Shown piece after piece: positions 1-64,000 of a stretch of DNA of 64,000 bases; positions within the stretch are counted from its first letter, which is position 1; every line of letters begins with the position of its first letter. This stretch comes from Prochlorococcus sp. AG-402-N21 (lineage in GTDB: Bacteria > Cyanobacteriota > Cyanobacteriia > PCC-6307 > Cyanobiaceae). Position numbers and translations under genes: made by a program. The notes under the pieces are model-generated. The model ran no database searches, had not been told where the DNA came from, and saw only the letters and a list, made by a program, of their open reading frames with translations. The DNA is taken from assembly GCA_003216435.1 (NCBI GenBank), contig QCIW01000004.1, forward strand, positions 1-64,000. Direction: 5' to 3'.

Positions 1-2
1 CT

Positions 3-74
3 GGCCGTAGTCGTAGAAGAAGAGGTGCAAATTCCGAAGAAAATACAGCTGACTATGGTGGAGCAGAAGGCTAA
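3..74 (+). CDS. C-terminal tail of a probable RRM RNA-binding protein (partial)
   Basis: Only the last 23 codons lie in the window, in frame 3, ending at TAA 72-74. The readable tail begins GRSRRRRG and ends YGGAEG. It is Arg/Gly-rich with acidic residues, as in the low-complexity tails of cyanobacterial glycine-rich RRM proteins. The assignment rests on composition only; the RRM domain itself lies outside the window. A second frame also ends here (TAA 76-78) but gives an unremarkable Val/Glu/Lys tail. Confidence 0.4.
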   Translation, partial: GRSRRRRGANSEENTADYGGAEG

Positions 75-97
75 ATAATTTTCTGTTTAGGTTATTT

Positions 98-1102
98 CTA
101 TAGCCCTGCATCCTCAAGTTTCTCAATACATTCTTCTAATACACTTAAATTTGCTTCTGGTCTTATACCTTGAAGGCTGATTTCATTTCTCCATTGTTTT
201 GCACCTGGTACATTCTTTACCAGTTGTAGGCAATGTTTAGCAATGTCCCAGAATCTTCCTCCCTTGCTTAGATGTTTTTCTGTGTAGGGAATTAACCCTT
301 TAAGAACTTTGGAAGCATTAAGATTTTGGGCTTTTTCTCCATAAATTATTTCATCAACTGTTTGCCATAAAAGAGGATCTTTATATGCTGCTCTTCCAAC
401 CATCGCCCCATCAACTTGTTCAAGAATTTTTCTACAATCATTAGGAGTATTTAATCCTCCATTGAGTTCAATAATTAATGAAGGTCTGCATTTTTTTAGA
501 TTAATAACTTTCTCATATAGAAGTGGGGGGATATTTCGATTTTGTTTTGGGTTTAATCCTTTTAATAAAGCTTTTCTTGCATGAATAGAAAACCTTTTGG
601 CACCTGCAGCAGCTACATGATCTACAAATTCTTTTAAAAAAGCATCACTATCTAAATTATCTATTCCAATTCTGTGTTTAACAGTTACTGGAAGATTACT
701 TGCATTTACCATTGCTTCTACACATTTTGCTACGAGTGATGGGTTGGCCATAAGACAAGCACCAAAATTTCCTGATTGAACTTTTGAACTTGGACAACCA
801 ATATTTAAGTTGATTTCGTCATAACCCCAGGTTTCAGCTAGCTTCGTAGCTTCTGCTAGCAGAATTGGATCATCTCCACCAATTTGAATAGCTATTGGGT
901 GCTCAATTTCGTCAAAATCAAGTAATTTTTTTCGGTTGTTGCTGTGGTGTAATGCTTGCGCAACAATCATTTCTGTATACAACAATGCTTTTCTACTGAC
1001 CTGACGCATTAACACCCTGAAGTGTCGATCTGTGCAATCAAGCATCGGCGCAACGCTAAATTTATAGGAGTTTTTATATGATCCAGATGATTGTCCTGTC
1101 AT
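98..1102 (-). CDS. dusA: tRNA-dihydrouridine synthase (DusA type)
   Basis: 334 aa FMN-dependent enzyme that reduces uridine to dihydrouridine in the tRNA D-loop. The FMN-binding start FSVAPMLDCTDRHFR lies at about residues 15-29. The catalytic cysteine is C103 in NIGCPSSKVQ, followed by the GACLM stretch typical of the DusA subfamily. The TIM-barrel signatures VKHRIGID (about 142-149) and ELNGGL (about 213-218) are present. Length matches the family (about 330 aa). It is transcribed toward the RNA-binding gene tail and is divergent from msrB, with 64 bp between their starts. The DusA subfamily call is confident; the exact uridines modified are not visible from sequence. Confidence 0.93.
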   Translation of the reverse strand: MTGQSSGSYKNSYKFSVAPMLDCTDRHFRVLMRQVSRKALLYTEMIVAQALHHSNNRKKLLDFDEIEHPIAIQIGGDDPILLAEATKLAETWGYDEINLNIGCPSSKVQSGNFGACLMANPSLVAKCVEAMVNASNLPVTVKHRIGIDNLDSDAFLKEFVDHVAAAGAKRFSIHARKALLKGLNPKQNRNIPPLLYEKVINLKKCRPSLIIELNGGLNTPNDCRKILEQVDGAMVGRAAYKDPLLWQTVDEIIYGEKAQNLNASKVLKGLIPYTEKHLSKGGRFWDIAKHCLQLVKNVPGAKQWRNEISLQGIRPEANLSVLEECIEKLEDAGL

Positions 1103-1166
1103 TTCTTGTTGATTATTTGAGATAAAATGGTTTTTTATAAAGGCTCAAATAATTTTTATTGTTCCA

Positions 1167-1670
1167 ATGCGAAATAATTTTTTAATTTGGAGCCGCAGAT
1201 CATTCATTTTTTCTTTTTTGTCAGTCATTATGGGATTCTTTTTTAAAGGAAATAAAGCTTCAGCATCGTCAGATCAATTAGATTCTTCATGGTCTTTAAC
1301 TAATAAAGAATGGAAGAATAAACTCTCTCCTGAAGCCTATAATGTACTTCGCAATGAAGGGACTGAGCGTCCTTTTTCAAGTTTGCTTAATGAGGAAAAA
1401 CGAGAAGGTATATTTCATTGTGCTGGATGTGATTTACCTTTATTTTCCTCGTTAAACAAATTTGATAGTGGAACTGGATGGCCTAGTTTTTGGGATCATT
1501 TACCTGATGCAATAGAGACAAAAACAGATTTTAAATTAATTGTTCCTCGTACTGAATATCACTGTAAGCGCTGTGGAGGACATCAAGGTCATGTATTTGA
1601 AGATGGACCAAAACCTACTGGTAAGCGATATTGCAATAATGGTGTTGCTCTCACTTTTAAGAGTAAATAG
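1167..1670 (+). CDS. msrB: Peptide-methionine (R)-S-oxide reductase with export signal
   Basis: 167 aa. It repairs the R-epimer of methionine sulfoxide in proteins. The domain starts near residue 45. Zinc-binding CxxC pairs are at C85/C88 and C133/C136, the GTGWPSFW signature is at 102-109, and the catalytic cysteine is C156 in RYCNNG. The first 35 residues hold an Arg-Arg pair at 10-11 followed by a hydrophobic stretch, which suggests a Tat-like or membrane signal and a lumenal or periplasmic location. That targeting is inference. It stands alone, divergent from dusA. Confidence 0.92.
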   Translation: MRNNFLIWSRRSFIFSFLSVIMGFFFKGNKASASSDQLDSSWSLTNKEWKNKLSPEAYNVLRNEGTERPFSSLLNEEKREGIFHCAGCDLPLFSSLNKFDSGTGWPSFWDHLPDAIETKTDFKLIVPRTEYHCKRCGGHQGHVFEDGPKPTGKRYCNNGVALTFKSK

Positions 1671-1754
1671 TTTAATTTCTATAGGTGTGGGCTTCCGCAG
1701 CTTGTGCATACAGCCCTTTTAGACTCAACATAGATAGATGAATATTTAAATTAG

Positions 1755-2528
1755 ATGAGTTCTGAAGTACCTATCTCAGAGGAAGAGAGAAAAACAAACT
1801 ATTCCGAAAGCGACAATTTGAATGCTTCCGATTCAGGGGCGGAAAAAACTGTTTCACAATCTAATGATTCACAAGATGATAAAAGTCAAAATTCATCTCT
1901 CAATCAAGAAAATCAAGAATCTGACCTTTCAGAACCTGTTAAAAGTCAATCAACTCAAATTGCAGATAATGAGGCACGTTTAGAGCAGTTAGAAAAAGAA
2001 CATGAGACATTAAAAAATCAATATATGAGGATAGCGGCAGATTTTGACAATTTTCGTAAGCGACAAACACGCGATAATGATGATCTTCGAATACAACTTA
2101 CGTGTACCACTTTAAGTGAGATTTTACCGGTTGTTGATAATTTTGAGAGAGCTAGACAGCAATTAACTCCTGAAGGTGAAGAGGCTCAAGCATTACATAG
2201 AAGTTATCAAGGTTTGTATAAACAGCTGGTTGAAGTCTTAAAGAAATTAGGAGTTGCTCCTATGAGAGTAGTAGGACAACAATTTGATCCAAATCTTCAC
2301 GAAGCTGTTTTAAGAGAACCTAGTGAAGAGTATGCAGAGGATATAGTTACAGAAGAGTTACAGCGTGGATATCATTTGGAAGGACGTGTAATTAGACATG
2401 CCTTAGTAAAAGTATCTATGGGTCCTGGTCCTAAAAATGAATCAATTAACGAAGTCGAAGAAAAACCTAATGATGTGAATGATTCAACTGATACCCAGTC
2501 TCCAGATTCTTCCAATCAGGAAGAATAA
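1755..2528 (+). CDS. grpE: GrpE, nucleotide exchange factor for DnaK
   Basis: 257 aa. GrpE releases ADP from DnaK in the Hsp70 cycle. The first 80 residues are Ser/Asp/Glu/Gln-rich and disordered. Next comes a long coiled coil (about 75-115, including [13 protein letters not shown]) and then the beta domain with [13 protein letters not shown] and [10 protein letters not shown], which is the GrpE C-terminal signature. A second acidic tail extends the protein beyond the usual 190-200 aa. It lies 15 bp upstream of dnaJ and is presumably co-transcribed with it. Confidence 0.95.
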
Positions 2529-2543
2529 CTTGTTAATTCTCTA

Positions 2544-3677
2544 ATGGCTGATTTTTACGACATATTAGGAGTTAGCAGAGATGCTGATTCAGATACTCTT
2601 AAAAGTGCTTATCGGAAAATGGCACGTCAGTATCATCCCGACATTAATAAAGATGCTGGCGCTGAAGATCGATTTAAGGAAATAGGTCGTGCTTATGAGG
2701 TTCTTAGTGATCCTCAGCAACGCGCTCGATATGACCAATTTGGAGAAGCGGGCATTGGAGGCGCTGGAGCTGGAATGCCAGATATGGGTGATATGGGAGG
2801 TTTTGCTGATTTATTTGAGACGTTTTTTAGTGGCTTTGGTGGAGCAGGAGCTCCTACTGGTTCAAAACAAAGAAGAGGGCCTCAACAAGGAGATGATTTG
2901 AGATATGACCTGACCGTTGAATTTAGTAAGGCTGTTTTTGGTCAAGAAAAGGAGATAACAATTCCTCATTTAGAAACATGTGATACCTGTGGAGGTAGTG
3001 GCGCAAGGCCTGGCAGTCGCCCAGTCACTTGTAATACTTGTGGTGGTGCTGGTCAAGTGCGAAGAGCTACTAGAACTCCTTTTGGAAGCTTTACGCAAGT
3101 TGCTGAATGCCCTTCTTGTGGAGGTGCTGGCCAGACGATTTCCGACCCCTGTGGGAGCTGTGCTGGTCAAGGTGTGAAGCAAGTAAGAAAAAAACTAAGG
3201 ATAAATATTCCTGCAGGTGTTGATACAGGTACTCGTTTAAGAGTTTCAGGCGAGGGTAATGCGGGCCTAAGAGGTGGACCTTCAGGAGATTTATATGTTT
3301 TTATAAAAGTAAAAAATCATCCAAAATTAAAACGCGATGGTTTAACTATTTATTCCGAAATACAAGTCAGTTATTTGCAAGCCATATTAGGAGACAATAT
3401 TGAAGTTGATACTGTAGATGGCCCTATAAGAGTAGAAATTCCAATAGGAACTCAACCAAACTCTATTCTTAAATTAGAAAATAAAGGTATACCAAAATTA
3501 GGTAACCCAGTAGCCAGGGGAGATCATTCTATTACTGTCAAAGTTCAATTACCAACTCGCTTCTCCAATGAAGAAAAAGTTCTATTAGAACAATTGGCCA
3601 GTCACTATTCAGCTCGAGGACCTCAAAACCATCACCATAAAAGTGGCTTATTTGGAGGATTATTTGGAAAAGATTAG
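2544..3677 (+). CDS. dnaJ: Chaperone DnaJ (type I Hsp40)
   Basis: 377 aa co-chaperone that stimulates DnaK ATPase and binds unfolded substrates. The J domain has H31-P32-D33. A Gly/Phe-rich linker follows (about 66-110). Four zinc-binding CxxCxGxG-type repeats lie around residues 143-215 ([32 protein letters not shown]). The C-terminal substrate domains follow. The tail [10 protein letters not shown] ends the protein, and its codons double as the ribosome binding site of the next gene. It is part of the grpE-dnaJ-tusA-rsgA cluster. Confidence 0.96.
3654..3658 (+). promoter_or_regulatory. Shine-Dalgarno inside the end of dnaJ
   Basis: A perfect GGAGG lies inside the last dnaJ codons and 5 nt before the in-frame TTG at 3664. 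It decides the start of the TusA-like gene: earlier in-frame GTG (3643) and TTG (3652) codons have no such site. It implies translational coupling with dnaJ. Confidence 0.65.
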
Positions 3678-3921
3678 CGAGAATATAAATTCTAGATGTG
3701 TTTATCTTGATTTGAGAGGGACGCCTTGTCCCTTGAATTTTATTCGTTGTAAATTAGCTATTGAGAGATTAACTATTAGTGAATATTTAAAAGTAGATCT
3801 TGATTTGGGTGAACCTGAAGAAATGGTTATATCTGGCTTATCTAAAGCTGGCCATAAATTAAAAATAGTTTATAAAAGTGATGTTTTTTTAACTTTATTA
3901 ATTGATAAAGTTGAAATCTAA
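3664..3921 (+). CDS. TusA/SirA-family sulfurtransferase-like protein
   Basis: 85 aa from the TTG at 3664, overlapping dnaJ by 14 nt. The CPxP-like site is in [20 protein letters not shown], where the Cys-Pro pair is the family signature. A two-layer alpha/beta pattern and a GxP-free hydrophobic C-terminus (TLLIDKVEI) follow. TusA proteins relay persulfide sulfur, for example for tRNA thiolation or cofactor assembly, but the partner here is unknown. The gene overlaps the next one, rsgA, by 20 nt, so the dnaJ-tusA-rsgA run appears to be one coupled transcript. Confidence 0.8.
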
Positions 3922-4843
3922 TATTAATTATTTTCAAGGAATTGTTGTCTCAGCTAAGGCAAATTATTTCAATGTAGATATAGATATTTCTGAACTGAAC
4001 TCTTCTCATTTTGAATGCAAACCTAAAAGGATTTTATGTACAATTAGAAGCAAGTTAAAACATTCTGGTCAGAATGTATATGTCGGAGATCTAGTTTTAG
4101 TAGAAAGTATAGACTGGGATAATAATAAGGGAGTTGTTTTTCAGGTAAAAGAAAGGAAGAATTTATTAAATAGACCGCCTTTGGCAAATGTTACTAATTT
4201 ATATGTTCTGTTATCTGTAGCTGAACCTGCTTTTAGTTTTGATCAGGCAACTAGGTTTTTACTTACAGCAGAAAAATCAGATTTAAATACCTCTTTGATT
4301 CTTACAAAAATTGATTTAATTTCTTTGGACAAACTAAATCAAATTATTGATAAGTTACACAATTGGTGTTACAAACCTATCCCTATATCTATAAAGAATG
4401 GAAATGGAATAGATAGTCTCTTTAAGAAACTTAAATCTTCTAATTTATCTGTATTATGTGGTCCTTCAGGAGTAGGAAAAAGTAGTTTAATTAATACATT
4501 AATACCTAATCAATCAATATATATTTCTGAAGTTTCTAGGAAGTTGAAAAGAGGACGCCATACAACGAGGAATGTCGAATTATATTCGATAAATGAAAAG
4601 TCCTTGATTGCAGACACTCCTGGCTTTAATAGACCTGAATTAGAAATAGATCCTCAGAAACTTGCTTCTCTTTTTCCAGAAGTAAGATTACAACTAAAAA
4701 ATAAATCTTGTAAATTTAGAAATTGCCTACATCGTGATGAGCCTGGCTGTGCAATTGATAAAAATTGGGAACGATATCTTTTTTATAGAAAGTGTATTGA
4801 TGAAATGCTTAATCTTCCTCACTATTCAACCCAGGAAGATTAA
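3902..4843 (+). CDS. rsgA: Ribosome small-subunit GTPase RsgA
   Basis: 313 aa, with a TTG start overlapping the TusA-like gene. It is a circularly permuted GTPase that matures the 30S subunit. The order is an OB-fold (about 10-80), G4 TKID at 135-138, G1 GPSGVGKS at 187-194, G3 DTPG near 240, and a C-terminal zinc domain with Cys/His ligands in [14 protein letters not shown]. The permuted motif order G4-G1-G3 is diagnostic of RsgA/YjeQ. A second TTG at 3911 is an alternative start. The 3' end overlaps the convergent ybaB gene by 35 nt. Confidence 0.93.
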
Positions 4844-5159
4844 GTTTTAAGCCACCAGTTAATTCCTCCATACGAGTTTTCATTGTTGTCGTAGATATCT
4901 CATGAGCAGATTTTAATGCTTCTAGAACTGATATTTCTATAGCTTCTTTTCCTTCTTTAAGAAGACTGGATTCTATTTCAATTTTTAATGGTTGTTGGTT
5001 TCCTGAAAGCCAAACACTCGATCTACCATCTTCGCTTTTACCTTCTAACTCCATTTCTTCAAGTTCTTCTTGCAGCTTTTGAGCATTTTGTTGAATTTGT
5101 TGAGCTTTCCGAAATGCTTCGGTGAGCTGACCAAAATTAGGTAGACCGAATCCTGCCAT
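4809..5159 (-). CDS. YbaB/EbfC-family nucleoid-associated protein
   Basis: 116 aa. This is a small dimeric DNA-binding protein of the YbaB/EbfC family. It has the typical [22 protein letters not shown] helix near the N-terminus, then a beta-strand region ([20 protein letters not shown]) and a long C-terminal helix ending LKLNLPGLN. Length matches the family. It lies downstream of murC-murB on the same strand, 36 bp after murB, and converges on rsgA. Confidence 0.88.
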
Positions 5160-5195
5160 GTTTTTTACCTGCTAATTCTTAGGTTAGACGTTTCT

Positions 5196-6086
5196 TTAAA
5201 AACCAAGTTGTTTTACTTCAGGATGAAGTAAAAATCCATACTTGTCTTTTGTTTCGTTTTGAATTAATGAAATCAGTTTGCATATATCTGAAGCAGAAGC
5301 ATTTGAAATATTAACAATAAAGTTCGCATGCATCGTAGAGATTTCTGCTCCTCCAAGACGTTTGCCTTTTAAACCAAGATCTTCTATCACTTTGCCTGCT
5401 TTCATTGGCACAGGATTTCTAAACACACTGCCACAACTTGGCAAATGATAAGGCTGGGTCCTTTTGCGATGTTGGAGATTTTCGTAAGTTATTCTTTGTA
5501 TTGATTTTTTGTTATGCCCAGGATCAAGTTTGAAAGATGCAGATAAAACAATTAAGTCTTCTTCTTGTAAGAGGCTGTTTCTATAAGAAAAATTCAACTC
5601 TTCTTTAGTTAAAAGGAATGGAGTGCCTCCTTTTAAGGAGATCACTTCTATAGAAGTGATTATTTTTTCAATAGAGCCACCTTGAGCTCCAGCGTTCATG
5701 ACTACTGCACCACCTACTGTACCTGGAATGCCTATAGCCCATTCCAGTCCATGAAGCCCTGCATTTGCAGCGCGTCTAGCAAGACTTGGAAGAGATTCTC
5801 CACTAAGAGCTCTTACAGTTCCTTTTACAGGGTCTAGAGAACTGCCATGAAGTTTTCTAGTGCAAATTGTTAATCCTTTTAGACCTAAATCGCTTACTAG
5901 TAAATTTGAGCCAGCACCTATAGTTCTTGTAATTATTTTTCTTTCTTTAGACCATGAAAGTAATAATTTAATTTCTTCAATACTTTGTGGCTCAGCTAAC
6001 CATTCGGCAGGTCCTCCTATTTTTAATGAAGTGAAATTTGCAAGAGATAAGTTGTTATTAATTTTTAAAGTTGAGGTATTACTCAA
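5196..6086 (-). CDS. murB: UDP-N-acetylenolpyruvoylglucosamine reductase
   Basis: 296 aa from a TTG at 6086. It reduces UDP-GlcNAc-enolpyruvate to UDP-MurNAc with FAD and NADPH. The FAD-binding start [15 protein letters not shown], the [10 protein letters not shown] loop, [15 protein letters not shown] and SCGSVFRNP (active-site serine region) are all present. The TTG overlaps the murC stop in TTGA, a coupled arrangement. An upstream in-frame ATG (6149) would add 21 residues of atypical sequence and overlap murC by 67 bp, so I prefer the TTG. The enzyme call is firm; the start is less so. Confidence 0.92.
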
Positions 6087-7576
6087 GCGGCTTGAATAAT
6101 TGATGGAATAGTATTTAGCAGAGGTTTTGAATCTTGTAATTTTTCCCATATGTTATTGATATTTCCTGCTCCAATATTCAAAATTAGATCCCCTTGGGTG
6201 GTATTTTTTTTTATTAATTGAATTACCTCATCAAAATTTTGAGCAACAGAGACTTTTAAAGAGGGTTTAATTTTGTTTATACATTTAGCTAAAGCCTGAC
6301 TATTGATTCCTAATATTGGTGCTTCTCCAGCATCATATATAGGTGCTAAAATTATTTCATCAGATTGTTCTAGAGACTTCGCAAAATCATTGAGAAAGTC
6401 TTTTGTGCGACTAAAGCGATGAGGTTGAAAAACAGAAACAACTCTTTTAGGTCTTTGAGGTAATTTACTTATTTTACTATTCATTATTAATTGCACCATC
6501 GATAATGTTGCTTTAATTTCGCTTGGATGATGAGCATAATCATCAACTATTTGCCTTTGATTCCATATTCCTCTGAATTGAAATCTTCTATCAGGAGGTT
6601 GAATATTTTCTAAGCATGGTTCTAATTTTTCGAATGGAATTCCTGCAAGTCTGCAGGCACTAATTGCACCAGTGACATTACTTAGATTATGATGACCAGG
6701 AAGAGGAATCTTTATTTGTTTTATAAAGACTTCTTTTTCATGAAAATTGACAATCGTTTCTTTACCGTTCATTGATATAGGAATTGCTGCAAAATCTATT
6801 CCTTTAATTGTTTGATTAGACCACCATTTTGTAGGATAGATTTTTTCTCGTATTTTTTTACAATCATAATTCGCTAGGATTATTTTAGAATTACGCGCAA
6901 ATCTTTTCATTGTTTGTATCAGTGATTCTATATTGGAATAATAGTTAGTATGATCAAGTTCAATATTAGTTATTAGCCCTATTTCTGATTTGAATTTAGT
7001 AATGGTTCCATCTGATTCATCAGCCTCTGCAACTATAAATTTTCCTTTGCCTGCATGACCATTGCTCTTGTAAAAAGGAACCACCCCTCCGATTACAGCA
7101 GTAGGATCATTATTACTAAGTGCTAATAAGGTTGTAATAATGGTACTTGTCGTCGTTTTTCCATGACTGCCTGATACAACAATTGAGGGTTGATTCCGTA
7201 TTAAATATGCTAGTAAGTCTGATCGATGCAATATTTCTAATCCAGCATTTTTTGCAGCTCTGAGTTCTGGATTGGTCTTAGGAATAGCTGTACTGACAAT
7301 AATTAATGGTGATTTAGTTCGATTTCTTGAAATGTTTGTGATATTTATTGCTCTTTGAGATGTGAAAACGGTTATACCTTGAGAAGTTAAATTTTCTAAT
7401 GAATTATTTGTATTTTGATCTGACCCTGATACTGAATAGCCTCTTTTAACAAGAATCAGAGCTAATGCGGACATGCCAATTCCTCCAATCCCAATGAAAT
7501 GGATATGAGGTTTTTTCGGCGAAGTATTTGCCAAAAGGTTTAGCCAGTCGATTGAAAGATACCGCCCTCTTGTCAT
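6083..7576 (-). CDS. murC: UDP-N-acetylmuramate--L-alanine ligase
   Basis: 497 aa cytoplasmic ligase that adds L-Ala to UDP-MurNAc in peptidoglycan synthesis. The N-terminal [11 protein letters not shown] Rossmann motif (about 28-38) is followed by the ATP loop [10 protein letters not shown]. The central Mur-ligase domain includes EADESDGT, and [10 protein letters not shown] opens the C-terminal domain. It is the first gene of the murC-murB pair and is divergent from gap2. Confidence 0.95.
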
Positions 7577-7723
7577 AAAGGCTCATATTTGGACCTGTTT
7601 TCAGCAAGATTTGTGTTTTTTCTTCTAATAACAATTCAATTTTTCATAGGAATTAGCAAAAAAACAGCTTCGGTCTGTATGATCAGCGGCCTACAGTTAT
7701 TTTTCGGTTTAGCCGCTTTTTAC

Positions 7724-8746
7724 ATGACTTTGCGTGTTGCGATAAATGGATTTGGCCGTATTGGTCGTAATTTCATGCGTTGTTGGCTTAGTAGAGGCAA
7801 CAACACCAATCTTGAAGTGGTGGGAATTAACGTCACTTCTGACCCCAAAACAAATGCTCATTTATTGAAGTACGACTCAATACTTGGACCAATTAAAGAT
7901 GCTGAGATTGATTACACCGATGACACCTTTGTAATTAATGGCAAGACAATCAAATGTTTTTCCGATAGAAATCCTTTAAATCTTCCTTGGAAAGAATGGG
8001 GAATAGATTTAGTTATTGAGTCAACAGGCGTTTTTAATACAGACGTGGGAGCTAGTAAGCATTTAGATGTTGGAGCTCAAAAAGTTATTCTCACTGCTCC
8101 TGGAAAGGGAGATGGAGTTGGCACTTATGTTGTTGGGGTTAATGCTGATCAGTATCGTCATGACGATTTTAAAATTTTGAGTAACGCAAGTTGTACCACG
8201 AATTGTCTTGCTCCCATCGTTAAGGTTCTTGATCAATCTGTTGGGATCAACAAAGGCTTGATGACAACAATTCATAGCTATACGGGAGATCAAAGAATTC
8301 TTGATAACAGTCATAGAGATCTTCGACGGGCTCGAGCTGCTGCTATGAATATTGTTCCAACTTCAACTGGTGCAGCTAAGGCAGTAGCTCTCGTATATCC
8401 CGAAATGAAAGGAAAATTGACCGGAATTGCCATGAGGATTCCTACTCCTAATGTTTCTGCTGTGGATTTAGTCTTTGAATCTTCTAAACCAACTTCAGCA
8501 GCAGAAGTTAATGCAATTTTAAAAACCGCCTCTGAAGGTTCTATGAAGGGAATTATCAAATATGGAGATCTTCCATTAGTTTCTAGTGACTACGCTGGGA
8601 CAAATGAATCGACTATTGTTGATACTGATTTGACCATGGCTATTGGGGACAACTTAATTAAAGTTGTAGCTTGGTACGACAATGAGTGGGGTTATAGTCA
8701 AAGAGTTGTTGATTTGGCTGAGATTGTTGCTAAAAACTGGAAGTAA
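7724..8746 (+). CDS. gap2: Glyceraldehyde-3-phosphate dehydrogenase, Calvin-cycle type
   Basis: 340 aa from the ATG at 7724. Reading could extend to 7589, but the added 45 residues precede the canonical [15 protein letters not shown] start and are rejected. The enzyme reduces 1,3-bisphosphoglycerate in carbon fixation. The nucleotide-binding GFGRIGR, catalytic [10 protein letters not shown], and [10 protein letters not shown] are present, the last typical of the photosynthetic NAD(P)H-using Gap2/GapB class. The C-terminal [17 protein letters not shown] is intact. Gap2 rather than glycolytic Gap1 is inferred from these motifs. Confidence 0.95.
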
Positions 8747-8762
8747 TAAAGTTTAGATTTTC

Positions 8763-9743
8763 TTAAAAGTGCTTGAACGGAGTTAGATCTTGATTAATTT
8801 CTAGCCCATTTTCCCAAAACACATTGGGTGAGCCATTTCTTATCACTCCAATTTTTTGGGCTAGGGGAACTTTCGTAATGAATTTGTTTGCCCATCCTTC
8901 GGGCAGACTTAGAACTAATTCATAGTCTTCACCTCCTATCAGGCACCATTTATCCCATTTCTTTCCTGAAGGCCAATTTGGATGCCTTGGAAGATGTTCT
9001 TTTTTCAACACAGCTTGACAGTCACTGCTTCTACAAAGCCCATTAATCGCTTCTAGCAATCCATCACTACTATCAGTGCCTGCCGCTCGCCAGGGTAGAT
9101 TAGGAGGCTTACATTTTTGAAGTTCTCTTAAAGATTGAATTGGTGGATTTGGTCGTCGATGCTTGTTGATTGCTATGGATTGTAATGATTCAGGAATTTT
9201 CTCCAAATCGTCTAAGTTTTCTGAAAGAAGTAAAGAGAGTCCTAGTCGGCTAAGGCCATGAGGTCCACTTGTAACAAGACAATCTCCAGGTTGCGCGTGA
9301 GATCTGTGAAGTCTTAATGGGCCTAATTTCCCTATTGCTGTAATTGATATCATTTTTTGATTGCCTTTTGAGCAATCACCCCCAATTAATTTTCCATTGA
9401 ACTGATTTAATGCTTGATACATCCCTTCATATAGTCCCTGGACCCACTTCCATTCAGTATTAGGAGGGACAACTAACCCAACTGTGATTTGTATTTTGTT
9501 ATCTGCTCCACTAGAGGCTAAGTCAGCAAGATTTGAGGCAACAGCTTTCCAACCTATATCTTCTGAAGTTGCTGTTTTTGTATTGAAGTGAACATCTTCA
9601 ACAAGAACATCAGTATTAATTAGAAGATTTTCATTGATTATTTGTATTAATGCAGTGTCGTCATCAATTTGCCCAATATCCATGTATTTTTTGAGCCGAT
9701 TTAAAATTTCGATTTCTCCAATTTCCGCAAGAATTTGACTCAA
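8763..9743 (-). CDS. thiL: Thiamine-monophosphate kinase
   Basis: 326 aa. It phosphorylates thiamine monophosphate to thiamine diphosphate. It shows the PurM/ThiL fold signatures: GQIDDDTALI near residue 25, NTDVLVEDVHF (about 54-64), GWKAVASNLADLASSGA (about 74-90), GGDCSKG (about 133-139), a second-half AAGTDSSDGLLEAI, and GGEDYELV. It is downstream of the cyclophilin gene with a 10 bp gap, in the same direction, and converges on gap2 with 16 bp between stops. Confidence 0.93.
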   Translation of the reverse strand: MSQILAEIGEIEILNRLKKYMDIGQIDDDTALIQIINENLLINTDVLVEDVHFNTKTATSEDIGWKAVASNLADLASSGADNKIQITVGLVVPPNTEWKWVQGLYEGMYQALNQFNGKLIGGDCSKGNQKMISITAIGKLGPLRLHRSHAQPGDCLVTSGPHGLSRLGLSLLLSENLDDLEKIPESLQSIAINKHRRPNPPIQSLRELQKCKPPNLPWRAAGTDSSDGLLEAINGLCRSSDCQAVLKKEHLPRHPNWPSGKKWDKWCLIGGEDYELVLSLPEGWANKFITKVPLAQKIGVIRNGSPNVFWENGLEINQDLTPFKHF

Positions 9744-9753
9744 GTTTTTGTCC

Positions 9754-10830
9754 TCATATGTGTTTTTTTAATCGATCTGATCCATTTAAAACTGTTATGG
9801 AAGTTATTCGATCATTAATCTCTAGTTTGTTTAGAATTTCTTCTCCTTCTACGACATAGCCAAAAGCTCCATAGCGCCCATCAATTAGATTTCTTCCAGC
9901 TGGATTTAGTTCAGCTTCGTATAAGAAAAAGAAGAATTGGGAAGATCCATCATTTAGGTCTTGATCTGAATGGGCCCAACCTAAGGTCCCTAATGTTGCA
10001 AAAGGAAGAGTAGGTGTTTCTGTATATAGTCCAAGTTCTTCAAAACTTTTTTCGTAAATTGTTTCTTTTTTATTAGGAATTCTTATTTCTAGTGGAACAT
10101 GCCTTTCTTCTTTTGTATCTGGATTTATGTAACCTATTTCTTGCCCTTCAGGATCACCTGTTTGTAGAACAAAAAATTCTTCAGCTCTGTTTATAGGCAG
10201 TTTATTATAAAAGCCCTTTTCTACTAAATCAATAAATGCACCTGCTGTTAGTGGGGCATTATATCCATCAATAATTGCATTCATATTTCCTTTCGTCGTT
10301 TTTATTTCAACAGTTGCTCTTCCTAATAATCGAGGTAGATCATCATATTTTGAAGGAATTTCATATGGGAATTCATCTTTAACTATTAAAGCTTCAAGAG
10401 CTCCGATTTCTTTAAGACTTTTATTTCTTATTTCAATGAAGTTTGATTTATTTTTTTCACTTGATTGTGTTCCAAGATCGATTAGATCATTTTTTAATGA
10501 TTCAATAATTCTCTCTCCTTCAATTTTATTTTTTTCGGGAATTGCTCCAAGTATTTGATTTGTTTTGTTGTTTATTAGAAATTTGCTTCTGGAGGCAGCT
10601 TTATTAATTGCTGCCCATCTATTGCCCCGCAATGCATCACTAGCTTCTTCTAGTTGATTTTGTATTTCTCGAAGGTCTTTTTGTTCAATTGGTAAAGCAT
10701 TTCTAAGAATTGTGTAAGGATCTTTCACCCGATTTCCTGGAGGTAAGCTTGCTATTGCAGGTTGATCAAAGAAAAATCCACAAGGCATTAGTGCTGTGGC
10801 TAACAAAATTACAAGAAAATGTTTTGCCAT
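9754..10830 (-). CDS. Secreted cyclophilin-type peptidyl-prolyl cis-trans isomerase
   Basis: 358 aa. A signal peptide is visible (MAKHFLVILLATALMPCGFFFDQPAIA). An alpha-helical region (about 45-165) precedes a C-terminal cyclophilin domain (about 175-350). Readable cyclophilin signatures are TTKGNMNAIIDGYNAPLTAGAF and SSQFFFFLYEAELNP. This plan resembles the thylakoid-lumen TLP40 cyclophilins of cyanobacteria and plants, so a lumenal or periplasmic role in folding photosynthetic proteins is plausible but inferred. It is followed by thiL and is divergent from efp. Confidence 0.88.
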   Translation of the reverse strand: MAKHFLVILLATALMPCGFFFDQPAIASLPPGNRVKDPYTILRNALPIEQKDLREIQNQLEEASDALRGNRWAAINKAASRSKFLINNKTNQILGAIPEKNKIEGERIIESLKNDLIDLGTQSSEKNKSNFIEIRNKSLKEIGALEALIVKDEFPYEIPSKYDDLPRLLGRATVEIKTTKGNMNAIIDGYNAPLTAGAFIDLVEKGFYNKLPINRAEEFFVLQTGDPEGQEIGYINPDTKEERHVPLEIRIPNKKETIYEKSFEELGLYTETPTLPFATLGTLGWAHSDQDLNDGSSQFFFFLYEAELNPAGRNLIDGRYGAFGYVVEGEEILNKLEINDRITSITVLNGSDRLKKHI

Positions 10831-10893
10831 GTCACATAGAAGTTTTGCATGACTTTGGCACAGCCTTATGATCCATTGGTAAGTTTTGCGGAA

Positions 10894-11457
10894 ATGATTT
10901 CAAGTAACGACTTCCGCACAGGCACCACTATTGAGTTAGATGGTGCTGTTTGGCGGGTAGTTGAATTTCTACATGTTAAGCCTGGCAAAGGATCTGCCTT
11001 TGTGCGCACCAAATTAAAATCAGTGCAAAGTGGCAATGTTGTAGAAAAAACTTTTCGAGCTGGAGAAATGATTCCTCAGGCCATTCTTGAGAAATCAACT
11101 TTGCAACATACTTATATGGATGCAAGTGATTATGTCTTTATGGATATGGCTACTTATGAAGAAACACGATTAACTGCTCAGCAAATAGGAGAGAGTAGGA
11201 AATATTTAAAAGAAGGCATGGAGGTGAATGTAGTGACTTGGAATGACAAGCCTCTTGAAGTAGAACTTCCTAATTCTGTTGTTCTAGAAATTAAAGAAAC
11301 TGATCCTGGTTTGAAAGGAGATACTGCTACAGGAGGCACGAAACCTGCAATACTTGAGACAGGAGCTCAAGTAATGGTGCCTTTATTCATTTCAATTGGT
11401 GAGAAGATAAGAGTTGATACTCGTAATGACAGTTATTTAGGACGTGAAAACCAATGA
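10894..11457 (+). CDS. efp: Elongation factor P
   Basis: 187 aa from the ATG at 10894, which gives the canonical start [17 protein letters not shown]. An upstream ATG at 10849 would add 15 non-family residues. EF-P rescues ribosomes stalled on polyproline. The three-beta-barrel plan is intact. The modification loop is [12 protein letters not shown], with the Lys in PGKG. The C-terminal signature [16 protein letters not shown] is present. Its stop overlaps the accB start (ATGA), indicating an efp-accB operon as in many cyanobacteria. Confidence 0.95.
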
Positions 11458-11963
11458 CAATGAAACTTGACCATGATGAACTACATCGCTTGTTGGCAAT
11501 TTTGGCCGAAAGTGATATACAAGAATTTCGATTAGAAGGCGAAGATTTTTCTTTGGAGGTTAAAAGGAATTTAGGTTCTCCTCCTCAGGTACTTACAGTC
11601 GCCGCCCCCTCCGTTCAAACATTTCAGCAGGAAATCTCCCCGCCTCAAGCCGCTCCTGAGGCCTCTGTAGTACCAAGCGCCCCTTCTGTAGACCCACCAC
11701 CATCTCCAGGCTCAAGAACAGATCTCCTGGAGGTTACTGCTCCAATGGTGGGCACTTTTTATCGAGCTCCTTCCCCTGAGGATCCTCCTTTTGTTGAGAT
11801 TGGAACTCGATTATCTGTAGGTCAGACTGTTTGCATTCTTGAGGCAATGAAATTAATGAATGAATTGGAATCCGAAGTTAGTGGTGAGGTGGTAGAAATA
11901 ATGGTTGAAAATGGAACGCCTGTTGAATTTGGTCAGGTCTTAATGAGAGTGAAACCAATTTGA
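11454..11963 (+). CDS. accB: Biotin carboxyl carrier protein of acetyl-CoA carboxylase
   Basis: 169 aa. It carries biotin for malonyl-CoA formation, the first step of fatty-acid synthesis. An N-terminal helical region is followed by a Pro/Ala-rich linker (about 42-88) and a C-terminal biotinyl domain with EAMKLMNE, where K133 is the biotinylated lysine. It starts inside the efp stop codon and converges with pdxA, 2 bp away. Confidence 0.96.
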
Positions 11964-11965
11964 AA

Positions 11966-13000
11966 TTAGTTATTTTTTTCTGAGAGTTCCCAAGCTGTTT
12001 TTATTGCTGCAAGCATACTGTCTGGTCTTGCTATACATTGACCTGCAATATCAAAGGCTGTGCCATGATCAGGTGAAGTTCTTGTAAAAGAAAGGCCTAA
12101 AGTCGTATTAACAGCAGAGTCGAATGCAATAAGTTTGACTGGTATAAGCCCTTGATCATGGTAGAGAGCCAGAATTCCATCTGGGCTATTGGATGCAGGT
12201 AACCCTTGCCATGCTTTTGCGGCAGACAACCAGCAAGTATCTGGTGGAATAGGTCCTTCAAGAATTATTTCAGGATGATTTCTTCTCCATTCATTAATAG
12301 TTGGAATGATCCAATTTATTTCTTCTGTTCCTAAATCTCCTTCCTCTCCAGAATGAGGGTTAAGTCCTGCAATCGATAATTTTGGATTCTTTTTAAATTT
12401 TTTGCAGAACAGTAGCAACGTATCAAGCTTAGAAAGTATTTTTTTTGGATTTAGATTGTTTGGAACTTCTTTAAAAGGAATATGTGTAGTAGCCAGGAGA
12501 GTATTTAGACGCCAGCCATTTGTTGGTGATACTGCAGTAAAAAGCATTGAAGCATTATTGGCTCCTGAAAGTTCTGCTAATCGTTCTGTTTGCCCTGAAT
12601 AAAAATGCCCAGCCTGGTGCCATGAATGTTTTGCGATGGGAGCAGTAACAAGAGCTCTTGCTTGCTTATCTATAACTAAATTAGTTGCATAAGTTAGATA
12701 ATTAAAACTTGCTTCTCCAGTATTTGAAGTCGGTTTTCCTGGAACAATTCTTTCTTCTAAGGGTATATTTTTAATTTCAAGATTTGAAAGATTTGCGATT
12801 GGAGAGTTACTTTGCTCTTTTAATTTTTGATGAGTTAATTTAATATTTTCTTTGCAACCAATTAATAAAGGTTGCATATCTTTAGGGAGACTAGGATCTC
12901 CTAGAGCTTTTAATGTTATTTCTGTTCCTATTCCTGCAGGATCTCCTAATGGAATAACAATTTGACTGTTATTTTTTGAGTATTTTTTTTCCATAGACAT
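11966..13000 (-). CDS. pdxA: 4-hydroxythreonine-4-phosphate dehydrogenase
   Basis: 344 aa, NAD-dependent, in the DXP-dependent pyridoxal phosphate pathway. Readable signatures are IPLGDPAGIGTEI near residue 16, TAPIAKHSWHQAGHFYSGQTE with metal-binding His residues, GLNPHSGEEG, and ALYHDQGLIPVKLIAF. Length is typical. It converges on accB, and about 200 bp separate its start from the SDR gene upstream. Confidence 0.94.
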   Translation of the reverse strand: MSMEKKYSKNNSQIVIPLGDPAGIGTEITLKALGDPSLPKDMQPLLIGCKENIKLTHQKLKEQSNSPIANLSNLEIKNIPLEERIVPGKPTSNTGEASFNYLTYATNLVIDKQARALVTAPIAKHSWHQAGHFYSGQTERLAELSGANNASMLFTAVSPTNGWRLNTLLATTHIPFKEVPNNLNPKKILSKLDTLLLFCKKFKKNPKLSIAGLNPHSGEEGDLGTEEINWIIPTINEWRRNHPEIILEGPIPPDTCWLSAAKAWQGLPASNSPDGILALYHDQGLIPVKLIAFDSAVNTTLGLSFTRTSPDHGTAFDIAGQCIARPDSMLAAIKTAWELSEKNN

Positions 13001-13060
13001 GCTTAGTTTTTTTCTAATAGTTATTTTGCTTTATGGCTTGGGAACTGGTTTAAAGAATCA

Positions 13061-13165
13061 GTGGTTGGTTATAAATTGGAGCTTATTTTTCATGAGATAG
13101 GTTTTAGCTCTGTTGATCCTGAAGAAGGTATGAATTGGAAACAATTTAAACAAGATAATTTATAA
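13061..13165 (+). CDS. Possible 34-aa small ORF or gene remnant
   Basis: An open frame from the GTG at 13061 encodes 34 residues with normal composition, ending FKQDNL. The same frame stays open upstream to a TAG at 13004, with no ATG, GTG or TTG before 13061, so it could be a decayed or mis-started gene. It contains the readable stretch HEIGFSSVDPEEG. I do not recognise it. It lies between the starts and ends of pdxA and the SDR gene, antisense to both. Confidence 0.25.
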   Translation: MVGYKLELIFHEIGFSSVDPEEGMNWKQFKQDNL

Positions 13166-13196
13166 AAAGATTAATCACTCAAAAAATTTGAGGGGC

Positions 13197-14093
13197 TTAT
13201 TTTTTTAAATGCGAAAAACATTCCTGAAGTCCCGATTTATAATCAGGATGAATCAAGGAATACTTGAGATTTTGGCAAAGATATTGATTGCTAACCCTAC
13301 GATTTTCTTGCCAGAACGAAAGAGCCATTGGACTCATATGTTTTGATGCTTTCTCGAATGGTTCAACACAAGGTAAATTGATTTTCATTAAGCTTGCCGC
13401 ATAACGCAAAACATCAATATTTGAAGTTGGTAAATCATCAGAAATGTTAATTACATTCGGCTTTGTACCTTGTTCAGAGAGAGAGATTAAATGCATTATT
13501 GCTCCTGCAATATCGTCTATGTGAATTCTTGAGAATATTTGTCCAGGCTTATCGACTAATTTATATTTGCCTTTGATTATCGTTTCAAGAGCTGATCTTC
13601 CAGGCCCGTATATCCCAGGAAGCCTAAGAATTTGTACAGGCAGCCCAGTGCTTATCCATTGTTGTTCACATTCTAAACGTCTTTGACTTCTTGGCTGTTT
13701 TGGATTTGGCGTATTTTTTTCTGATACCCAGTTTCCTTTTGAGTCTCCATATACCCCGGTTGTAGATAAATACCCAATCCATTTTATAGGCATTTTTTGA
13801 AGAACAGAATTGAGTTGTTCAATGACCGGATCCCTCCCATTCTCATCAGGGGGGATGCAACTCAAAATGTGTGTTACTCCTTTAAATACTTCGTTATCAG
13901 GTAATTGCTTTTTAGTGCTATCAAAAATAAAGTCCGCACCTGGCTTGTTTAACTCTCGACGGCTGCAAAGTACTTTTGCGCCTAATTGTCGTGAAACATT
14001 TGCGATATGCTGCCCACTAAAGCCTGCTCCGAAGATCAGTATTTTTGTATTTGAAGGAAGTGCTTGACATTGCTTGACAACTGTTTGCAGCAT
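13197..14093 (-). CDS. NAD(P)-dependent epimerase/dehydratase-like (extended SDR) protein
   Basis: 298 aa. The Rossmann motif is FGAGFSGQHIA (about 22-32). The SDR-type site includes GVYGDSKG with Tyr (about 113-120), LRLPGIYGPGR (about 156-166), and IHIDDIAGAI (about 190-199). It most resembles the YeeZ-type atypical SDRs whose substrates are unknown. It stands alone; its start overlaps the upstream reading of the next, divergent small gene. Confidence 0.8.
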   Translation of the reverse strand: MLQTVVKQCQALPSNTKILIFGAGFSGQHIANVSRQLGAKVLCSRRELNKPGADFIFDSTKKQLPDNEVFKGVTHILSCIPPDENGRDPVIEQLNSVLQKMPIKWIGYLSTTGVYGDSKGNWVSEKNTPNPKQPRSQRRLECEQQWISTGLPVQILRLPGIYGPGRSALETIIKGKYKLVDKPGQIFSRIHIDDIAGAIMHLISLSEQGTKPNVINISDDLPTSNIDVLRYAASLMKINLPCVEPFEKASKHMSPMALSFWQENRRVSNQYLCQNLKYSLIHPDYKSGLQECFSHLKK

Positions 14094-14123
14094 TGGTACA
14101 AATGTATTACTTGCGGATTTGAA

Positions 14124-14342
14124 GTGGTTTGCTCTTCTTTCAGAATTTCATCTTCTAATTCTACTTTGCGTAGAAATGAAGAAATTTTTTCTAGAAGTGA
14201 TAGTAGGAATCTTCTAAATAGTTTATTTGTAATTCCATTTCTTCTTATAGCACTAGTTTTATTCTCAGTACCGGATAGACCAGATCAGCTCGCATCAATT
14301 TGTGAAAAACATCACTCGCCATCTGCTTGCAGCGTTTGGTGA
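14124..14342 (+). CDS. Small conserved-type membrane protein, function unknown
   Basis: 72 aa from a GTG at 14124. The frame is open back to a TTG at 14064, but that start would overlap the divergent SDR gene. A polar N-terminus is followed by one membrane helix (LLNSLFVIPFLLIALVLF) and a compact tail PDRPDQLASICEKHHSPSACSVW-like in character, with two cysteines. The ordered tail suggests a real gene. Function is not recognised, and the start is uncertain. Confidence 0.55.
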   Translation: MVCSSFRISSSNSTLRRNEEIFSRSDSRNLLNSLFVIPFLLIALVLFSVPDRPDQLASICEKHHSPSACSVW

Positions 14343-14347
14343 GATAT

Positions 14348-14749
14348 TTATGCAGCTTGTAAGGAGAAATCTTGTGTTGAATTATTTTTTTGATTACTTC
14401 CCTTTATAGGGTTAGCCCACTGCAGTAATCGTAGTGCTAAGTGTATATCTCCATCTATCCATGCTCTTATTGCCATTGCCCTTCTTGGATCATAAAAGCG
14501 TTGTTGTCTATACCATTGAAACACTTCTTGGTCTGACTTATCACCATTGCATGGAAGGCATGCTGGGACGCAATTTTCTGTAATGCTCATTCCTCCTCTA
14601 CTACGTGGCAAAACATGATCAATCGATTCAGATTGACAGCCGCAGTAAATACATGTCTTTCCAGTAAAGTTATGAACTGATTTTCTCCATTGTCTATCAC
14701 GCAACTTAGGGCATAAGTCTTCAAGGAAAACTGCGTCCCTTTGATGCAT
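14348..14749 (-). CDS. HNH endonuclease family protein
   Basis: 133 aa. Zinc cysteines are C33/C36 (CIYCG) and C64/C67 (CLPC). They flank the HNH core D44-H45 (IDHVLPRSRGG) and the downstream Asn in CNGDKSD. After the domain there is a helical tail (QWYRQQRFYDPRRAMAIRAW). This compact form occurs as a stand-alone chromosomal gene in cyanobacteria. It could be a nuclease for repair or nicking, but nothing around it marks it as mobile or restriction-related. Confidence 0.85.
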   Translation of the reverse strand: MHQRDAVFLEDLCPKLRDRQWRKSVHNFTGKTCIYCGCQSESIDHVLPRSRGGMSITENCVPACLPCNGDKSDQEVFQWYRQQRFYDPRRAMAIRAWIDGDIHLALRLLQWANPIKGSNQKNNSTQDFSLQAA

Positions 14750-14899
14750 AGAAGTTACTTGATTAGTGTCATTTTGCCGCTCTTAGAGAACAAGTCAAGG
14801 CTAGATTATGGACTTGTCATTTCTTATTTATTTATTCATTCATTTTTAATCTTTTTGCTGATTTATTTCTTTGATTCTTCCTTTTATTTCATGTACTTT

Positions 14900-15310
14900 T
14901 TAATAGCTATATCTATCCTCGTAACTTCTTTGTGAAGGAGAATAGTTTAATATTTCTGGATCAGTTGTCATGCTTTCGATACTATCTTTTGGTTTAGGCG
15001 TGGTTGTACTTGTATATAAATCACCTAGATAAGGAATACATTTTTCGTATTTGATTGGATCTGCAACTACTTGCTCAACAATAATATTGGCTGCTTGTTT
15101 AGGAGAAGTTTTAAATAGTCCTGATCTTTGCTTCTTAATATTTGTGTAAGCTGCAATCCAACTGGTTTCATGATCATTTGCTCCTTGGCGCATTACGCAA
15201 TAAATGTCAGCACCGGTAGTTACACCTGCTGCAGCTTTGAAATTAAGTGTATACAAACCACTAGTAATCATTGATAGTGACAGGAAAGCTAATTTCCATT
15301 TCTTGTTCAT
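14900..15310 (-). CDS. Secreted protein of unknown function, picocyanobacterial type
   Basis: 136 aa with a signal peptide (about 1-28, ending near FKAAAG). The mature part contains GADIYCVMRQGANDHETSW, a helical segment with SGLFKTSPKQAANIIVEQVV, a second cysteine in KYEKCIPYLGDLY, and a low-complexity Ser/Thr/Pro tail. The two cysteines could pair in the periplasm. I recognise it as a type seen in marine picocyanobacteria but know no function. The promoter side faces a 400 bp spacer. Confidence 0.7.
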   Translation of the reverse strand: MNKKWKLAFLSLSMITSGLYTLNFKAAAGVTTGADIYCVMRQGANDHETSWIAAYTNIKKQRSGLFKTSPKQAANIIVEQVVADPIKYEKCIPYLGDLYTSTTTPKPKDSIESMTTDPEILNYSPSQRSYEDRYSY

Positions 15311-15718
15311 CGTGAAGCATGATTCCTTTACGTTTAGGTTAACTATTTATTTTACTTTTGCTAGCTTTAACCGATTTATTAATTCTAATGGCTCTATTAA
15401 CTCTACTAAAAGATAAATATCCAAAATATTGAGATAAGATTTTCTCCATTACTTAAAGCAATAGAGTGCACCTACAGACTTTCTTGTTAAGGAACTTATC
15501 GATCTGTAAGCTTCTTGGATAGACATGAGTTGAATAGAATTCAGAATTTTTGTCTATTTATTGCTTTTTTCGCGATATTTTCACTTCTTAAAGGACTTAA
15601 TTAATTTTTTTTGACAACGTAAATTTTCATAAAATTAGTAATTGCGAGAAAGAAGTTTTTTTAGACTTGAGTATTTGTTCTTTATGTGTTGTTATCGGTT
15701 TAATCTCTAGTTTCTTTA
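15311..15718. other. 408 bp intergenic spacer
   Basis: No convincing gene. A TTGACA at 15611-15616, about 100 bp before the next gene, could be a -35 element, but I see no clean -10 at standard spacing. A 25-codon minus-strand frame (15449-15526) reads MSIQEAYRSISSLTRKSVG at its start. It is too short to call. Confidence 0.3.
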
Positions 15719-16093
15719 ATGTCTTCTAATTGTTCTTTCAGGATTACACGAACTACTGAAGATCTTGCGCAAACAATTACTGCATTATCTCAGCGCTTGA
15801 TCAAATTAGAACAGCGATTCGAAGCCATCGATTTGCAACTCAAGCAACAGCAATCTGATTTACCTGTTAATGAGATAGAGATGTTGGATGGGATCGATCA
15901 ACAATTGAAAGTATGCAAGGCATTACTTGAGGAATCACCTAATCAAGATCCAATTAATGAAACAGAACTTGTAGATCAATCCTCTGAAGCTGACGATCTT
16001 AAAGATGAAGACCTAGTTTTAGATCAATCTTCTGAAGCTGAAGAATCAGAGCAGATGTGGATAGAAGAAAAAGAAGATACTATTGCTGCATAA
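15719..16093 (+). CDS. Acidic coiled-coil hypothetical protein
   Basis: 124 aa. Residues about 10-50 form a predicted coiled coil (TEDLAQTITALSQRLIKLEQ). The second half is strongly acidic and carries the direct repeat LVDQSSEADD / VLDQSSEAEE. No catalytic motif or signal peptide is visible. It may be an adaptor or oligomerising protein, but this is a guess from composition. It is 41 bp upstream of another small gene in the same direction. Confidence 0.6.
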   Translation: MSSNCSFRITRTTEDLAQTITALSQRLIKLEQRFEAIDLQLKQQQSDLPVNEIEMLDGIDQQLKVCKALLEESPNQDPINETELVDQSSEADDLKDEDLVLDQSSEAEESEQMWIEEKEDTIAA

Positions 16094-16134
16094 ATGGCCA
16101 ATTGGTTGCAATAATGATAAAAAGTTAGGTATCC

Positions 16135-16347
16135 ATGGCTTTAACAATTTCTGCCGTTGGTAAATCTCTATTCAGATTTAATGCAAATTCTAAAAAGCGT
16201 AAAGCTTTTTATGAAGGTGGTCATCAGTTGGAGAAGCTTGAATTTGCCTTAGCGATTTCTGAATCACAAGGAGATAAAACTCGTTCAAAAATATTGAGGG
16301 CTCAGATAGCAGATTTAGGAGGCAATACGGAGGAGCCAGGAACTTAA
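16135..16347 (+). CDS. Small conserved-type hypothetical protein
   Basis: 70 aa, basic and Lys/Gly-containing, soluble. Readable segments are ALTISAVGKSLFRFNANSKK and a helical KTRSKILRAQIADLGGN. No known domain is recognised. It follows the acidic coiled-coil gene on the same strand, so the two may be co-expressed. Its basic charge is complementary to the acidic neighbour, which is suggestive only. Confidence 0.6.
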   Translation: MALTISAVGKSLFRFNANSKKRKAFYEGGHQLEKLEFALAISESQGDKTRSKILRAQIADLGGNTEEPGT

Positions 16348-16391
16348 AAGTTTTATGCCAAAATTTCTGTAATTTTCTTAAGGAAAATATT

Positions 16392-17543
16392 TTATTCCTT
16401 TGGAGCCAACTCGAATGCAGCTGCTTCAATTCCTTTGCCTATAGGTTGATTTAATATGCCTAGTGAACTTAATGAGGTTTCAATTGCTCCAATAGCTGTA
16501 ATGATGTCTCTGTCACTAACAAATCCTAGATGGCCAATTCTAAATATTTTTCCTTTTAAATGATCTTGCCCTCCCGCAAGTAGAATATCAAATTTTTCCT
16601 TTACATATTTTCTAATTATTTCTGCATCTATATTGTTTGGCGAAACAGCCGTAATCGAAGGACTTCCAAAACCTTCTGCCGCAAATAAAGATAAATTAAT
16701 TGCTTTCATTGCCGCTTGTGTTGCTTTTTTGTGACGCTCATGCCGTTTAAATATTTCTTCTAGTCCTTCTTCTTGCATCATTTCTAGAGATGCTTCTAAT
16801 GCGAAATAAAGATTAACTGCTGGTGTAAAAGGAGTACTGTTTTTAGATATTGTTTTTCTATAAGACTTCAGATCTAAATAAAACTTAGGTAAATTAGATC
16901 TTGAATTGGCTTCCCATGCTCTTTCACTTAGGGCAACAAAGCTAAGTCCAGGAGGCATCATATAGCCTTTTTGAGATCCAGAAGCAATGACATCAATGCC
17001 CCATTTATCCATTGGGACATTGCATGCTCCAAGGCTTGTTACGCAATCAGCAATGATTAATGAATTGCCATGCTTGCGCACATGATTTGCAATTAATTCA
17101 AGATCATTAATTACACCTGTAGAGGTTTCAGAGTGCGTGACAATTACAGCACGAATATTTGGATCTTCTTCAAGTGCTTTCCAAAAAAGTTCTGGATTTA
17201 AAGGTTGTCCCCATTCTGCTTTGATTATTTGAACGTCTAGTCCATAAGCCCTACAAACTTTTACCCACCGTTCTCCAAACTTTCCATTGTCTCCACAAAT
17301 CACCTTATCTCCTTTGCTCAAGGTATTAATGATTGCAGCTTCCATGGCGGCTGTTCCACTACCAGTAATTGTTAGGACATCTTGATTTGTTTGATGAAGC
17401 CATTGAAGAAGTTTATGAGTTTTTTCTGTGGTGGCTTGAAATTCATTGCTTCGATGGCCTATGGGGTGTTTTGACAACCCTTTTAGAACTCTTTCCGGAA
17501 CTGGAGTAGGACCAGGGATCATTAGGCTGAGTTTGTCCTTCAT
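16392..17543 (-). CDS. Class V aminotransferase (alanine/serine-glyoxylate type)
   Basis: 383 aa PLP enzyme. MIPGPTPVPERV near the N-terminus, GSGTAAMEAA (phosphate-binding loop), IADCVTSLG with the cofactor Asp, and SGSQKGYMMPPG with the Schiff-base lysine define the serine-glyoxylate/alanine-glyoxylate aminotransferase group. In cyanobacteria it would serve photorespiratory glyoxylate or serine metabolism. Substrate choice cannot be read from sequence. It is divergent from cbiD, with 54 bp between the aminotransferase start and the proposed cbiD start. Confidence 0.87.
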   Translation of the reverse strand: MKDKLSLMIPGPTPVPERVLKGLSKHPIGHRSNEFQATTEKTHKLLQWLHQTNQDVLTITGSGTAAMEAAIINTLSKGDKVICGDNGKFGERWVKVCRAYGLDVQIIKAEWGQPLNPELFWKALEEDPNIRAVIVTHSETSTGVINDLELIANHVRKHGNSLIIADCVTSLGACNVPMDKWGIDVIASGSQKGYMMPPGLSFVALSERAWEANSRSNLPKFYLDLKSYRKTISKNSTPFTPAVNLYFALEASLEMMQEEGLEEIFKRHERHKKATQAAMKAINLSLFAAEGFGSPSITAVSPNNIDAEIIRKYVKEKFDILLAGGQDHLKGKIFRIGHLGFVSDRDIITAIGAIETSLSSLGILNQPIGKGIEAAAFELAPKE

Positions 17544-17597
17544 ATTCCCAAGATGCAGAATTAAGCATCTTAAAAAATTTCTGGGATTTTTTCAGTT

Positions 17598-18767
17598 ATT
17601 AATTATTTTTCAACAGTTACTTCGGGTTTTACTCTTCCAGTTTGGGTGACTGGAGCGGCTAAAGCCGCAACAAAAATTTTATTAGGGAAGCCTTTTGAAC
17701 AAAATCAAATTATCCATTTACCTAATAATCAGAAATCTTTAAATATCCCTGTTCAATCATCTTCAGTGATTGGAGATGGCAATCAAGCTATTGCTATTAG
17801 TCATGCTGATTCTGGATATGTGCTTGATATAACAAGAGATATGGAAATATGGGTTTTTGTTCAACTCCAAGATCATCAATTAATTTCTTCGCAGAATCAA
17901 GATGGAAAGTTATCAAACTCTTGGTTGAATTTGATAGCAGGCAATGGTGTAGGAAGATTGATCTCGACAGGCAAACCCTCCGTCTCAGAATTTACTTATA
18001 AATTGTTTGATCTGAATCTCCGTGATTTGGTGCCTAATGGAAAGCAATTAAGACTTGAAATCATTTTTCCTAAAGGAAAGAAGCTCGCTGAGAGAACAAG
18101 TAATAGTGCTTTTGGTGTTGTTGATGGCCTTGCACTCATTGGAACTCAGGCAGAGGTGCAAATTAGTGCTTCTCCAGATCAATTGAAAAATACAATTCAT
18201 GAATTGCGTTCTAGAGCTAATGATCCGCAATTTCTTGGCAATTTGGTTTTTGTAATCGGAGAAAATGGTTTTGATTTGGCAATGCAATTTGGTTTTAACA
18301 AGAAATCAATTTTGAAAACAGGAAATTGGATTGGACCTTTGATTGTTGCTGCAGCGCAAGCAGGTGTTCGAGAGTTACTTCTTTTTGGATATCATGGAAA
18401 ATTGATCAAGCTTGCTGGCAATATTTTTCATACTCATCATCACTTAGCTGATGGCAGGTTAGAAATTTTGATTTTTCTTGCGGTCTCTGAGGGTTTACCT
18501 TATGACTTAATTGAACGTTTGAGTAAAGCTTCTACAGTTGAAGAAGCCTTGCAATTAATGGATTCAGAACATCCTGAGTTGGTTCGACGATTATGGTCGA
18601 GAGTTGCCGGTGAGATAGAAAAGAAAAGTTCTGGTTATATAAGTAGATACTGTTCTTCTTCCTTGCAAATAGGAGCAGCTTTATTTGATCGTCAAAGAAA
18701 TTTAAGATGGAGTGGAGCTATTGGTTTGAGGCTTTTAAGAAATTTAGGGGTATCTCTAACGACGTAA
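17598..18767 (+). CDS. cbiD: Cobalt-precorrin-5B C1-methyltransferase, non-AUG start
   Basis: CbiD methylates C1 in anaerobic cobalamin (here pseudocobalamin) synthesis. From the first conventional codon (GTG 17646) the frame gives 373 aa. The family N-terminal motif SGFTLPVWV is encoded just upstream (17622-17648) in the same open frame. Upstream of GTG 17646 there is no ATG, GTG or TTG back to TAA 17571, so an ATT (17598, 17586 or 17577) is the likely start. Other readable signatures include a Gly-rich LIGTQAEVQISASPDQL and the HTHHHLADGRLEIL stretch. It lies 54 bp before guaA. Identity is firm; the start is inferred. Confidence 0.85.
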   Translation: MNYFSTVTSGFTLPVWVTGAAKAATKILLGKPFEQNQIIHLPNNQKSLNIPVQSSSVIGDGNQAIAISHADSGYVLDITRDMEIWVFVQLQDHQLISSQNQDGKLSNSWLNLIAGNGVGRLISTGKPSVSEFTYKLFDLNLRDLVPNGKQLRLEIIFPKGKKLAERTSNSAFGVVDGLALIGTQAEVQISASPDQLKNTIHELRSRANDPQFLGNLVFVIGENGFDLAMQFGFNKKSILKTGNWIGPLIVAAAQAGVRELLLFGYHGKLIKLAGNIFHTHHHLADGRLEILIFLAVSEGLPYDLIERLSKASTVEEALQLMDSEHPELVRRLWSRVAGEIEKKSSGYISRYCSSSLQIGAALFDRQRNLRWSGAIGLRLLRNLGVSLTT

Positions 18768-18821
18768 ATTTGTTTTTTCTCTAATCTGATCTGTAAAGAG
18801 ATTTTTAGCTTTATTGGAAAT

Positions 18822-20408
18822 ATGTCTATTTTTTTGCCTGATAAAAATCGACTCCCAGCGATTGTAATTCTTGATTTTGGTTCACAATACTCAGAACTAA
18901 TTGCTAGAAGAGTTCGTGAAACTGAGGTTTATTCCTTGGTGGTGAATTATTCTACTTCTGCAGAAGAGTTAAAAAAACTTGCACCAAAGGGAATCATTCT
19001 TAGTGGTGGACCCAGATCCGTTTATGAGGATGATGCACCATATTGCGACCCAAAAATATGGGATTTGGATATTCCTGTTCTAGGTGTCTGTTATGGCATG
19101 CAATTGATGGTGCAGCAATTAGGAGGAAATGTGCAAGCAGCAAGTGGGAGAGCAGAATATGGAAAGGCTCCTTTGCATATTGATAATTCAACTTCTTTAT
19201 TAGCTAATGTTTTGGATGGTTCAACGATGTGGATGAGCCATGGTGATTCTGTGAAAGAGTTACCTGAAGGATTTGAATGTTTAGCTCATACTACTAATAC
19301 TTCTAGGGCTGCTATTGGATCTCAAAATCGACGCTTTTATGGAGTTCAATTTCATCCTGAGGTAGTACATTCCCAAAATGGGATGCAACTAATAAAGAAT
19401 TTTATTCATGATATTTGTAAATGCCCTCCTGATTGGACAACTAAGGCTTTTATTGAAGAAGCTATAGCTCAAGTGCAAAAGCAAGTTGGAAATAAAAAAG
19501 TTTTACTTGCTTTGTCAGGAGGAGTTGATTCATCTACTCTTGCATTTTTGCTGCATCAGGCTATTGGCGATCAATTGACTTGCATGTTTATTGATCAAGG
19601 CTTTATGAGAAAAGGAGAGCCAGAATTTTTGATGGAATTTTTTGATCAAAAATTCCATATCAATGTTGAATATATAAATGCACGAGAGAGATTTATTTCT
19701 AAATTAAATGGGATAGTAGATCCTGAACAAAAACGGAAGATTATAGGTACGGAATTTATAAGAGTTTTTGAAGAGGAAAGTCTCCGATTGGGACCTTTTG
19801 ATTATCTTGCGCAAGGAACTTTGTACCCTGATGTCATTGAAAGTGCTGGAACAAATATTGATCCTAAAACAGGTGATCGTATAGCCGTCAAAATCAAGAG
19901 TCATCATAATGTAGGAGGTCTGCCAAAAGATTTGCAATTCAAACTTGTAGAGCCACTTAGAGGTTTGTTTAAGGACGAAGTGCGGAATGTAGGAAAATCT
20001 TTAGGACTCCCGAGTGAGATTGTTCGGCGACATCCATTCCCTGGTCCTGGATTAGCTATTAGAATTCTTGGAGAAGTTACAGAAGATAAGTTGCATTGTT
20101 TACGAAATGCAGATCTAATTGTTAGAGAAGAAATAACCAAAGCAGGTTTATATCACGATATTTGGCAAGCTTTTGCTGTTTTGTTACCTGTCCGTTCTGT
20201 AGGCGTTATGGGTGATCAGCGAACTTATGCATGGCCAATTGTTGTGCGTTGTATTTCCAGTGAGGATGGGATGACTGCTGATTGGTCAAGAGTGCCTTAT
20301 GAAACGTTAGAGTGCATCTCAAATCGAATTGTAAATGAGGTTGAAGGCGTTAATCGAGTCGTTTTAGATATTACAAGCAAACCACCAGGAACTATTGAGT
20401 GGGAATGA
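18822..20408 (+). CDS. guaA: GMP synthase (glutamine-hydrolysing)
   Basis: 528 aa. It aminates XMP to GMP. The class I glutaminase domain has [16 protein letters not shown] and nucleophile C90 (GVCYGMQ), with FHPEVVHS completing the triad. The ATP-pyrophosphatase domain has [11 protein letters not shown] (about 231-241). The dimerisation domain ends KPPGTIEWE, the invariant terminus. The codons for that terminus (20387-20406) are copied in the spacer downstream. It follows cbiD in the same direction. Confidence 0.97.
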
Positions 20409-20732
20409 TACGTCTATAAAATAGTAGTTATAGTCTAAAAACATACTTCACCGTGGAAACTTTTCAAGTGTGAAGTGACAGAGTGACAAGGAATCTCCGG
20501 TAGGCACTTCACCGTGACTTCACCGTGCTATTATTAAAGAAATAAACCCTGCCTATGACTGCGTTCTTACACCCCATGTATGGTAGGAACTATTGAGTGG
20601 GAATAGTATTGCCTACTATAATGTAGTTATAGGTTCAAAAAGATGTTTGCGGGCTTTTAATCCTCTCTTATTCAAAAATAAATCCTTTATCTCATTGCAC
20701 GCTTTCCTATGTATTGGTAGGAACTATTTAGT
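20387..20732 (+). repeat. Three direct repeats of the guaA 3' end (attachment-site-like)
   Basis: The last guaA codons, AGGAACTATTGAGTGGGAAT (20387-20406), recur exactly at 20585-20604. A shorter copy, AGGAACTATTTAGT, is at 20719-20732. Copies 1 and 2 also share a degenerate downstream block containing GTAGTTATAG and a CAAAAA-type run. Copies 2 and 3 share GGTAGGAACTATT and ATGTAT just upstream. The guaA 3' end is a known integration target of tyrosine-recombinase elements, so these look like remnant att sites. No integrase is present here. The remaining spacer to 20883 has no gene I can support. Confidence 0.65.
20445..20527 (+). repeat. Three copies of an 11-bp direct repeat ACTTCACCGTG
   Basis: Exact copies are at 20445-20455, 20506-20516 and 20517-20527; the last two are in tandem. 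An inverted partial copy, GTGAAG at 20470-20475, pairs with CTTCAC at 20447-20452. They lie between the first two guaA-end repeats. Short iterated sites beside a recombination core could be recombinase or excisionase arm sites, or binding sites of a regulator. This is inference. Confidence 0.55.
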
Positions 20733-20895
20733 CTGAGTGATAATTATTACTAATAGATAGAGACGCATTGCAAAACCCATGCCTCAAACTCTTTTGCCTG
20801 TATTTGCATAAGAATTGAAGATAAATAGGTGCTGTACATTGCAAGAAGTTGTTCTTTAGATTTAGCTACACGATTAAACGAGTTTGGAAAAAGTG

Positions 20896-21879
20896 ATGAT
20901 CCGATTATTTAGATTTTCTAGGTATGGATTTTTTGTATTTTTATCTTATCTTATAAGTACATTTATTTCCAATATGCAATCTAAAGAATTATTTATTCTT
21001 CAGTCGTTCTCTTTGACTAAATTATCAAAGATATTATTTTCTGTCTTAGGTTGCATTATATTTATTAAAACAGTAGTTTCTCCTAATTATGTATACACCC
21101 AGGAGGTAACTAATGATTATCTTGAAGGTATTCAGAAGTATCAGAATTCAGATTATTTAGGATCACTATCTTATTTCAATCAGCTAATTATTAGGAACCC
21201 TAAAGATGCTAATGCATACCATAATCGTGGGATAGTAAAGAATAAATTAAAAGACTATATTGGATCCGGATTAGATTTTACTAAGTCAATACAGCTTGAT
21301 CCAAATGATTCATTATCTTATTTTCATCGTGCTATTTCAAAAAGTAAGTTAAATGATCTATATGGTGCTTATGAAGATTACAATAAGTCTATAGAGCTTA
21401 ATCCTAATTATAGTAATGCCTACCTCAATAGAGCTAATATTAATATCAAATTAAAAAATTACAGAGGTGCTCTTAAGGATTATAACAAATTTATTGAATT
21501 GAATCCTGGAGAACCTAATGCTTATTATAGCAGAGGTTTTTTGAAATCTATAGTCAATAATTATTCTGGAGCTATAGAAGATTATAATAAATTTATAGAA
21601 TTGAACCCTAGTAAATTTAATGCTTATTATAGTCGCGCTAATATGAAATCAATGGTGAAGAATTATTCTGGAGCTATAGAAGATTATAATAAGTCAATAC
21701 AACTTAATCCTAGCGATATTAATTCTTATCGTAATCGAGCTATAGCAAAGTGGAATGGTGGAGATCAGTATGGTAGTTGTATGGATAAAAAAGAACTTAT
21801 TCTTCTTGGAGATAAAGAATCAGTTAAATGGATTCAATCTTTAAAAGGCGCTTGGTGTAGAGAAATTTTAAATTTTTAG
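20896..21879 (+). CDS. TPR-repeat protein with N-terminal membrane segment
   Basis: 327 aa from the ATG at 20896; a TTG at 20884 is possible. A hydrophobic region (about 5-65, with LFSVLGCIIFIKTVV as the likely signal or anchor) is followed by about six 34-residue TPR units with the pattern YxxRGxxK..Y.GAxxDYNKxIELNP. Units around 21.56 and 21.66 kb are near copies: 32 identical bases recur 102 bp apart, exactly one TPR. The C-terminus ends with a Cys-containing GSCMDKKEL unit. It probably scaffolds protein complexes outside the cytoplasm. It lies directly downstream of the att-like repeats. Confidence 0.8.
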   Translation: MIRLFRFSRYGFFVFLSYLISTFISNMQSKELFILQSFSLTKLSKILFSVLGCIIFIKTVVSPNYVYTQEVTNDYLEGIQKYQNSDYLGSLSYFNQLIIRNPKDANAYHNRGIVKNKLKDYIGSGLDFTKSIQLDPNDSLSYFHRAISKSKLNDLYGAYEDYNKSIELNPNYSNAYLNRANINIKLKNYRGALKDYNKFIELNPGEPNAYYSRGFLKSIVNNYSGAIEDYNKFIELNPSKFNAYYSRANMKSMVKNYSGAIEDYNKSIQLNPSDINSYRNRAIAKWNGGDQYGSCMDKKELILLGDKESVKWIQSLKGAWCREILNF

Positions 21880-22130
21880 TTGATCCATATGTTTTTTTTA
21901 TGGAATTACTTTAAAAGAAATCATATGGATGAATCTTTCTATATCAAAATTCACAAGTCATATTCACTGTCAGTTTTTTGAATTATCTTTTTCTTTCTTT
22001 TTTGGCATTTTTTAGATTTTAGAAATAGTCATCATATGAAGTTTTTTTATGCTGATAATTCTTTATAAGATCTTTAGGGCTGGTTTCTTTTCATAATTCT
22101 AGATATTCTAGACTAATAGCTAAGATTTCT

Positions 22131-22742
22131 TTGACAATAGCCCAATCGCTAGATGTCCAGCTGAATAAGCGTCTTCAGAACGATAGTATTCGCCTGGCTG
22201 GAAAAATTATTTATATTAACCCTTTTCTTTATTGGCGAAGATTTGACAGTAATACAGATCGTTGGTTGCGTGAGCCTGGCCAATTAAGTGAAGAGCAAAT
22301 AACACTCAATCGCGCCAGATTTTATCCTGAACTTGATTGGAATTATTTAGATGAGAATCAACGTTTGATAAAGGATGGTGCAGTAGAAATGTTCTTGAAG
22401 ACACTTGACCTTATAGGAACTTATCATCCTGACTTGAATGCAGGACATCTTTTAGAAATAGAAAGGAAAATGTCCATAACGAAGAAGTTGTCTTTTGAGC
22501 GATGGGTAGAAAAAACATTGCGACGTAGGTTTAATCAAGCAGAAAGAGAGCGTCAGAGATTCGTTAGAGAGCGTTTCTTAAGGTCTTGGAGAGAATGGTT
22601 AACACTTGAGACTACACATCAAGCTTTTGTCCCATTAGTAGCCTGTATTGTAGTTTCAGGTTTTACTGGCTGGTCAATGGGTATTTCAAGTAATAGCTGT
22701 ACTCCATTTTTCCCGTCAACTGAGCAAACTATTTTGAGATAA
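22131..22742 (+). CDS. Conserved-type hypothetical protein with C-terminal membrane helix
   Basis: 203 aa from a TTG. The soluble part is Arg/Glu-rich (KTLRRRFNQAERERQRFVRERF, about 127-148). One membrane helix near the C-terminus (AFVPLVACIVVSGFTGWSMG, about 165-184) would anchor it with a short tail outside. The N-terminal part includes IYINPFLYWRRFD. No catalytic motif is recognised. It lies 22 bp upstream of another unknown gene and close to the PBP2 gene, which may suggest an envelope role (weak inference). Confidence 0.65.
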   Translation: MTIAQSLDVQLNKRLQNDSIRLAGKIIYINPFLYWRRFDSNTDRWLREPGQLSEEQITLNRARFYPELDWNYLDENQRLIKDGAVEMFLKTLDLIGTYHPDLNAGHLLEIERKMSITKKLSFERWVEKTLRRRFNQAERERQRFVRERFLRSWREWLTLETTHQAFVPLVACIVVSGFTGWSMGISSNSCTPFFPSTEQTILR

Positions 22743-22764
22743 TTCATTTATTCAGATTGTTCTT

Positions 22765-23148
22765 ATGGCAGAAAATGTTTTGGAGGATTTTCGTTTCTCT
22801 TTAATGGAGCAGGTTTTGCCTGTGGGTATTGCAATTGTTGATCGAGCTAGAAAAAAAGGACTAGAAGGAGTTTTGGATGTATTTACTTCTTCTGATAAAC
22901 CTTTTGAAGAGCTTCAAATAGAAGGAGATTCAGCGGCTCAATCTTTAAGAGATCAATTGGATAAAATTAAGCCAGGTTTAGGAAATCCTGTTATACCAGT
23001 AGATATTATTGTTAATAAAAATGATGATTTAGATCTAGAAAGTGAAGATCTAGAATTATTGATGAATACTCTGAATAATATTGACTATAGATTAACGTTA
23101 TTAAATCAATATATCGATGATAAATCTAATCAAGAAAAAATTCTATGA
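22765..23148 (+). CDS. Hypothetical protein, possibly co-transcribed with PBP2
   Basis: 127 aa, soluble and acidic in the second half. It begins MAENVLEDFRFSLMEQVLPVGIAIVDRARKKG-like in style with an amphipathic helix. Later it has an acidic stretch LDLESEDLELLMNTL and a helical C-terminus. No domain is recognised. It ends 15 bp before the PBP2 start on the same strand, so it may form a unit with the two flanking genes. Confidence 0.6.
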   Translation: MAENVLEDFRFSLMEQVLPVGIAIVDRARKKGLEGVLDVFTSSDKPFEELQIEGDSAAQSLRDQLDKIKPGLGNPVIPVDIIVNKNDDLDLESEDLELLMNTLNNIDYRLTLLNQYIDDKSNQEKIL

Positions 23149-23163
23149 TTTATTCATTCCTAA

Positions 23164-24978
23164 ATGAAGAATCAATTATCCAATCATCATTTTAACTCTA
23201 AAAAAAGTAGATTAATTAATCAACCTTTAGTTTTATTTTCTTTTATTTTAATTTTATTTGGATCTGTTCTTACACGTTTATTTTGGCTCCAGCTAATACA
23301 AGGTTCCTACTATAAAGAATTGTCTGATCAGAATAGAATTAGATTAATAGCTATTCCTCCCATAAGAGGACGTTTACTGGATCGTAATAGTAAGGTTTTA
23401 GTTTCAAATCGATTATCTTATTCTTTATCTATTCAGCCTCGTTTAATTACTGCAGAAACTTGGATCAAACTTCGTAATGATTTATCTTCTCTTTTAAATC
23501 TTTCTAAAGAATCTCTTGATGTTGCATATAAAAAAGGATTAAGAGAAAAATCATTAAGAATAATTTTAGCTAGAGATTTAACTAAAGAAAATGTGTTGCG
23601 ATTTAAGGAACAAGAGGTCAATTTAAAGGGATCACAGATTAATGAAGAATTAGTTCGAAGTTACCCTTTCGGTTCATTGGCTGCTCATTCGTTTGGATAT
23701 ACGCAATTAATCACTCCTAAGGAATACAGCTTGTTATCGGGACAAGGGTATGAAATTAATGATCGCATTGGTAGAACAGGTTTAGAAGCTTCTTATGAGC
23801 CACATTTGCGAGGGGAATGGGGTGGGGAAATGCTTGAAGTGGATTCAATGGGAGTTGTGCAGAGAAGTTTGGGTTTCAAATTACCTACCTCTGGTAAGGA
23901 TCTTTCTCTCACAATAGATTTAAGGCTTCAGTTGGCTGCAGAAAGAGCATTAAAAGATAAATCTGCTGGCGCAATTGTTGCTTTGGATCCAAGGACTGGT
24001 GCGATCAGGGCTATGGCAAGTCGTCCTACTTTTGAACCAAATTTTTTTACTCAACCTAGGACTTCTCAAAAAGAATATGACGATATTTTTTTATCTAAAA
24101 ATTTGCCACTTTTAAGTAGAGCTTTAAATGCCTATGACCCTGGCAGTACTTGGAAAGTGGTGACCGGAATGGCGGGTATGGAAAGCGGTAAATTTCCTCC
24201 TACAGCGCAATTGCATACAGCACCATGTATTCAATATGGAGGTCATTGTTTTCCTGAACATAATAAAAAAGGTTTTGGTATTCTTGGCTATGAGGATGCA
24301 TTTAGAGTCTCCAGTAATACTTTTTTTTATCAGATAGGCGTAGGTTCAGGTTCTTCTGCTTTATATAAAGCTGCAAGGAGTTTAGGTTTTGATCAATTGA
24401 CAGGAATAGAACTTGAATCGGAAGAAAGTCCTGGATTGGTAGGTAATGAGGAGTGGGCTGATTTAGGGAGAGGATGGGCAAAACCAGGAGAAACACCTTG
24501 GTTGCCAGAAGATATTGCAAGTGCTTCTATTGGTCAATCAGTTGTACAAGTCACCCCACTTCAACTTGCCAGAGCATATTCGGTCTTCGCCAATGGAGGT
24601 TATTTAGTGACACCTCATTTTGTTGATGGAGATATTAAATGGACTTCAACAAAATATCGAAGAAAAGTAGCTATACAGGAATCAACATTACAAACTATTC
24701 GAAATGGACTAAGACAGGTGGTTCAGCGTGGTACAGGAATGAGAATTAATTACAATTTACCCAGTTTACCTCCTGTAGCAGGTAAGACAGGAACAGCAGA
24801 GGACAGCAGCGGTGGAGAAGATCATGCATGGTTTGTCTGCTTTGCTCCTTATGATGCGCCAGAAATAGTCATTGTTGCTTTTGCGCAAAACACACCAGGT
24901 GGAGGTTCTGTTCATGCATTACCGATGGCTAGACAAGTTTTAGAAATATGGAACTTAATTCGTGAAACAGAGCCTTAA
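23164..24978 (+). CDS. mrdA: Penicillin-binding protein 2 (peptidoglycan transpeptidase)
   Basis: 604 aa class B PBP. A short cytoplasmic tail and one membrane helix (about 20-44) precede the dimerisation domain with RGRLLDRN and RIGRTGLEASYEPHLRG. The transpeptidase domain has active-site STWK (S328-K331), SSN (about 384), and KTGTAED (about 542). The GRTGLE-type motif and length point to PBP2 (elongation) rather than FtsI, though cyanobacterial class B PBPs can be hard to separate. Confidence 0.9.
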   Translation: MKNQLSNHHFNSKKSRLINQPLVLFSFILILFGSVLTRLFWLQLIQGSYYKELSDQNRIRLIAIPPIRGRLLDRNSKVLVSNRLSYSLSIQPRLITAETWIKLRNDLSSLLNLSKESLDVAYKKGLREKSLRIILARDLTKENVLRFKEQEVNLKGSQINEELVRSYPFGSLAAHSFGYTQLITPKEYSLLSGQGYEINDRIGRTGLEASYEPHLRGEWGGEMLEVDSMGVVQRSLGFKLPTSGKDLSLTIDLRLQLAAERALKDKSAGAIVALDPRTGAIRAMASRPTFEPNFFTQPRTSQKEYDDIFLSKNLPLLSRALNAYDPGSTWKVVTGMAGMESGKFPPTAQLHTAPCIQYGGHCFPEHNKKGFGILGYEDAFRVSSNTFFYQIGVGSGSSALYKAARSLGFDQLTGIELESEESPGLVGNEEWADLGRGWAKPGETPWLPEDIASASIGQSVVQVTPLQLARAYSVFANGGYLVTPHFVDGDIKWTSTKYRRKVAIQESTLQTIRNGLRQVVQRGTGMRINYNLPSLPPVAGKTGTAEDSSGGEDHAWFVCFAPYDAPEIVIVAFAQNTPGGGSVHALPMARQVLEIWNLIRETEP

Positions 24979-24989
24979 TTAATTTCGAC

Positions 24990-25178
24990 TTATTCGGTAA
25001 GCAATAATTTCATATCTAATATTGATTTTACTGCTTGAACAGAACAAACTTGAGTTCTAAAAGGTAACAATACCATTGGACTTCTTTCAGGGCGAACCAA
25101 CCAACTTTTGTCGTATTGCTCCATCAGGATAAAGCCTCGATAATGTATTGAAGCTGCTTTTTGTATCTGATCATTCAT
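24990..25178 (-). CDS. Small conserved-type hypothetical protein
   Basis: 62 aa, soluble. It reads as a single compact alpha/beta unit: RGFILMEQYDKSWLVRPERSP, then MVLLPFRTQVCSVQAVKSIL. The sequence looks ordered and coding-like, without low complexity. No known domain is recognised. It converges on the PBP2 gene (11 bp between stops). A 16-bp palindrome lies 34 bp upstream of its start. Confidence 0.65.
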   Translation of the reverse strand: MNDQIQKAASIHYRGFILMEQYDKSWLVRPERSPMVLLPFRTQVCSVQAVKSILDMKLLLTE

Positions 25179-25211
25179 TTGAAATAACAGAATTATTTAC
25201 TTTTATTCTCT

Positions 25212-25227
25212 ACACTATATATAGTGT
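25212..25227. promoter_or_regulatory. 16-bp perfect palindrome, possible operator
   Basis: ACACTATATATAGTGT is fully self-complementary. A related half, ACACTATA, repeats 11 bp downstream at 25236-25243, and a looser CTATACGCTATATGTAG sits near 25350. The palindrome lies about 34-50 bp upstream of the 62-aa gene on the minus strand, where an operator or promoter would be. A short cruciform or an AT-rich -10 region is an alternative. Confidence 0.4.
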
Positions 25228-25385
25228 GTGTAGAAACACTATAAGTTTATTATTATTTTAAATCAAATTTGATCAAATCCTTACTTTCTAGTCACTCAAA
25301 ACATTTTTTGGTTTTAGAATTATGTTCCAATTATTTGAATCAGATCATCTATACGCTATATGTAGAAAAAAGTAATCTTGTATTT

Positions 25386-25910
25386 TTATATATTTAATGG
25401 TTCCATTTGCAGTAGTCGTTTCAATAAGTCTTCGATTGAGTCTTCTTTGGCTGGTTTACGGCTATTACTTGTTAGCTGTCTACCAACAACTTGAGCTCCT
25501 AAATGGGTGAGTTGTAGTCTTAAGGAAACTAATAACTCCATACACTCTCCTCCTGAAAAACTTGCCATTGCAATAGGTCTACCATTAAATAAATTTCTAA
25601 AATCTGTTTCTTGTACAGATAGCCATGCAATAGCACTAGTTAAAACAGGTGGTATCGACCCATTATATTCTGGTGCACAAATTACCCATCTAGGGATTGA
25701 GTGCATTTTCTTACTTAGAGACTCCACGATTGCTCTTGGGCTATTTTCATCTTGAGTCCTAGGGTTAAAAAGCGGCAGAGACAGAGTAGTTAAATCCACT
25801 AATTCTGTTGTAGCATTAAGTTTCTCTGCAGAACTTACAAATTTCTGAGCCAGTTTGAGGTTTTCTCCATTGCTGGCTGTAATTATGAGTAGATCTTTGG
25901 TGGTATTCAT
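25386..25910 (-). CDS. NADPH-dependent FMN reductase family protein
   Basis: 174 aa flavodoxin-fold protein. The FMN-phosphate loop is ITASNGENLKLAQKF (about 10-24). CAPEYNGSIPPVLTSAIAWLS is the family signature (about 98-118), and MASFSGGECME follows (about 134-144). Such enzymes pass electrons from NAD(P)H to flavin or quinone. It lies 46 bp downstream of the flv3-flv1 operon on the same strand and may be part of the same electron-transfer unit (inference from position). Confidence 0.85.
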   Translation of the reverse strand: MNTTKDLLIITASNGENLKLAQKFVSSAEKLNATTELVDLTTLSLPLFNPRTQDENSPRAIVESLSKKMHSIPRWVICAPEYNGSIPPVLTSAIAWLSVQETDFRNLFNGRPIAMASFSGGECMELLVSLRLQLTHLGAQVVGRQLTSNSRKPAKEDSIEDLLKRLLQMEPLNI

Positions 25911-25956
25911 TAGAAATGATCTGTAGAATTTATTGTATATCTTTTAGATGCGACTA

Positions 25957-27759
25957 TTAATAATTGACTCCTGTTCGTCGATGGTGAACTGCTGTTACGT
26001 CATTTGGATCGAGCACTTTCCCAAAATTAATTTCTGCATACAGTAGCCAATGATCTCCGCATTCCATGCGATCTTTTACAGAACCTTCCAGCCATGCTAA
26101 GCAGTTAGGTAAAATTGGTTGACCGCCTGGACTGATATCTAGAGTTACACCAGATAAGCGATTTTCTCCCGGTGCAAAAGGTTGGAGAAATTTTTTTAAG
26201 ATTTCTTGCTGATTTTTTTTACCTAAAATATTTAAGGCAAATATATCTCCTTTATGAAGAAGATTTTCAACTGCTCGATCCTTAGCAACAGCAATACTTA
26301 AACCAAGAGGGGAGAAGCTTGCTTGGCTTACCCAACTGGCAACCATGGCTCCCGAAAGAGCATCTTCATTTTGACCTTTTTTTGTAGTTAGGATACATAA
26401 AGAGCCTACTATTCTACCAAGTGCTAATAGGGATGGATCACTTTTGCTTGCATTGAGACTCCCCCTGGTTTTTCGTTGTTCTCGACGTTTAGCTTTAAGT
26501 AAGTTACGACCAAATAATGTCCCTGTTTCTTCAATAGTTTTCACCATTAGAGCATCTGGTTTAAATTTAATTTTGATTGGTTCAAATCCAAAATTAAATC
26601 CACCATCACGTAATTTGTTTTCTAATAAGTCAATAGCCTCTCCACTCCATCCATAGCTACCAAAAATACCCACAGGATTTTTTCTATTCCCTTCACTGAG
26701 CAAACTACCTAATGCCGAGACAATAGGAGTTGGTGCATGGCCACCTAGTGTTGGTGAACCAATCAAATATCCATCAGCTTGTTCAATTTCTTCAATAAGC
26801 TTTGTTGATGAAACAAATTCACAATTAATACTTTCAATTTTGATGCCAGTTCTACTAATGCCTCTTCCTAGAGCATCGGCAATTGTTGCTGTATTTCCAT
26901 ATGCACTTGCAAATAACATAATTATTTTTGTATTTTTACTGTCTTTTGCTTCACCCCATCTTTGATAGTCTTTCAATAGACTTCTCCAGCTACCTTCAAT
27001 TGCCGGTCCATGACCAGGAGCAATGGTTTTAATATCTAGTTCTTCTAATCTTTCGACAATTATATTTACTTGACTACTCATAGGAGACATAAGGCATTCA
27101 TAGTAATATCTTCGATCCTCTTCTGTGCTAATCGGGGTTACTTCTTCCCAATCTTTTGTACATAAATGGGCACCAAAAAATTTTCCGCTCATTAAAACCC
27201 CTAAATTCTTTTCAAATGCCATAAGACCACCTGGCCAACGAGCGGTTGGTGTGGGGATTAATTGCAATTCATAATTCTCTTCAACTTTGATAGACGTTTC
27301 TTCTTTAATTAATTTAACTCTAGGTAATGGAATAGAAGGGGAATTCTCTACTTTATTTTTAATAATAGATGGCTTTTTCTGCATCCATAGGTCCTGCAAT
27401 AGCTTGCCTCCTGGTGCAGAACAAATGAGTTGTATATCAGGATATAGATTAGTGAGTTCTTTGAGTACTGAAATCCGATTAGGGTTAATATGTCCAACAA
27501 TAACAATAATTTCTTTGATATTTATAGGGATAGTAGTTTTTAATTTTTCTAAGAAAAGTTCAGAATAAGTAGCTCCAGGCGGATGAACTATAATCGCTTG
27601 ATAATTTGATAGCAATAGAAAAGAATTTGCAGTACTGCCTCTTTCCAAGCCATATTCGATTTCAAAACGTAGTTTCTTAGGACTAAGTCCTCTAATGTTG
27701 ATAAAGTTTGTATCTATTGTCAAATTAACTATTTGACGTTCGCTGATAGAAGATGACAT
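25957..27759 (-). CDS. flv1: Flavodiiron protein Flv1-type (degenerate diiron site)
   Basis: 600 aa with three domains: metallo-beta-lactamase-like (about 25-260), flavodoxin (about 275-420), and C-terminal flavin reductase (about 445-595). The usual diiron ligands HxExDH are replaced by H90-I-N-P-N94-R, as in Flv1/Flv2-type subunits, which partner Flv3/Flv4. Flv1-Flv3 reduces O2 to water downstream of photosystem I to protect against light fluctuations. Its ATG overlaps the flv3 stop by one base (TAATG), indicating tight coupling. It carries the readable flavodoxin loop FASAYGNTATIADALGRG. Confidence 0.92.
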   Translation of the reverse strand: MSSSISERQIVNLTIDTNFINIRGLSPKKLRFEIEYGLERGSTANSFLLLSNYQAIIVHPPGATYSELFLEKLKTTIPINIKEIIVIVGHINPNRISVLKELTNLYPDIQLICSAPGGKLLQDLWMQKKPSIIKNKVENSPSIPLPRVKLIKEETSIKVEENYELQLIPTPTARWPGGLMAFEKNLGVLMSGKFFGAHLCTKDWEEVTPISTEEDRRYYYECLMSPMSSQVNIIVERLEELDIKTIAPGHGPAIEGSWRSLLKDYQRWGEAKDSKNTKIIMLFASAYGNTATIADALGRGISRTGIKIESINCEFVSSTKLIEEIEQADGYLIGSPTLGGHAPTPIVSALGSLLSEGNRKNPVGIFGSYGWSGEAIDLLENKLRDGGFNFGFEPIKIKFKPDALMVKTIEETGTLFGRNLLKAKRREQRKTRGSLNASKSDPSLLALGRIVGSLCILTTKKGQNEDALSGAMVASWVSQASFSPLGLSIAVAKDRAVENLLHKGDIFALNILGKKNQQEILKKFLQPFAPGENRLSGVTLDISPGGQPILPNCLAWLEGSVKDRMECGDHWLLYAEINFGKVLDPNDVTAVHHRRTGVNY

Positions 27760-29513
27760 TAGTAATTACTTCCGACTCGACGATGATGTACAGCTGTTTT
27801 AGCTTCTGCATTTGCAACATTACCTTCTTCAACAATTGCATAAATGATCCAATGATCAGGAGTTTCCAGTCTTTGTTTGACTTCACACCCTAGATATGCG
27901 AGCGCATCTCCTAAAACAGGACCACCTTGTGCTAATTCCAAAATTTCTACTCCTTCAAATCTATTTGTGCCAGGAGGGAAGCGTTTGAGAAAATGACGGA
28001 ATAAATGCAAATAATTGTCTTCTTGGAGAACATTAATTACAAATCTATCTCCTACTTGCATTAAGGTTTCGATTGCTCGATCTTTAGCAACAGCCACTGT
28101 TACTCCTGGAGGACTGAAACTAGCTTGACTAACCCAGCTTGCTACCATCGCGCTACTACGTTTACTAGGCCCTTTCCCTTGAGATGCTGTTACTATATAT
28201 AATCCACCACTCAGTCTACCCATAGCTTTTGAGAGATCACCATCTATATTTTTAATAATTTTCAAGTTCTTTTTTCGATTTAATAATTGCCCTAGATCTG
28301 TTCCAGCCTCTTCAAACCTTTGATAGGTATTACTGTCAGGAACACCTTTGACTCTGAGAGGAGCAAAAGCTTCTTTATTACCAAGACTTTTAAGATTATT
28401 TGTAATTACATCAATAGGTTCATCATTACCTCCAAAAGAATCATATACGCCTACCCATTGTTTTGTTTTCATTGCAGCAAGCAACGTCCCAATAGATCTT
28501 TGCAAGTCTGCACTTGGCTTATTTGGCCAGGTAGGAACAACTACAGCATTTGCTTCACTGACAAGTGCTGTTAGTTCTTGAGGATCTGATGCTTGTAGAT
28601 CCACTAATTGGACTTGAGCTTCGGTTTTACCGATTCCGTGTGCAATTGATTGACTAAGTTGATCGGAGAAACCATATTGGCTGACATAACATATTGCGGC
28701 ATAGTTTTCTCCAGCACTTTTTTGATTACTCCAAGTTTTGTAGTGATTAATCCATTGACTTAAATTATATTTAAGTAGTGGGCCATGGCCTACGGCAATA
28801 GTTTTTACTTCAGGAAGGTTATCTATTTTTTTAAGTGCCTGAATAACACTTCGTGCATTAGGTCCCATTAAACAATCATAATAAAATCTAAAATCTTCGA
28901 AAATTAATTCGGGATTACTATCTAAGAGTTCTTCTGAACAATAGTGAAGTCCAAATGCATCACAGGTATAAAGAATATTGGTTCCATGATCAAACGAGAA
29001 AATAGTATCTGGCCAATGAAGATTTGGTGCACTTAAAAATTCAACGTCATGATGAACACCACTTACTGAATTGATTCCTAAATCAAGGTGATCACCACTT
29101 TTAACTGCAATAGACTTGAAAGGTCTATGGACTTGATCTTCTAAGAATTTAATAGCTACTTTCGAGGCGACAATTTCAATTTCAGGATTTAGGTCTAGAA
29201 GATCACTTATTAATCCGGAGTGATCAGGCTCGGTGTGACTCACTATTAGAAAATCAATTGCCTTAGGATCCTGTTCTTTGATTAATGCTTGAAACCAAAG
29301 TTCTTTAAATTTCAGATGACTCGTATCGATTAGTGCTGTTTTGTTTCCTTTGATAATGAAGCTATTGTATGTGGTGCCATTTCTAAGACCAAATTCGATA
29401 TCAAACCTACTTCGATCCCAATCAAGTGATCTGATGGTTAGGGTGTCTTTTTCGATTACATCGCATTGCAGGGATAATTTTTGATTAATTGTATTTGTTC
29501 TGCTAGCTGTCAT
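27759..29513 (-). CDS. flv3: Flavodiiron protein Flv3-type (complete diiron site)
   Basis: 584 aa, same three-domain plan as its neighbour. The metal ligands are intact: H93-T-E95-P-D97-H98, with further His in APNLHWPDTIFSFD and GHGPLL. The flavodoxin loop YVSQYGFSDQLSQSIAHG and the C-terminal reductase domain (AMGRLSGGLYIVTASQG onward) are present. It is first in the flv3-flv1 operon. Together the two form the heteromeric oxygen photoreductase; Flv3 assignment rests on the complete ligand set. Confidence 0.93.
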   Translation of the reverse strand: MTASRTNTINQKLSLQCDVIEKDTLTIRSLDWDRSRFDIEFGLRNGTTYNSFIIKGNKTALIDTSHLKFKELWFQALIKEQDPKAIDFLIVSHTEPDHSGLISDLLDLNPEIEIVASKVAIKFLEDQVHRPFKSIAVKSGDHLDLGINSVSGVHHDVEFLSAPNLHWPDTIFSFDHGTNILYTCDAFGLHYCSEELLDSNPELIFEDFRFYYDCLMGPNARSVIQALKKIDNLPEVKTIAVGHGPLLKYNLSQWINHYKTWSNQKSAGENYAAICYVSQYGFSDQLSQSIAHGIGKTEAQVQLVDLQASDPQELTALVSEANAVVVPTWPNKPSADLQRSIGTLLAAMKTKQWVGVYDSFGGNDEPIDVITNNLKSLGNKEAFAPLRVKGVPDSNTYQRFEEAGTDLGQLLNRKKNLKIIKNIDGDLSKAMGRLSGGLYIVTASQGKGPSKRSSAMVASWVSQASFSPPGVTVAVAKDRAIETLMQVGDRFVINVLQEDNYLHLFRHFLKRFPPGTNRFEGVEILELAQGGPVLGDALAYLGCEVKQRLETPDHWIIYAIVEEGNVANAEAKTAVHHRRVGSNY

Positions 29514-29676
29514 AGCCTGCTATCTGGTTTTTATGTTGGAGAAATAGCTCTGGATTTTCAAGGCAGTTATGCCATGGTTATAAATACCTAGAGAGCATTT
29601 AAGTAGTTTAAGTCACATGCAGTCTAAAAGTGGCAAGTTCTTTCAGAGACACTCAATTTTTTATTTTTTTGCTTAT

Positions 29677-30585
29677 TTAGATTGTTTCTTTTGTACTCAT
29701 AGCTTGAATCATTGCATGCTGGGAAAACTTTTCTCCTTCTTTGTGAAGATGATTCAGAAATTTTTCTTGAGCATTAGGATATTTGGGATCTTCCGCTAGA
29801 GGGAGAACTCCGGCCGAATTTAGTCCGGTGTTTCCGTCTACTGAAGATGTAATCACTACTAAGTCTGCATTGAGATTTCCTTCGTATTTCCACCACATAC
29901 TCGGATTGAGGATCGCTGAATGAGGGGCTTTAGAGCTTTCTTCATGAAGATTTTTTGTGTAATCATAATTTGACGATTCTTTTAGTTTCTTTCTTATAAT
30001 TGCATCCAGTAATTTTCTACGTTGATCAGCAAGATCACTTAGTAATCTTGCCCTAGATCTTCCTCTTAACTGGAAAAGCACAAATGGGTCTTCACGAAAT
30101 CTTTCACCCATTAAAAAATAAATAGCGCTTATATGTTTACACGGATTAGCTTTATCAGGACAATTACATTCACTTCTCACCTCCTGTAGCTTAAAAGGAA
30201 ATAATCTTTTTCCGCTAGCTGCAAAAGCCCTTTCAATATCTGAGGGCATGATTCCAGCGAGTAATTGAGCTGACCAACGTGCTTTTTGAGTTAATGCTTC
30301 TAGCACGTATAGCCAGTCTTCGTCACTAAGGACATCAAGCCATAATTTGATTTTGTATGGGTCTTCTCCTGTTCCTTGCACTCGAGCATGTACTCTTCTT
30401 CCTTCGAATCTAATAGAGGTGACATTGCCTTCTCTTGCGTAACTCCACGCTCTCTCTAATCTCTTTTTAAAACGATAAGAGTTAATTAATTCCATCCATT
30501 GTTCTACCCACCATGTTTGTTTGCCTAAACCTTCTTCACCCAAGGCAGTATTGATATCAGAATTGTTTGCAGAAATATTACTCAT
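29677..30585 (-). CDS. SWIM zinc-finger protein
   Basis: 302 aa. The SWIM motif CNCPDKANPCKHISAIYFL (CxCx..CxH, about 135-153) is clear. An Arg/Trp-rich N-terminus (WWVEQWMELINSYRFKKRLERAW) and a helical region after the finger complete it. In bacteria such proteins are commonly encoded next to a SNF2 helicase, as here: the helicase gene ends 3 bp upstream. The pair probably acts on DNA or protein complexes together; function is unknown. Confidence 0.87.
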   Translation of the reverse strand: MSNISANNSDINTALGEEGLGKQTWWVEQWMELINSYRFKKRLERAWSYAREGNVTSIRFEGRRVHARVQGTGEDPYKIKLWLDVLSDEDWLYVLEALTQKARWSAQLLAGIMPSDIERAFAASGKRLFPFKLQEVRSECNCPDKANPCKHISAIYFLMGERFREDPFVLFQLRGRSRARLLSDLADQRRKLLDAIIRKKLKESSNYDYTKNLHEESSKAPHSAILNPSMWWKYEGNLNADLVVITSSVDGNTGLNSAGVLPLAEDPKYPNAQEKFLNHLHKEGEKFSQHAMIQAMSTKETI

Positions 30586-30588
30586 GAA

Positions 30589-33500
30589 TTAATTTTCTTC
30601 TAATGCAACTAAGTTTTGTAATTCATTGACACTGAGTTTCCCTAACCATTCTTCACCTGAACCAATTATTTCTTCTGCTAGTTGCTCTTTATTTCTGATC
30701 ATTTGATCAATTTTTTCCTCGACTGAGCTACTAGTGACGAATTTATGTACCATGACACGATTTGTTTGTCCTATTCTATAAGCTCGATCGGTTGCTTGAT
30801 TTTCTACTGCTGGGTTCCACCAACGATCAATATGAAATACATGACTCGCTCGAGTTAGATTTAGCCCTACACCACCTGTTTTTAACGATAGTAAAAATAT
30901 TTGTGGACCTCTAGGATCTTTTTGAAAACGATCTACCATTAATTGCCGCTTATTTTTGGAAATAGCTCCATGTAGAAAAGGGACTTCACATTTCCAATGG
31001 TTTTCCATGAAGGTTTTTAGTAGATGTCCCCATTCGGCAAATTGAGTAAACAGGAGAACTCTATCTCCAGCCTCTATAACCTCTTCTAGAATCTCTACTA
31101 AACGAAGAAGTTTTGTTGAACGATTTATAAAATTTTGATTTATATTTTTTTCTTTCAGTGCTAGTGCAGGATGATTACAAATTTGCTTGAGACGAGTTAA
31201 TAAACCTAGAACTTTACCTTGACGTTGACCTTTCGGTGATGTTGCAATTTCATCAAAAGTTTGCTCAACTGTTTTCTTATAAAGAAGTCTTTGTTCCTCG
31301 CTTAGGCCTACCCATTCTGTCAATTCTATTTTGTCGGGCAAATCAGATATTACTGATTTATCAGTTTTTAATCTTCTAAGAATGAAAGGACTGACTCTTG
31401 CTTTGAGATCCTTGAGAGAAGAGATATCTCCATATTGTTCTATTGGTAATTGATACCTTTGGCGAAAAAAGTTATCCTCTCCTAATACTTTAGGATTTAA
31501 GAAATTCATTAGCGACCAAAGCTCGCTAATTCGATTTTCAACAGGAGTACCAGTTAAAGCGATGCGAAATCGTTTGTTTTTAATTTGTTTTGCAATATTT
31601 CGTGTGGCCAGACTTTGCTTTGCTTTTGGGTTTTTTATCGCTTGTGCTTCATCAATGACAACTCCTTGCCAATCAATTGTTTCTAGAAGTTCACGATCTC
31701 TTTGAACAAGGCCATAAGTTGTAAGGACTAGATTAACTCCTTTTAGAATTTTTTTGAGTGATATCTCGTTCGAGCATCTTTTAGGTCCATAATGCTCGTA
31801 TACTTTCAGATGAGGTGTAAAAGATAGCGCTTCTCGTCTCCAATTAGTGAGTACAGAGGTTGGTGCTATCAGTAATACAGGCCGTTTTAATTCTTTTTCT
31901 GCGTTTAGATATTGAAGGAATGCCAACAGTTCAATAGTCTTTCCTAGTCCCATATCATCAGCAAGGCAAGCACCTTGATCAAAACGATGGAGGAAGGCAA
32001 GCCACCCCAATCCTCGTTCTTGATATGGCCTTAACTGTCCATGAAATCCCTCTGGTGCAGGCAATGGATCAGGTGATTTTGCTTGATGATATTGGTCTAG
32101 GACATTTTGTAGTCTTGGACCTGCATCAAATTTATGTACTGGTAGCTTTTTAAATGTATTACCATCAGTTGCAGTGAGCCTTAATGCATCATCTAAACTA
32201 ATTTCTGGAGATGTCCGAATAAATGTCTCTGCATTTTTTAGATCATTAGGACGTAACTCCAACCATGCTCCCTTATGTTGAACTAGGGGACTTTTTTTAT
32301 GTTCAAGTTTTTCAAGTTCTTTGAGCGTTAATGTAATGCCACCAATCATTAATTCCCAGCTCCAGTCCAGTGCTTCCCCCAGAGTAAATCCGGTAGATTT
32401 ATCGGATAGCTCAGCTTTAATTGCTAACCCTAGTCTACTTGCTAGTCCACCAGATAAACTTTGAGGAAGTTCAACCCCAACTCCAATATCACGCAGTTTA
32501 GAAGTAGCTGTTCTTACTAAAATAAAAGCTTCTGCGGGAGAAAGTACCATTGACTCTGGAGTGGCATCTTCTAGCCCTCGTCCTATGGGTTCAAATATTG
32601 TAAGTGCTCTACCTAGTCCTTCTAAAAGTATTTCACTAGGTTGATCTACTTTAATTTCTCCAAGTTGTAGAACTCCTGATCCTGAAGCCCATGCACTTGC
32701 TGCAGGTACTTTTAATGAATGATCTGCTTCTGCTTGAAGGGAGAAATTTAATCTCCATAGATCTTCTCCAATTTTTGGAGTAAATAGCTCTAGACATGCT
32801 CTTGCAGGTGCAACATTCCCAGTAATACTTTCTCTCCAGTGATTACTAGCTTTAGCGAGTCGTTCGATATCTTCTTCTGGAAGAGAAATGATCCCTGAAT
32901 AGGAACTTAATGATTCTTGCCAAGTTAAAAGTAAGGGATCTAGGCCTTCTATATCTGGTTCAAATTGTGTTCGTAGTTGAGCATCTACTAAATCTTGAAG
33001 TAGATTAGCAACTCTTAGACGTCCACTTCTAGGTCGACATGAAGCAATAGGATTAGCTTCTCTCATCGCTTCAGGACGTAATCTTGTTGTCCTATTATTT
33101 CTTCTTCCAGCAGGTTCTCTCCATGGAAGCGCACAGGTTGCAACAAGAGGAAGACTGGATGCAAGTTCTTCTAATCTTCTTCTATCATCTTCTCTATTTA
33201 AGATAGGAACCCATCGTGCTCTATGAGGGTAGCCTGCACCTTTACTTAATTCAACTTGTGGTAGCCATCGCCCCCGAGCGATTAGGCTTAAGGCCCAACG
33301 CTCTAAATGACTCCACCAGCGAATTTCTTCTCCAAGATCTGGGTGCTTTCCTGATAAGGGTAGTTTAGATAACCATTCTGCGGTCATTGCAGGATCAATT
33401 GCCAATCCCTCTACTTGCCATGGCCACCATTCGCAATTTTTTGGAATAGGTTCACCCGCTTGTAATGGAAGACCTGTCCATTTCAGTCCATGGTCACCTT

Positions 33501-33753
33501 GTTTTTTTATCGGTTGACTAGGGAGAGTAAGACAAGCACTAGAATCAATTATTCCGTTGGGTAATAGATTTATTTCTTGCAACCATGTGCGCAGCTCTTT
33601 TATATCTAAAGAGAAAGGATGCTTAGCTGGAGTTATATTCGGACCATTTGGAGAAGCAACCCGCCAGGTATCTGCCCACACAAGCATTGCTGGACGACCA
33701 GAACTTTTTGGAGTTCGTATAGCTGGAAGCCATGTGGCGTGCAGGAGACTCAT
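30589..33753 (-). CDS. SNF2/RapA-family helicase-like ATPase
   Basis: 1054 aa. A long N-terminal region (1-560) typical of bacterial HepA-like proteins includes the SNF2-associated domain (about 470-560). The ATPase core begins at LRPYQERGLGWLAFL. It has Walker A DDMGLGKT, the DEAQ box (VVIDEAQAIKN), LTGTPVENR, and the C-terminal lobe with LLSLKTGGVGLNL and ATDRAYRIGQ. It is a DNA translocase or remodeler. It is co-oriented with the SWIM gene and starts 4 bp inside the stop of a small upstream frame. Confidence 0.92.
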   Translation of the reverse strand: MSLLHATWLPAIRTPKSSGRPAMLVWADTWRVASPNGPNITPAKHPFSLDIKELRTWLQEINLLPNGIIDSSACLTLPSQPIKKQGDHGLKWTGLPLQAGEPIPKNCEWWPWQVEGLAIDPAMTAEWLSKLPLSGKHPDLGEEIRWWSHLERWALSLIARGRWLPQVELSKGAGYPHRARWVPILNREDDRRRLEELASSLPLVATCALPWREPAGRRNNRTTRLRPEAMREANPIASCRPRSGRLRVANLLQDLVDAQLRTQFEPDIEGLDPLLLTWQESLSSYSGIISLPEEDIERLAKASNHWRESITGNVAPARACLELFTPKIGEDLWRLNFSLQAEADHSLKVPAASAWASGSGVLQLGEIKVDQPSEILLEGLGRALTIFEPIGRGLEDATPESMVLSPAEAFILVRTATSKLRDIGVGVELPQSLSGGLASRLGLAIKAELSDKSTGFTLGEALDWSWELMIGGITLTLKELEKLEHKKSPLVQHKGAWLELRPNDLKNAETFIRTSPEISLDDALRLTATDGNTFKKLPVHKFDAGPRLQNVLDQYHQAKSPDPLPAPEGFHGQLRPYQERGLGWLAFLHRFDQGACLADDMGLGKTIELLAFLQYLNAEKELKRPVLLIAPTSVLTNWRREALSFTPHLKVYEHYGPKRCSNEISLKKILKGVNLVLTTYGLVQRDRELLETIDWQGVVIDEAQAIKNPKAKQSLATRNIAKQIKNKRFRIALTGTPVENRISELWSLMNFLNPKVLGEDNFFRQRYQLPIEQYGDISSLKDLKARVSPFILRRLKTDKSVISDLPDKIELTEWVGLSEEQRLLYKKTVEQTFDEIATSPKGQRQGKVLGLLTRLKQICNHPALALKEKNINQNFINRSTKLLRLVEILEEVIEAGDRVLLFTQFAEWGHLLKTFMENHWKCEVPFLHGAISKNKRQLMVDRFQKDPRGPQIFLLSLKTGGVGLNLTRASHVFHIDRWWNPAVENQATDRAYRIGQTNRVMVHKFVTSSSVEEKIDQMIRNKEQLAEEIIGSGEEWLGKLSVNELQNLVALEEN

Positions 33754-33857
33754 AACTGCAACGCAAAAATTGTCCTTAGGGTTTTGCCGGCCAAGGCTAA
33801 CTTTACCAAAGGAGTGCTTTTATAATCATTACAGGTCAAGGGTTCTTGCGTCATCAT
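33750..33857 (-). CDS. Possible 35-aa gene overlapping the SNF2 start
   Basis: The frame starts with ATG ATG at 33857 and ends in TGA at 33750, overlapping the helicase ATG as ATGA. It encodes MMTQEPLTCNDYKSTPLVK and then a helical tail ending FALQL. Codon use is ordinary and the overlap geometry is that of a coupled operon. It may be a small protein of the SNF2/SWIM unit or a leader peptide. I do not recognise it. The rest of the spacer to alaS (33858-34078) shows no gene. Confidence 0.45.
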   Translation of the reverse strand: MMTQEPLTCNDYKSTPLVKLALAGKTLRTIFALQL

Positions 33858-34078
33858 ATTTGATGCACTAAAGAGTTTATTTTTTTCTAGATTTACTGTC
33901 ACTATTGCAGAATTCACATTTTTGATTTCTAACCGATTTTTTTGTAATTTATGAATACGATTTTATAGAACCTTTATGAACTAAATCTCCAAACCTCAAT
34001 ATCATTTGAGTTATAGAATGATGTTGATGGATGATAATTAAAAATTATGCCCCTACACTTTTTATATTCTTGTAAGTT

Positions 34079-36742
34079 ATGACTGATAGAGAATCTTTGA
34101 CTTCAAATAATTCACGACCATTGACTGGTGAACAGATTCGTAATGCTTTTATTCAATTTTATGCAGATAGAGGACACAAGGTTGTTCCTAGCGCATCTTT
34201 AGTACCTGATGATCCAACTGTACTTCTTACAATTGCTGGAATGTTGCCTTTTAAGCCAGTCTTTTTAGGCCAAGAGGCACGACCTGCTGCAAGAGCTACT
34301 AGTTGTCAAAAATGTATTCGCACCAATGATATTGAGAACGTTGGAAAAACTGCAAGACATCATACTTTTTTTGAGATGCTTGGTAATTTCTCTTTTGGAG
34401 ATTATTTCAAAAAAGAGGCAATTCAGTGGGCATGGGAATTAAGTACCAAAATTTTTGGATTAGATACAAAGAATCTAGTTGTTAGTGTATTTGAGGAAGA
34501 TGAAGAAGCGGAGTTGATTTGGCGGGATGTTGTTGGTGTCCATCCTCAACGAATTATTCGTATGGGAGAAGAAGATAATTTTTGGTCTTCTGGAGCTACT
34601 GGGCCCTGTGGCCCTTGTTCAGAAATTTATTATGATTTTAAACCTGAATTAGGAAATGTAGGCATTGATTTAGAAGATGACACCAGATTTATAGAGTTTT
34701 ATAATCTTGTTTTCATGCAATTCAATCGAGATGCTCAAGGTGTTTTAATCCCTTTATCGAATTGCAATATTGATACTGGCATGGGTCTTGAAAGGATGGC
34801 TCAGATATTGCAAGGTGTTCCAAATAATTACGAAACAGATTTAATATATCCTTTGATAAAACAAGTGGCATCACTACTTAATATTGACTATCAAACTGCA
34901 GATAATCGCTCCAAAACATCTCTAAAAATTATTGGAGATCACAGCCGAGCAGTTGTATTGTTAATTGCTGATGGAGTTAGTTCAAGCAATCTTGGAAGAG
35001 GTTATATTTTGCGACGTCTCATACGCAGAATGGTAAGGCATGGACGACTACTTGGAATTGAAGAATCATTTTTGACACAACTAGGTGAGACAACCATTAA
35101 TTTAATGAAAAATTCTTACCCGGAATTACTAGAAAGACATGATTTAATACTTGGGGAACTCAGTACAGAAGAACTTCGATTTCTAGAAACACTTGAACGA
35201 GGAGAGCGATTATTAGATCAAATTATCGCAGGAGGGTCAAATGAAATAACTGGCCTCCAAGCATTTGAATTATATGACACTTATGGATTTCCTCTTGAAT
35301 TAACAGAGGAGATCGCCCAAGAAAAAAATATTTTAGTTGACATAAAAGGCTTTGATGATGAGATGAAAAAGCAACGTCAGCGAGCGAAGGATGCTGCGAT
35401 TAGTATTGATCTTACAGTTCAGGGAGCTATTGAAAAACTTGCATCCTCAAGTTCAGAAACTAATTTCAAAGGTTATCAAGATTTAGAATGTAGGAGTTCT
35501 GTATTGTCTATTTTAATTGACGGCCAGATATCAGACGTAGCTTCAGCCGGGGATAATGTGCAATTGATCTTAGATAATACCCCGTTTTATGGGGAATCCG
35601 GTGGACAAAGAGGTGATATTGGAAGTTTAACAGGAGAAAACTTATTCGTTGATATTTATAATGTGACTCGAGAAAAAAAAGTTTTTATTCATTCTGGAAT
35701 AATTAAAAAAGGAGTTTTGAAAGTGGGTCAATTAATTACTGCTAAAGTTGATAATCATACTCGATCTTGCGCAAAAGCTAATCATACAGCGACTCATCTA
35801 TTGCAGTCAGCATTGAAATTAACTATTGATTCTAGTGTTGGACAAAGAGGTTCTTTAGTTGCATTTGATCGACTTAGATTTGATTTTAATTCTCCTTCAC
35901 CTGTCAATCCCTCTCAATTAAGAGAGATAGAAACACTTATAAATCAATGGATTCTTGAAGACCATCCAATTATTGTGGATACAATGCCTATCGATAAAGC
36001 GCTTAATGCTGGAGCATTAGCAATGTTTGGAGAAAAATATGGAGATATAGTACGTGTCGTAGACGTTCCAGGAGTTTCTATGGAGCTATGTGGTGGTACT
36101 CATGTCTCAAATACTTCTGAATTAGGTATTTTTAAAATTATTAACGAAGCAGGCATAGCTTCTGGCATTAGGCGAATAGAAGCTGTTGCTGGCCCTTCAG
36201 CCTTTACTTATTTAAATGAACGAGACCTTATCGTTAAGGAATTAAGTGAATTATTTAAATCACAACCTAATGAAATAGTCCAAAGGGTTATAGCTTTGCA
36301 GGATGAGATTAAGGCAATAGATAAGGATTTCACTTCTACTAAAAGAGAACTAGCTTTTGCAAGAGTCTTATCTTTAGCTAAGGATGTGATCTCACAAGGT
36401 GACAGTCAATTTTTAGTTCAGCGTCTTGATGGGATAGATGGTACTTCTCTTCAGTCTGCAGCAGTTACTTTACTCAATGAATTAGGCGAGAACACAGCTC
36501 TTATTTTTGGAGGAATCCCAAACCCTAGTGATCCAGAGAAAATAATCCTTGTAGCTGCATTTGGCTCTCAAGTAATTACTCAGGGTTTACATGCAGGGAA
36601 GTTTATTAGTGGAATTGCTAAAGCTTGTGGTGGTGGTGGTGGTGGTCGACCGAATTTAGCTCAAGCAGGAGGACGTGATGCTAAAGCTCTCAATAGTGTG
36701 TTAGACACAGCAAGAGAAGATTTACGTGGAATTTTCAGTTGA
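34079..36742 (+). CDS. alaS: Alanyl-tRNA synthetase
   Basis: 887 aa class II synthetase. Motif 1/2 region SASLVPDDPTVLLTIAGM, CIRTNDIENVGKTARHHTFFEMLGNFSFGD-type core, and GRGYILRRLIRRM are readable. The editing domain has zinc ligands in NHTATHLLQ and MELCGGTHV. The C-Ala domain ends with ACGGGGGGRPNLAQAGG (about 855-872). Full length for the family. It is monocistronic, with speA converging 6 bp downstream. Confidence 0.97.
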   Translation: MTDRESLTSNNSRPLTGEQIRNAFIQFYADRGHKVVPSASLVPDDPTVLLTIAGMLPFKPVFLGQEARPAARATSCQKCIRTNDIENVGKTARHHTFFEMLGNFSFGDYFKKEAIQWAWELSTKIFGLDTKNLVVSVFEEDEEAELIWRDVVGVHPQRIIRMGEEDNFWSSGATGPCGPCSEIYYDFKPELGNVGIDLEDDTRFIEFYNLVFMQFNRDAQGVLIPLSNCNIDTGMGLERMAQILQGVPNNYETDLIYPLIKQVASLLNIDYQTADNRSKTSLKIIGDHSRAVVLLIADGVSSSNLGRGYILRRLIRRMVRHGRLLGIEESFLTQLGETTINLMKNSYPELLERHDLILGELSTEELRFLETLERGERLLDQIIAGGSNEITGLQAFELYDTYGFPLELTEEIAQEKNILVDIKGFDDEMKKQRQRAKDAAISIDLTVQGAIEKLASSSSETNFKGYQDLECRSSVLSILIDGQISDVASAGDNVQLILDNTPFYGESGGQRGDIGSLTGENLFVDIYNVTREKKVFIHSGIIKKGVLKVGQLITAKVDNHTRSCAKANHTATHLLQSALKLTIDSSVGQRGSLVAFDRLRFDFNSPSPVNPSQLREIETLINQWILEDHPIIVDTMPIDKALNAGALAMFGEKYGDIVRVVDVPGVSMELCGGTHVSNTSELGIFKIINEAGIASGIRRIEAVAGPSAFTYLNERDLIVKELSELFKSQPNEIVQRVIALQDEIKAIDKDFTSTKRELAFARVLSLAKDVISQGDSQFLVQRLDGIDGTSLQSAAVTLLNELGENTALIFGGIPNPSDPEKIILVAAFGSQVITQGLHAGKFISGIAKACGGGGGGRPNLAQAGGRDAKALNSVLDTAREDLRGIFS

Positions 36743-36748
36743 GTTTGT

Positions 36749-38710
36749 TTATTCTTGAAGATAAGTACTATTTCTTAGACTAATTTCAATATGTTCCATG
36801 AGTTTTTGAGCATCTTTTATTCTTAGAGTACCCTTTTGGATTGCAGATTCACTAGCTATTCGGAGTCTTTCAAGTAGTTGATCTGGATTGTGCTCTGTGG
36901 CTTTTAGTACATCGGCTTTTGTATCTTCCCGCACTACATGTTCTACTTTATATCCACCTTCGTTTGTTAAACGTACATGCACTGCATTAGTACTTCCAAA
37001 GAGGTTGTGTAGATTTCCCATGACTTCTTGATAGGCTCCACTGAGAAACATACCTATCAAATAATCTTCATTATCTTTTAGATCATGTAGTTCAAGTAAG
37101 GGCTTGACTTGACCATTGTCAATAAATTGACTTAGCTTTCCGTCGGAGTCACAAGTAAGGTCTGCAAAATCTCCAAGGTGTGTAGGTTTTTCATTGAGTC
37201 TATGTATAGGCATGATTGGGAATAATTGATCGATTGCCCATGTATCTGGTGCCGAGCGAAATATTGAAAGATTTGCGTAATATGTTCCAGCTAGATTATA
37301 GCTAAGTGTTTTGAGTTCTTTAGGAATTAGAGAGGTATCTATATTTGGTAGACGTTCTACTAATGCCTTGGCGCAAGCCCAAGTTAGTTGTTCAGCAGTT
37401 CCTCGTTCAAGTAAATTAATATAGCCCAACCTAAATGCTACAAGGCTGTCTTCTTTAAATTTCAGCGCATCATTCCAGGTTTCTTGAAGCTTGGATATAT
37501 CAGATTCAGAAGTCTGTGGAATAGATTTGATTAATTTCAAGGTGGCCCTAAGATTTTTTATTATTAGACATTCTTTTTCTTGTGGTAAAGGATTTTCAGA
37601 GGGAACCAAACTTTTACCAAGGATATTAAAAATCAGTATAGAGAAATGACTTGCTATAGCTCTTCCACTTTCGCTAATAAGAGTTGGACATTCTATGTTC
37701 TTAGATTCACAACATTCTTGTATTGTTGCCACTACATCATTTGCATAATTTTGTAATGAATAGTTTGTAGATGCTGTCGTCGCTGTACGACTACCATCAT
37801 AGTCAACTCCTAGTCCACCCCCAACATCCAGAAAGCCCATTGGAGCGCCAAGTCGAACTAGTTCGATATAGATTTGTCCGGCTTCTTGGAGTGCATCTTT
37901 AAGGATAGCTATGTCATTAATTTGACTGCCAACATGGAAATGCAGTAGCTTCAGTTCTTTTAAAAGGTTGGAATTCGTGAGTTGATCAATTGTAGTGAGA
38001 ATTTCTGGTATTGATAGTCCAAATTTTGACTTTTCACCGATCGATTTTCCCCAGCGACCACTATTATTAGTAGATAATTTTGCTCTAATTCCTATTAATG
38101 GTGCGGCACCGAGTTCCTTACTGGCTGAGATGATCCGTTCTACTTCATCTGCTTGTTCAATCACAACTACGGGTTGTTTCCCAAGTTTTCTTGCTAAAAT
38201 TATTGTCTCTATATATCTTTTATCCTTATAGCCATTGCAAATCAATAATGCTTTTGGATCATTCATTAAAGACAAAGCAATTAGTAATTCCGCTTTACTT
38301 CCTACTTCAAGTCCAAAATGCCACTGTTGCCCACATGTGATTAATTCTTCTACTACATGTCGCTGTTGATTACATTTAATGGGGTAAACCCCTTGATAAT
38401 TCCCTGTATAATTGTATTCTCGAATAGCTTTTAGAAAGGTTTCGTTGATACGTTCTAGCCTGTCTTCTAGAATGTCATCAAGGCGAATTAATAAAGGGAG
38501 CTTTAGATTTCTTCCTTCTAATTCTTTAACTAAATCATAAAGATCTAATGATTTGCTTTCATTAACTTTGGGCTTAATGCTTATATTCCCTTGAGCGTTT
38601 ATGGAGAAATATTGCTCTCCCCACCGCTCAATTCCATATAGAGAAGAGCTGTCTGAGACTGTCCAAGTCTTGTGATTCTTAGCAAAATCTATTTTTTCAG
38701 GAATTTTAAT
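36749..38710 (-). CDS. speA: Biosynthetic arginine decarboxylase, probable ATT start
   Basis: Arginine decarboxylase (PLP, fold III) makes agmatine for polyamine synthesis. The first conventional start codon is a TTG at 38275 giving 508 aa, which would lose the barrel's first part including the PLP lysine. The frame is open upstream to TAG 38738-38740 and reads convincing SpeA sequence from ATT 38710. It includes [24 protein letters not shown] and [10 protein letters not shown], with the PLP lysine at about residue 112. From ATT the protein is 653 aa, the family length. No ATG, GTG or TTG exists between the TAG and 38275. Downstream signatures include LHFHVGSQI and [14 protein letters not shown]. 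Confidence 0.88.
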
Positions 38711-38841
38711 CTTCTTTAACCTTAGACGTAAATCTTTCTATCGATGTAGCAAATCTCAAGAAACTGATATTTCTTATCAGATTTTGCTTGCCAAGTGGGT
38801 GGTCTGACGATAACGATGTTTGCATTCTGGCATTTATTTTC

Positions 38842-39300
38842 ATGTCTGTTGAAAGAACTTTTGTTGCCATTAAGCCTGATGGTGTTCAACGTGGATTGAT
38901 AGGCGAGATTTTGATTCGTTTTGAACAAAAAGGTTTTAAGTTAATAGGCCTTAAGCAAATTACAGCAAGTCGGGAATTGGCTGAGAAGCATTATGGGGTT
39001 CATAGAGATCGTCCTTTCTTTTCTGGATTAGTTGATTTCATAACTAGTGGACCTGTCGTTGCAATGGTATGGGAAGGTGATGGAGTGATTGCTAGTGCAC
39101 GGAAATTGATTGGTGCAACTAAACCTTTGGAAGCTGAACCAGGAACAATACGTGGAGATTTAGCAATTAATATTGGACGCAATGTTATTCATGGATCAGA
39201 TGGAGTAGATACTGCAGCGTTTGAGATAGGACTTTGGTTTCAAGAAGCAGAGTTGAATGATTGGATTCCTTCTGATCAATCTTGGAGAGTAGAAGGGTGA
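38842..39300 (+). CDS. ndk: Nucleoside diphosphate kinase
   Basis: 152 aa from the ATG at 38842 ([18 protein letters not shown], canonical start). A further upstream TTG is rejected. It transfers phosphate among NTPs and NDPs through the phospho-histidine H117 in NVIHGSD. Length is typical for bacterial Ndk. It is divergent from speA, whose inferred start lies about 130 bp away. Confidence 0.97.
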
Positions 39301-39341
39301 AAATCAGGTTTTTTTTTAATTACTGAGACTAACAGCCACTT

Positions 39342-40451
39342 TTACTTAAAAAATCGGTTCCATTGAAAAGCATTGAATACTTCTTTTTCTTCATTATTCA
39401 TAATTTCGCTAGAAATATTTTTAGCAATTAATTCAGATGTAATAGCTGCTAATAACACCCCATTTCGGTAATGCCCAGTAGCTAGCCATAATCCTTCAAT
39501 TGAAGATATACCAAGAATTGGCTCTTGATCAGGCGTGCATGGCCTAAAACCCCACCATCGTTCCATGTGAGGCCATTGAATAGCTTTTGGTAGTAAAGAG
39601 TTGAGCCCGTTTTGGAGCTTAGATTGCCCACCAGGGGTTAACCCTTCATTAAATTTCGCGTTTCTTTCACTTGTTGCCCCAATAATAATTAGGCCATCTT
39701 CTCTAGGGACTAAATAAGTTCCTGGTCCAAAAATTACTCTTTTCAGTGCTTTTTTAGGACCTTGAATTGAGAGCATTTGTCCTTTTACAGGAAATATTGG
39801 TAATTCATGTAAAAGTGTTTTGCTCCATGCGCCGCTGCATAAAACACCTTGTTTTGCTTCTAATGCTTTGATTTCTCCTTCAGCATTGCGAATATGAACT
39901 CCTGCAAATTTCTTATTATTTTGGATCAATTGCAGTACTTCTACCCCTTCTTGGAATTGCACTCCTAATTCAAAGCATGCTTTTTCAAGGGCTCTCATTA
40001 AGAGACGACGATTATCTATTTGACCGTCCTGATGAAAAATGATCCCACATTGCCATTGAGGAGCTATACCTGGAATTTCTCGTTCTAATGCAGCTCGATC
40101 AAGAGGTTGACCATACTGAAACGTTGGATATTGATCACGATCGGAATGATTGGTAAATGGAACAACTATTCCGCATTTTCTTAATCCACAAGACAAGCCA
40201 CTATCAGTTTCAATATTTGTGACCCAATTTGATTGTCGCTGCAAACTAAGTTGTCCGAGTTTTAACATTTTTTTTTGTAGTCCTTCAGCATGCGGTGCAA
40301 GCATTCCTGCGGCTACAAACCCTGCTGCTTCATTTCTACTACGGCTGAGGATCGTTGCATTAAAACCTTTTCTGGCCAATTGATGGGCTATTGAAAGCCC
40401 CATTAAGCCACCACCAATAATTAGAAATGGCTCCGTTTTAGAAACAGCCAT
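39342..40451 (-). CDS. thiO: Glycine oxidase ThiO / DAO-family FAD oxidoreductase
   Basis: 369 aa. The FAD-binding start LIIGGGLMGLSIAHQLARKG (about 10-29) carries the GxGxxG-type motif. EAAGFVAAGMLAPHAEG, GQIDNRRLLMRALEKAC and the C-terminal WWGFRPCTPDQEPILG plus LATGHYRNGVLLA are typical of glycine oxidase ThiO. That enzyme makes dehydroglycine for the thiazole of thiamine. A general D-amino-acid oxidase role cannot be excluded. It is divergent from gatB. Confidence 0.88.
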   Translation of the reverse strand: MAVSKTEPFLIIGGGLMGLSIAHQLARKGFNATILSRSRNEAAGFVAAGMLAPHAEGLQKKMLKLGQLSLQRQSNWVTNIETDSGLSCGLRKCGIVVPFTNHSDRDQYPTFQYGQPLDRAALEREIPGIAPQWQCGIIFHQDGQIDNRRLLMRALEKACFELGVQFQEGVEVLQLIQNNKKFAGVHIRNAEGEIKALEAKQGVLCSGAWSKTLLHELPIFPVKGQMLSIQGPKKALKRVIFGPGTYLVPREDGLIIIGATSERNAKFNEGLTPGGQSKLQNGLNSLLPKAIQWPHMERWWGFRPCTPDQEPILGISSIEGLWLATGHYRNGVLLAAITSELIAKNISSEIMNNEEKEVFNAFQWNRFFK

Positions 40452-40548
40452 TGTATTTAATTTGAATACTTTTCTAGTGCTTTAGATCAGCATATCTATT
40501 CCTTCTGGCATTTTATTCAATAAGATTTATTCATCTCAGTCAAAATTA

Positions 40549-42024
40549 ATGCCTAGATCTAGTGATGCTTGGGAAGCTGTGATTGGTTTAGAAACTCATG
40601 TTCAGTTAGGAACAGATAGCAAAATATTTACTTCAGCATCTACCAATTTTGGAGATGAGCCCAATACCCACATAGATCCTGTTGTTTGTGGTTTACCAGG
40701 AACTTTGCCGGTATTGAATGAGAAAGTTTTGGAATTTGCAGTTAAAGCTTCTTTAGCTTTAAATTTGAAAATTGCTGAACATAGCAAGTTTGATCGCAAG
40801 CAATACTTTTATCCCGATTTACCTAAGAATTATCAAATTTCACAATTTGATGAACCTATTGCTGAGGATGGGTGGATTGAAGTTGAAGTAGCAGAAAAAG
40901 GAAAAGAAACTTATTTAAAAAAAATAGGTATAGAACGTCTTCATATGGAGGAAGATGCTGGCAAGCTTGTGCACGCTGGCAGTGATCGTTTGGCAGGTTC
41001 AACTTATTCTTTAGTTGATTACAATCGAGCTGGTGTAGCTCTAGCTGAAATTGTTAGTAAACCAGATTTGAGAACAGGTAGAGAAGCCTCTGAATATGCT
41101 TCTGAAATACGTAGAATCGTTAGATATTTAGGCGTCTCTGATGGGAATATGCAGGAGGGATCATTGCGATGTGATGTCAACATTTCTGTTAGACGTGGAC
41201 CTGAAGCTCCCTTTGGTACAAAAGTCGAAATAAAGAATATGAATTCCTTTTCAGCAATTCAAAAGGCTTGCGATTATGAGATAAAGCGACAGATCAAAGC
41301 TTATGAGGCTTCTGAACAAGTAGTGCAAGAAACTCGTCTATGGGATGAAGCTAAGCAGTTGACTAAGAGTATGAGATCAAAAGAAGGCAGTAGTGATTAC
41401 CGTTATTTTCCTGATCCAGATTTAGGTCCTATTGAAGTAAGTAAAGAACTTTGTGAACAATGGAATTCTGAATTACCTGAATTACCTGCTGCTAAGAGGC
41501 ATCGTTATGTCAAGGAATTTGATCTTTCAGCTTATGACGCGAGGGTATTAACTGATGAATTTTCAATGGCATCCTATTTTGAAGAAGCTGTTAGGTCAGG
41601 CGCAGAGCCTAAAATAGCTTGTAATTGGATAACAGGAGATATTGCTGCGTATTTAAAATCATCTAAAGAGTCTTTTGAAAAATTGCCATTTAAGTCAGAA
41701 CAATTAGCTGAAATGGTTCAAATGATTCAGGAGGGTAAAATTAGTGGCAAAATCGCAAAAGAAATATTACCCGAATTGCTCAATAAAGGTGGCTCGCCTA
41801 ATGAGATCGTAGAAAAAAGAGGTTTAGCTATGATTAGTGATTTAGCAGAGCTAACAAAAATTATTGACGAATTATTAGCTACTTTCCCAAATGAGGTGAA
41901 GGCATTTAGAGATGGAAAAACAAAGCTTCAAGGATTTTTTGTTGGTCAGCTAATGAAGAAAACAAGAGGAAAAGCAGATCCTAAAATGGCCAATCAAATA
42001 TTGAGTCAAAAGTTGCAAGGTTGA
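40549..42024 (+). CDS. gatB: Asp-tRNA(Asn)/Glu-tRNA(Gln) amidotransferase subunit B
   Basis: 491 aa. GatB is the kinase/transamidase subunit that converts mischarged Glu-tRNA(Gln) to Gln-tRNA(Gln) with GatA and GatC. Readable signatures are VIGLETHVQLGTDSKIFTSA, KQYFYPDLPKNYQISQ, LHMEEDAGK, RCDVNISVR, and DYRYFPDPDLGP. The C-terminal YqeY-like domain ends with GFFVGQLMKKTRGKADP. It lies directly before the convergent coaE gene (4 bp). Confidence 0.97.
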   Translation: MPRSSDAWEAVIGLETHVQLGTDSKIFTSASTNFGDEPNTHIDPVVCGLPGTLPVLNEKVLEFAVKASLALNLKIAEHSKFDRKQYFYPDLPKNYQISQFDEPIAEDGWIEVEVAEKGKETYLKKIGIERLHMEEDAGKLVHAGSDRLAGSTYSLVDYNRAGVALAEIVSKPDLRTGREASEYASEIRRIVRYLGVSDGNMQEGSLRCDVNISVRRGPEAPFGTKVEIKNMNSFSAIQKACDYEIKRQIKAYEASEQVVQETRLWDEAKQLTKSMRSKEGSSDYRYFPDPDLGPIEVSKELCEQWNSELPELPAAKRHRYVKEFDLSAYDARVLTDEFSMASYFEEAVRSGAEPKIACNWITGDIAAYLKSSKESFEKLPFKSEQLAEMVQMIQEGKISGKIAKEILPELLNKGGSPNEIVEKRGLAMISDLAELTKIIDELLATFPNEVKAFRDGKTKLQGFFVGQLMKKTRGKADPKMANQILSQKLQG

Positions 42025-42028
42025 AGTT

Positions 42029-42670
42029 TTAAAGAAGTGTATTAATTTGATTTTTCCAAACATTAACCTCATATGAATTCTCAATAACTACATCAGCAAG
42101 TTTTAATTTTTTTTCTAAAGACCATTGACAATTAATACGTAAACTTGCTTCAGCTTCACTTATCTTGTCTCTCTTAATTAGTCTCTTTAATTGTTCTTTT
42201 CTTGAGCAATTTATAACCCATATTTCATTACAGAGACTGGTTAGATTTGCTTCAAATAGAAGAGGGATGATAAGTATTAAGATAGGAGCATGTTTGTTCT
42301 CTTCTATTTCTTTTATAAATTTTTTAAGTATGATTGGATGTAAAAGACTTTCAATCCATTCGCGCTCTTTTTTATCTTGAAAGATTATTTTCCCCAAAGC
42401 TTTTCTATCAATTATCAAATCATTATTTTTATTTAAGCAGGTAATTTTATTTCCATAGCGCTTGATAATTTGCTCAGCCGAGTTTGTTTGATATTGAAGT
42501 GCTTCATGTGAATAGACATCTGCATCGAGAATTGGATGCGATTTGATTGTTTTTAGGAAATTGCCAATTGTACTCTTCCCACTGGCAATGCCACCCGTTA
42601 AACCGATACGTCTTTGATTATCATTCCATTTAGGGATAGCAATTCTTTCTTGAAACTTTGCCATCATCAA
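42029..42670 (-). CDS. coaE: Dephospho-CoA kinase
   Basis: 213 aa. It performs the last step of CoA synthesis. The P-loop is LTGGIASGKSTIG (about 24-36). D50 in ILDADVYSHEALQ is the catalytic Asp region. LLHPIILKKF and the lid ILIIPLLFEANL are present, and the C-terminus has ADVVIENSY as in the family. The N-terminus extends about 20 residues beyond the usual start; a start nearer the P-loop is possible. It is divergent from argJ. Confidence 0.92.
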   Translation of the reverse strand: MMMAKFQERIAIPKWNDNQRRIGLTGGIASGKSTIGNFLKTIKSHPILDADVYSHEALQYQTNSAEQIIKRYGNKITCLNKNNDLIIDRKALGKIIFQDKKEREWIESLLHPIILKKFIKEIEENKHAPILILIIPLLFEANLTSLCNEIWVINCSRKEQLKRLIKRDKISEAEASLRINCQWSLEKKLKLADVVIENSYEVNVWKNQINTLL

Positions 42671-42695
42671 TCAGGATAGGTATGCAGATTTTTTC

Positions 42696-43946
42696 TTGAA
42701 GGTCTTGGACCCTTCATTATCATCACTATGGTCTCCTATATCTGGCGGGATAACTAGTCCGCGTGGGTTTAAGGCGTCTGGCATAAGATCAAACTTAAAA
42801 CCTTCTGGCAATCTAGACCTTGCTTTGCTTTTAGCACCTAATGATTCGATATGCGCAGGGACTTTTACTCAATCATCTATAAGGGCAGCTTGTGTAGATC
42901 TTTGCAAAAATAGACTCCATCAAAATAATGGACGAGTTAGGTCAGTTCTTATTAATTCAGGACAAGCCAATGCCTGTGTAGGTGATAGAGGACTAATAGA
43001 TACCTTGAAAGCTATTGAAGCAGTTGCAAAAAAATTGTGTTTAACACCATCGGAAGTCCTGATGTGCTCCACCGGTGTCATTGGCCAGCCAATACCGATG
43101 GATAACTTACTCGATGGTATTGATAATCTTGTAGAGCACTTAAATGAAAATGGAGGTAATTCTGCGGCTCAGGCAATATTGACAACTGATCTAATCGACA
43201 AGCAGATAGCATTTGAAGCTTTTTTGGGAGATAGGCGTGTGCGGATTGGTGGTATGGCAAAAGGCTCAGGAATGATTCATCCCAACATGGCAACTATGCT
43301 TGGTTATTTAACATGTGATGTTGGTATTGATTCTGAGTTATGGCACAAGATGATTAAACGAGTAGTTAATTCTTCTTTCAATGCGATTAGTGTTGATGGT
43401 GATACGAGTACCAATGATACTTTTCTAGCATTTAATGCTGGCAACTCTTTGGAGAATAAATATTTTGAAGCGTTGGAAGTGGGTTTATTGAAGACGTCTC
43501 AATATCTTGCCAAGTCAATCGCAAGAGATGGAGAAGGTGCAAATTGTTTAATAGAGGTTCATGTTGAAGGTACTCGGACTGATGACGATGCAAGACATAT
43601 TGCAAAAATTATTTGTAGCTCGTCTTTGGTGAAAACAGCTATACATGGTAAAGATCCTAATTGGGGTCGAATTTTGGCTGCTTTAGGTCGATCACGAGTA
43701 TCTTTTTCTTTGCAAGATGTGTCTCTTTGGATTGGTTCTTATCAATTAATTCAAACTGGAGAACCAATTCAGTTTGAACGTCAACAAGTTACCAATTATA
43801 TGAAAAAAAAGTTTTCAGGAAAATATTTGGAAGAAGATTCAGTTCTTATCCGACTTGTTGTAGGACCAGGTAAATGCCAAGGTGTTGCTTGGGGTTGTGA
43901 TTTATCATCTCAATATGTAGCGATCAATGCCGATTACACAACGTAA
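42696..43946 (+). CDS. argJ: Bifunctional glutamate N-acetyltransferase / N-acetylglutamate synthase
   Basis: 416 aa ornithine acetyltransferase, which makes acetylglutamate and recycles acetyl groups in arginine synthesis. The start is a TTG (42696 or 42705); no in-frame ATG precedes SPISGGITSPRGFKASG. The autoproteolysis site with the nucleophilic Thr is in HPNMATMLGYLTCD. CSTGVIGQP and GKDPNWGRILAALGRS are also diagnostic. The C-terminus is complete. Confidence 0.94.
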   Translation: MKVLDPSLSSLWSPISGGITSPRGFKASGIRSNLKPSGNLDLALLLAPNDSICAGTFTQSSIRAACVDLCKNRLHQNNGRVRSVLINSGQANACVGDRGLIDTLKAIEAVAKKLCLTPSEVLMCSTGVIGQPIPMDNLLDGIDNLVEHLNENGGNSAAQAILTTDLIDKQIAFEAFLGDRRVRIGGMAKGSGMIHPNMATMLGYLTCDVGIDSELWHKMIKRVVNSSFNAISVDGDTSTNDTFLAFNAGNSLENKYFEALEVGLLKTSQYLAKSIARDGEGANCLIEVHVEGTRTDDDARHIAKIICSSSLVKTAIHGKDPNWGRILAALGRSRVSFSLQDVSLWIGSYQLIQTGEPIQFERQQVTNYMKKKFSGKYLEEDSVLIRLVVGPGKCQGVAWGCDLSSQYVAINADYTT

Positions 43947-43991
43947 GGGTCAGATGATATAGCTATGCCTAAAGTTATACCAGCTAATATT

Positions 43992-44171
43992 CTAGGAAGA
44001 TCCTAGTTTGCTCTGAATTGGACCTATTAAATATGTGTGGAGTACTGTATCTGCGTTAGGAGAGGTCATCACCCAAAAAATAAAAGCTCCTGCAGATAAA
44101 AGAGTTATTAATTGTGGCCAAAAATTCTCTGGATAATTTGGCTCTGACTTCTGAGTTATTTTCTTTTTCAT
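43992..44171 (-). CDS. Small single-span membrane protein (59 aa)
   Basis: Starts at ATG 44171 and ends at TAG. It reads MKKKITQKSEPNYPENFWPQ at the N-terminus. One membrane helix follows (LITLLSAGAFIFWVMTSP) and then a polar tail ending SKLGSS. The positive-inside basic N-terminus, helix and polar tail fit an inner or thylakoid membrane peptide. It is 16 bp downstream of a similar peptide gene on the same strand. Function is not recognised. Confidence 0.6.
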   Translation of the reverse strand: MKKKITQKSEPNYPENFWPQLITLLSAGAFIFWVMTSPNADTVLHTYLIGPIQSKLGSS

Positions 44172-44187
44172 GTATTAGTTAAAGGAT

Positions 44188-44364
44188 TTACTGGATTGGG
44201 ATTTGCATATCAATTCTTTTGTTATTGGTCAAAGACACTTTTTCTTCGTTTCCACATGCAGTTGGAAATGAGATTATATGTTTTACAGTAAGACCAGAAC
44301 CTATGGCAATCAATCCAATTACAAAGATCCATTTAGATCGTTGATTAGAAAAAATAGTTTTCAT
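44188..44364 (-). CDS. Small single-span membrane protein (58 aa)
   Basis: Starts at ATG 44364 and ends at TAA. A basic N-terminus (MKTIFSNQRSKW) is followed by a membrane helix (IFVIGLIAIGSGLTV) and a polar tail with one cysteine (FPTACGNEEK). It is the first of two tandem small membrane genes. The pair is divergent from the secreted protein gene at 44433, sharing the 68 bp between the two starts. Function is not recognised. Confidence 0.58.
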   Translation of the reverse strand: MKTIFSNQRSKWIFVIGLIAIGSGLTVKHIISFPTACGNEEKVSLTNNKRIDMQIPIQ

Positions 44365-44432
44365 ATAATTGATATATCGATCGTGCAGGTTATTAGTCCT
44401 CCGTCGACGATAACAAGAATTCTGGCAATCAA

Positions 44433-44825
44433 ATGAACTTCAACTTCATTAGAAATATTTGTCTTAGTTGTTTAGCAGTTCTAAGTATTTTTTACCCTCT
44501 AAAAACAGATGCATTATCGCATAATTGGGTTGGTGTTCCAAAGAGTGAGTTTGGAGAGCAGTTATGGGATAAAAGCAGTATCAAAAAAAATCAAGATGGA
44601 TCTATTAGAGTTTTTAGCAAATTTATTCCTCGAAGTACTTCTGCAATCACTCAAGACATTCTTTATACAATGGATGTTGATTGTTCAGAATACGTATTCA
44701 GAGATATTGCGGTAGGTGCAAATACTTTTGATGAGTTCAAGAACAAGGATTTAGAGTGGAAAGATCCTCATGGTGATAAGTTGATTCTGGGAGTAATCGA
44801 TCAGGTTTGTACTTTTAGCAATTAG
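44433..44825 (+). CDS. Secreted hypothetical protein
   Basis: 130 aa with a signal peptide (about 1-27, ending in KTDA). The mature part is a beta-rich domain reading HNWVGVPKSEFGEQLWDKSS, followed by TMDVDCSEYVFRD and a second cysteine in IDQVCTF near the end, so one disulfide is likely. The Trp-Val-Gly start and Cys pair recall the surface-adhesin-like (TPR-less) small lipocalin-type secreted proteins of cyanobacteria, but I cannot name the family. Periplasmic location is inferred. Confidence 0.7.
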   Translation: MNFNFIRNICLSCLAVLSIFYPLKTDALSHNWVGVPKSEFGEQLWDKSSIKKNQDGSIRVFSKFIPRSTSAITQDILYTMDVDCSEYVFRDIAVGANTFDEFKNKDLEWKDPHGDKLILGVIDQVCTFSN

Positions 44826-45202
44826 ATTAATTTGCAGTTCAACTGATTTGATGGAAGTGGATTGAGAACAAGGCAGATTATCAACTTTTATATAGCTTTA
44901 AGTGAATAACTTTATCAAATAATTATGCATATAGTGCTTCTCGATATCCATAGAACAATAAGGAATTTATCACTACATATTGTAGCCATCCAATCAGTAT
45001 TCGAAATACAATTTATATAGAAATGAATCTAAAGATATTTAAGGAGATAGTTAGGTCCAATGTAAGAGTACGATTGAATATATTCCAGAATCAATTGCAT
45101 GAATGGGAAAAACGGGCTTTATGATTTGATTTTCGCAAAAACTTTTAAGAAGCAGTAAATCCATTTAATATTGAAAAGAGTGATAGCAACTTCAAAATTT
45201 TC
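44826..45202. other. 377 bp spacer with one possible small frame
   Basis: AT-rich. The only frame worth noting is 45023-45124 (+), 33 codons beginning MNLKIFKEIVRSNVRVRL and ending EKRAL. Composition is protein-like, basic and helical. No other support exists for it, and the remaining bases show no RNA gene or clear terminator. Confidence 0.3.
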
Positions 45203-45613
45203 ATGAAAATAAATTGTTTCGTTGGCCTTGGTATTTTACTAATTGGCATGTTTCCCGGAACCTCTGCTTTTGCTTGTGAGGCTGGTAAACATGGACACCA
45301 TGACCATCATGCCAATACGTCGAACGTTGGATATGTGGTAATTACAGGGACAACAAAAAATAGAGCAGCTGCCAAAGAATATTTTGAAAATATTAATGAG
45401 TTCACTGAAAGCTGTGGTTTTAAGACCTTAGTCCTTGATAGAGAATCTGATATTCGAGAAGGTGATACAGGTCCTTTAACAGTTATAGTTCGACATCCAA
45501 GAGGGAAGCAAGCCGCAATTGATTGTTATGAATCGGATGAATATCAGAGACTAAAAGCTATTAGAGATCCTTATACTGATTGGAATTTTCGAATAACAGA
45601 AGGTTTGAAATAG
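45203..45613 (+). CDS. Secreted DUF1330-like protein with His-rich segment
   Basis: 136 aa. The signal peptide ends near AFA (about 25). A His/Gly segment, CEAGKHGHHDHHAN (26-39), with four His in five residues, could bind metal. The rest is a ferredoxin-like alpha+beta domain of the DUF1330 type: GYVVITGTTKNRAAAKEYFE and GPLTVIVRHPRGKQAAIDCYESDEYQ. DUF1330 proteins are usually cytosolic and short, so an exported copy with a His-rich leader is unusual. No partner genes are visible. Confidence 0.75.
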   Translation: MKINCFVGLGILLIGMFPGTSAFACEAGKHGHHDHHANTSNVGYVVITGTTKNRAAAKEYFENINEFTESCGFKTLVLDRESDIREGDTGPLTVIVRHPRGKQAAIDCYESDEYQRLKAIRDPYTDWNFRITEGLK

Positions 45614-45849
45614 TTTACGCTTGATTGAGATGATAAATTTCTTTATTGATTATTTATCCCTTTCTCTACTTATTCATTGTCATTTCTTGAGAGAGTTCAA
45701 ATTTATTTGGATATCTTGGAAGCCTAATTAATCCTTGTAAAATGTATTTGTAATTACAGAAAAACCTTTATGTTTAAATATTTGTAATTTTAGATACTTT
45801 AATAATCAACATATTTGAATCTAATTAAGAAAATATAATTGGCAATATT

Positions 45850-47283
45850 ATGTTTACTGACTACAAGCCAATTAATGGATTCGATGAATATTTTACTAGT
45901 TCTCAATTATCTCCAAGAACACCTCTTCAGCCTCTGCTTTATTCTTTAGGGGAGATGGGTATAGAGAAGTTAAACAGAAGTCATGAAACAGCAAGAAAAC
46001 TTCTTCTCAGACATGGAGCAACATTTCGGCTCAATGATTCTGATTCAAATGGTACTGAAAGAATTATGCCTTTTGACCCATTACCAAGAGTACTTAGCAG
46101 TAATGAATGGATGCAATTAGAACAAGGCTTGATTCAAAGACTCGAAGCTATTGACCTTTTTCTTGCAGATATATATGGACCTAAAAAAATTCTCAAAGAT
46201 GGAATTATTTCAGAAGAGATTGTTGAAAGTTCAGCTGGCTGGAGGCCTCAAATGGAAGGTTTTAATTTACCTCTAGGAAAGTGGTGCCATGTTTCTGGTT
46301 TAGATCTTATTAGAGATGGAAAAGGCACTTGGTATGTTTTAGAGGATAATCTTCGTTGTCCTTCAGGAGTTGCTTATTTTCTTGAGAATCGATTAGTGAT
46401 GAAGAGAATTTTTCCAGACTTATTTGCAGGCAGAATTGTTCAACCCATTGATGATTATCCTTCTCATTTATTAAAGACGCTTCAAGAATTAGCTCTTTGG
46501 AGTGATTCCCCTAAAGTTGTCTTGTTAACACCGGGTGTTTTTAACAGTGCTTATTTTGAACATAGCTATCTTGCTCAGCAAATGGGAGTACAACTTGTAG
46601 AAGGTACTGATTTAATTTGTGAGAGCGATTATGTTTACTTAAAAACAACTTCTGGCCTGGAAAAAGTAGACGTAATTTATAGACGCATAGACGATGATTT
46701 TTTAGATCCATCTTGCTTTAGGAATGATTCTCTTTTGGGAGTTAATGGGTTAATGCAAGTAGTTGCCAAAGGGAAAGTAGCTATTGCAAATGCTCCTGGA
46801 ACAGGACTAGCCGATGACAAATTAATTTATGCTTATGTGCCAGAAATCATCAAGTATTATTTAGGTGAAGAACCTTTTATTCAAAATGTCAAAACATATG
46901 TTTGCGCAAAAAAAGATGATCTATCATTTGTTTTAGAGAATTTGAGTCGCTTAGTTGTCAAATCAGTTTCGGAGGCTGGTGGTTATGGCATGTTGATCGG
47001 GCCACATTCTTCAAAATCAGAGATAGAGAACTTTTCAATTAAAATCAAAGCAAATCCACGCAATTATATTGCTCAACCAACTTTAGATTTATCCACAGTT
47101 CCATCTTTAAGTAATGGTGAAATTTATCCTTGTCATGTTGATTTAAGACCTTATATCCTAAGAGGAAAACATACTTGGGTTAGTCCGGGAGGGCTTACGA
47201 GAGTTGCTTTAAAAAGAGGTTCCTTAGTTGTCAATTCCTCACAAGGTGGGGGTAGTAAAGACACCTGGGTGGTTAGCCAATAA
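45850..47283 (+). CDS. Circularly permuted ATP-grasp type 2 protein (DUF404/407)
   Basis: 477 aa. It reads as the circularly permuted ATP-grasp protein found with alpha-E and transglutaminase genes in many bacteria. Signatures include FRLNDSDSNGTERIMPFDPLPR, WYVLEDNLRCPSGVAYFLENR (about 162-182), and VDVIYRRIDDDFLDP, GTGLADDKLIYAYVP, VKSVSEAGGYGMLIGP. ATP-grasp proteins form amide bonds; the substrate here is unknown, but a peptide or amino-acid ligation is likely. It is the first of a three-gene cassette, 4 bp from the next. Confidence 0.88.
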   Translation: MFTDYKPINGFDEYFTSSQLSPRTPLQPLLYSLGEMGIEKLNRSHETARKLLLRHGATFRLNDSDSNGTERIMPFDPLPRVLSSNEWMQLEQGLIQRLEAIDLFLADIYGPKKILKDGIISEEIVESSAGWRPQMEGFNLPLGKWCHVSGLDLIRDGKGTWYVLEDNLRCPSGVAYFLENRLVMKRIFPDLFAGRIVQPIDDYPSHLLKTLQELALWSDSPKVVLLTPGVFNSAYFEHSYLAQQMGVQLVEGTDLICESDYVYLKTTSGLEKVDVIYRRIDDDFLDPSCFRNDSLLGVNGLMQVVAKGKVAIANAPGTGLADDKLIYAYVPEIIKYYLGEEPFIQNVKTYVCAKKDDLSFVLENLSRLVVKSVSEAGGYGMLIGPHSSKSEIENFSIKIKANPRNYIAQPTLDLSTVPSLSNGEIYPCHVDLRPYILRGKHTWVSPGGLTRVALKRGSLVVNSSQGGGSKDTWVVSQ

Positions 47284-47287
47284 ATCT

Positions 47288-48262
47288 ATGTTATTAAGTA
47301 GAGTTGCTGAATCTTTGTATTGGATTAATCGATATTTAGAACGTGCGGAAAACATTTCTCGCTTTGTAGAAGTTAGTGAAGCTATGGCTCTTGATTGCCC
47401 TCCAGGTAGTGCTGAGCCTTGGATGCCTTTAATAGAAGCTAGTGGTGATAAAGAGCAATTTGATTTTAGATATCACAATAAGAACCCAGTAGATGTTATG
47501 AATTTTCTTATTCGAGATAAGGAGAATCCTAATAGCATTATAAGTTGTATTGATATAGCAAGAGAAAATGCACGAAAGATAAGAGACGTTATAACTGCAG
47601 AAATGTGGGAACAGATTAATACCTTGTATTGGAGCATTCAAGAGGGAGAGATAATATGGCAACAGCCCGCACAAGAACAACTAAGAGAGATAAGGAGAGG
47701 GTGTCAATTATTTTATGGAATTACTGATGTAACCTTAAGCCAAGATCTTGCATGGCAATTTAGTCAATTAGGTCGGCTCATAGAAAGAGCAGATAAAACT
47801 TCTAGAATTTTGGATGTAAAATATTTCCTGCTTTTACCTAGTCTTGATGAGCTTGGGAGTGCCTTGGATGAGCTTCAATGGATTTCTTTATTAAGGTCTG
47901 CAGGTGCTTATCAAATGTTTAGAAAAGCTGAGCAAACTTCAATAACTCCCAATGCCATAGCCAGGTTTTTATTGTTAAACCCTATTTTCCCAAGATCTGT
48001 AAGGTTCTGTTTAGAGGGTATTAGTCAAACTTTAAAAAGCATACAAAATACACCTTTTCCTGAGAAGCCTTCAGAACTTGATTGTCTTAGAGGTTTGCTT
48101 TTAGCAAAATGGAGCTTTGTCAGGATTGAAAATTTAATTAATAATGGCCTTCATGAAGCTATTGATAAATTACAAATTGATTTAAATCAATTACACAAAT
48201 TAATCCATAATTCATATTTCACTACTAGTCCATCTATCCAGATTGAATCATTACAAGAATGA
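47288..48262 (+). CDS. Alpha-E domain protein (DUF403)
   Basis: 324 aa from the ATG at 47288 (MLLSRVAESLYWINRYLERAE, the family start). A longer reading from 47228 overlaps the previous gene and is rejected. The protein is almost entirely alpha-helical. Conserved features are the N-terminal RVAESLYWINRYLERAEN and central LIERADKTSRILDVKY. Its molecular role is unknown. It always travels with the ATP-grasp gene before it and the transglutaminase after it, whose start overlaps its stop by 4 bp. Confidence 0.88.
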   Translation: MLLSRVAESLYWINRYLERAENISRFVEVSEAMALDCPPGSAEPWMPLIEASGDKEQFDFRYHNKNPVDVMNFLIRDKENPNSIISCIDIARENARKIRDVITAEMWEQINTLYWSIQEGEIIWQQPAQEQLREIRRGCQLFYGITDVTLSQDLAWQFSQLGRLIERADKTSRILDVKYFLLLPSLDELGSALDELQWISLLRSAGAYQMFRKAEQTSITPNAIARFLLLNPIFPRSVRFCLEGISQTLKSIQNTPFPEKPSELDCLRGLLLAKWSFVRIENLINNGLHEAIDKLQIDLNQLHKLIHNSYFTTSPSIQIESLQE

Positions 48263-49122
48263 AAGTTCAGATTAATCATGAATTGAAATATGTTTATGAA
48301 AAAGATGTTTCTCTTGGAGAACATAGGATTTGTTTGAAACCTAGGTCTTACGGGTTTCAGCAACTTAGAACTTTTAATCTTCATATCCACCCTAATCCCT
48401 ATGAAATCTTTCCGCTGGTCTCGCAAGATGGTGATGAAATATATAGCGTTAAATTTGAAGGACTTACAAAGTCTTTATTAATCAAAGCAAGTAGTGAAAT
48501 TGAAACGGAGCAACATCCAGATATATATATGCGCTTAGGCAATCAAGAACTAACACTACCTTATTCACAAGGTGAATTGCCCACCTCATTATCTGGATTT
48601 CTAGAAGGATGGCTACCCAATGGTCAACATGATCCAGCTGCTGTTGAAATTGCGCAAGAAGCACTCACTGGACTTAATAGTGACCCCTTAACTTTTATAA
48701 ATCAACTAATTCAAGTCATTAAGGAGCGGGTGAAGTATACAGAAAGGCATATTGGCCCTGCTTGGCCTGCAGGTAGAACCCTGAGAGAAAGAGTTGGATC
48801 ATGTAGAGACTTAGCGATTTTAATGATGGAAGCTTGTAGGTGTGTTGGTATTCCTAGTCGTTTTGTAAGTGGTTATCAATTGCTAGAACCTCCTCCAGAT
48901 AAATATGAGCTTCATGCTTGGACTGAAATTTATTTACCAGGTTCAGGTTGGAGAGGTTTTGATCCAAGTAATAATGGAATTATTAATGAAAACTATATAA
49001 CTTTAGTTACATCATCTAAATCTGAATCAGCGGCACCAGTGAGTGGAAGTTTTGTAGGACCTCCATTAATGAGAAATCATTTAAAATGGTCTATAGCTTT
49101 GTCGTCTAGATTAGATTCTTGA
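48259..49122 (+). CDS. Transglutaminase-like protein
   Basis: 287 aa. A beta-rich N-terminal domain precedes a transglutaminase-core. The catalytic triad is C182 (VGSCRDLA), H219 (ELHAWTEIYL) and D235 (RGFDPSNN), all intact, so it is probably an active cysteine peptidase or transglutaminase. It overlaps the alpha-E gene by 4 bp (ATGA). Together with the ATP-grasp protein it may build and cleave a peptide-linked molecule; that is inference from the conserved trio. Confidence 0.9.
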   Translation: MKVQINHELKYVYEKDVSLGEHRICLKPRSYGFQQLRTFNLHIHPNPYEIFPLVSQDGDEIYSVKFEGLTKSLLIKASSEIETEQHPDIYMRLGNQELTLPYSQGELPTSLSGFLEGWLPNGQHDPAAVEIAQEALTGLNSDPLTFINQLIQVIKERVKYTERHIGPAWPAGRTLRERVGSCRDLAILMMEACRCVGIPSRFVSGYQLLEPPPDKYELHAWTEIYLPGSGWRGFDPSNNGIINENYITLVTSSKSESAAPVSGSFVGPPLMRNHLKWSIALSSRLDS

Positions 49123-49123
49123 A

Positions 49124-49666
49124 TTAGTATTTAAAAGAAATTAACTTATTTTCATTTGTAGCAGATAATGAAAATTTATCTTCTTTTACTTTGTTAACTT
49201 TTCCTTTATCCCAATACCAAATTACGGGGATCTCTTTTCTTGCATTTATTAACTCGAGCTTATTTTGTATGTTTATAGGGTTAAATTCTTTTTCCGAATT
49301 AAATAATTTATCTCTAATAGCTTGATTCAAGACAATGCTACCTTTTTGTCCTGAAATTGATCGGTGGTAAGTCCCTATAGGGATTTGAAGAGCACCCATT
49401 TCTCTTTTTAAGTAAATTACGTGGTGCGGTTCATCCCAACTTGGGTTTAACAATGTAAATGTACGACTTCCTTCAATCACTAAATTATTATCAACTTGAT
49501 GATTGTGAATATAATATTTTTCATCAGCTCCAATCCCAGGAGGAGATATTGCTCCATTTCTATGAATAACAATATCGGTACCATTTGAGTTTTTTATATC
49601 TGCATCAAAAAAAGTAACATTTGGTGTCTCTCTAAAAATCTGAATTGGAATAAAATTGAGGTTCAT
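49124..49666 (-). CDS. Cupin-like hypothetical protein
   Basis: 180 aa. The central part reads like a cupin beta-barrel: KYYIHNHQVDNNLVIEGSRTF (first motif with two His), and GALQIPIGTYHRSISGQKGS (second motif, with a His). This is the pattern of RmlC-like sugar or metal cupins. It converges on the transglutaminase gene with 1 bp between them. Substrate unknown. Confidence 0.65.
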   Translation of the reverse strand: MNLNFIPIQIFRETPNVTFFDADIKNSNGTDIVIHRNGAISPPGIGADEKYYIHNHQVDNNLVIEGSRTFTLLNPSWDEPHHVIYLKREMGALQIPIGTYHRSISGQKGSIVLNQAIRDKLFNSEKEFNPINIQNKLELINARKEIPVIWYWDKGKVNKVKEDKFSLSATNENKLISFKY

Positions 49667-49688
49667 AGTTTAGTTTGATCGATTTGAT

Positions 49689-49832
49689 TTATATTCCGGT
49701 AAAGAAAAATTTATGATTAATAATAATTATATAAAAAGGCAATAAAATTAAACTCATCATAGCGAGCCTACCATTTATCAATTCAGCTCGCTTGAGGAAA
49801 TGAAAATTCAATTTTCTCTTTAATTTCTCCAT
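49689..49832 (-). CDS. High-light-inducible (Hli/SCP) chlorophyll-binding protein
   Basis: 47 aa, starting at ATG 49832 and ending at TAA 49689. An in-frame TAA just upstream fixes the start. The chlorophyll a/b-binding helix motif AELINGRLAM is at residues 16-25 (AExxNGRxAM), inside one membrane span (LILLPFYIIII, about 28-38). A short basic N-terminus and tail complete it. This is the Hli signature; such proteins dissipate excess energy and bind chlorophyll during photosystem assembly or repair. It is upstream of the cupin-like gene, same strand, separated by 22 bp. Length is typical of the short Prochlorococcus Hlips. Confidence 0.8.
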   Translation of the reverse strand: MEKLKRKLNFHFLKRAELINGRLAMMSLILLPFYIIIINHKFFFTGI

Positions 49833-50141
49833 TTATAACTAAGAAGAAATTTAAGTGATGTGTAAAATAATACCTTCACTTATTAATGCTCCTAATATTT
49901 TGATTAAAATAATCTAATAGTGTAATTAATATTACTTTTTAAATCCATATACCTGACGATTAGTTCTTTAATTGAAACCTAATCTCTATTTCTGAATTGA
50001 AGTTAGCCTAATTTTGTGTTCTCATCGTCGATTGATTTTACGTTCAATATGGATATTTAGATAGTCTGAAAAATTAGTTTTAGTTGATACAGAATCATTC
50101 AATACCTGCATATACTCTATTCATGTTTGTGATGCTCTCAA
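49833..50141. other. 309 bp AT-rich spacer
   Basis: This holds the hli promoter (minus) and the leader of the next gene (plus). I see no gene, RNA or terminator here that I can support. Confidence 0.3.
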
Positions 50142-50291
50142 ATGATGCAACAGCAACATGACCAAAAGCAAGTACTTATTCAAGCAGCATTAGATGCTTT
50201 TCAGAAACTTCCTATTCAAGGAAAATCGTGGTTTCCCGCAATAGAGGAAGATTCTTCTGATTATTCCTGGGGCTATGAATTTGATCGTTGA
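50142..50291 (+). CDS. Small soluble acidic protein (49 aa)
   Basis: ATG ATG start at 50142, stop TGA 50289-50291. It reads MMQQQHDQKQVLIQAALDAF, with a helix, then IQGKSWFPAIEEDSSDYSWG and an acidic Tyr/Trp-rich tail. Composition is ordered and coding-like. The next membrane-protein gene follows closely (39 bp to its ATG), suggesting co-transcription. Function is unknown. Confidence 0.6.
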   Translation: MMQQQHDQKQVLIQAALDAFQKLPIQGKSWFPAIEEDSSDYSWGYEFDR

Positions 50292-50329
50292 TAAGAGTTT
50301 TTAGGTTTCAAAATATACCCTTAAAGATT

Positions 50330-50557
50330 ATGAGGCATGTAATTTTCAGGTATATAGCAAGTTTATTATTTCTTTTTTCTCATGGTCTTTTAGTTTTAGA
50401 TCATTTAGGTATTGGAGCTGCTTTACATGGAATAGGAGAAGTATTTTTTGCTCCTTGGGCGATTAGGCAAAGAGCTTGGGATTTAGTTTTCATCGCTTTG
50501 TTATTTGGAGTTGTTGATTTATGGGGAACATTGAAGTTTGGCATTGACTTTTTTTGA
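50330..50557 (+). CDS. Small membrane protein, function unknown
   Basis: 75 aa from the ATG at 50330. A TTG at 50288 inside the previous stop would add 14 residues. Two membrane spans are visible: YIASLLFLFSHGLLVLDHLG and WDLVFIALLFGVVDLWGTL, joined by a Gly/Pro loop with GIGEVFFAPWAIRQRA. This is a conserved-type thylakoid or inner-membrane protein of picocyanobacteria. No function is recognised. Confidence 0.65.
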   Translation: MRHVIFRYIASLLFLFSHGLLVLDHLGIGAALHGIGEVFFAPWAIRQRAWDLVFIALLFGVVDLWGTLKFGIDFF

Positions 50558-50566
50558 GATATACAA

Positions 50567-50863
50567 TTAATTTGATCTTTCATCTAGAGAATGGTCACTT
50601 ATTAACTTTGCAAGGTGTTTAGTTCTAGAGGCTTTTGTTGGCCTTGACGCATCAAGTACAGCAGCACAACATAAGTGCCAGCTTGAACCATTTGCTAAAT
50701 CAAGTTGGCTAGCGATATCGTTTGGTGCAGGGGAGAAAGAAGTTATTTCTTGAATGTGTTGAATAGTTTCCCAGAGTTCGGCCTCTAAAAAATCCAGCTC
50801 TACTTTTGAGAGAAGTCTTGTTGCAACAAAATCTTCTACTAATCCAGTTAGTTCAAGGTTCAT
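50567..50863 (-). CDS. Small hypothetical protein, helical
   Basis: 98 aa, soluble, rich in Leu, Glu and Ser. It reads LLSKVELDFLEAELWETIQHI (a helix) and then FSPAPNDIASQLDLANGS, a small loop, and SWHLCCAAVLDASRPTK. No known domain is recognised. It converges on the membrane-protein gene at 50557. Confidence 0.55.
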   Translation of the reverse strand: MNLELTGLVEDFVATRLLSKVELDFLEAELWETIQHIQEITSFSPAPNDIASQLDLANGSSWHLCCAAVLDASRPTKASRTKHLAKLISDHSLDERSN

Positions 50864-51275
50864 AAAACCATCATCTCATTTTAGTTATTATTTTCTAGTA
50901 ACATTGACTATTTCTTCAAACACTTTACCAAGAACAACAATGTATCTTATGCGACTGACTTCTTTGTATAGATGATCTCAGAAGAAAAGATAGACAAATC
51001 AGCAATTGTAAAGCTATATCCAACGAAGAGGCTTTCATTTCGCATTAGTTTGCCAATAATTGGTCGATGGTGCTTTAAGTAATTTGTAGTTAAATCGTGA
51101 ATTCTTTGAATGCCTCTAAATACCTAGTTAATGATTGCGAAAGGTTTTCTTAGTTTTTTAAGACCTCCCATACTTCAGTTTAGTCTCTAGATCATTTGCA
51201 ATATTTTTGTGATTAGGGATATCATTCTTAGCATCACTACAAGCATTAGATATAATTAATTGATTAAATTTTTGA
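50864..51275. other. 412 bp spacer with a possible 36-aa frame
   Basis: The frame 50972-51082 (+) encodes MISEEKIDKSAIVKLYPTKR and a short basic tail. A minus-strand frame of 37 codons covers part of the same bases, so neither is convincing. No RNA or repeat was recognised. Confidence 0.3.
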
Positions 51276-51701
51276 ATGGATTTAATTATTAATTCTAAAT
51301 TAGTTGTTCCATCTCAAGAGATTTCTTGGAGGTTTTCACGTTCTTCGGGCGTAGGTGGACAGAATGTAAATAAACTAGATAGTAGAGTAGAGATTATTTT
51401 TAAAATAGAGCGATCTAAAGTTTTATCCGCATATCAGAAATTTAGAATTAAAGAACAATATAAAAAAAAATTAGTAAATGGTTGTATTTGCATTGCTGTA
51501 GAGGATAAGCGTTCACAATATCAAAATAGGCAATTAGCACGAGCTAGATTGGCTTCTATTTTGCGGGATCTTTTAAAGGCACCTCCCAAGAAGAGAGTAG
51601 AAACTAAACCTACATTTTCATCTCAACGAAAGAGACTCGACTCTAAAAAGAAACGAGGTGAACTAAAGAAGAAAAGACTAACAAGAATAGATTATTCGTA
51701 A
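51276..51701 (+). CDS. arfB: ArfB/YaeJ-like peptidyl-tRNA hydrolase (RF-domain)
   Basis: 141 aa. It carries the GGQ motif (SSGVGGQNVNK, G27-G28-Q29) of the class I release-factor catalytic domain, without the codon-recognition domains, and a basic C-terminal tail (KKRGELKKKRL) that inserts into the mRNA channel. This plan is that of ArfB/YaeJ/ICT1, which frees stalled ribosomes without a stop codon. It complements ssrA in the same window. The gene stands alone. arfB as opposed to other RF-domain homologues is the most likely name. Confidence 0.88.
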   Translation: MDLIINSKLVVPSQEISWRFSRSSGVGGQNVNKLDSRVEIIFKIERSKVLSAYQKFRIKEQYKKKLVNGCICIAVEDKRSQYQNRQLARARLASILRDLLKAPPKKRVETKPTFSSQRKRLDSKKKRGELKKKRLTRIDYS

Positions 51702-52230
51702 GTAGATTATATATACTCTCTCTTTGCAGCTCTTGCTGACCTTTTTTTTCATATAACGAATGCATGTTATCAATCCCTCTTTGTGAAGTTAACTTCATCT
51801 TTTGTTTTAATGTCGAAAATTTTGAGACGTATTAAATGATCGACTTCTTCAGCCTCTTTAGGTAAGGCTCATTATATATATATGGCGCAATTAAATGTGC
51901 GCATTTCGCTTTGATATCAAAGGTATTCTTATACAAGTGATTTTTATAGTGACCTTCACTAAGAAATGAATCTATTTTGGAAGTTGAGTAAAAGCGGGGA
52001 TTTGCGGAATAGAAGCTATTATTCCTGATTTTGAGGATTATTACGGAGGCGAAAATCAGTGAGATTCAATTAAAATTGGCTTTTAGCGTATAAATAAATA
52101 ATTCTAGGAATAAATTCTCAAAGTCAAAAAAAGCAATATTGTTTGGAGGAATTTTATCAATATCACATCATGTCAATATTTTCGTGTTTTAAGACTGACA
52201 AAACTATTTTTAGGAGTAACAATGTAATTA
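51702..52230. other. 529 bp spacer with a cluster of inverted repeats
   Basis: No gene is supported. Four inverted repeats lie close together: TGAAGTTAACTTCA (51784-51797), AGCCT/AGGCT (51851-51869), GCGCA/TGCGC (51885-51902) and CTTTGATATCAAAG (51909-51922). They could fold as a series of hairpins in either strand's transcript. A run of ATATATATAT precedes the third. The spacer also contains the upstream region of yfr1. Confidence 0.35.
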
Positions 52231-52304
52231 CAGGACAACTCCTCACACAATCGTTCTGTTGCAAAAAAGCACTTAGGTTCACAATTGGACTAGGTGCTTT
52301 TTTA
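52231..52304 (+). ncRNA. yfr1: Small RNA Yfr1
   Basis: The ultraconserved Yfr1 motif ACTCCTCACAC (52239-52249) lies between two stem arms, ACAGGA (52231-52236) and TTCTGT (52255-52260). A Rho-independent terminator follows (52264-52304). Size is about 70 nt. In cyanobacteria Yfr1 base-pairs with mRNAs, for example of outer-membrane porins, through this motif. Identity is from the motif plus the terminator layout; the exact 5' end is inferred. Confidence 0.85.
52264..52304 (+). terminator. Rho-independent terminator of yfr1
   Basis: The stem AAAAAAGCACTTAG (52264-52277) pairs with CTAGGTGCTTTTTT (52291-52304), 14 bp with one G-U pair, loop of 13 nt, ending in T-run. A nine-G run (52308-52316) follows directly. 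Confidence 0.85.
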
Positions 52305-52348
52305 ATGGGGGGGGGTTGTTAAATAGACACTTATAAGTAAAAATACTT

Positions 52349-52359
52349 GTGTGAGGAGT
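52349..52359 (+). promoter_or_regulatory. Exact complement of the Yfr1 motif inside yfr2a
   Basis: GTGTGAGGAGT is the reverse complement of ACTCCTCACAC, so the two transcripts can form an uninterrupted 11-bp duplex. The site lies at the 5' side of yfr2a, outside the GGAAAC loop. Chance of an exact 11-mer in the adjacent 100 nt is small. Confidence 0.8.
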
Positions 52360-52403
52360 AAGATCCTTTGAGCAGTGGAAACCTGGAAACACGCGCTCAA
52401 GAT

Positions 52404-52440
52404 CTACAAAAAACCCGCTCTAAAGCGGGTTTTTTTGTAG
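52404..52440 (+). terminator. Rho-independent terminator of yfr2a
   Basis: The stem CTACAAAAAACCCGCT (52404-52419) pairs with AGCGGGTTTTTTTGTAG (52424-52440), with one extra T and a short loop around CTAA. The GC core is CCCGCT/AGCGGG, followed by T-rich DNA. Confidence 0.88.
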
Positions 52441-52519
52441 ATTTTTTACATAAGAATTCTGTGTTATACAAATATTTCGAATATCCTTCCTATTATTTTC
52501 AGTATTTCAAACAAAGCAA

Positions 52520-52759
52520 ATGATTAAGGACAAGAAAAAAGACAAGAAAAAATGTAAGAAGAAAGGCAAAATAATGCTTGCTTATGGAGTGTGTCAATTA
52601 GGTTCGAGATTAGTGTCTGCTTGTGCATTGTTGGTAATAGCTTTTGGGCTGAGTGAACTTAGAAAAGAATCAAAACTTTTCAATCAATGTGTTGAAGAAG
52701 TCAGAGAGAATAGTCAGAGCTACTCAGCTTCTGTTCATTTTTGCCATGGGGGTAGTTAA
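52520..52759 (+). CDS. Small membrane protein with Lys-rich start
   Basis: 79 aa. The first 18 residues are almost all Lys/Asp/Gly (MIKDKKKDKKKCKKKGK). A membrane helix follows (LVSACALLVIAFGLSEL), then a polar tail with two cysteines (FNQCVEEVRENSQS and FHFC-like end). A start at the inner ATG (codon 19) would give a 61-residue protein. This looks like a picocyanobacterial orphan; function is not recognised. The promoter side faces the sRNA pair. Confidence 0.6.
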   Translation: MIKDKKKDKKKCKKKGKIMLAYGVCQLGSRLVSACALLVIAFGLSELRKESKLFNQCVEEVRENSQSYSASVHFCHGGS

Positions 52760-52823
52760 TGATAATTATTATTAATGATCCCTAGTTATATTTTTGAGTC
52801 TATTCAATTAAGCTTCGTTGAAT

Positions 52824-53360
52824 TTAAAATTCTGCAATTGAGTTAATCAGTTCATCAACTTTTCCCCAGTCTGTTAGTTCGTACACTTGAGATATATCTT
52901 TTGGACCATTTGTAATAACCATTATAAATAATATTGCTAATTTATTTGCACAGTCCAGACTTGGATAATCCAATCTACCTGCAAAAACACCTTTAATTGT
53001 TGGCTCCCAATTTACTTTCTTTAGAAATTTGACTATATATGGATTAGTTTCTGGAGTATTTTTCTCCGCTTTCCTTGCGGTCAAATTTAATGAGAAGAAT
53101 GCCGTTTTCTTTGTTTCTAGGATTTTTTTATTATTATTAATAAATTCATAAACATTTTTTCTATGATAACCATAACGAACACTTGCTCCAATAACTATTT
53201 CATTAAAATCTTCTATTTTATATAAATCAGATTCCTCTATGGAAGATATGGTGACTTCCTTTTTTTTCTTTAATTTCTCAATTGCATATTCACAAATATT
53301 TTTTGTATGACCATCAACAGTAGAGTATAAAATTAAAAGTTTAGATTTTTTTTGAGTCAC
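52824..53360 (-). CDS. hemG: HemG-like menaquinone/quinone-dependent protoporphyrinogen oxidase (flavodoxin-fold)
   Basis: 178 aa, with the flavodoxin-type FMN loop ILYSTVDGHTKNICEYA near residue 10. The order IVIGASVRYGYHRKNVYEFI, FFSLNLTARKAEKNTPETNPY (with the ARKAEKxTPxTN core) and a C-terminal YELTDWGKVDEL matches E. coli HemG, which oxidises protoporphyrinogen IX with menaquinone. Cyanobacteria mostly use HemJ or HemY for this step, so a HemG-type gene is unusual and may be acquired. Its true substrate here is inferred. Confidence 0.8.
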   Translation of the reverse strand: MTQKKSKLLILYSTVDGHTKNICEYAIEKLKKKKEVTISSIEESDLYKIEDFNEIVIGASVRYGYHRKNVYEFINNNKKILETKKTAFFSLNLTARKAEKNTPETNPYIVKFLKKVNWEPTIKGVFAGRLDYPSLDCANKLAILFIMVITNGPKDISQVYELTDWGKVDELINSIAEF

Positions 53361-53746
53361 TTGGGGTCAGTTTACGCTTTTTTTATCTTAGTTATAAGAG
53401 GGCTCAAAATTTCGAATTATCAATTTCTATGAATTTTGTAATCTATTCTGTATTTCCTCTTTCCTTTATAAAATACGATTTTTTCATCAAGAAATTTTCT
53501 TACATAAAACTTTGCTTACATTCTAATTTATTTTTTTAATTAATTATTTTTATATCTCATCATAATCTAATCATTTTATGGCTTACCTTTTTTTTCAATT
53601 GACTTATTAATCGAGACTTCTTTTCTGCAATAATTGAGCTCTGTAATTTGATTGTAGAAATCGAAAGCTCTTGTTTTTTTAATTTTTTACGGAAGAATAA
53701 GCATATATCCAACTTTTTGCTCTTCTATGAGTAATTACCTAATGAT
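53361..53746. other. 386 bp very AT-rich spacer
   Basis: No gene I can support; small frames here are short and rich in Phe, Ile and Tyr, as expected from AT-rich noise. It separates the HemG-like gene from the small secreted protein. Confidence 0.3.
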
Positions 53747-53962
53747 ATGAGACAAACAATTTCTTTTTTTTCTCACCTCATTGTTGCATTAATACTTTTA
53801 ACTCCTTCTCTAGCTTTTGCTGAATCCAATGGCTATAAAAATGCTATTACTGACAGGAGAATGCAAGAGTCAACTGCTCAAAAGTTACGAGGTTTAAATG
53901 CACAGTTGATAAGACTAGATAAAGTAGTTTCGGAAATAGTTTCTTCTAACCAAACCCTATAA
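53747..53962 (+). CDS. Small secreted hypothetical protein
   Basis: 71 aa. A clear signal peptide (MRQTISFFSHLIVALILLTPSLAFA) ends in AFA, followed by a 46-residue helical tail rich in Gln, Arg and Asn (TDRRMQESTAQKLRGLNAQL). No known domain. It would be a short periplasmic or thylakoid-lumen peptide. It converges on the ABC transporter gene (18 bp). Confidence 0.6.
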   Translation: MRQTISFFSHLIVALILLTPSLAFAESNGYKNAITDRRMQESTAQKLRGLNAQLIRLDKVVSEIVSSNQTL

Positions 53963-53980
53963 TAGGTTGATATTTAAATT

Positions 53981-55831
53981 TTAAATATTTATCAGATCTG
54001 TACTTTCCTTATTTTTTTCAGCAGAATCTATCATTTCAGAAAAACTTTTTGAGCTTTCAACTAATTCATCATATTTACCTGCTGCTTTTATTCGTCCATT
54101 CTCAAATTCATAAATACAATCGCATCTTTTGATAGTAGAAATTCTATGGGCAATTATTACCATTGTGCATCTTCTACCTATTAATTCTATAGCATCCATT
54201 ACATCTGATTCGGTTTTACTATCAAGAGCACTAGTCGCTTCATCTAGAACTAGTAAATTAGAATTTCTATAGAATGCTCTTGCTAAAGCAATTCTTTGCC
54301 TTTGTCCACCTGATAATCTTATTCCATTATCTCCGACGGAAGTATATAATCCCATAGGTAAGTCTGAAACAAGATCATCAATCTGAGCAGCTTTAAGAGA
54401 GTCCCAAACTCTATCTATATCTATATCTTTTATTTCAATACCAAACGCTACATTTTGAAGAATATTGCTACTTAAAAGGTTTATTACTTGTGGAACATAA
54501 GAACAACAAGCTTGCCAAGATTGTACTTCAGAATCAGTAAGCTCAACTCCATCTATTTCTAAAGAACCAAAAGTTGGGCGCAGCAAGCAAAGTAGTTGAT
54601 TTGCTGTAGTTGTTTTGCCACTTCCAGTTTTACCAACAAATGCAATTCTTGAGCCTACGGGGATTGATATAGATATATTTTTAAGTACATAGCTTTCTGT
54701 GTTTGGATATTTATATTCGATATTATTTAATCGGATATTTTTCCTAGGTTCTAGTCCTTGTGGGGATGCAATATTTGGATTTCTAATATTCCTTCTTTGA
54801 TTAGGCAACTCTATGAGATTTAGTGTTTCTTCGAGATCAGGTAATCCACTCCTAAGTGATGTTAAACCTTTAAACAAGTCTTGTAATGGAGGAGTTAACT
54901 TTAATGAGGCCACTGCAATTGTCGCAACAAAAGGTACAATCTCCACTAGATTTGCGGGTTGTTTATTACTCAATAATGGGAATAAACCGACAGAAAATAT
55001 TAGAGTTATTCCAAAAGGTTCAATTAAAGCTCTAGGAAATTCTGGAAATGTTTCTGCTTTCCATAAGAACGGTAAAGCATTTTCACCCGCTTTAGCATAT
55101 TTCTTTTCAAAATAAAGCTCTGAGTGAGTTAAATGTACATCAGTAATTGTCTTAATAGACTCTGTTAAAACATCATTAGTTTCAGTTTCGAGGAGAATTC
55201 TTTCTCGATTAGCAAACCTTATGTATGGAGTTACTAATAAAGAAATACTTGCATAACATATAAGTAAGCAGAATATTAAATATAATGCTACAGGCTTACC
55301 TATAACTATTATTGCGATAAATATAAAAAAGATAATAAAAAATCCACTGCATATTTGTAATATGGGGAAGATAACTTTTTCAGATGCTCTTGATATATTA
55401 AGAAGGATTTTTGCTGATAAATCTGCACTTTTTTTATCAAGAAAAAATTCATATTTTTGCTCCATCATTTTTTGCTGCGCAAGTTCTGATAGATCTAACC
55501 AAACAGATGCTTTTAGCTTTTCTTGACAGGCTCTTAGGAATAATCTAAGAAAAGACGCTAGCCAATTTATGCTTATATAAAGAATAACGAGCCATAAAAC
55601 CTTTGTAATTGGATCATCGGGAACAAGAAGATCTTTAAATGGTATTGATGGTCTATTTGGTTGATCTACAACAATTGTAAATAACCGAGAGACTAGACCC
55701 ACAACCAACAAATCAGCTAAACCTGTAATGGCAGCAACAGGTAGAAGCAAAAATAATGATTGCTTTCTTTTCTTAGGTAGCGACTTAAAAAGACGCGCCA
55801 GAAGATTAAAGGTTTTACTACTTCTGATCAT
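53981..55831 (-). CDS. ABC exporter, fused membrane and ATPase domains
   Basis: 616 aa half-transporter. The membrane domain (about 1-330) has six spans. The ATPase has Walker A GKTGSGKTTTA, ABC signature LSGGQRQRIALARAF, Walker B LLVLDEATSALD, and H-loop IIAHRISTI. The plan resembles MsbA/PglK-type exporters of lipids, glycans or peptides; no N-terminal peptidase domain is present, so leader cleavage would need another protein. Two small membrane genes and a Nif11-like peptide gene lie upstream on the same strand. Confidence 0.9.
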   Translation of the reverse strand: MIRSSKTFNLLARLFKSLPKKRKQSLFLLLPVAAITGLADLLVVGLVSRLFTIVVDQPNRPSIPFKDLLVPDDPITKVLWLVILYISINWLASFLRLFLRACQEKLKASVWLDLSELAQQKMMEQKYEFFLDKKSADLSAKILLNISRASEKVIFPILQICSGFFIIFFIFIAIIVIGKPVALYLIFCLLICYASISLLVTPYIRFANRERILLETETNDVLTESIKTITDVHLTHSELYFEKKYAKAGENALPFLWKAETFPEFPRALIEPFGITLIFSVGLFPLLSNKQPANLVEIVPFVATIAVASLKLTPPLQDLFKGLTSLRSGLPDLEETLNLIELPNQRRNIRNPNIASPQGLEPRKNIRLNNIEYKYPNTESYVLKNISISIPVGSRIAFVGKTGSGKTTTANQLLCLLRPTFGSLEIDGVELTDSEVQSWQACCSYVPQVINLLSSNILQNVAFGIEIKDIDIDRVWDSLKAAQIDDLVSDLPMGLYTSVGDNGIRLSGGQRQRIALARAFYRNSNLLVLDEATSALDSKTESDVMDAIELIGRRCTMVIIAHRISTIKRCDCIYEFENGRIKAAGKYDELVESSKSFSEMIDSAEKNKESTDLINI

Positions 55832-55986
55832 TCACTAAAATTACACAGTTATTTGTACGACTTTCGATTGCTCAGGCCAGTTCTATGGGTGTTTTCCCTA
55901 ATAGGAAAGGATGAAGCAGAAGAAATATAAAAGTTTTTTCCCTTTACTCCTAGATCGGAGAAGCTAATTTTTTAATATTTATATTA

Positions 55987-56244
55987 TTAGCTTCTGTGAT
56001 TACAGGTTTGATAGGCTTGTAACAGAGCTAATTCATTAGATGATAAAGCTTTAGCTAATGAAGTTGTATTTGCAAGAATTTCTTTTTTTGCAAGTTCGAT
56101 GCATCTATTTTTATATTTAGATTCTTGAATAGTCGGATTAAGCCACCAACAGAAAATAAGAAGTAGTCCTCCGAATGTAACCACTCTCCTATGCTTTGCC
56201 CACCATTCATAACTATGTAAATCGAATGTGTTTTTCCAGTTCAT
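55987..56244 (-). CDS. Small membrane protein (85 aa)
   Basis: A polar N-terminus (MNWKNTFDLHSYEWWAKHRR) precedes one membrane span (VVTFGGLLLIFCWWLNP). An acidic/basic helix with two cysteines follows, ending LLQAYQTCNHRS. The coding pattern is consistent. It is upstream of the ABC exporter gene and in the same orientation, 155 bp apart. Function unknown. Confidence 0.6.
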   Translation of the reverse strand: MNWKNTFDLHSYEWWAKHRRVVTFGGLLLIFCWWLNPTIQESKYKNRCIELAKKEILANTTSLAKALSSNELALLQAYQTCNHRS

Positions 56245-56336
56245 TAATCCTGTTAGAAAATAAGTAGATAGAGTTGTTACCCTATATATAGTTAAACAGA
56301 TTTTTTGAAGTATATCTCTATTGAATCCTAAAATAT

Positions 56337-56522
56337 TTATTTTTTATTTTCTTCCTCCCATATTAGGATCTGGAAAATGAATATTGTACAACCCGCAAAG
56401 AATATTATAAAAAGTCCGATCCAACCCCATAACTTATGCTCACTAAAAAGATTCGTAAGCATTGATTTTTCTTGGTATTGAGCCTCTATTTCATATTGAA
56501 TTGTATTAATAATTTTAATCAT
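56337..56522 (-). CDS. Small membrane protein (61 aa)
   Basis: Polar N-terminus (MIKIINTIQYEIEAQYQEKS), one span (LWGWIGLFIIFFAGCTIFIFQI), and a short acidic/Lys tail (WEEENKK). The protein is Ile/Phe-rich; AT-rich sequence can fake such frames, so support is moderate. It shares the local group of same-strand small genes near the ABC exporter. Confidence 0.45.
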   Translation of the reverse strand: MIKIINTIQYEIEAQYQEKSMLTNLFSEHKLWGWIGLFIIFFAGCTIFIFQILIWEEENKK

Positions 56523-56607
56523 TAGGTGTTAAATAGTAATTATAATGATTGGATATTGCGTAATCTTGTAAGATATTTTTATATTATCTTACATAAAATT
56601 TAAACTG

Positions 56608-56841
56608 TCAATTACCGCTCTCTCCAAAACTGTAAGATGGTGATGTATCTTGTGTTTTTATTCTGACCCCAGGTATATTTTGTTTCGAAATATTTTTTAA
56701 TTCATCCCCAGAAAATTGATAACCAAAATCAGATGCGATTGCTGCTATTTCATCAGCAGTAGCAGCATTTTTAATGGATTGAAGTAGATTTTCATCTTCT
56801 TGTATTTTATTCAGAAATTCTTTTAGTTGATTAATTGCCAC
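56608..56841 (-). CDS. Nif11-domain small peptide
   Basis: 77 aa. The first 50 residues match the Nif11 leader fold: AINQLKEFLNKIQEDENLLQ, then AATADEIAAIASDFGYQFSGDELKN. In picocyanobacteria this domain heads both prochlorosin-like precursors and plain Nif11 proteins. The tail (GVRIKTQDTSPSYSFGES) has no Gly-Gly cleavage site and no Cys, so it is not an obvious lanthipeptide precursor. No LanM-like enzyme is in the window. A role in small-peptide signalling or nitrogen metabolism is possible but unproved. Confidence 0.78.
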   Translation of the reverse strand: MAINQLKEFLNKIQEDENLLQSIKNAATADEIAAIASDFGYQFSGDELKNISKQNIPGVRIKTQDTSPSYSFGESGN

Positions 56842-56960
56842 TGGAAATAATTATTGAGTTCACTCTTCTATAATGACATTTATTTTGTACTGCATGGTCC
56901 ATTTATAATTATTCTGTATATTTCCTCTTTTCTTGACTATACATTGACTAAAGTAAAAAT

Positions 56961-57107
56961 TTACTTCTTGGAGTAAGGCTTTTTCCAACCAAACATTTCT
57001 GCCATTTTGCTAGTAAAAGTAAAGTAGACAATTATGCAGAAGAATAAACCTAAGGCGATTAAATTAGGAATTATTCCTCCTATGATTTCAGCTTTGGCAA
57101 AGGTCAT
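56961..57107 (-). CDS. Small single-span membrane protein (48 aa)
   Basis: Starts at ATG 57107, preceded by an in-frame TAA, and ends at TAA. It reads MTFAKAEIIGGIIPNLIALG, continuing through one span (GLFFCIIVYFTFTS) to a basic tail ending GWKKPYSKK. The polar start, helix and Lys-rich end are a plausible thylakoid or inner-membrane peptide. It is antisense to another frame (57034-57234, +), which is probably spurious. Function unknown. Confidence 0.6.
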   Translation of the reverse strand: MTFAKAEIIGGIIPNLIALGLFFCIIVYFTFTSKMAEMFGWKKPYSKK

Positions 57108-57271
57108 TTATTTATGTGGAGTTAATTGTTTACCGCTGTTTACTTTTGCTTGTCTTGTTGGATTCAAATCAATTATTGCAGAACAACTTGCATTAAGAGC
57201 AACTAATGTTTGGTGCGAGATCGACAACAACTGAACACTGCCTCAGCAAATCAATTGCTTTTATAGACCAG

Positions 57272-57296
57272 AAAAAGAGGAGCCCTTCCAGGCTCC
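57272..57296 (-). terminator. Terminator of ssrA
   Basis: On the minus strand the stem GGAGCC pairs with GGGCTCC across a short loop (TGGAA), then T residues. It ends the coding piece of tmRNA. Confidence 0.75.
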
Positions 57297-57545
57297 ACGG
57301 ATCACTTGGTTGATAAGGCTGATCTAACCCCATCTCTCTTAATAGAGTCAGGCTGCAACAAGTGCTGGCTGACGAGAGAAACTAACGATTTTGTTAGCGT
57401 TTATGTGTTTGCTCGTACCGAGCAGGCTTCAGTCATTCTCCTTATGCCCCGTCGAAACCATTGCAGCCCCAAAAAAATTTATGGAGCTGAGCGGAATCGA
57501 ACCGCTGTCCGAGACACTGGTTTGAACCACCTAGTCTATTAAGAA
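57275..57545 (-). ncRNA. ssrA: tmRNA, permuted two-piece form
   Basis: On the minus strand the order is acceptor piece first (ending GGTTCGATTCCGCTCAGCTCCA at 57482, a T-arm and acceptor strand), then a short spacer, then the coding piece starting at 57470 with GGGGCTGCAATGGTTTCGAC. The 7-bp acceptor stem GGGGCTG/CAGCTCC pairs. The tag frame in the coding piece encodes ANKIVSFSRQPALVAA and stops. This is the permuted two-piece tmRNA known from Prochlorococcus and Synechococcus. The mature CCA is not encoded. Both ends of the transcript are inferred. Confidence 0.92.
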
Positions 57546-57612
57546 TAGACAATACTATTTTGACAGAGCTTTCTTTTTTAAAGCAAGTCCTTTAAGAAGA
57601 ACTAGATTTTTT

Positions 57613-58764
57613 ATGTGTTCAATCATAATGAATCAGTTAATGAAGTGTGTAGCGATTTTGCCAGGCGGGCTTGAAGCGGAAGGTGTAAAAGAGCTAATTG
57701 ATTTGGGTGCTTACTCTATAAATTCTCTAAAAAGAAGCGTTTCTTTTGAAGCAGATTTAGCTTGTTTTTATAGGATTCATCTTTTATCACGGTTACCTTT
57801 TCGTGTTTTAAGGCAAATAGCTGAATTTCCATGTAATGGACCTGATTCTCTTTATTTTCAAATTCAAGAGGCTTTCCCTTGGGATGTCTGGATTTCTCCT
57901 TCACAAACTTTTCGAGTTGATGTTTCTGGGAGTACTTTTGGATTAACCCATAGTCATTTTTCAGCTTTGCAGGTGAAGAATGCAATTATTGATTTACAAA
58001 GAAAAGTTTTTGGGGAAAGATCAAGTATTAATGTAAAAAATCCTGACTTCTGCGTGCATTTGCATTTGAATCAAGGCAAAGGTGTCGTTAGCTTAGACAG
58101 CTCAAGAGAAAGTTTGCATCGAAGAGGATATCGTCCTGCAATGGGTTTAGCCCCTTTAAAAGAAAATCTTGCGGCTGGCTTGATACATAAGACCCAATGG
58201 GATGGGTCTATTCCATTAGTGGATCCATTGTGTGGATCAGGTATTTTCTTAATTGAGGCTGTAAGTATCTTTCTTGGTATTCCTTCTGGTTTAAATAAAT
58301 CTTTTCTTTTTGAAAAATGGATAGATTTTGACTTGAATTTATGGAATAAGCAAAGAGAAATTGTAAAAAATATGAATCTAAAAAATTATAATTTACCTAA
58401 AATAATCGGATGCGAGAAAGATTTAGATATTGCAAATCAAGCAAAAGAAAATATTTCGCATGCAGGTTTAACTTCATTGATTGATGTTCAAAATATATCA
58501 TTTCAAGATTTAGAATTACCTTCAAAAAAAGGCATTTTAATTTGTAATCCGCCATATGGGAAAAGAATTGGTGATGAACATAATCTGATAAATCTATATA
58601 AAGATTTTGGTAATTTTTGCAAGAAAAATGCAAGTGGATGGGATTTATGGGTTTTGAATGGTAATCCTAATCTTAGCAAGTTTCTTTATATGAAATCTAC
58701 TCAACGCATCCCAATTAATAATGGTGGAATTGATTGTAGATTTTTAAAGTATTCAATTAATTGA
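57613..58764 (+). CDS. THUMP-domain RNA (guanine/adenine) methyltransferase, RlmL-type
   Basis: 383 aa. A THUMP domain (about 40-160) precedes a Rossmann SAM-binding methyltransferase. The catalytic motif ILICNPPYGKRIG (NPPY, about 308-320) and the SAM loop PLVDPLCGSGIFLIEA (about 200-215) are present. This resembles the RlmL/RlmKL and TrmG10-like families that methylate rRNA or tRNA guanine N2. The N-terminus has several ATGs (57613, 57628, 57640); family alignment with ILPGGLEAEGVKEL favours the later ones. Located just after ssrA. Confidence 0.85.
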   Translation: MCSIIMNQLMKCVAILPGGLEAEGVKELIDLGAYSINSLKRSVSFEADLACFYRIHLLSRLPFRVLRQIAEFPCNGPDSLYFQIQEAFPWDVWISPSQTFRVDVSGSTFGLTHSHFSALQVKNAIIDLQRKVFGERSSINVKNPDFCVHLHLNQGKGVVSLDSSRESLHRRGYRPAMGLAPLKENLAAGLIHKTQWDGSIPLVDPLCGSGIFLIEAVSIFLGIPSGLNKSFLFEKWIDFDLNLWNKQREIVKNMNLKNYNLPKIIGCEKDLDIANQAKENISHAGLTSLIDVQNISFQDLELPSKKGILICNPPYGKRIGDEHNLINLYKDFGNFCKKNASGWDLWVLNGNPNLSKFLYMKSTQRIPINNGGIDCRFLKYSIN

Positions 58765-58765
58765 T

Positions 58766-59152
58766 TTAAGATTTACCAAATACAGCTTTTGTTGTTTTAC
58801 TAATTCCGTCTAAAGTTTCAGGTAAGTAAGGACCTTTTGCAAGGTGGCCTCCTATTCTTAAGGTTAAGCCAGCAAGAGTAATATCAATAATAGTAATTAA
58901 AATAATTGACCACTCTAAAGACCAATTTAATTCTTTTGTCATCCAAAGTCCTAACAGGATGTGTATAGCGATTAATGCAAATAACATTAGAATTCCGCCT
59001 GTTGCCAGGAAAATTCCACCACTAATTAGACGTCTTTTTTCTCGATCCATTTCTTGCAGAGCAATTCGGACATGAAGATCCATTACCGAACTTGCTAAAG
59101 CAGTAACTCTCGCTGCAGCTCCTAATCCTTTTTTGGTTTGATATTCGCTCAT
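58766..59152 (-). CDS. Phage-holin-superfamily / YqjE-like membrane protein
   Basis: 128 aa. Two membrane spans (GGIFLATGGILMLFALIAIHILLG and WSIILITIIDITLAGLTL) follow a helical N-terminus (AARVTALASSVMDLHVRIAL). This architecture matches the actinobacterial-type holin III family (YqjE-like), which in non-phage chromosomes sits beside DUF883 genes and has no known lytic role. It follows the DUF883-like gene by 2 bp. No phage genes are near. Confidence 0.75.
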   Translation of the reverse strand: MSEYQTKKGLGAAARVTALASSVMDLHVRIALQEMDREKRRLISGGIFLATGGILMLFALIAIHILLGLWMTKELNWSLEWSIILITIIDITLAGLTLRIGGHLAKGPYLPETLDGISKTTKAVFGKS

Positions 59153-59154
59153 TA

Positions 59155-59619
59155 TTATTTTCTCCCTCCTGAGAGAATGAGACCAAGTATCACCCCAATA
59201 CTTGTAGCAATCCCAATTGCCAACAAAGGCCGGGAGCGGACCGGTTGCTCTATACGGGGTCTCAGAGAACTATTTAACTCATCAAGAAGATTTTCTAATT
59301 GTTTTTCTAATGGTTCTAGATTATCTGCAAGATTTTTTGTTTGATTACTTGCAGAGTTGAAAAGCTCTTCAAGTTGTTCTTTAACTCCGTAACTTGTTTT
59401 GCCTGATTGGATAGATATCACTCTTGCTAATTCATCGATGCTTCCTTTTGTAGCCTCTAAGGTTTGTCTTGCTATTTCTGGCCAACGTTCTTGAATTTCA
59501 GGCAATAAACTTTCAAATTTTTCACTGAACCATTGGTCTGATTCATCTCCGTTGAGAATAGGAGGAGTATTTTCTTGTTTTTCGCGGGGAGCGGAATTCA
59601 CTGATTCCATAAAACCCAT
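59155..59619 (-). CDS. DUF883/ElaB-YqjD-like membrane-anchored protein
   Basis: 154 aa. A long helical coiled-coil region (about 50-115) ends in a C-terminal anchor with RSRPLLAIGIATSIGVILGLILSGG. That arrangement is typical of ElaB/YqjD/DUF883 proteins, which in E. coli tether ribosomes to the membrane in stationary phase. Here it is paired with the YqjE-like gene, as in enterobacteria (yqjD-yqjE). The function in a cyanobacterium is unknown. Confidence 0.78.
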   Translation of the reverse strand: MGFMESVNSAPREKQENTPPILNGDESDQWFSEKFESLLPEIQERWPEIARQTLEATKGSIDELARVISIQSGKTSYGVKEQLEELFNSASNQTKNLADNLEPLEKQLENLLDELNSSLRPRIEQPVRSRPLLAIGIATSIGVILGLILSGGRK

Positions 59620-59835
59620 ACAGATGCTCCAAGACTAGGTAACCATTTGCCGAATCGAAACCCTTATATTTATCCATTTTTGGAAATCAAAGCTTGATTA
59701 ATTTTCTTTTTATTACGATTAAGGAAGCATGATCCCAGTTTTTCTGATCTTTATAAGTCGTCTTTGCTTACATTTATTGCTATACGAAGGGTTCTAGTGC
59801 TAAAGGTCTTGTAGATCTATTTTGTTTTTTTGATC

Positions 59836-59970
59836 ATGGACGTTGGAGTATCAGCAGTGTTGTTTGCGTCCAGTACACTGCCAACTTCTTTTGGCATGAT
59901 TGCAGCTGCATTTGCTGGGGCTGGAAGTCTTCTTTTGATTGCTTTGCGCTTTGTTCCTCAAGAAGACTAA
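59836..59970 (+). CDS. Small membrane protein (44 aa)
   Basis: Starts at ATG 59836 and ends at TAA 59970. It reads MDVGVSAVLFASSTLPTSFG, then one membrane helix (MIAAAFAGAGSLLLIALRF) and a short acidic tail (VPQED). The Gly/Ala-rich helix and clean ends resemble small photosynthetic membrane subunits or assembly peptides, but it does not match psb, psa or pet peptides that I know. It is divergent from the DUF883-like gene. Confidence 0.7.
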   Translation: MDVGVSAVLFASSTLPTSFGMIAAAFAGAGSLLLIALRFVPQED

Positions 59971-60038
59971 AACTCTTTGCTAAACAATTAAATACTGAAT
60001 TAGCTTCTATTCTTTTCAGGATGACTAGTTTAGTGGAG

Positions 60039-60071
60039 ATACCTTTTATTGTTTTTTTCAATAAAGGGTAT
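60039..60071 (+). terminator. Hairpin terminator downstream of the 44-aa gene
   Basis: ATACCTTTTATTG pairs with CAATAAAGGGTAT (13 bp, one G-U), loop of seven T, then T-rich. It lies 69 bp after the 59836-59970 stop. The symmetric T/A flanks allow action in both directions. Confidence 0.6.
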
Positions 60072-60182
60072 TTTATTTCGTTGTAAACTTAATTTTTGTT
60101 TTCGGTTCGTTATTTTCAATGACCTAATTAGCAAAAATATTAATTTAGAGACAATCACCACCGTAATTTGGTTAGTTGTTAA

Positions 60183-60302
60183 ATGAATATCTTATTAATA
60201 TTTGATAAAGTAAATGAGGGCCAAAAACAAATTACTGCTTTGATTTGTTTGAGATTAATAAAGAAGAAAATATCTAATCTTCTTGTTGGCGTTTCACTAT
60301 AA
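60183..60302 (+). CDS. Possible 39-aa small ORF
   Basis: Starts at ATG 60183 and ends at TAA 60302, 6 bp before the next ATG. It reads MNILLIFDKVNEGQKQITAL with a basic helical remainder ending GVSL. Codon use is ordinary for this genome. It could be co-transcribed with the gene that follows. I do not recognise it. The remaining spacer from 59971 holds only the hairpin above. Confidence 0.35.
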   Translation: MNILLIFDKVNEGQKQITALICLRLIKKKISNLLVGVSL

Positions 60303-60308
60303 ATATCT

Positions 60309-60692
60309 ATGAAACAACCCAAAAGGTGGATTTTGTTAAAACATATTGACGCACCCGGCGATGACAAAAAAATACATTTTGATTTGCTTTTAGAGGATCA
60401 AATTGATTGCAGAACATGGAGATTGGAAGAAATTCCTCCCTTGAATGGAAAAGTCATTAAAGCAATCACTTCTAATAATCATAGATTGGCTTGGTTGCAG
60501 AAAACTAGCGAGTCATTATCAGGTGGGCGAGGATTCGCAACACGTATAGATGGTGGGATATATCAGGGAGATTTGCCTGCGAATGATGATGATCTGATAA
60601 ATATTTATCTTTGTGGAGAGAATATTTCTGGGCAATTGAAACTTCAGAATGGTTCGTGTCAGATTTTTTCTCAAAAAACTACAAATGATTAA
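60309..60692 (+). CDS. LigD 3'-phosphoesterase-like domain protein
   Basis: 127 aa. The segment RWILLKHIDAPGDDKKIHFDLLLE resembles the start of the LigD 3'-phosphoesterase (PE) fold, including the H-x-D-x-x-x-E pattern in HFDLLLE. RTWRLEEIPPL and a Gly-rich loop (SGGRGFATRIDGGIYQG) follow. It is shorter than typical PE domains (about 150 aa) and lacks the rest of LigD, with no Ku or ligase nearby. A degenerate or specialised 3'-end processing role is possible. It is 58 bp before smc. Confidence 0.6.
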   Translation: MKQPKRWILLKHIDAPGDDKKIHFDLLLEDQIDCRTWRLEEIPPLNGKVIKAITSNNHRLAWLQKTSESLSGGRGFATRIDGGIYQGDLPANDDDLINIYLCGENISGQLKLQNGSCQIFSQKTTND

Positions 60693-60750
60693 TTCACTTG
60701 AGCTTCTTCTAAGTTTCGCTAATCTTTGGGAGATTTAGGGTTTCGGCCTG

Positions 60751-63700
60751 TTGGTTTACATCAATCAGGTTGAGCTTACAAATTTCAAGTCCTTTGGGGG
60801 GACTATGAAGATCCCCCTCGAGCAAGCTTTTACCGTAGTTACAGGACCGAATGGTTCAGGGAAGAGCAATATTCTTGACGGAGTACTTTTTTGTCTAGGT
60901 CTAGCTACGAGTAGAGGGATGCGTGCAGACCGTTTGCCAGATTTGGTAAATAGTGGTGTTTTAAAAGCTGGAAAGTCTGCTGAGACAATAGTTAGTGTGA
61001 GATTTGATTTAACTGATTGGCAACCTGACCCAGCTGAGGAGGGTCTGGATCCTTCAGAAGAAGGTCCATGGATTAAAGCGAATCAAAAAGATTGGACGGT
61101 TACTCGCAGATTAAGAGTGATGCCAGGTGGTTCATATAGTTCTAGTTACTCCGCGGATGGAGAACCTTGTAACTTGCAACAACTTCAGACTCAATTAAGG
61201 CGTTTACGTGTTGATCCAGAAGGAAGCAATGTAGTGATGCAAGGAGATGTCACTCGGATTGTCTCGATGAGCAATAAAGATCGGAGAGGATTAATAGATG
61301 AGTTGGCTGGAGTAGCACTTTTTGATACTCGTATTGAACAAACCCGAGGAAAACTTGATGATGTTCAGGAAAGGCAAGAAAGATGTGGCATTGTCCAGCA
61401 AGAATTAATAGTTAGTAAGCAACGATTAGAGAAAGATTGTGAAAAAGCTAGATTGTACAAAGATTTGAAAGAGAAATTTCAAATTGGGAAAAAACAAGAA
61501 TTGGTACTAGCTTTTAATGCAGCTCAGCAAGGATTATGTGAGTTAAAACTTCGCTATGAACAATTAGGAAAACAATATTCAAATGATTCAGAGCTTTTAA
61601 TTAAAGCTGAAGAGAAATTGGCTGTTTTAGTTCAAAAATTACAAAATCTGCAAAAAACGGTTAAAGATTTAGGGGAAGATAAATTACTTTCAATTCAGGC
61701 AGAAATTGCAGGATTAGATACCCAAGCAAGAGAATTAGAACGTCAGGCAGTTGTGCATAAAGAAGAAGGAGAGCAATTACAACTACAAAGGCAGGAATTG
61801 ATTAATAAACGCAATCACATAGAAGAGGAAAGGGGAAAGACATCTTCAGATATAAATCCTGATCTTTTGAAAGAGGCAGATCATAATTATAAAAATGCAG
61901 AGGCTGCAGTAGAAGCAACAAGAAGAAGATTGTCTGACGTTGCTGGCAAATCGGGAGCATGGATGGAAAATCAACGAGATAGATCACTTACAAGAAAAAA
62001 ATTACAAGATTCGCTCGACCCTCTTAAAGCTAAACAGCAAAATATAGAAGAAACTGTGCTGCAAGTTGATGCAAGACTTGAAGAATTACAAGCAGATCAA
62101 AAAAGAGATATTTCCGAGAACCAGAAAGTCCATGAAAAATTAATTTCTTTAGATGAAGAGTCGAAAAAGCTATCCTTGGAAATTTCACAACAAACAGAAC
62201 AAGTTCAAGAACTTGTAGATGATCTTTCTATCCAAGAAAGAACTCGAAATCGTATGGAGCTTGAGCAAACCAAGCTTGAGAAGGAGATTGCTCGCTTAGA
62301 AAGCAGGCGAGAAACAATTCAAGAGAGTCGAGGCACGGGAGCTCTAAGAATTCTTTTGGAATCAGGCTTGGATGGGATTCATGGTCCTGTAGCTAAATTA
62401 GGTGAAGTGGAAGATTCGTATAGACAAGCTTTAGAAGTAGCAGCAGGAGCCAGATTGGGCCATATAGTTGTAGATAATGATCAAATTGCTGCAAAAGCTA
62501 TTGAATTACTCAAACGTAATAAGGCAGGAAGGTTAACATTTTTGCCATTAAATAAAATTAACAAAGGAAAATTATCTTTCAATAAAGCATTTGAAAGAAC
62601 TAGTCAAAAAGATGTTTTAAATATTGCCAATGGCTTAATAGGTAAGGCATTTGATTTGATTAAATTTGAAGTCATTTATAAAGATGTTTTTGCATATGTT
62701 TTTGGCGATACTTTGGTTTTTGATGATTTAAATTCAGCTAGAAAACAATTGGGAATTTTTAGGTCCGTGACTCTCTCTGGAGATTTACTTGAAAAGAATG
62801 GAGCAATGACAGGGGGAAGTTTTTCAAAAAGAAGTATAAGTTTATCTTTTGGAAGTAGTAAAGATCGTGATGAACTAGAGCCTCTTAGAGAAAGGTTGCT
62901 TTTACTTGGGGAGACCCTTTCAAAGTGTTTAACAGAAGAAGTTACGTTAAATAATTCTCTAGCGAAATTGAGATCGGATTTAGTTATATTAAATCAACGT
63001 CAAGTTGCTCTTGAGAGTGAAAGGACGGCGTACAAATCTTCTAATCGTCCTGTTTTAGAAAGACAAAAGTCAAGAGAAGATAGATTAAAAGAATTCCATT
63101 TCATTAAAGAAAAGCATAAAAATAATTTAAGCGAGATTATTAAAAATATTGCTCCAATTGCTAAACAATTAGAGCAGTTAAACCAAACAGATCAAGCATT
63201 ACAAAATGATGTAGATGCTTCTAATTGGGAACAATTACAAGCAGATCTTAAATTGGCTGATGCATCATTAGAATCTGCAAGAACTCATAGAGATAACCTA
63301 ATTAACCAAGAGAGACAAAATCAATTTTCATTAGAACGTCTTGAAGATCAAAAGTCAGCGATTTTAATTGAAGAAAATCGCCTTAAACAATCAGTAGATT
63401 CTTTGGCAAAAGCTCATCAAATGTGGCGAGATCAGTCTCAAAAATTAAATGTCCAAAGAAAAAAACTTGAAGAAGATCAAAAACATTGTGAAGCTATTTT
63501 TGGAGAGCAACGTCGTGCCCGAGATGTTGCAGAAGCTGAAGTCTCTCAACAAAGACAATTTCTGCAAGAGTCAAAGTGGAATTTGGACCGCCTTCGAGAT
63601 GATCGTCTTGCTGTTGAAGAGGAACTTCGAATGTCAAAGATTCGGCTTAAAGAATTAGAGGATAAGCTTCCAGATCCATTACCTGAAATTCCTTTAGAAA

Positions 63701-64000
63701 TTACAAACAATGGTTTAGCTTCCCTTCAAGAAGAATTAGATAATTTGCAGAAAAAAATGGAATTGCTAGAGCCTGTGAATATGCTTGCTTTAGAAGAATT
63801 AGTTACTTTGGAAAAAAGACTTGAGGATTTGTGCAACAGATTAGAAGTTTTATCAGAAGAAAGATCAGAACTTTTACTAAGAATAGAAACTGTTGCAACC
63901 TTGAGACAAGAAGCTTTTATGGAAGCATTTAAGGCTGTAGATATTTACTTTAGAGAGATTTTTGCAAGCCTTTCAGAGGGAGATGGACATCTACAACTGG
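60751..64000 (+). CDS. smc: Chromosome segregation protein SMC (partial, 3' end outside)
   Basis: Open from a TTG at 60751, with an in-frame TAG just upstream, to the end of the window, over 1080 codons. The start reads VYINQVELTNFKSFGG and Walker A is GPNGSGKSN (G32-N40). Long coiled coil arms (about 170-500 and 690 on) flank a hinge near 62.33-62.82 kb (with GPVAKLGEVEDSYRQALE and MTGGSFS). The ABC signature and Walker B lie beyond the window. SMC dimers organise and segregate the chromosome; Scp partners are not in this window. Confidence 0.95.
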   Translation, partial: MVYINQVELTNFKSFGGTMKIPLEQAFTVVTGPNGSGKSNILDGVLFCLGLATSRGMRADRLPDLVNSGVLKAGKSAETIVSVRFDLTDWQPDPAEEGLDPSEEGPWIKANQKDWTVTRRLRVMPGGSYSSSYSADGEPCNLQQLQTQLRRLRVDPEGSNVVMQGDVTRIVSMSNKDRRGLIDELAGVALFDTRIEQTRGKLDDVQERQERCGIVQQELIVSKQRLEKDCEKARLYKDLKEKFQIGKKQELVLAFNAAQQGLCELKLRYEQLGKQYSNDSELLIKAEEKLAVLVQKLQNLQKTVKDLGEDKLLSIQAEIAGLDTQARELERQAVVHKEEGEQLQLQRQELINKRNHIEEERGKTSSDINPDLLKEADHNYKNAEAAVEATRRRLSDVAGKSGAWMENQRDRSLTRKKLQDSLDPLKAKQQNIEETVLQVDARLEELQADQKRDISENQKVHEKLISLDEESKKLSLEISQQTEQVQELVDDLSIQERTRNRMELEQTKLEKEIARLESRRETIQESRGTGALRILLESGLDGIHGPVAKLGEVEDSYRQALEVAAGARLGHIVVDNDQIAAKAIELLKRNKAGRLTFLPLNKINKGKLSFNKAFERTSQKDVLNIANGLIGKAFDLIKFEVIYKDVFAYVFGDTLVFDDLNSARKQLGIFRSVTLSGDLLEKNGAMTGGSFSKRSISLSFGSSKDRDELEPLRERLLLLGETLSKCLTEEVTLNNSLAKLRSDLVILNQRQVALESERTAYKSSNRPVLERQKSREDRLKEFHFIKEKHKNNLSEIIKNIAPIAKQLEQLNQTDQALQNDVDASNWEQLQADLKLADASLESARTHRDNLINQERQNQFSLERLEDQKSAILIEENRLKQSVDSLAKAHQMWRDQSQKLNVQRKKLEEDQKHCEAIFGEQRRARDVAEAEVSQQRQFLQESKWNLDRLRDDRLAVEEELRMSKIRLKELEDKLPDPLPEIPLEITNNGLASLQEELDNLQKKMELLEPVNMLALEELVTLEKRLEDLCNRLEVLSEERSELLLRIETVATLRQEAFMEAFKAVDIYFREIFASLSEGDGHLQL

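Follow-up and report, generated by a model that had tools for sequence, protein, structure and literature searches.

A tandem yfr10-yfr2 locus with complementary RNA motifs in an uncultured Prochlorococcus

In a 64,000-nucleotide stretch of the genome of Prochlorococcus sp. AG-402-N21 (contig QCIW01000004.1, positions 1 to 64,000; here called the window) an RNA carrying the Yfr1 motif and a Yfr2-type RNA are encoded in tandem, each with a predicted start and a predicted terminator, as had originally been proposed. This arrangement raises two questions: is the first RNA really Yfr1, and could the second act as its sponge? A scan of the window sequence located ACTCCTCACAC at 52238-52248 of the plus strand; on the same strand, 52349-52359 reads GTGTGAGGAGT, its exact complement. 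The original prediction had placed the complement correctly and the first 11-mer one base too far to the right, at 52239-52249. At the DNA level the two stretches are perfectly complementary over 13 nt (ACTCCTCACACAA at 52238-52250 and TTGTGTGAGGAGT at 52347-52359). By chance 0.03 matches to the 11-mer are expected in the window and two or more were found in 0 of 100 shuffles, a figure of little weight, since each of the two motifs is already known to be conserved in its family. In the whole genome the 11-mer occurs three times, namely in the true yfr1, at the window site and as the complement in the window yfr2.

The window very probably holds a tandem yfr10-yfr2 locus of Prochlorococcus, in which Yfr2 would titrate Yfr10 as well as the separately encoded Yfr1. 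An uncultured Prochlorococcus is thereby added to a known RNA-RNA sponge system. The locus itself is a further instance of this described system; new here are the distribution of the tandem, the test for co-variation and the division of the loci by spacer length.

Identity of the two RNAs

The upstream RNA carries ACUCCUCACAC, the Yfr1 motif, and had been labelled Yfr1. Yfr1 is an RNA of 54-69 nt with a single-stranded motif between two stem-loops (PMC2190773), and Yfr10 presents the motif in the loop atop a stem (PMC6778093). The predicted fold of the window RNA, with its 5' end at 52230, shows a 7-bp stem (ACAGGAC/GTTCTGT) which closes a 16-nt loop holding the motif, and the motif at 52238-52248 is 98% unpaired. 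It thus lies in a stem-loop rather than between two hairpins. A stem closing the motif was found at all 33 loci compared (the window and 32 related loci) with 14 distinct arm pairs, so that the pairing has been maintained despite sequence change. Three trxA-linked Yfr1 loci showed merely two pairs around the motif. Shuffled flanks produced a stem of at least 4 pairs in 19% and of at least 7 pairs in 0.6% of cases; the short stems of some relatives are consequently weak evidence when taken individually. The RNA lies directly 5' of the Yfr2-type RNA, a position that is reported for Yfr10 in high-light strains and is not universal.

The Rfam Yfr10 model (RF02362) matched the window RNA over its full length with 22.7 bits, which is below the gathering score of 43. 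This score says little because the model, which scores one high-light locus at 56 bits, also misses the loci of two genomes that we take to be NATL2A and SS120. It seems to be restricted to high-light strains. Nor does the score define the wider Yfr10 family, since the published homologues show little conservation beyond the motif. The motif-in-loop stem, the sub-threshold Yfr10 match and the same architecture at the 32 related loci point to a Yfr10-type RNA of about 74 nt at 52230-52303 (plus strand).

Could the window RNA nevertheless be Yfr1 itself, moved next to yfr2? The identical 11-mer is what it has in common with Yfr1. However, the Rfam Yfr1 model (RF01116) gave no match at the window locus even at E values up to 0.5, and the motif of Yfr1 is linear and flanked by two hairpins. 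Moreover, the genome possesses a separate yfr1 on contig C1 at 43743-43800 (L001:1480-1537; Rfam Yfr1, 57.9 bits), with the other plus-strand copy of the motif at 43764-43774. Its neighbours are the genes for IMP dehydrogenase (guaB) and thioredoxin (trxA), and guaB-yfr1-trxA is the canonical location of most yfr1 homologues (PMC2190773, PMC6778093). The place of yfr1 is therefore occupied elsewhere, which refutes a relocated Yfr1; we regard this reading as extremely improbable. The label "Yfr1" was wrong for the window RNA and is here corrected to Yfr10; a count of yfr1 genes that relies only on the motif would be misled by it.

The designation of the downstream RNA as Yfr2-type was right. 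The Rfam Cyano-1 model (RF01701) matched 52345-52410 with 49.5 bits and passed the gathering score of 41. Together with the predicted terminator and a 5' end placed by homology to MED4 and SS120 this match delimits an RNA of about 87 nt at 52349-52435 (plus strand). As in other members of the family a GGAAAC repeat loop and an unpaired 5' motif are present; the complement of the Yfr1/Yfr10 motif stands at the 5' end, and its first nine bases are 91-98% unpaired in the predicted fold. The single-stranded motifs of the two window RNAs are fully complementary, in line with the original prediction.

Two further Yfr2 copies are encoded in the genome (C3:72209-72272, L004; C1:90458-90524, L006). They carry TTGTGAGGAG or TTTGTGAGGAG, have a TGTGCCAGTT element upstream and pair over 10-12 nt. 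Two extra bases (TG) give the window Yfr2 a longer complement than these copies. The window Yfr2 also matches the true Yfr1, over 12 nt of DNA, and so, from its sequence, it looks like a general sponge and not like an exclusive partner of the neighbouring Yfr10.

Transcript ends and extent of the pairing

A promoter scan predicted CTGACA-17-AACAAT at 52195-52223 (plus strand) with a start 7 bases further on. Taken alone this promoter is weak (1 found versus 1.5 expected). The start that it implies, 52230, coincides with the first base of the stem, just as the published start of MED4 Yfr10 (346661; PMC2518516) does in its own stem; by analogy 52230 is the probable start of the window Yfr10. In the MED4 genome used for this comparison yfr1 lies at 1000744-1000797, in agreement with PMC1242208. 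A hairpin followed by a U-run at 52263-52303 is the predicted Yfr10 terminator. A simple terminator scan did not list this hairpin, probably on account of an internal bulge.

For Yfr2, TAAAAAT at 52338-52344 is the likely -10 element, judged from the relatives and from the mapped starts of MED4 and SS120; a GTAAAAATAC stretch in this region is common to most short-spacer relatives, and TATAAG at 52332-52337 is an alternative candidate. The RACE-mapped start of MED4 Yfr2 (346828) falls exactly at GTGTGTAGGAG and the listed start of SS120 Yfr2 exactly at GTGAGGAG. By analogy the window Yfr2 would start at 52349 or 52351, and the RNA duplex would therefore comprise 9-11 nt rather than 13, a start at 52351 reducing the complement to 9 nt. 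The predicted interaction energy of Yfr10 and Yfr2 in the window is -15.0 kcal/mol for a start at 52349 and -10.8 kcal/mol for a start at 52351. The terminator scan placed a hairpin with a U-run at 52408-52435 (plus strand) at the end of Yfr2. A terminator for each RNA, as originally claimed, is thus plausible. The two are not always separate molecules, given that a joint Yfr10-Yfr2 precursor of 270 nt has been reported in MED4 (PMC2518516).

Occurrence of the tandem and variation of its motifs

The tandem was surveyed in 71 genomes (70 family relatives and the source genome) by joining positions of the exact motif with Cyano-1 positions; a tandem was scored when Yfr2 followed the motif on the same strand at a distance of under 200 nt. 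At least 27 such pairs were found in at least 21 of the 71 genomes. The bearers are high-light strains, NATL2A and many uncultured single-cell genomes, so the distribution extends beyond the high-light strains. At six more loci the same layout occurs with a motif altered at one or two positions (L077, L080, L098, L110, L071 and L072). A wider contig scan returned 14 Prochlorococcus records and 9 matches in unrelated bacteria, which were taken as chance.

Conservation of the exact 11-mer complement in the Yfr2 of relatives, which the original prediction had used as its touchstone, was not observed: among the 27 listed tandem Yfr2 copies only that of the window has it. Twelve of the others carry GTGAGGAG, five TGTGAGGAG, seven GTGTG[T/A]AGGAG, the high-light form with one extra base, and two other forms. 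At least 11 other genomes of the family do have a Yfr2 with the full 11-mer complement; many of these exceed Prochlorococcus genomes in size. The core of the Yfr2 motif is conserved and the exact length of the complement is not.

The proposed check for co-variation of the two 11-mers was carried out and revealed no locus-specific co-adaptation: cognate Yfr10-Yfr2 pairs had a predicted energy of -18.0 kcal/mol versus -18.4 kcal/mol for non-cognate pairs (permutation p 0.95), in a test of low power because the Yfr10 side had been chosen for the exact motif. At the altered-motif loci, pairing survives as G-U where A8 or A1 has become G, and C5 to T leaves 8 contiguous pairs with the Yfr2 of the same locus. 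Other changes at these six loci disrupt pairing or fall outside it, and a clean signal of co-variation was not seen there.

Yfr2 as a sponge and the regulation of the tandem

Yfr10 and Yfr2 would each be transcribed separately, from their own start to their own terminator. Yfr10 would present ACUCCUCACAC in its hairpin loop and pair with mRNAs, and the complement at the unpaired 5' end of Yfr2 would bind Yfr10 and the separately encoded Yfr1. Yfr2 would in this way titrate both RNAs away from mRNAs and, as a reciprocal effect, would itself be shielded from RNase E. The present analysis supplies the sequences and predicted folds, assigns the RNAs to families, locates the true yfr1 and shows that the tandem recurs in relatives; interaction, competition and the RNase E effect were demonstrated by others in MED4 (PMC6778093), and the same may be expected in the source organism by analogy.

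Steglich et al. noted in 2008 that yfr10/yfr2, yfr12/yfr4 and yfr18/yfr5 adjoin and proposed base pairing (PMC2518516). Lambrecht et al. obtained Yfr2 together with Yfr1 and Yfr10 by pull-down in 2019, restored a Yfr1-repressed reporter with Yfr2, observed that small amounts of Yfr2 inhibit the pairing of Yfr1 or Yfr10 with ppa and found Yfr2 protected from RNase E (PMC6778093). The competition of Yfr2 for mRNA targets was shown in MED4 and E. coli; according to the same paper, high-light strains encode Yfr10 ahead of Yfr2, which may favour the interaction (PMC6778093). A sponge or decoy action of Yfr2, which had been offered as a possibility for the window, is hence a published mechanism (PMC6778093). 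Pairing was also more than "suggested before": pull-down, primer extension and a reporter assay had already shown it, and a 2020 paper on Nostoc reported a gel shift of Yfr1 and Yfr2 (PMC6974561). In Nostoc PCC 7120 the same motifs pair; in contrast to the window the partner tested was Yfr1, and Yfr10 does not appear in that paper (PMC6974561).

The yfr10-yfr2 locus of MED4, like yfr12-yfr4 and yfr18-yfr5, resembles the window locus in gene order, orientation and an upstream RNA with the motif in a loop; in MED4 and, by prediction, in the window, Yfr2 begins at the complementary motif and a terminator follows each RNA. The complement is uninterrupted in the window, whereas that of MED4 needs a bulged C. 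Fewer bases separate motif and Yfr2 in the window than in MED4, and the window spacer lacks the TGTG[AC]CA palindrome.

Two other explanations of the arrangement have to be weighed. The RNAs might act mainly as one read-through transcript whose motifs pair in cis and stay masked until processing. The 270-nt MED4 precursor agrees with this, and in the predicted read-through fold of the window the motifs do pair in cis, leaving the Yfr10 motif 1% unpaired. Against it stand the terminator with a U-run between the two RNAs, the mapped start of MED4 Yfr2 itself and the conserved operator-like element of the long-spacer relatives, which speaks for a separate promoter of Yfr2 in those relatives. We consider predominant read-through improbable. 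A quite possible alternative, compatible with titration by Yfr2, is that adjacency is functionally neutral: Yfr2 would act in trans as a sponge for every RNA with the Yfr1 motif, and common descent or duplication would account for the persistence of the tandem. Since no locus-specific co-adaptation was seen, being neighbours may be of no consequence in itself; predicted pairing does not favour cognate over non-cognate partners, the window Yfr2 fits the true Yfr1 over 12 nt too, the other two copies pair over 10-12 nt, and yfr10 and yfr2 lie apart in some genomes (the complete same-genus genome G003 and SS120). On the other hand, the tandem occurs in many of the sampled Prochlorococcus groups, two or three times per genome, which suggests retention. 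Titration of Yfr10 and Yfr1 by Yfr2 remains the preferred reading of the locus.

The spacers of tandem loci L008-L037 were compared. TGTG[AC]CA was found in 15 of 16 listed long-spacer tandems (143-189 nt from motif to Yfr2 core), usually as part of a palindrome (for example TGGCACATGTGACA) and at an almost constant position ahead of Yfr2, and in 0 of 11 listed short-spacer tandems (117-136 nt), including the window with its spacer at 52304-52348. The MED4 yfr2 spacer has the closely similar ACTGGCACATGTGACAATT, and the other two Yfr2 copies of the source genome do carry the TGTG[AC]CA element. The long-spacer palindrome may correspond to CGRE1, reportedly defined in a DNA Res paper of 2018; we name it CGRE1-like only. 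In MED4, PMM1637 binds yfr2 promoters that contain CGRE1 (PMC6778093). A rather doubtful possibility is that two regulatory sorts of tandem exist: long-spacer loci with an operator-like palindrome, likely a GntR-bound CGRE1, and short-spacer loci without it, whose sponge would escape control by the GntR regulator (nitrogen, high light) and serve as a constitutive buffer, with the other two Yfr2 copies of the genome being stress-responsive. The split indicates where differently regulated sponges might be sought.

Between the two RNA genes a run of nine G (52307-52315) is unusual at about 35% GC. Synteny of the flanking genes with relatives is nearly absent; the exception is a small lysine-rich ORF of 79 amino acids just after Yfr2 (52520-52759), which has no Pfam match and relatives with 49-50% identity near the tandem loci L068 and L069. 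A search of the window for RNA families also recovered a cyanobacterial two-piece (permuted) tmRNA at 57280-57566 on the minus strand.
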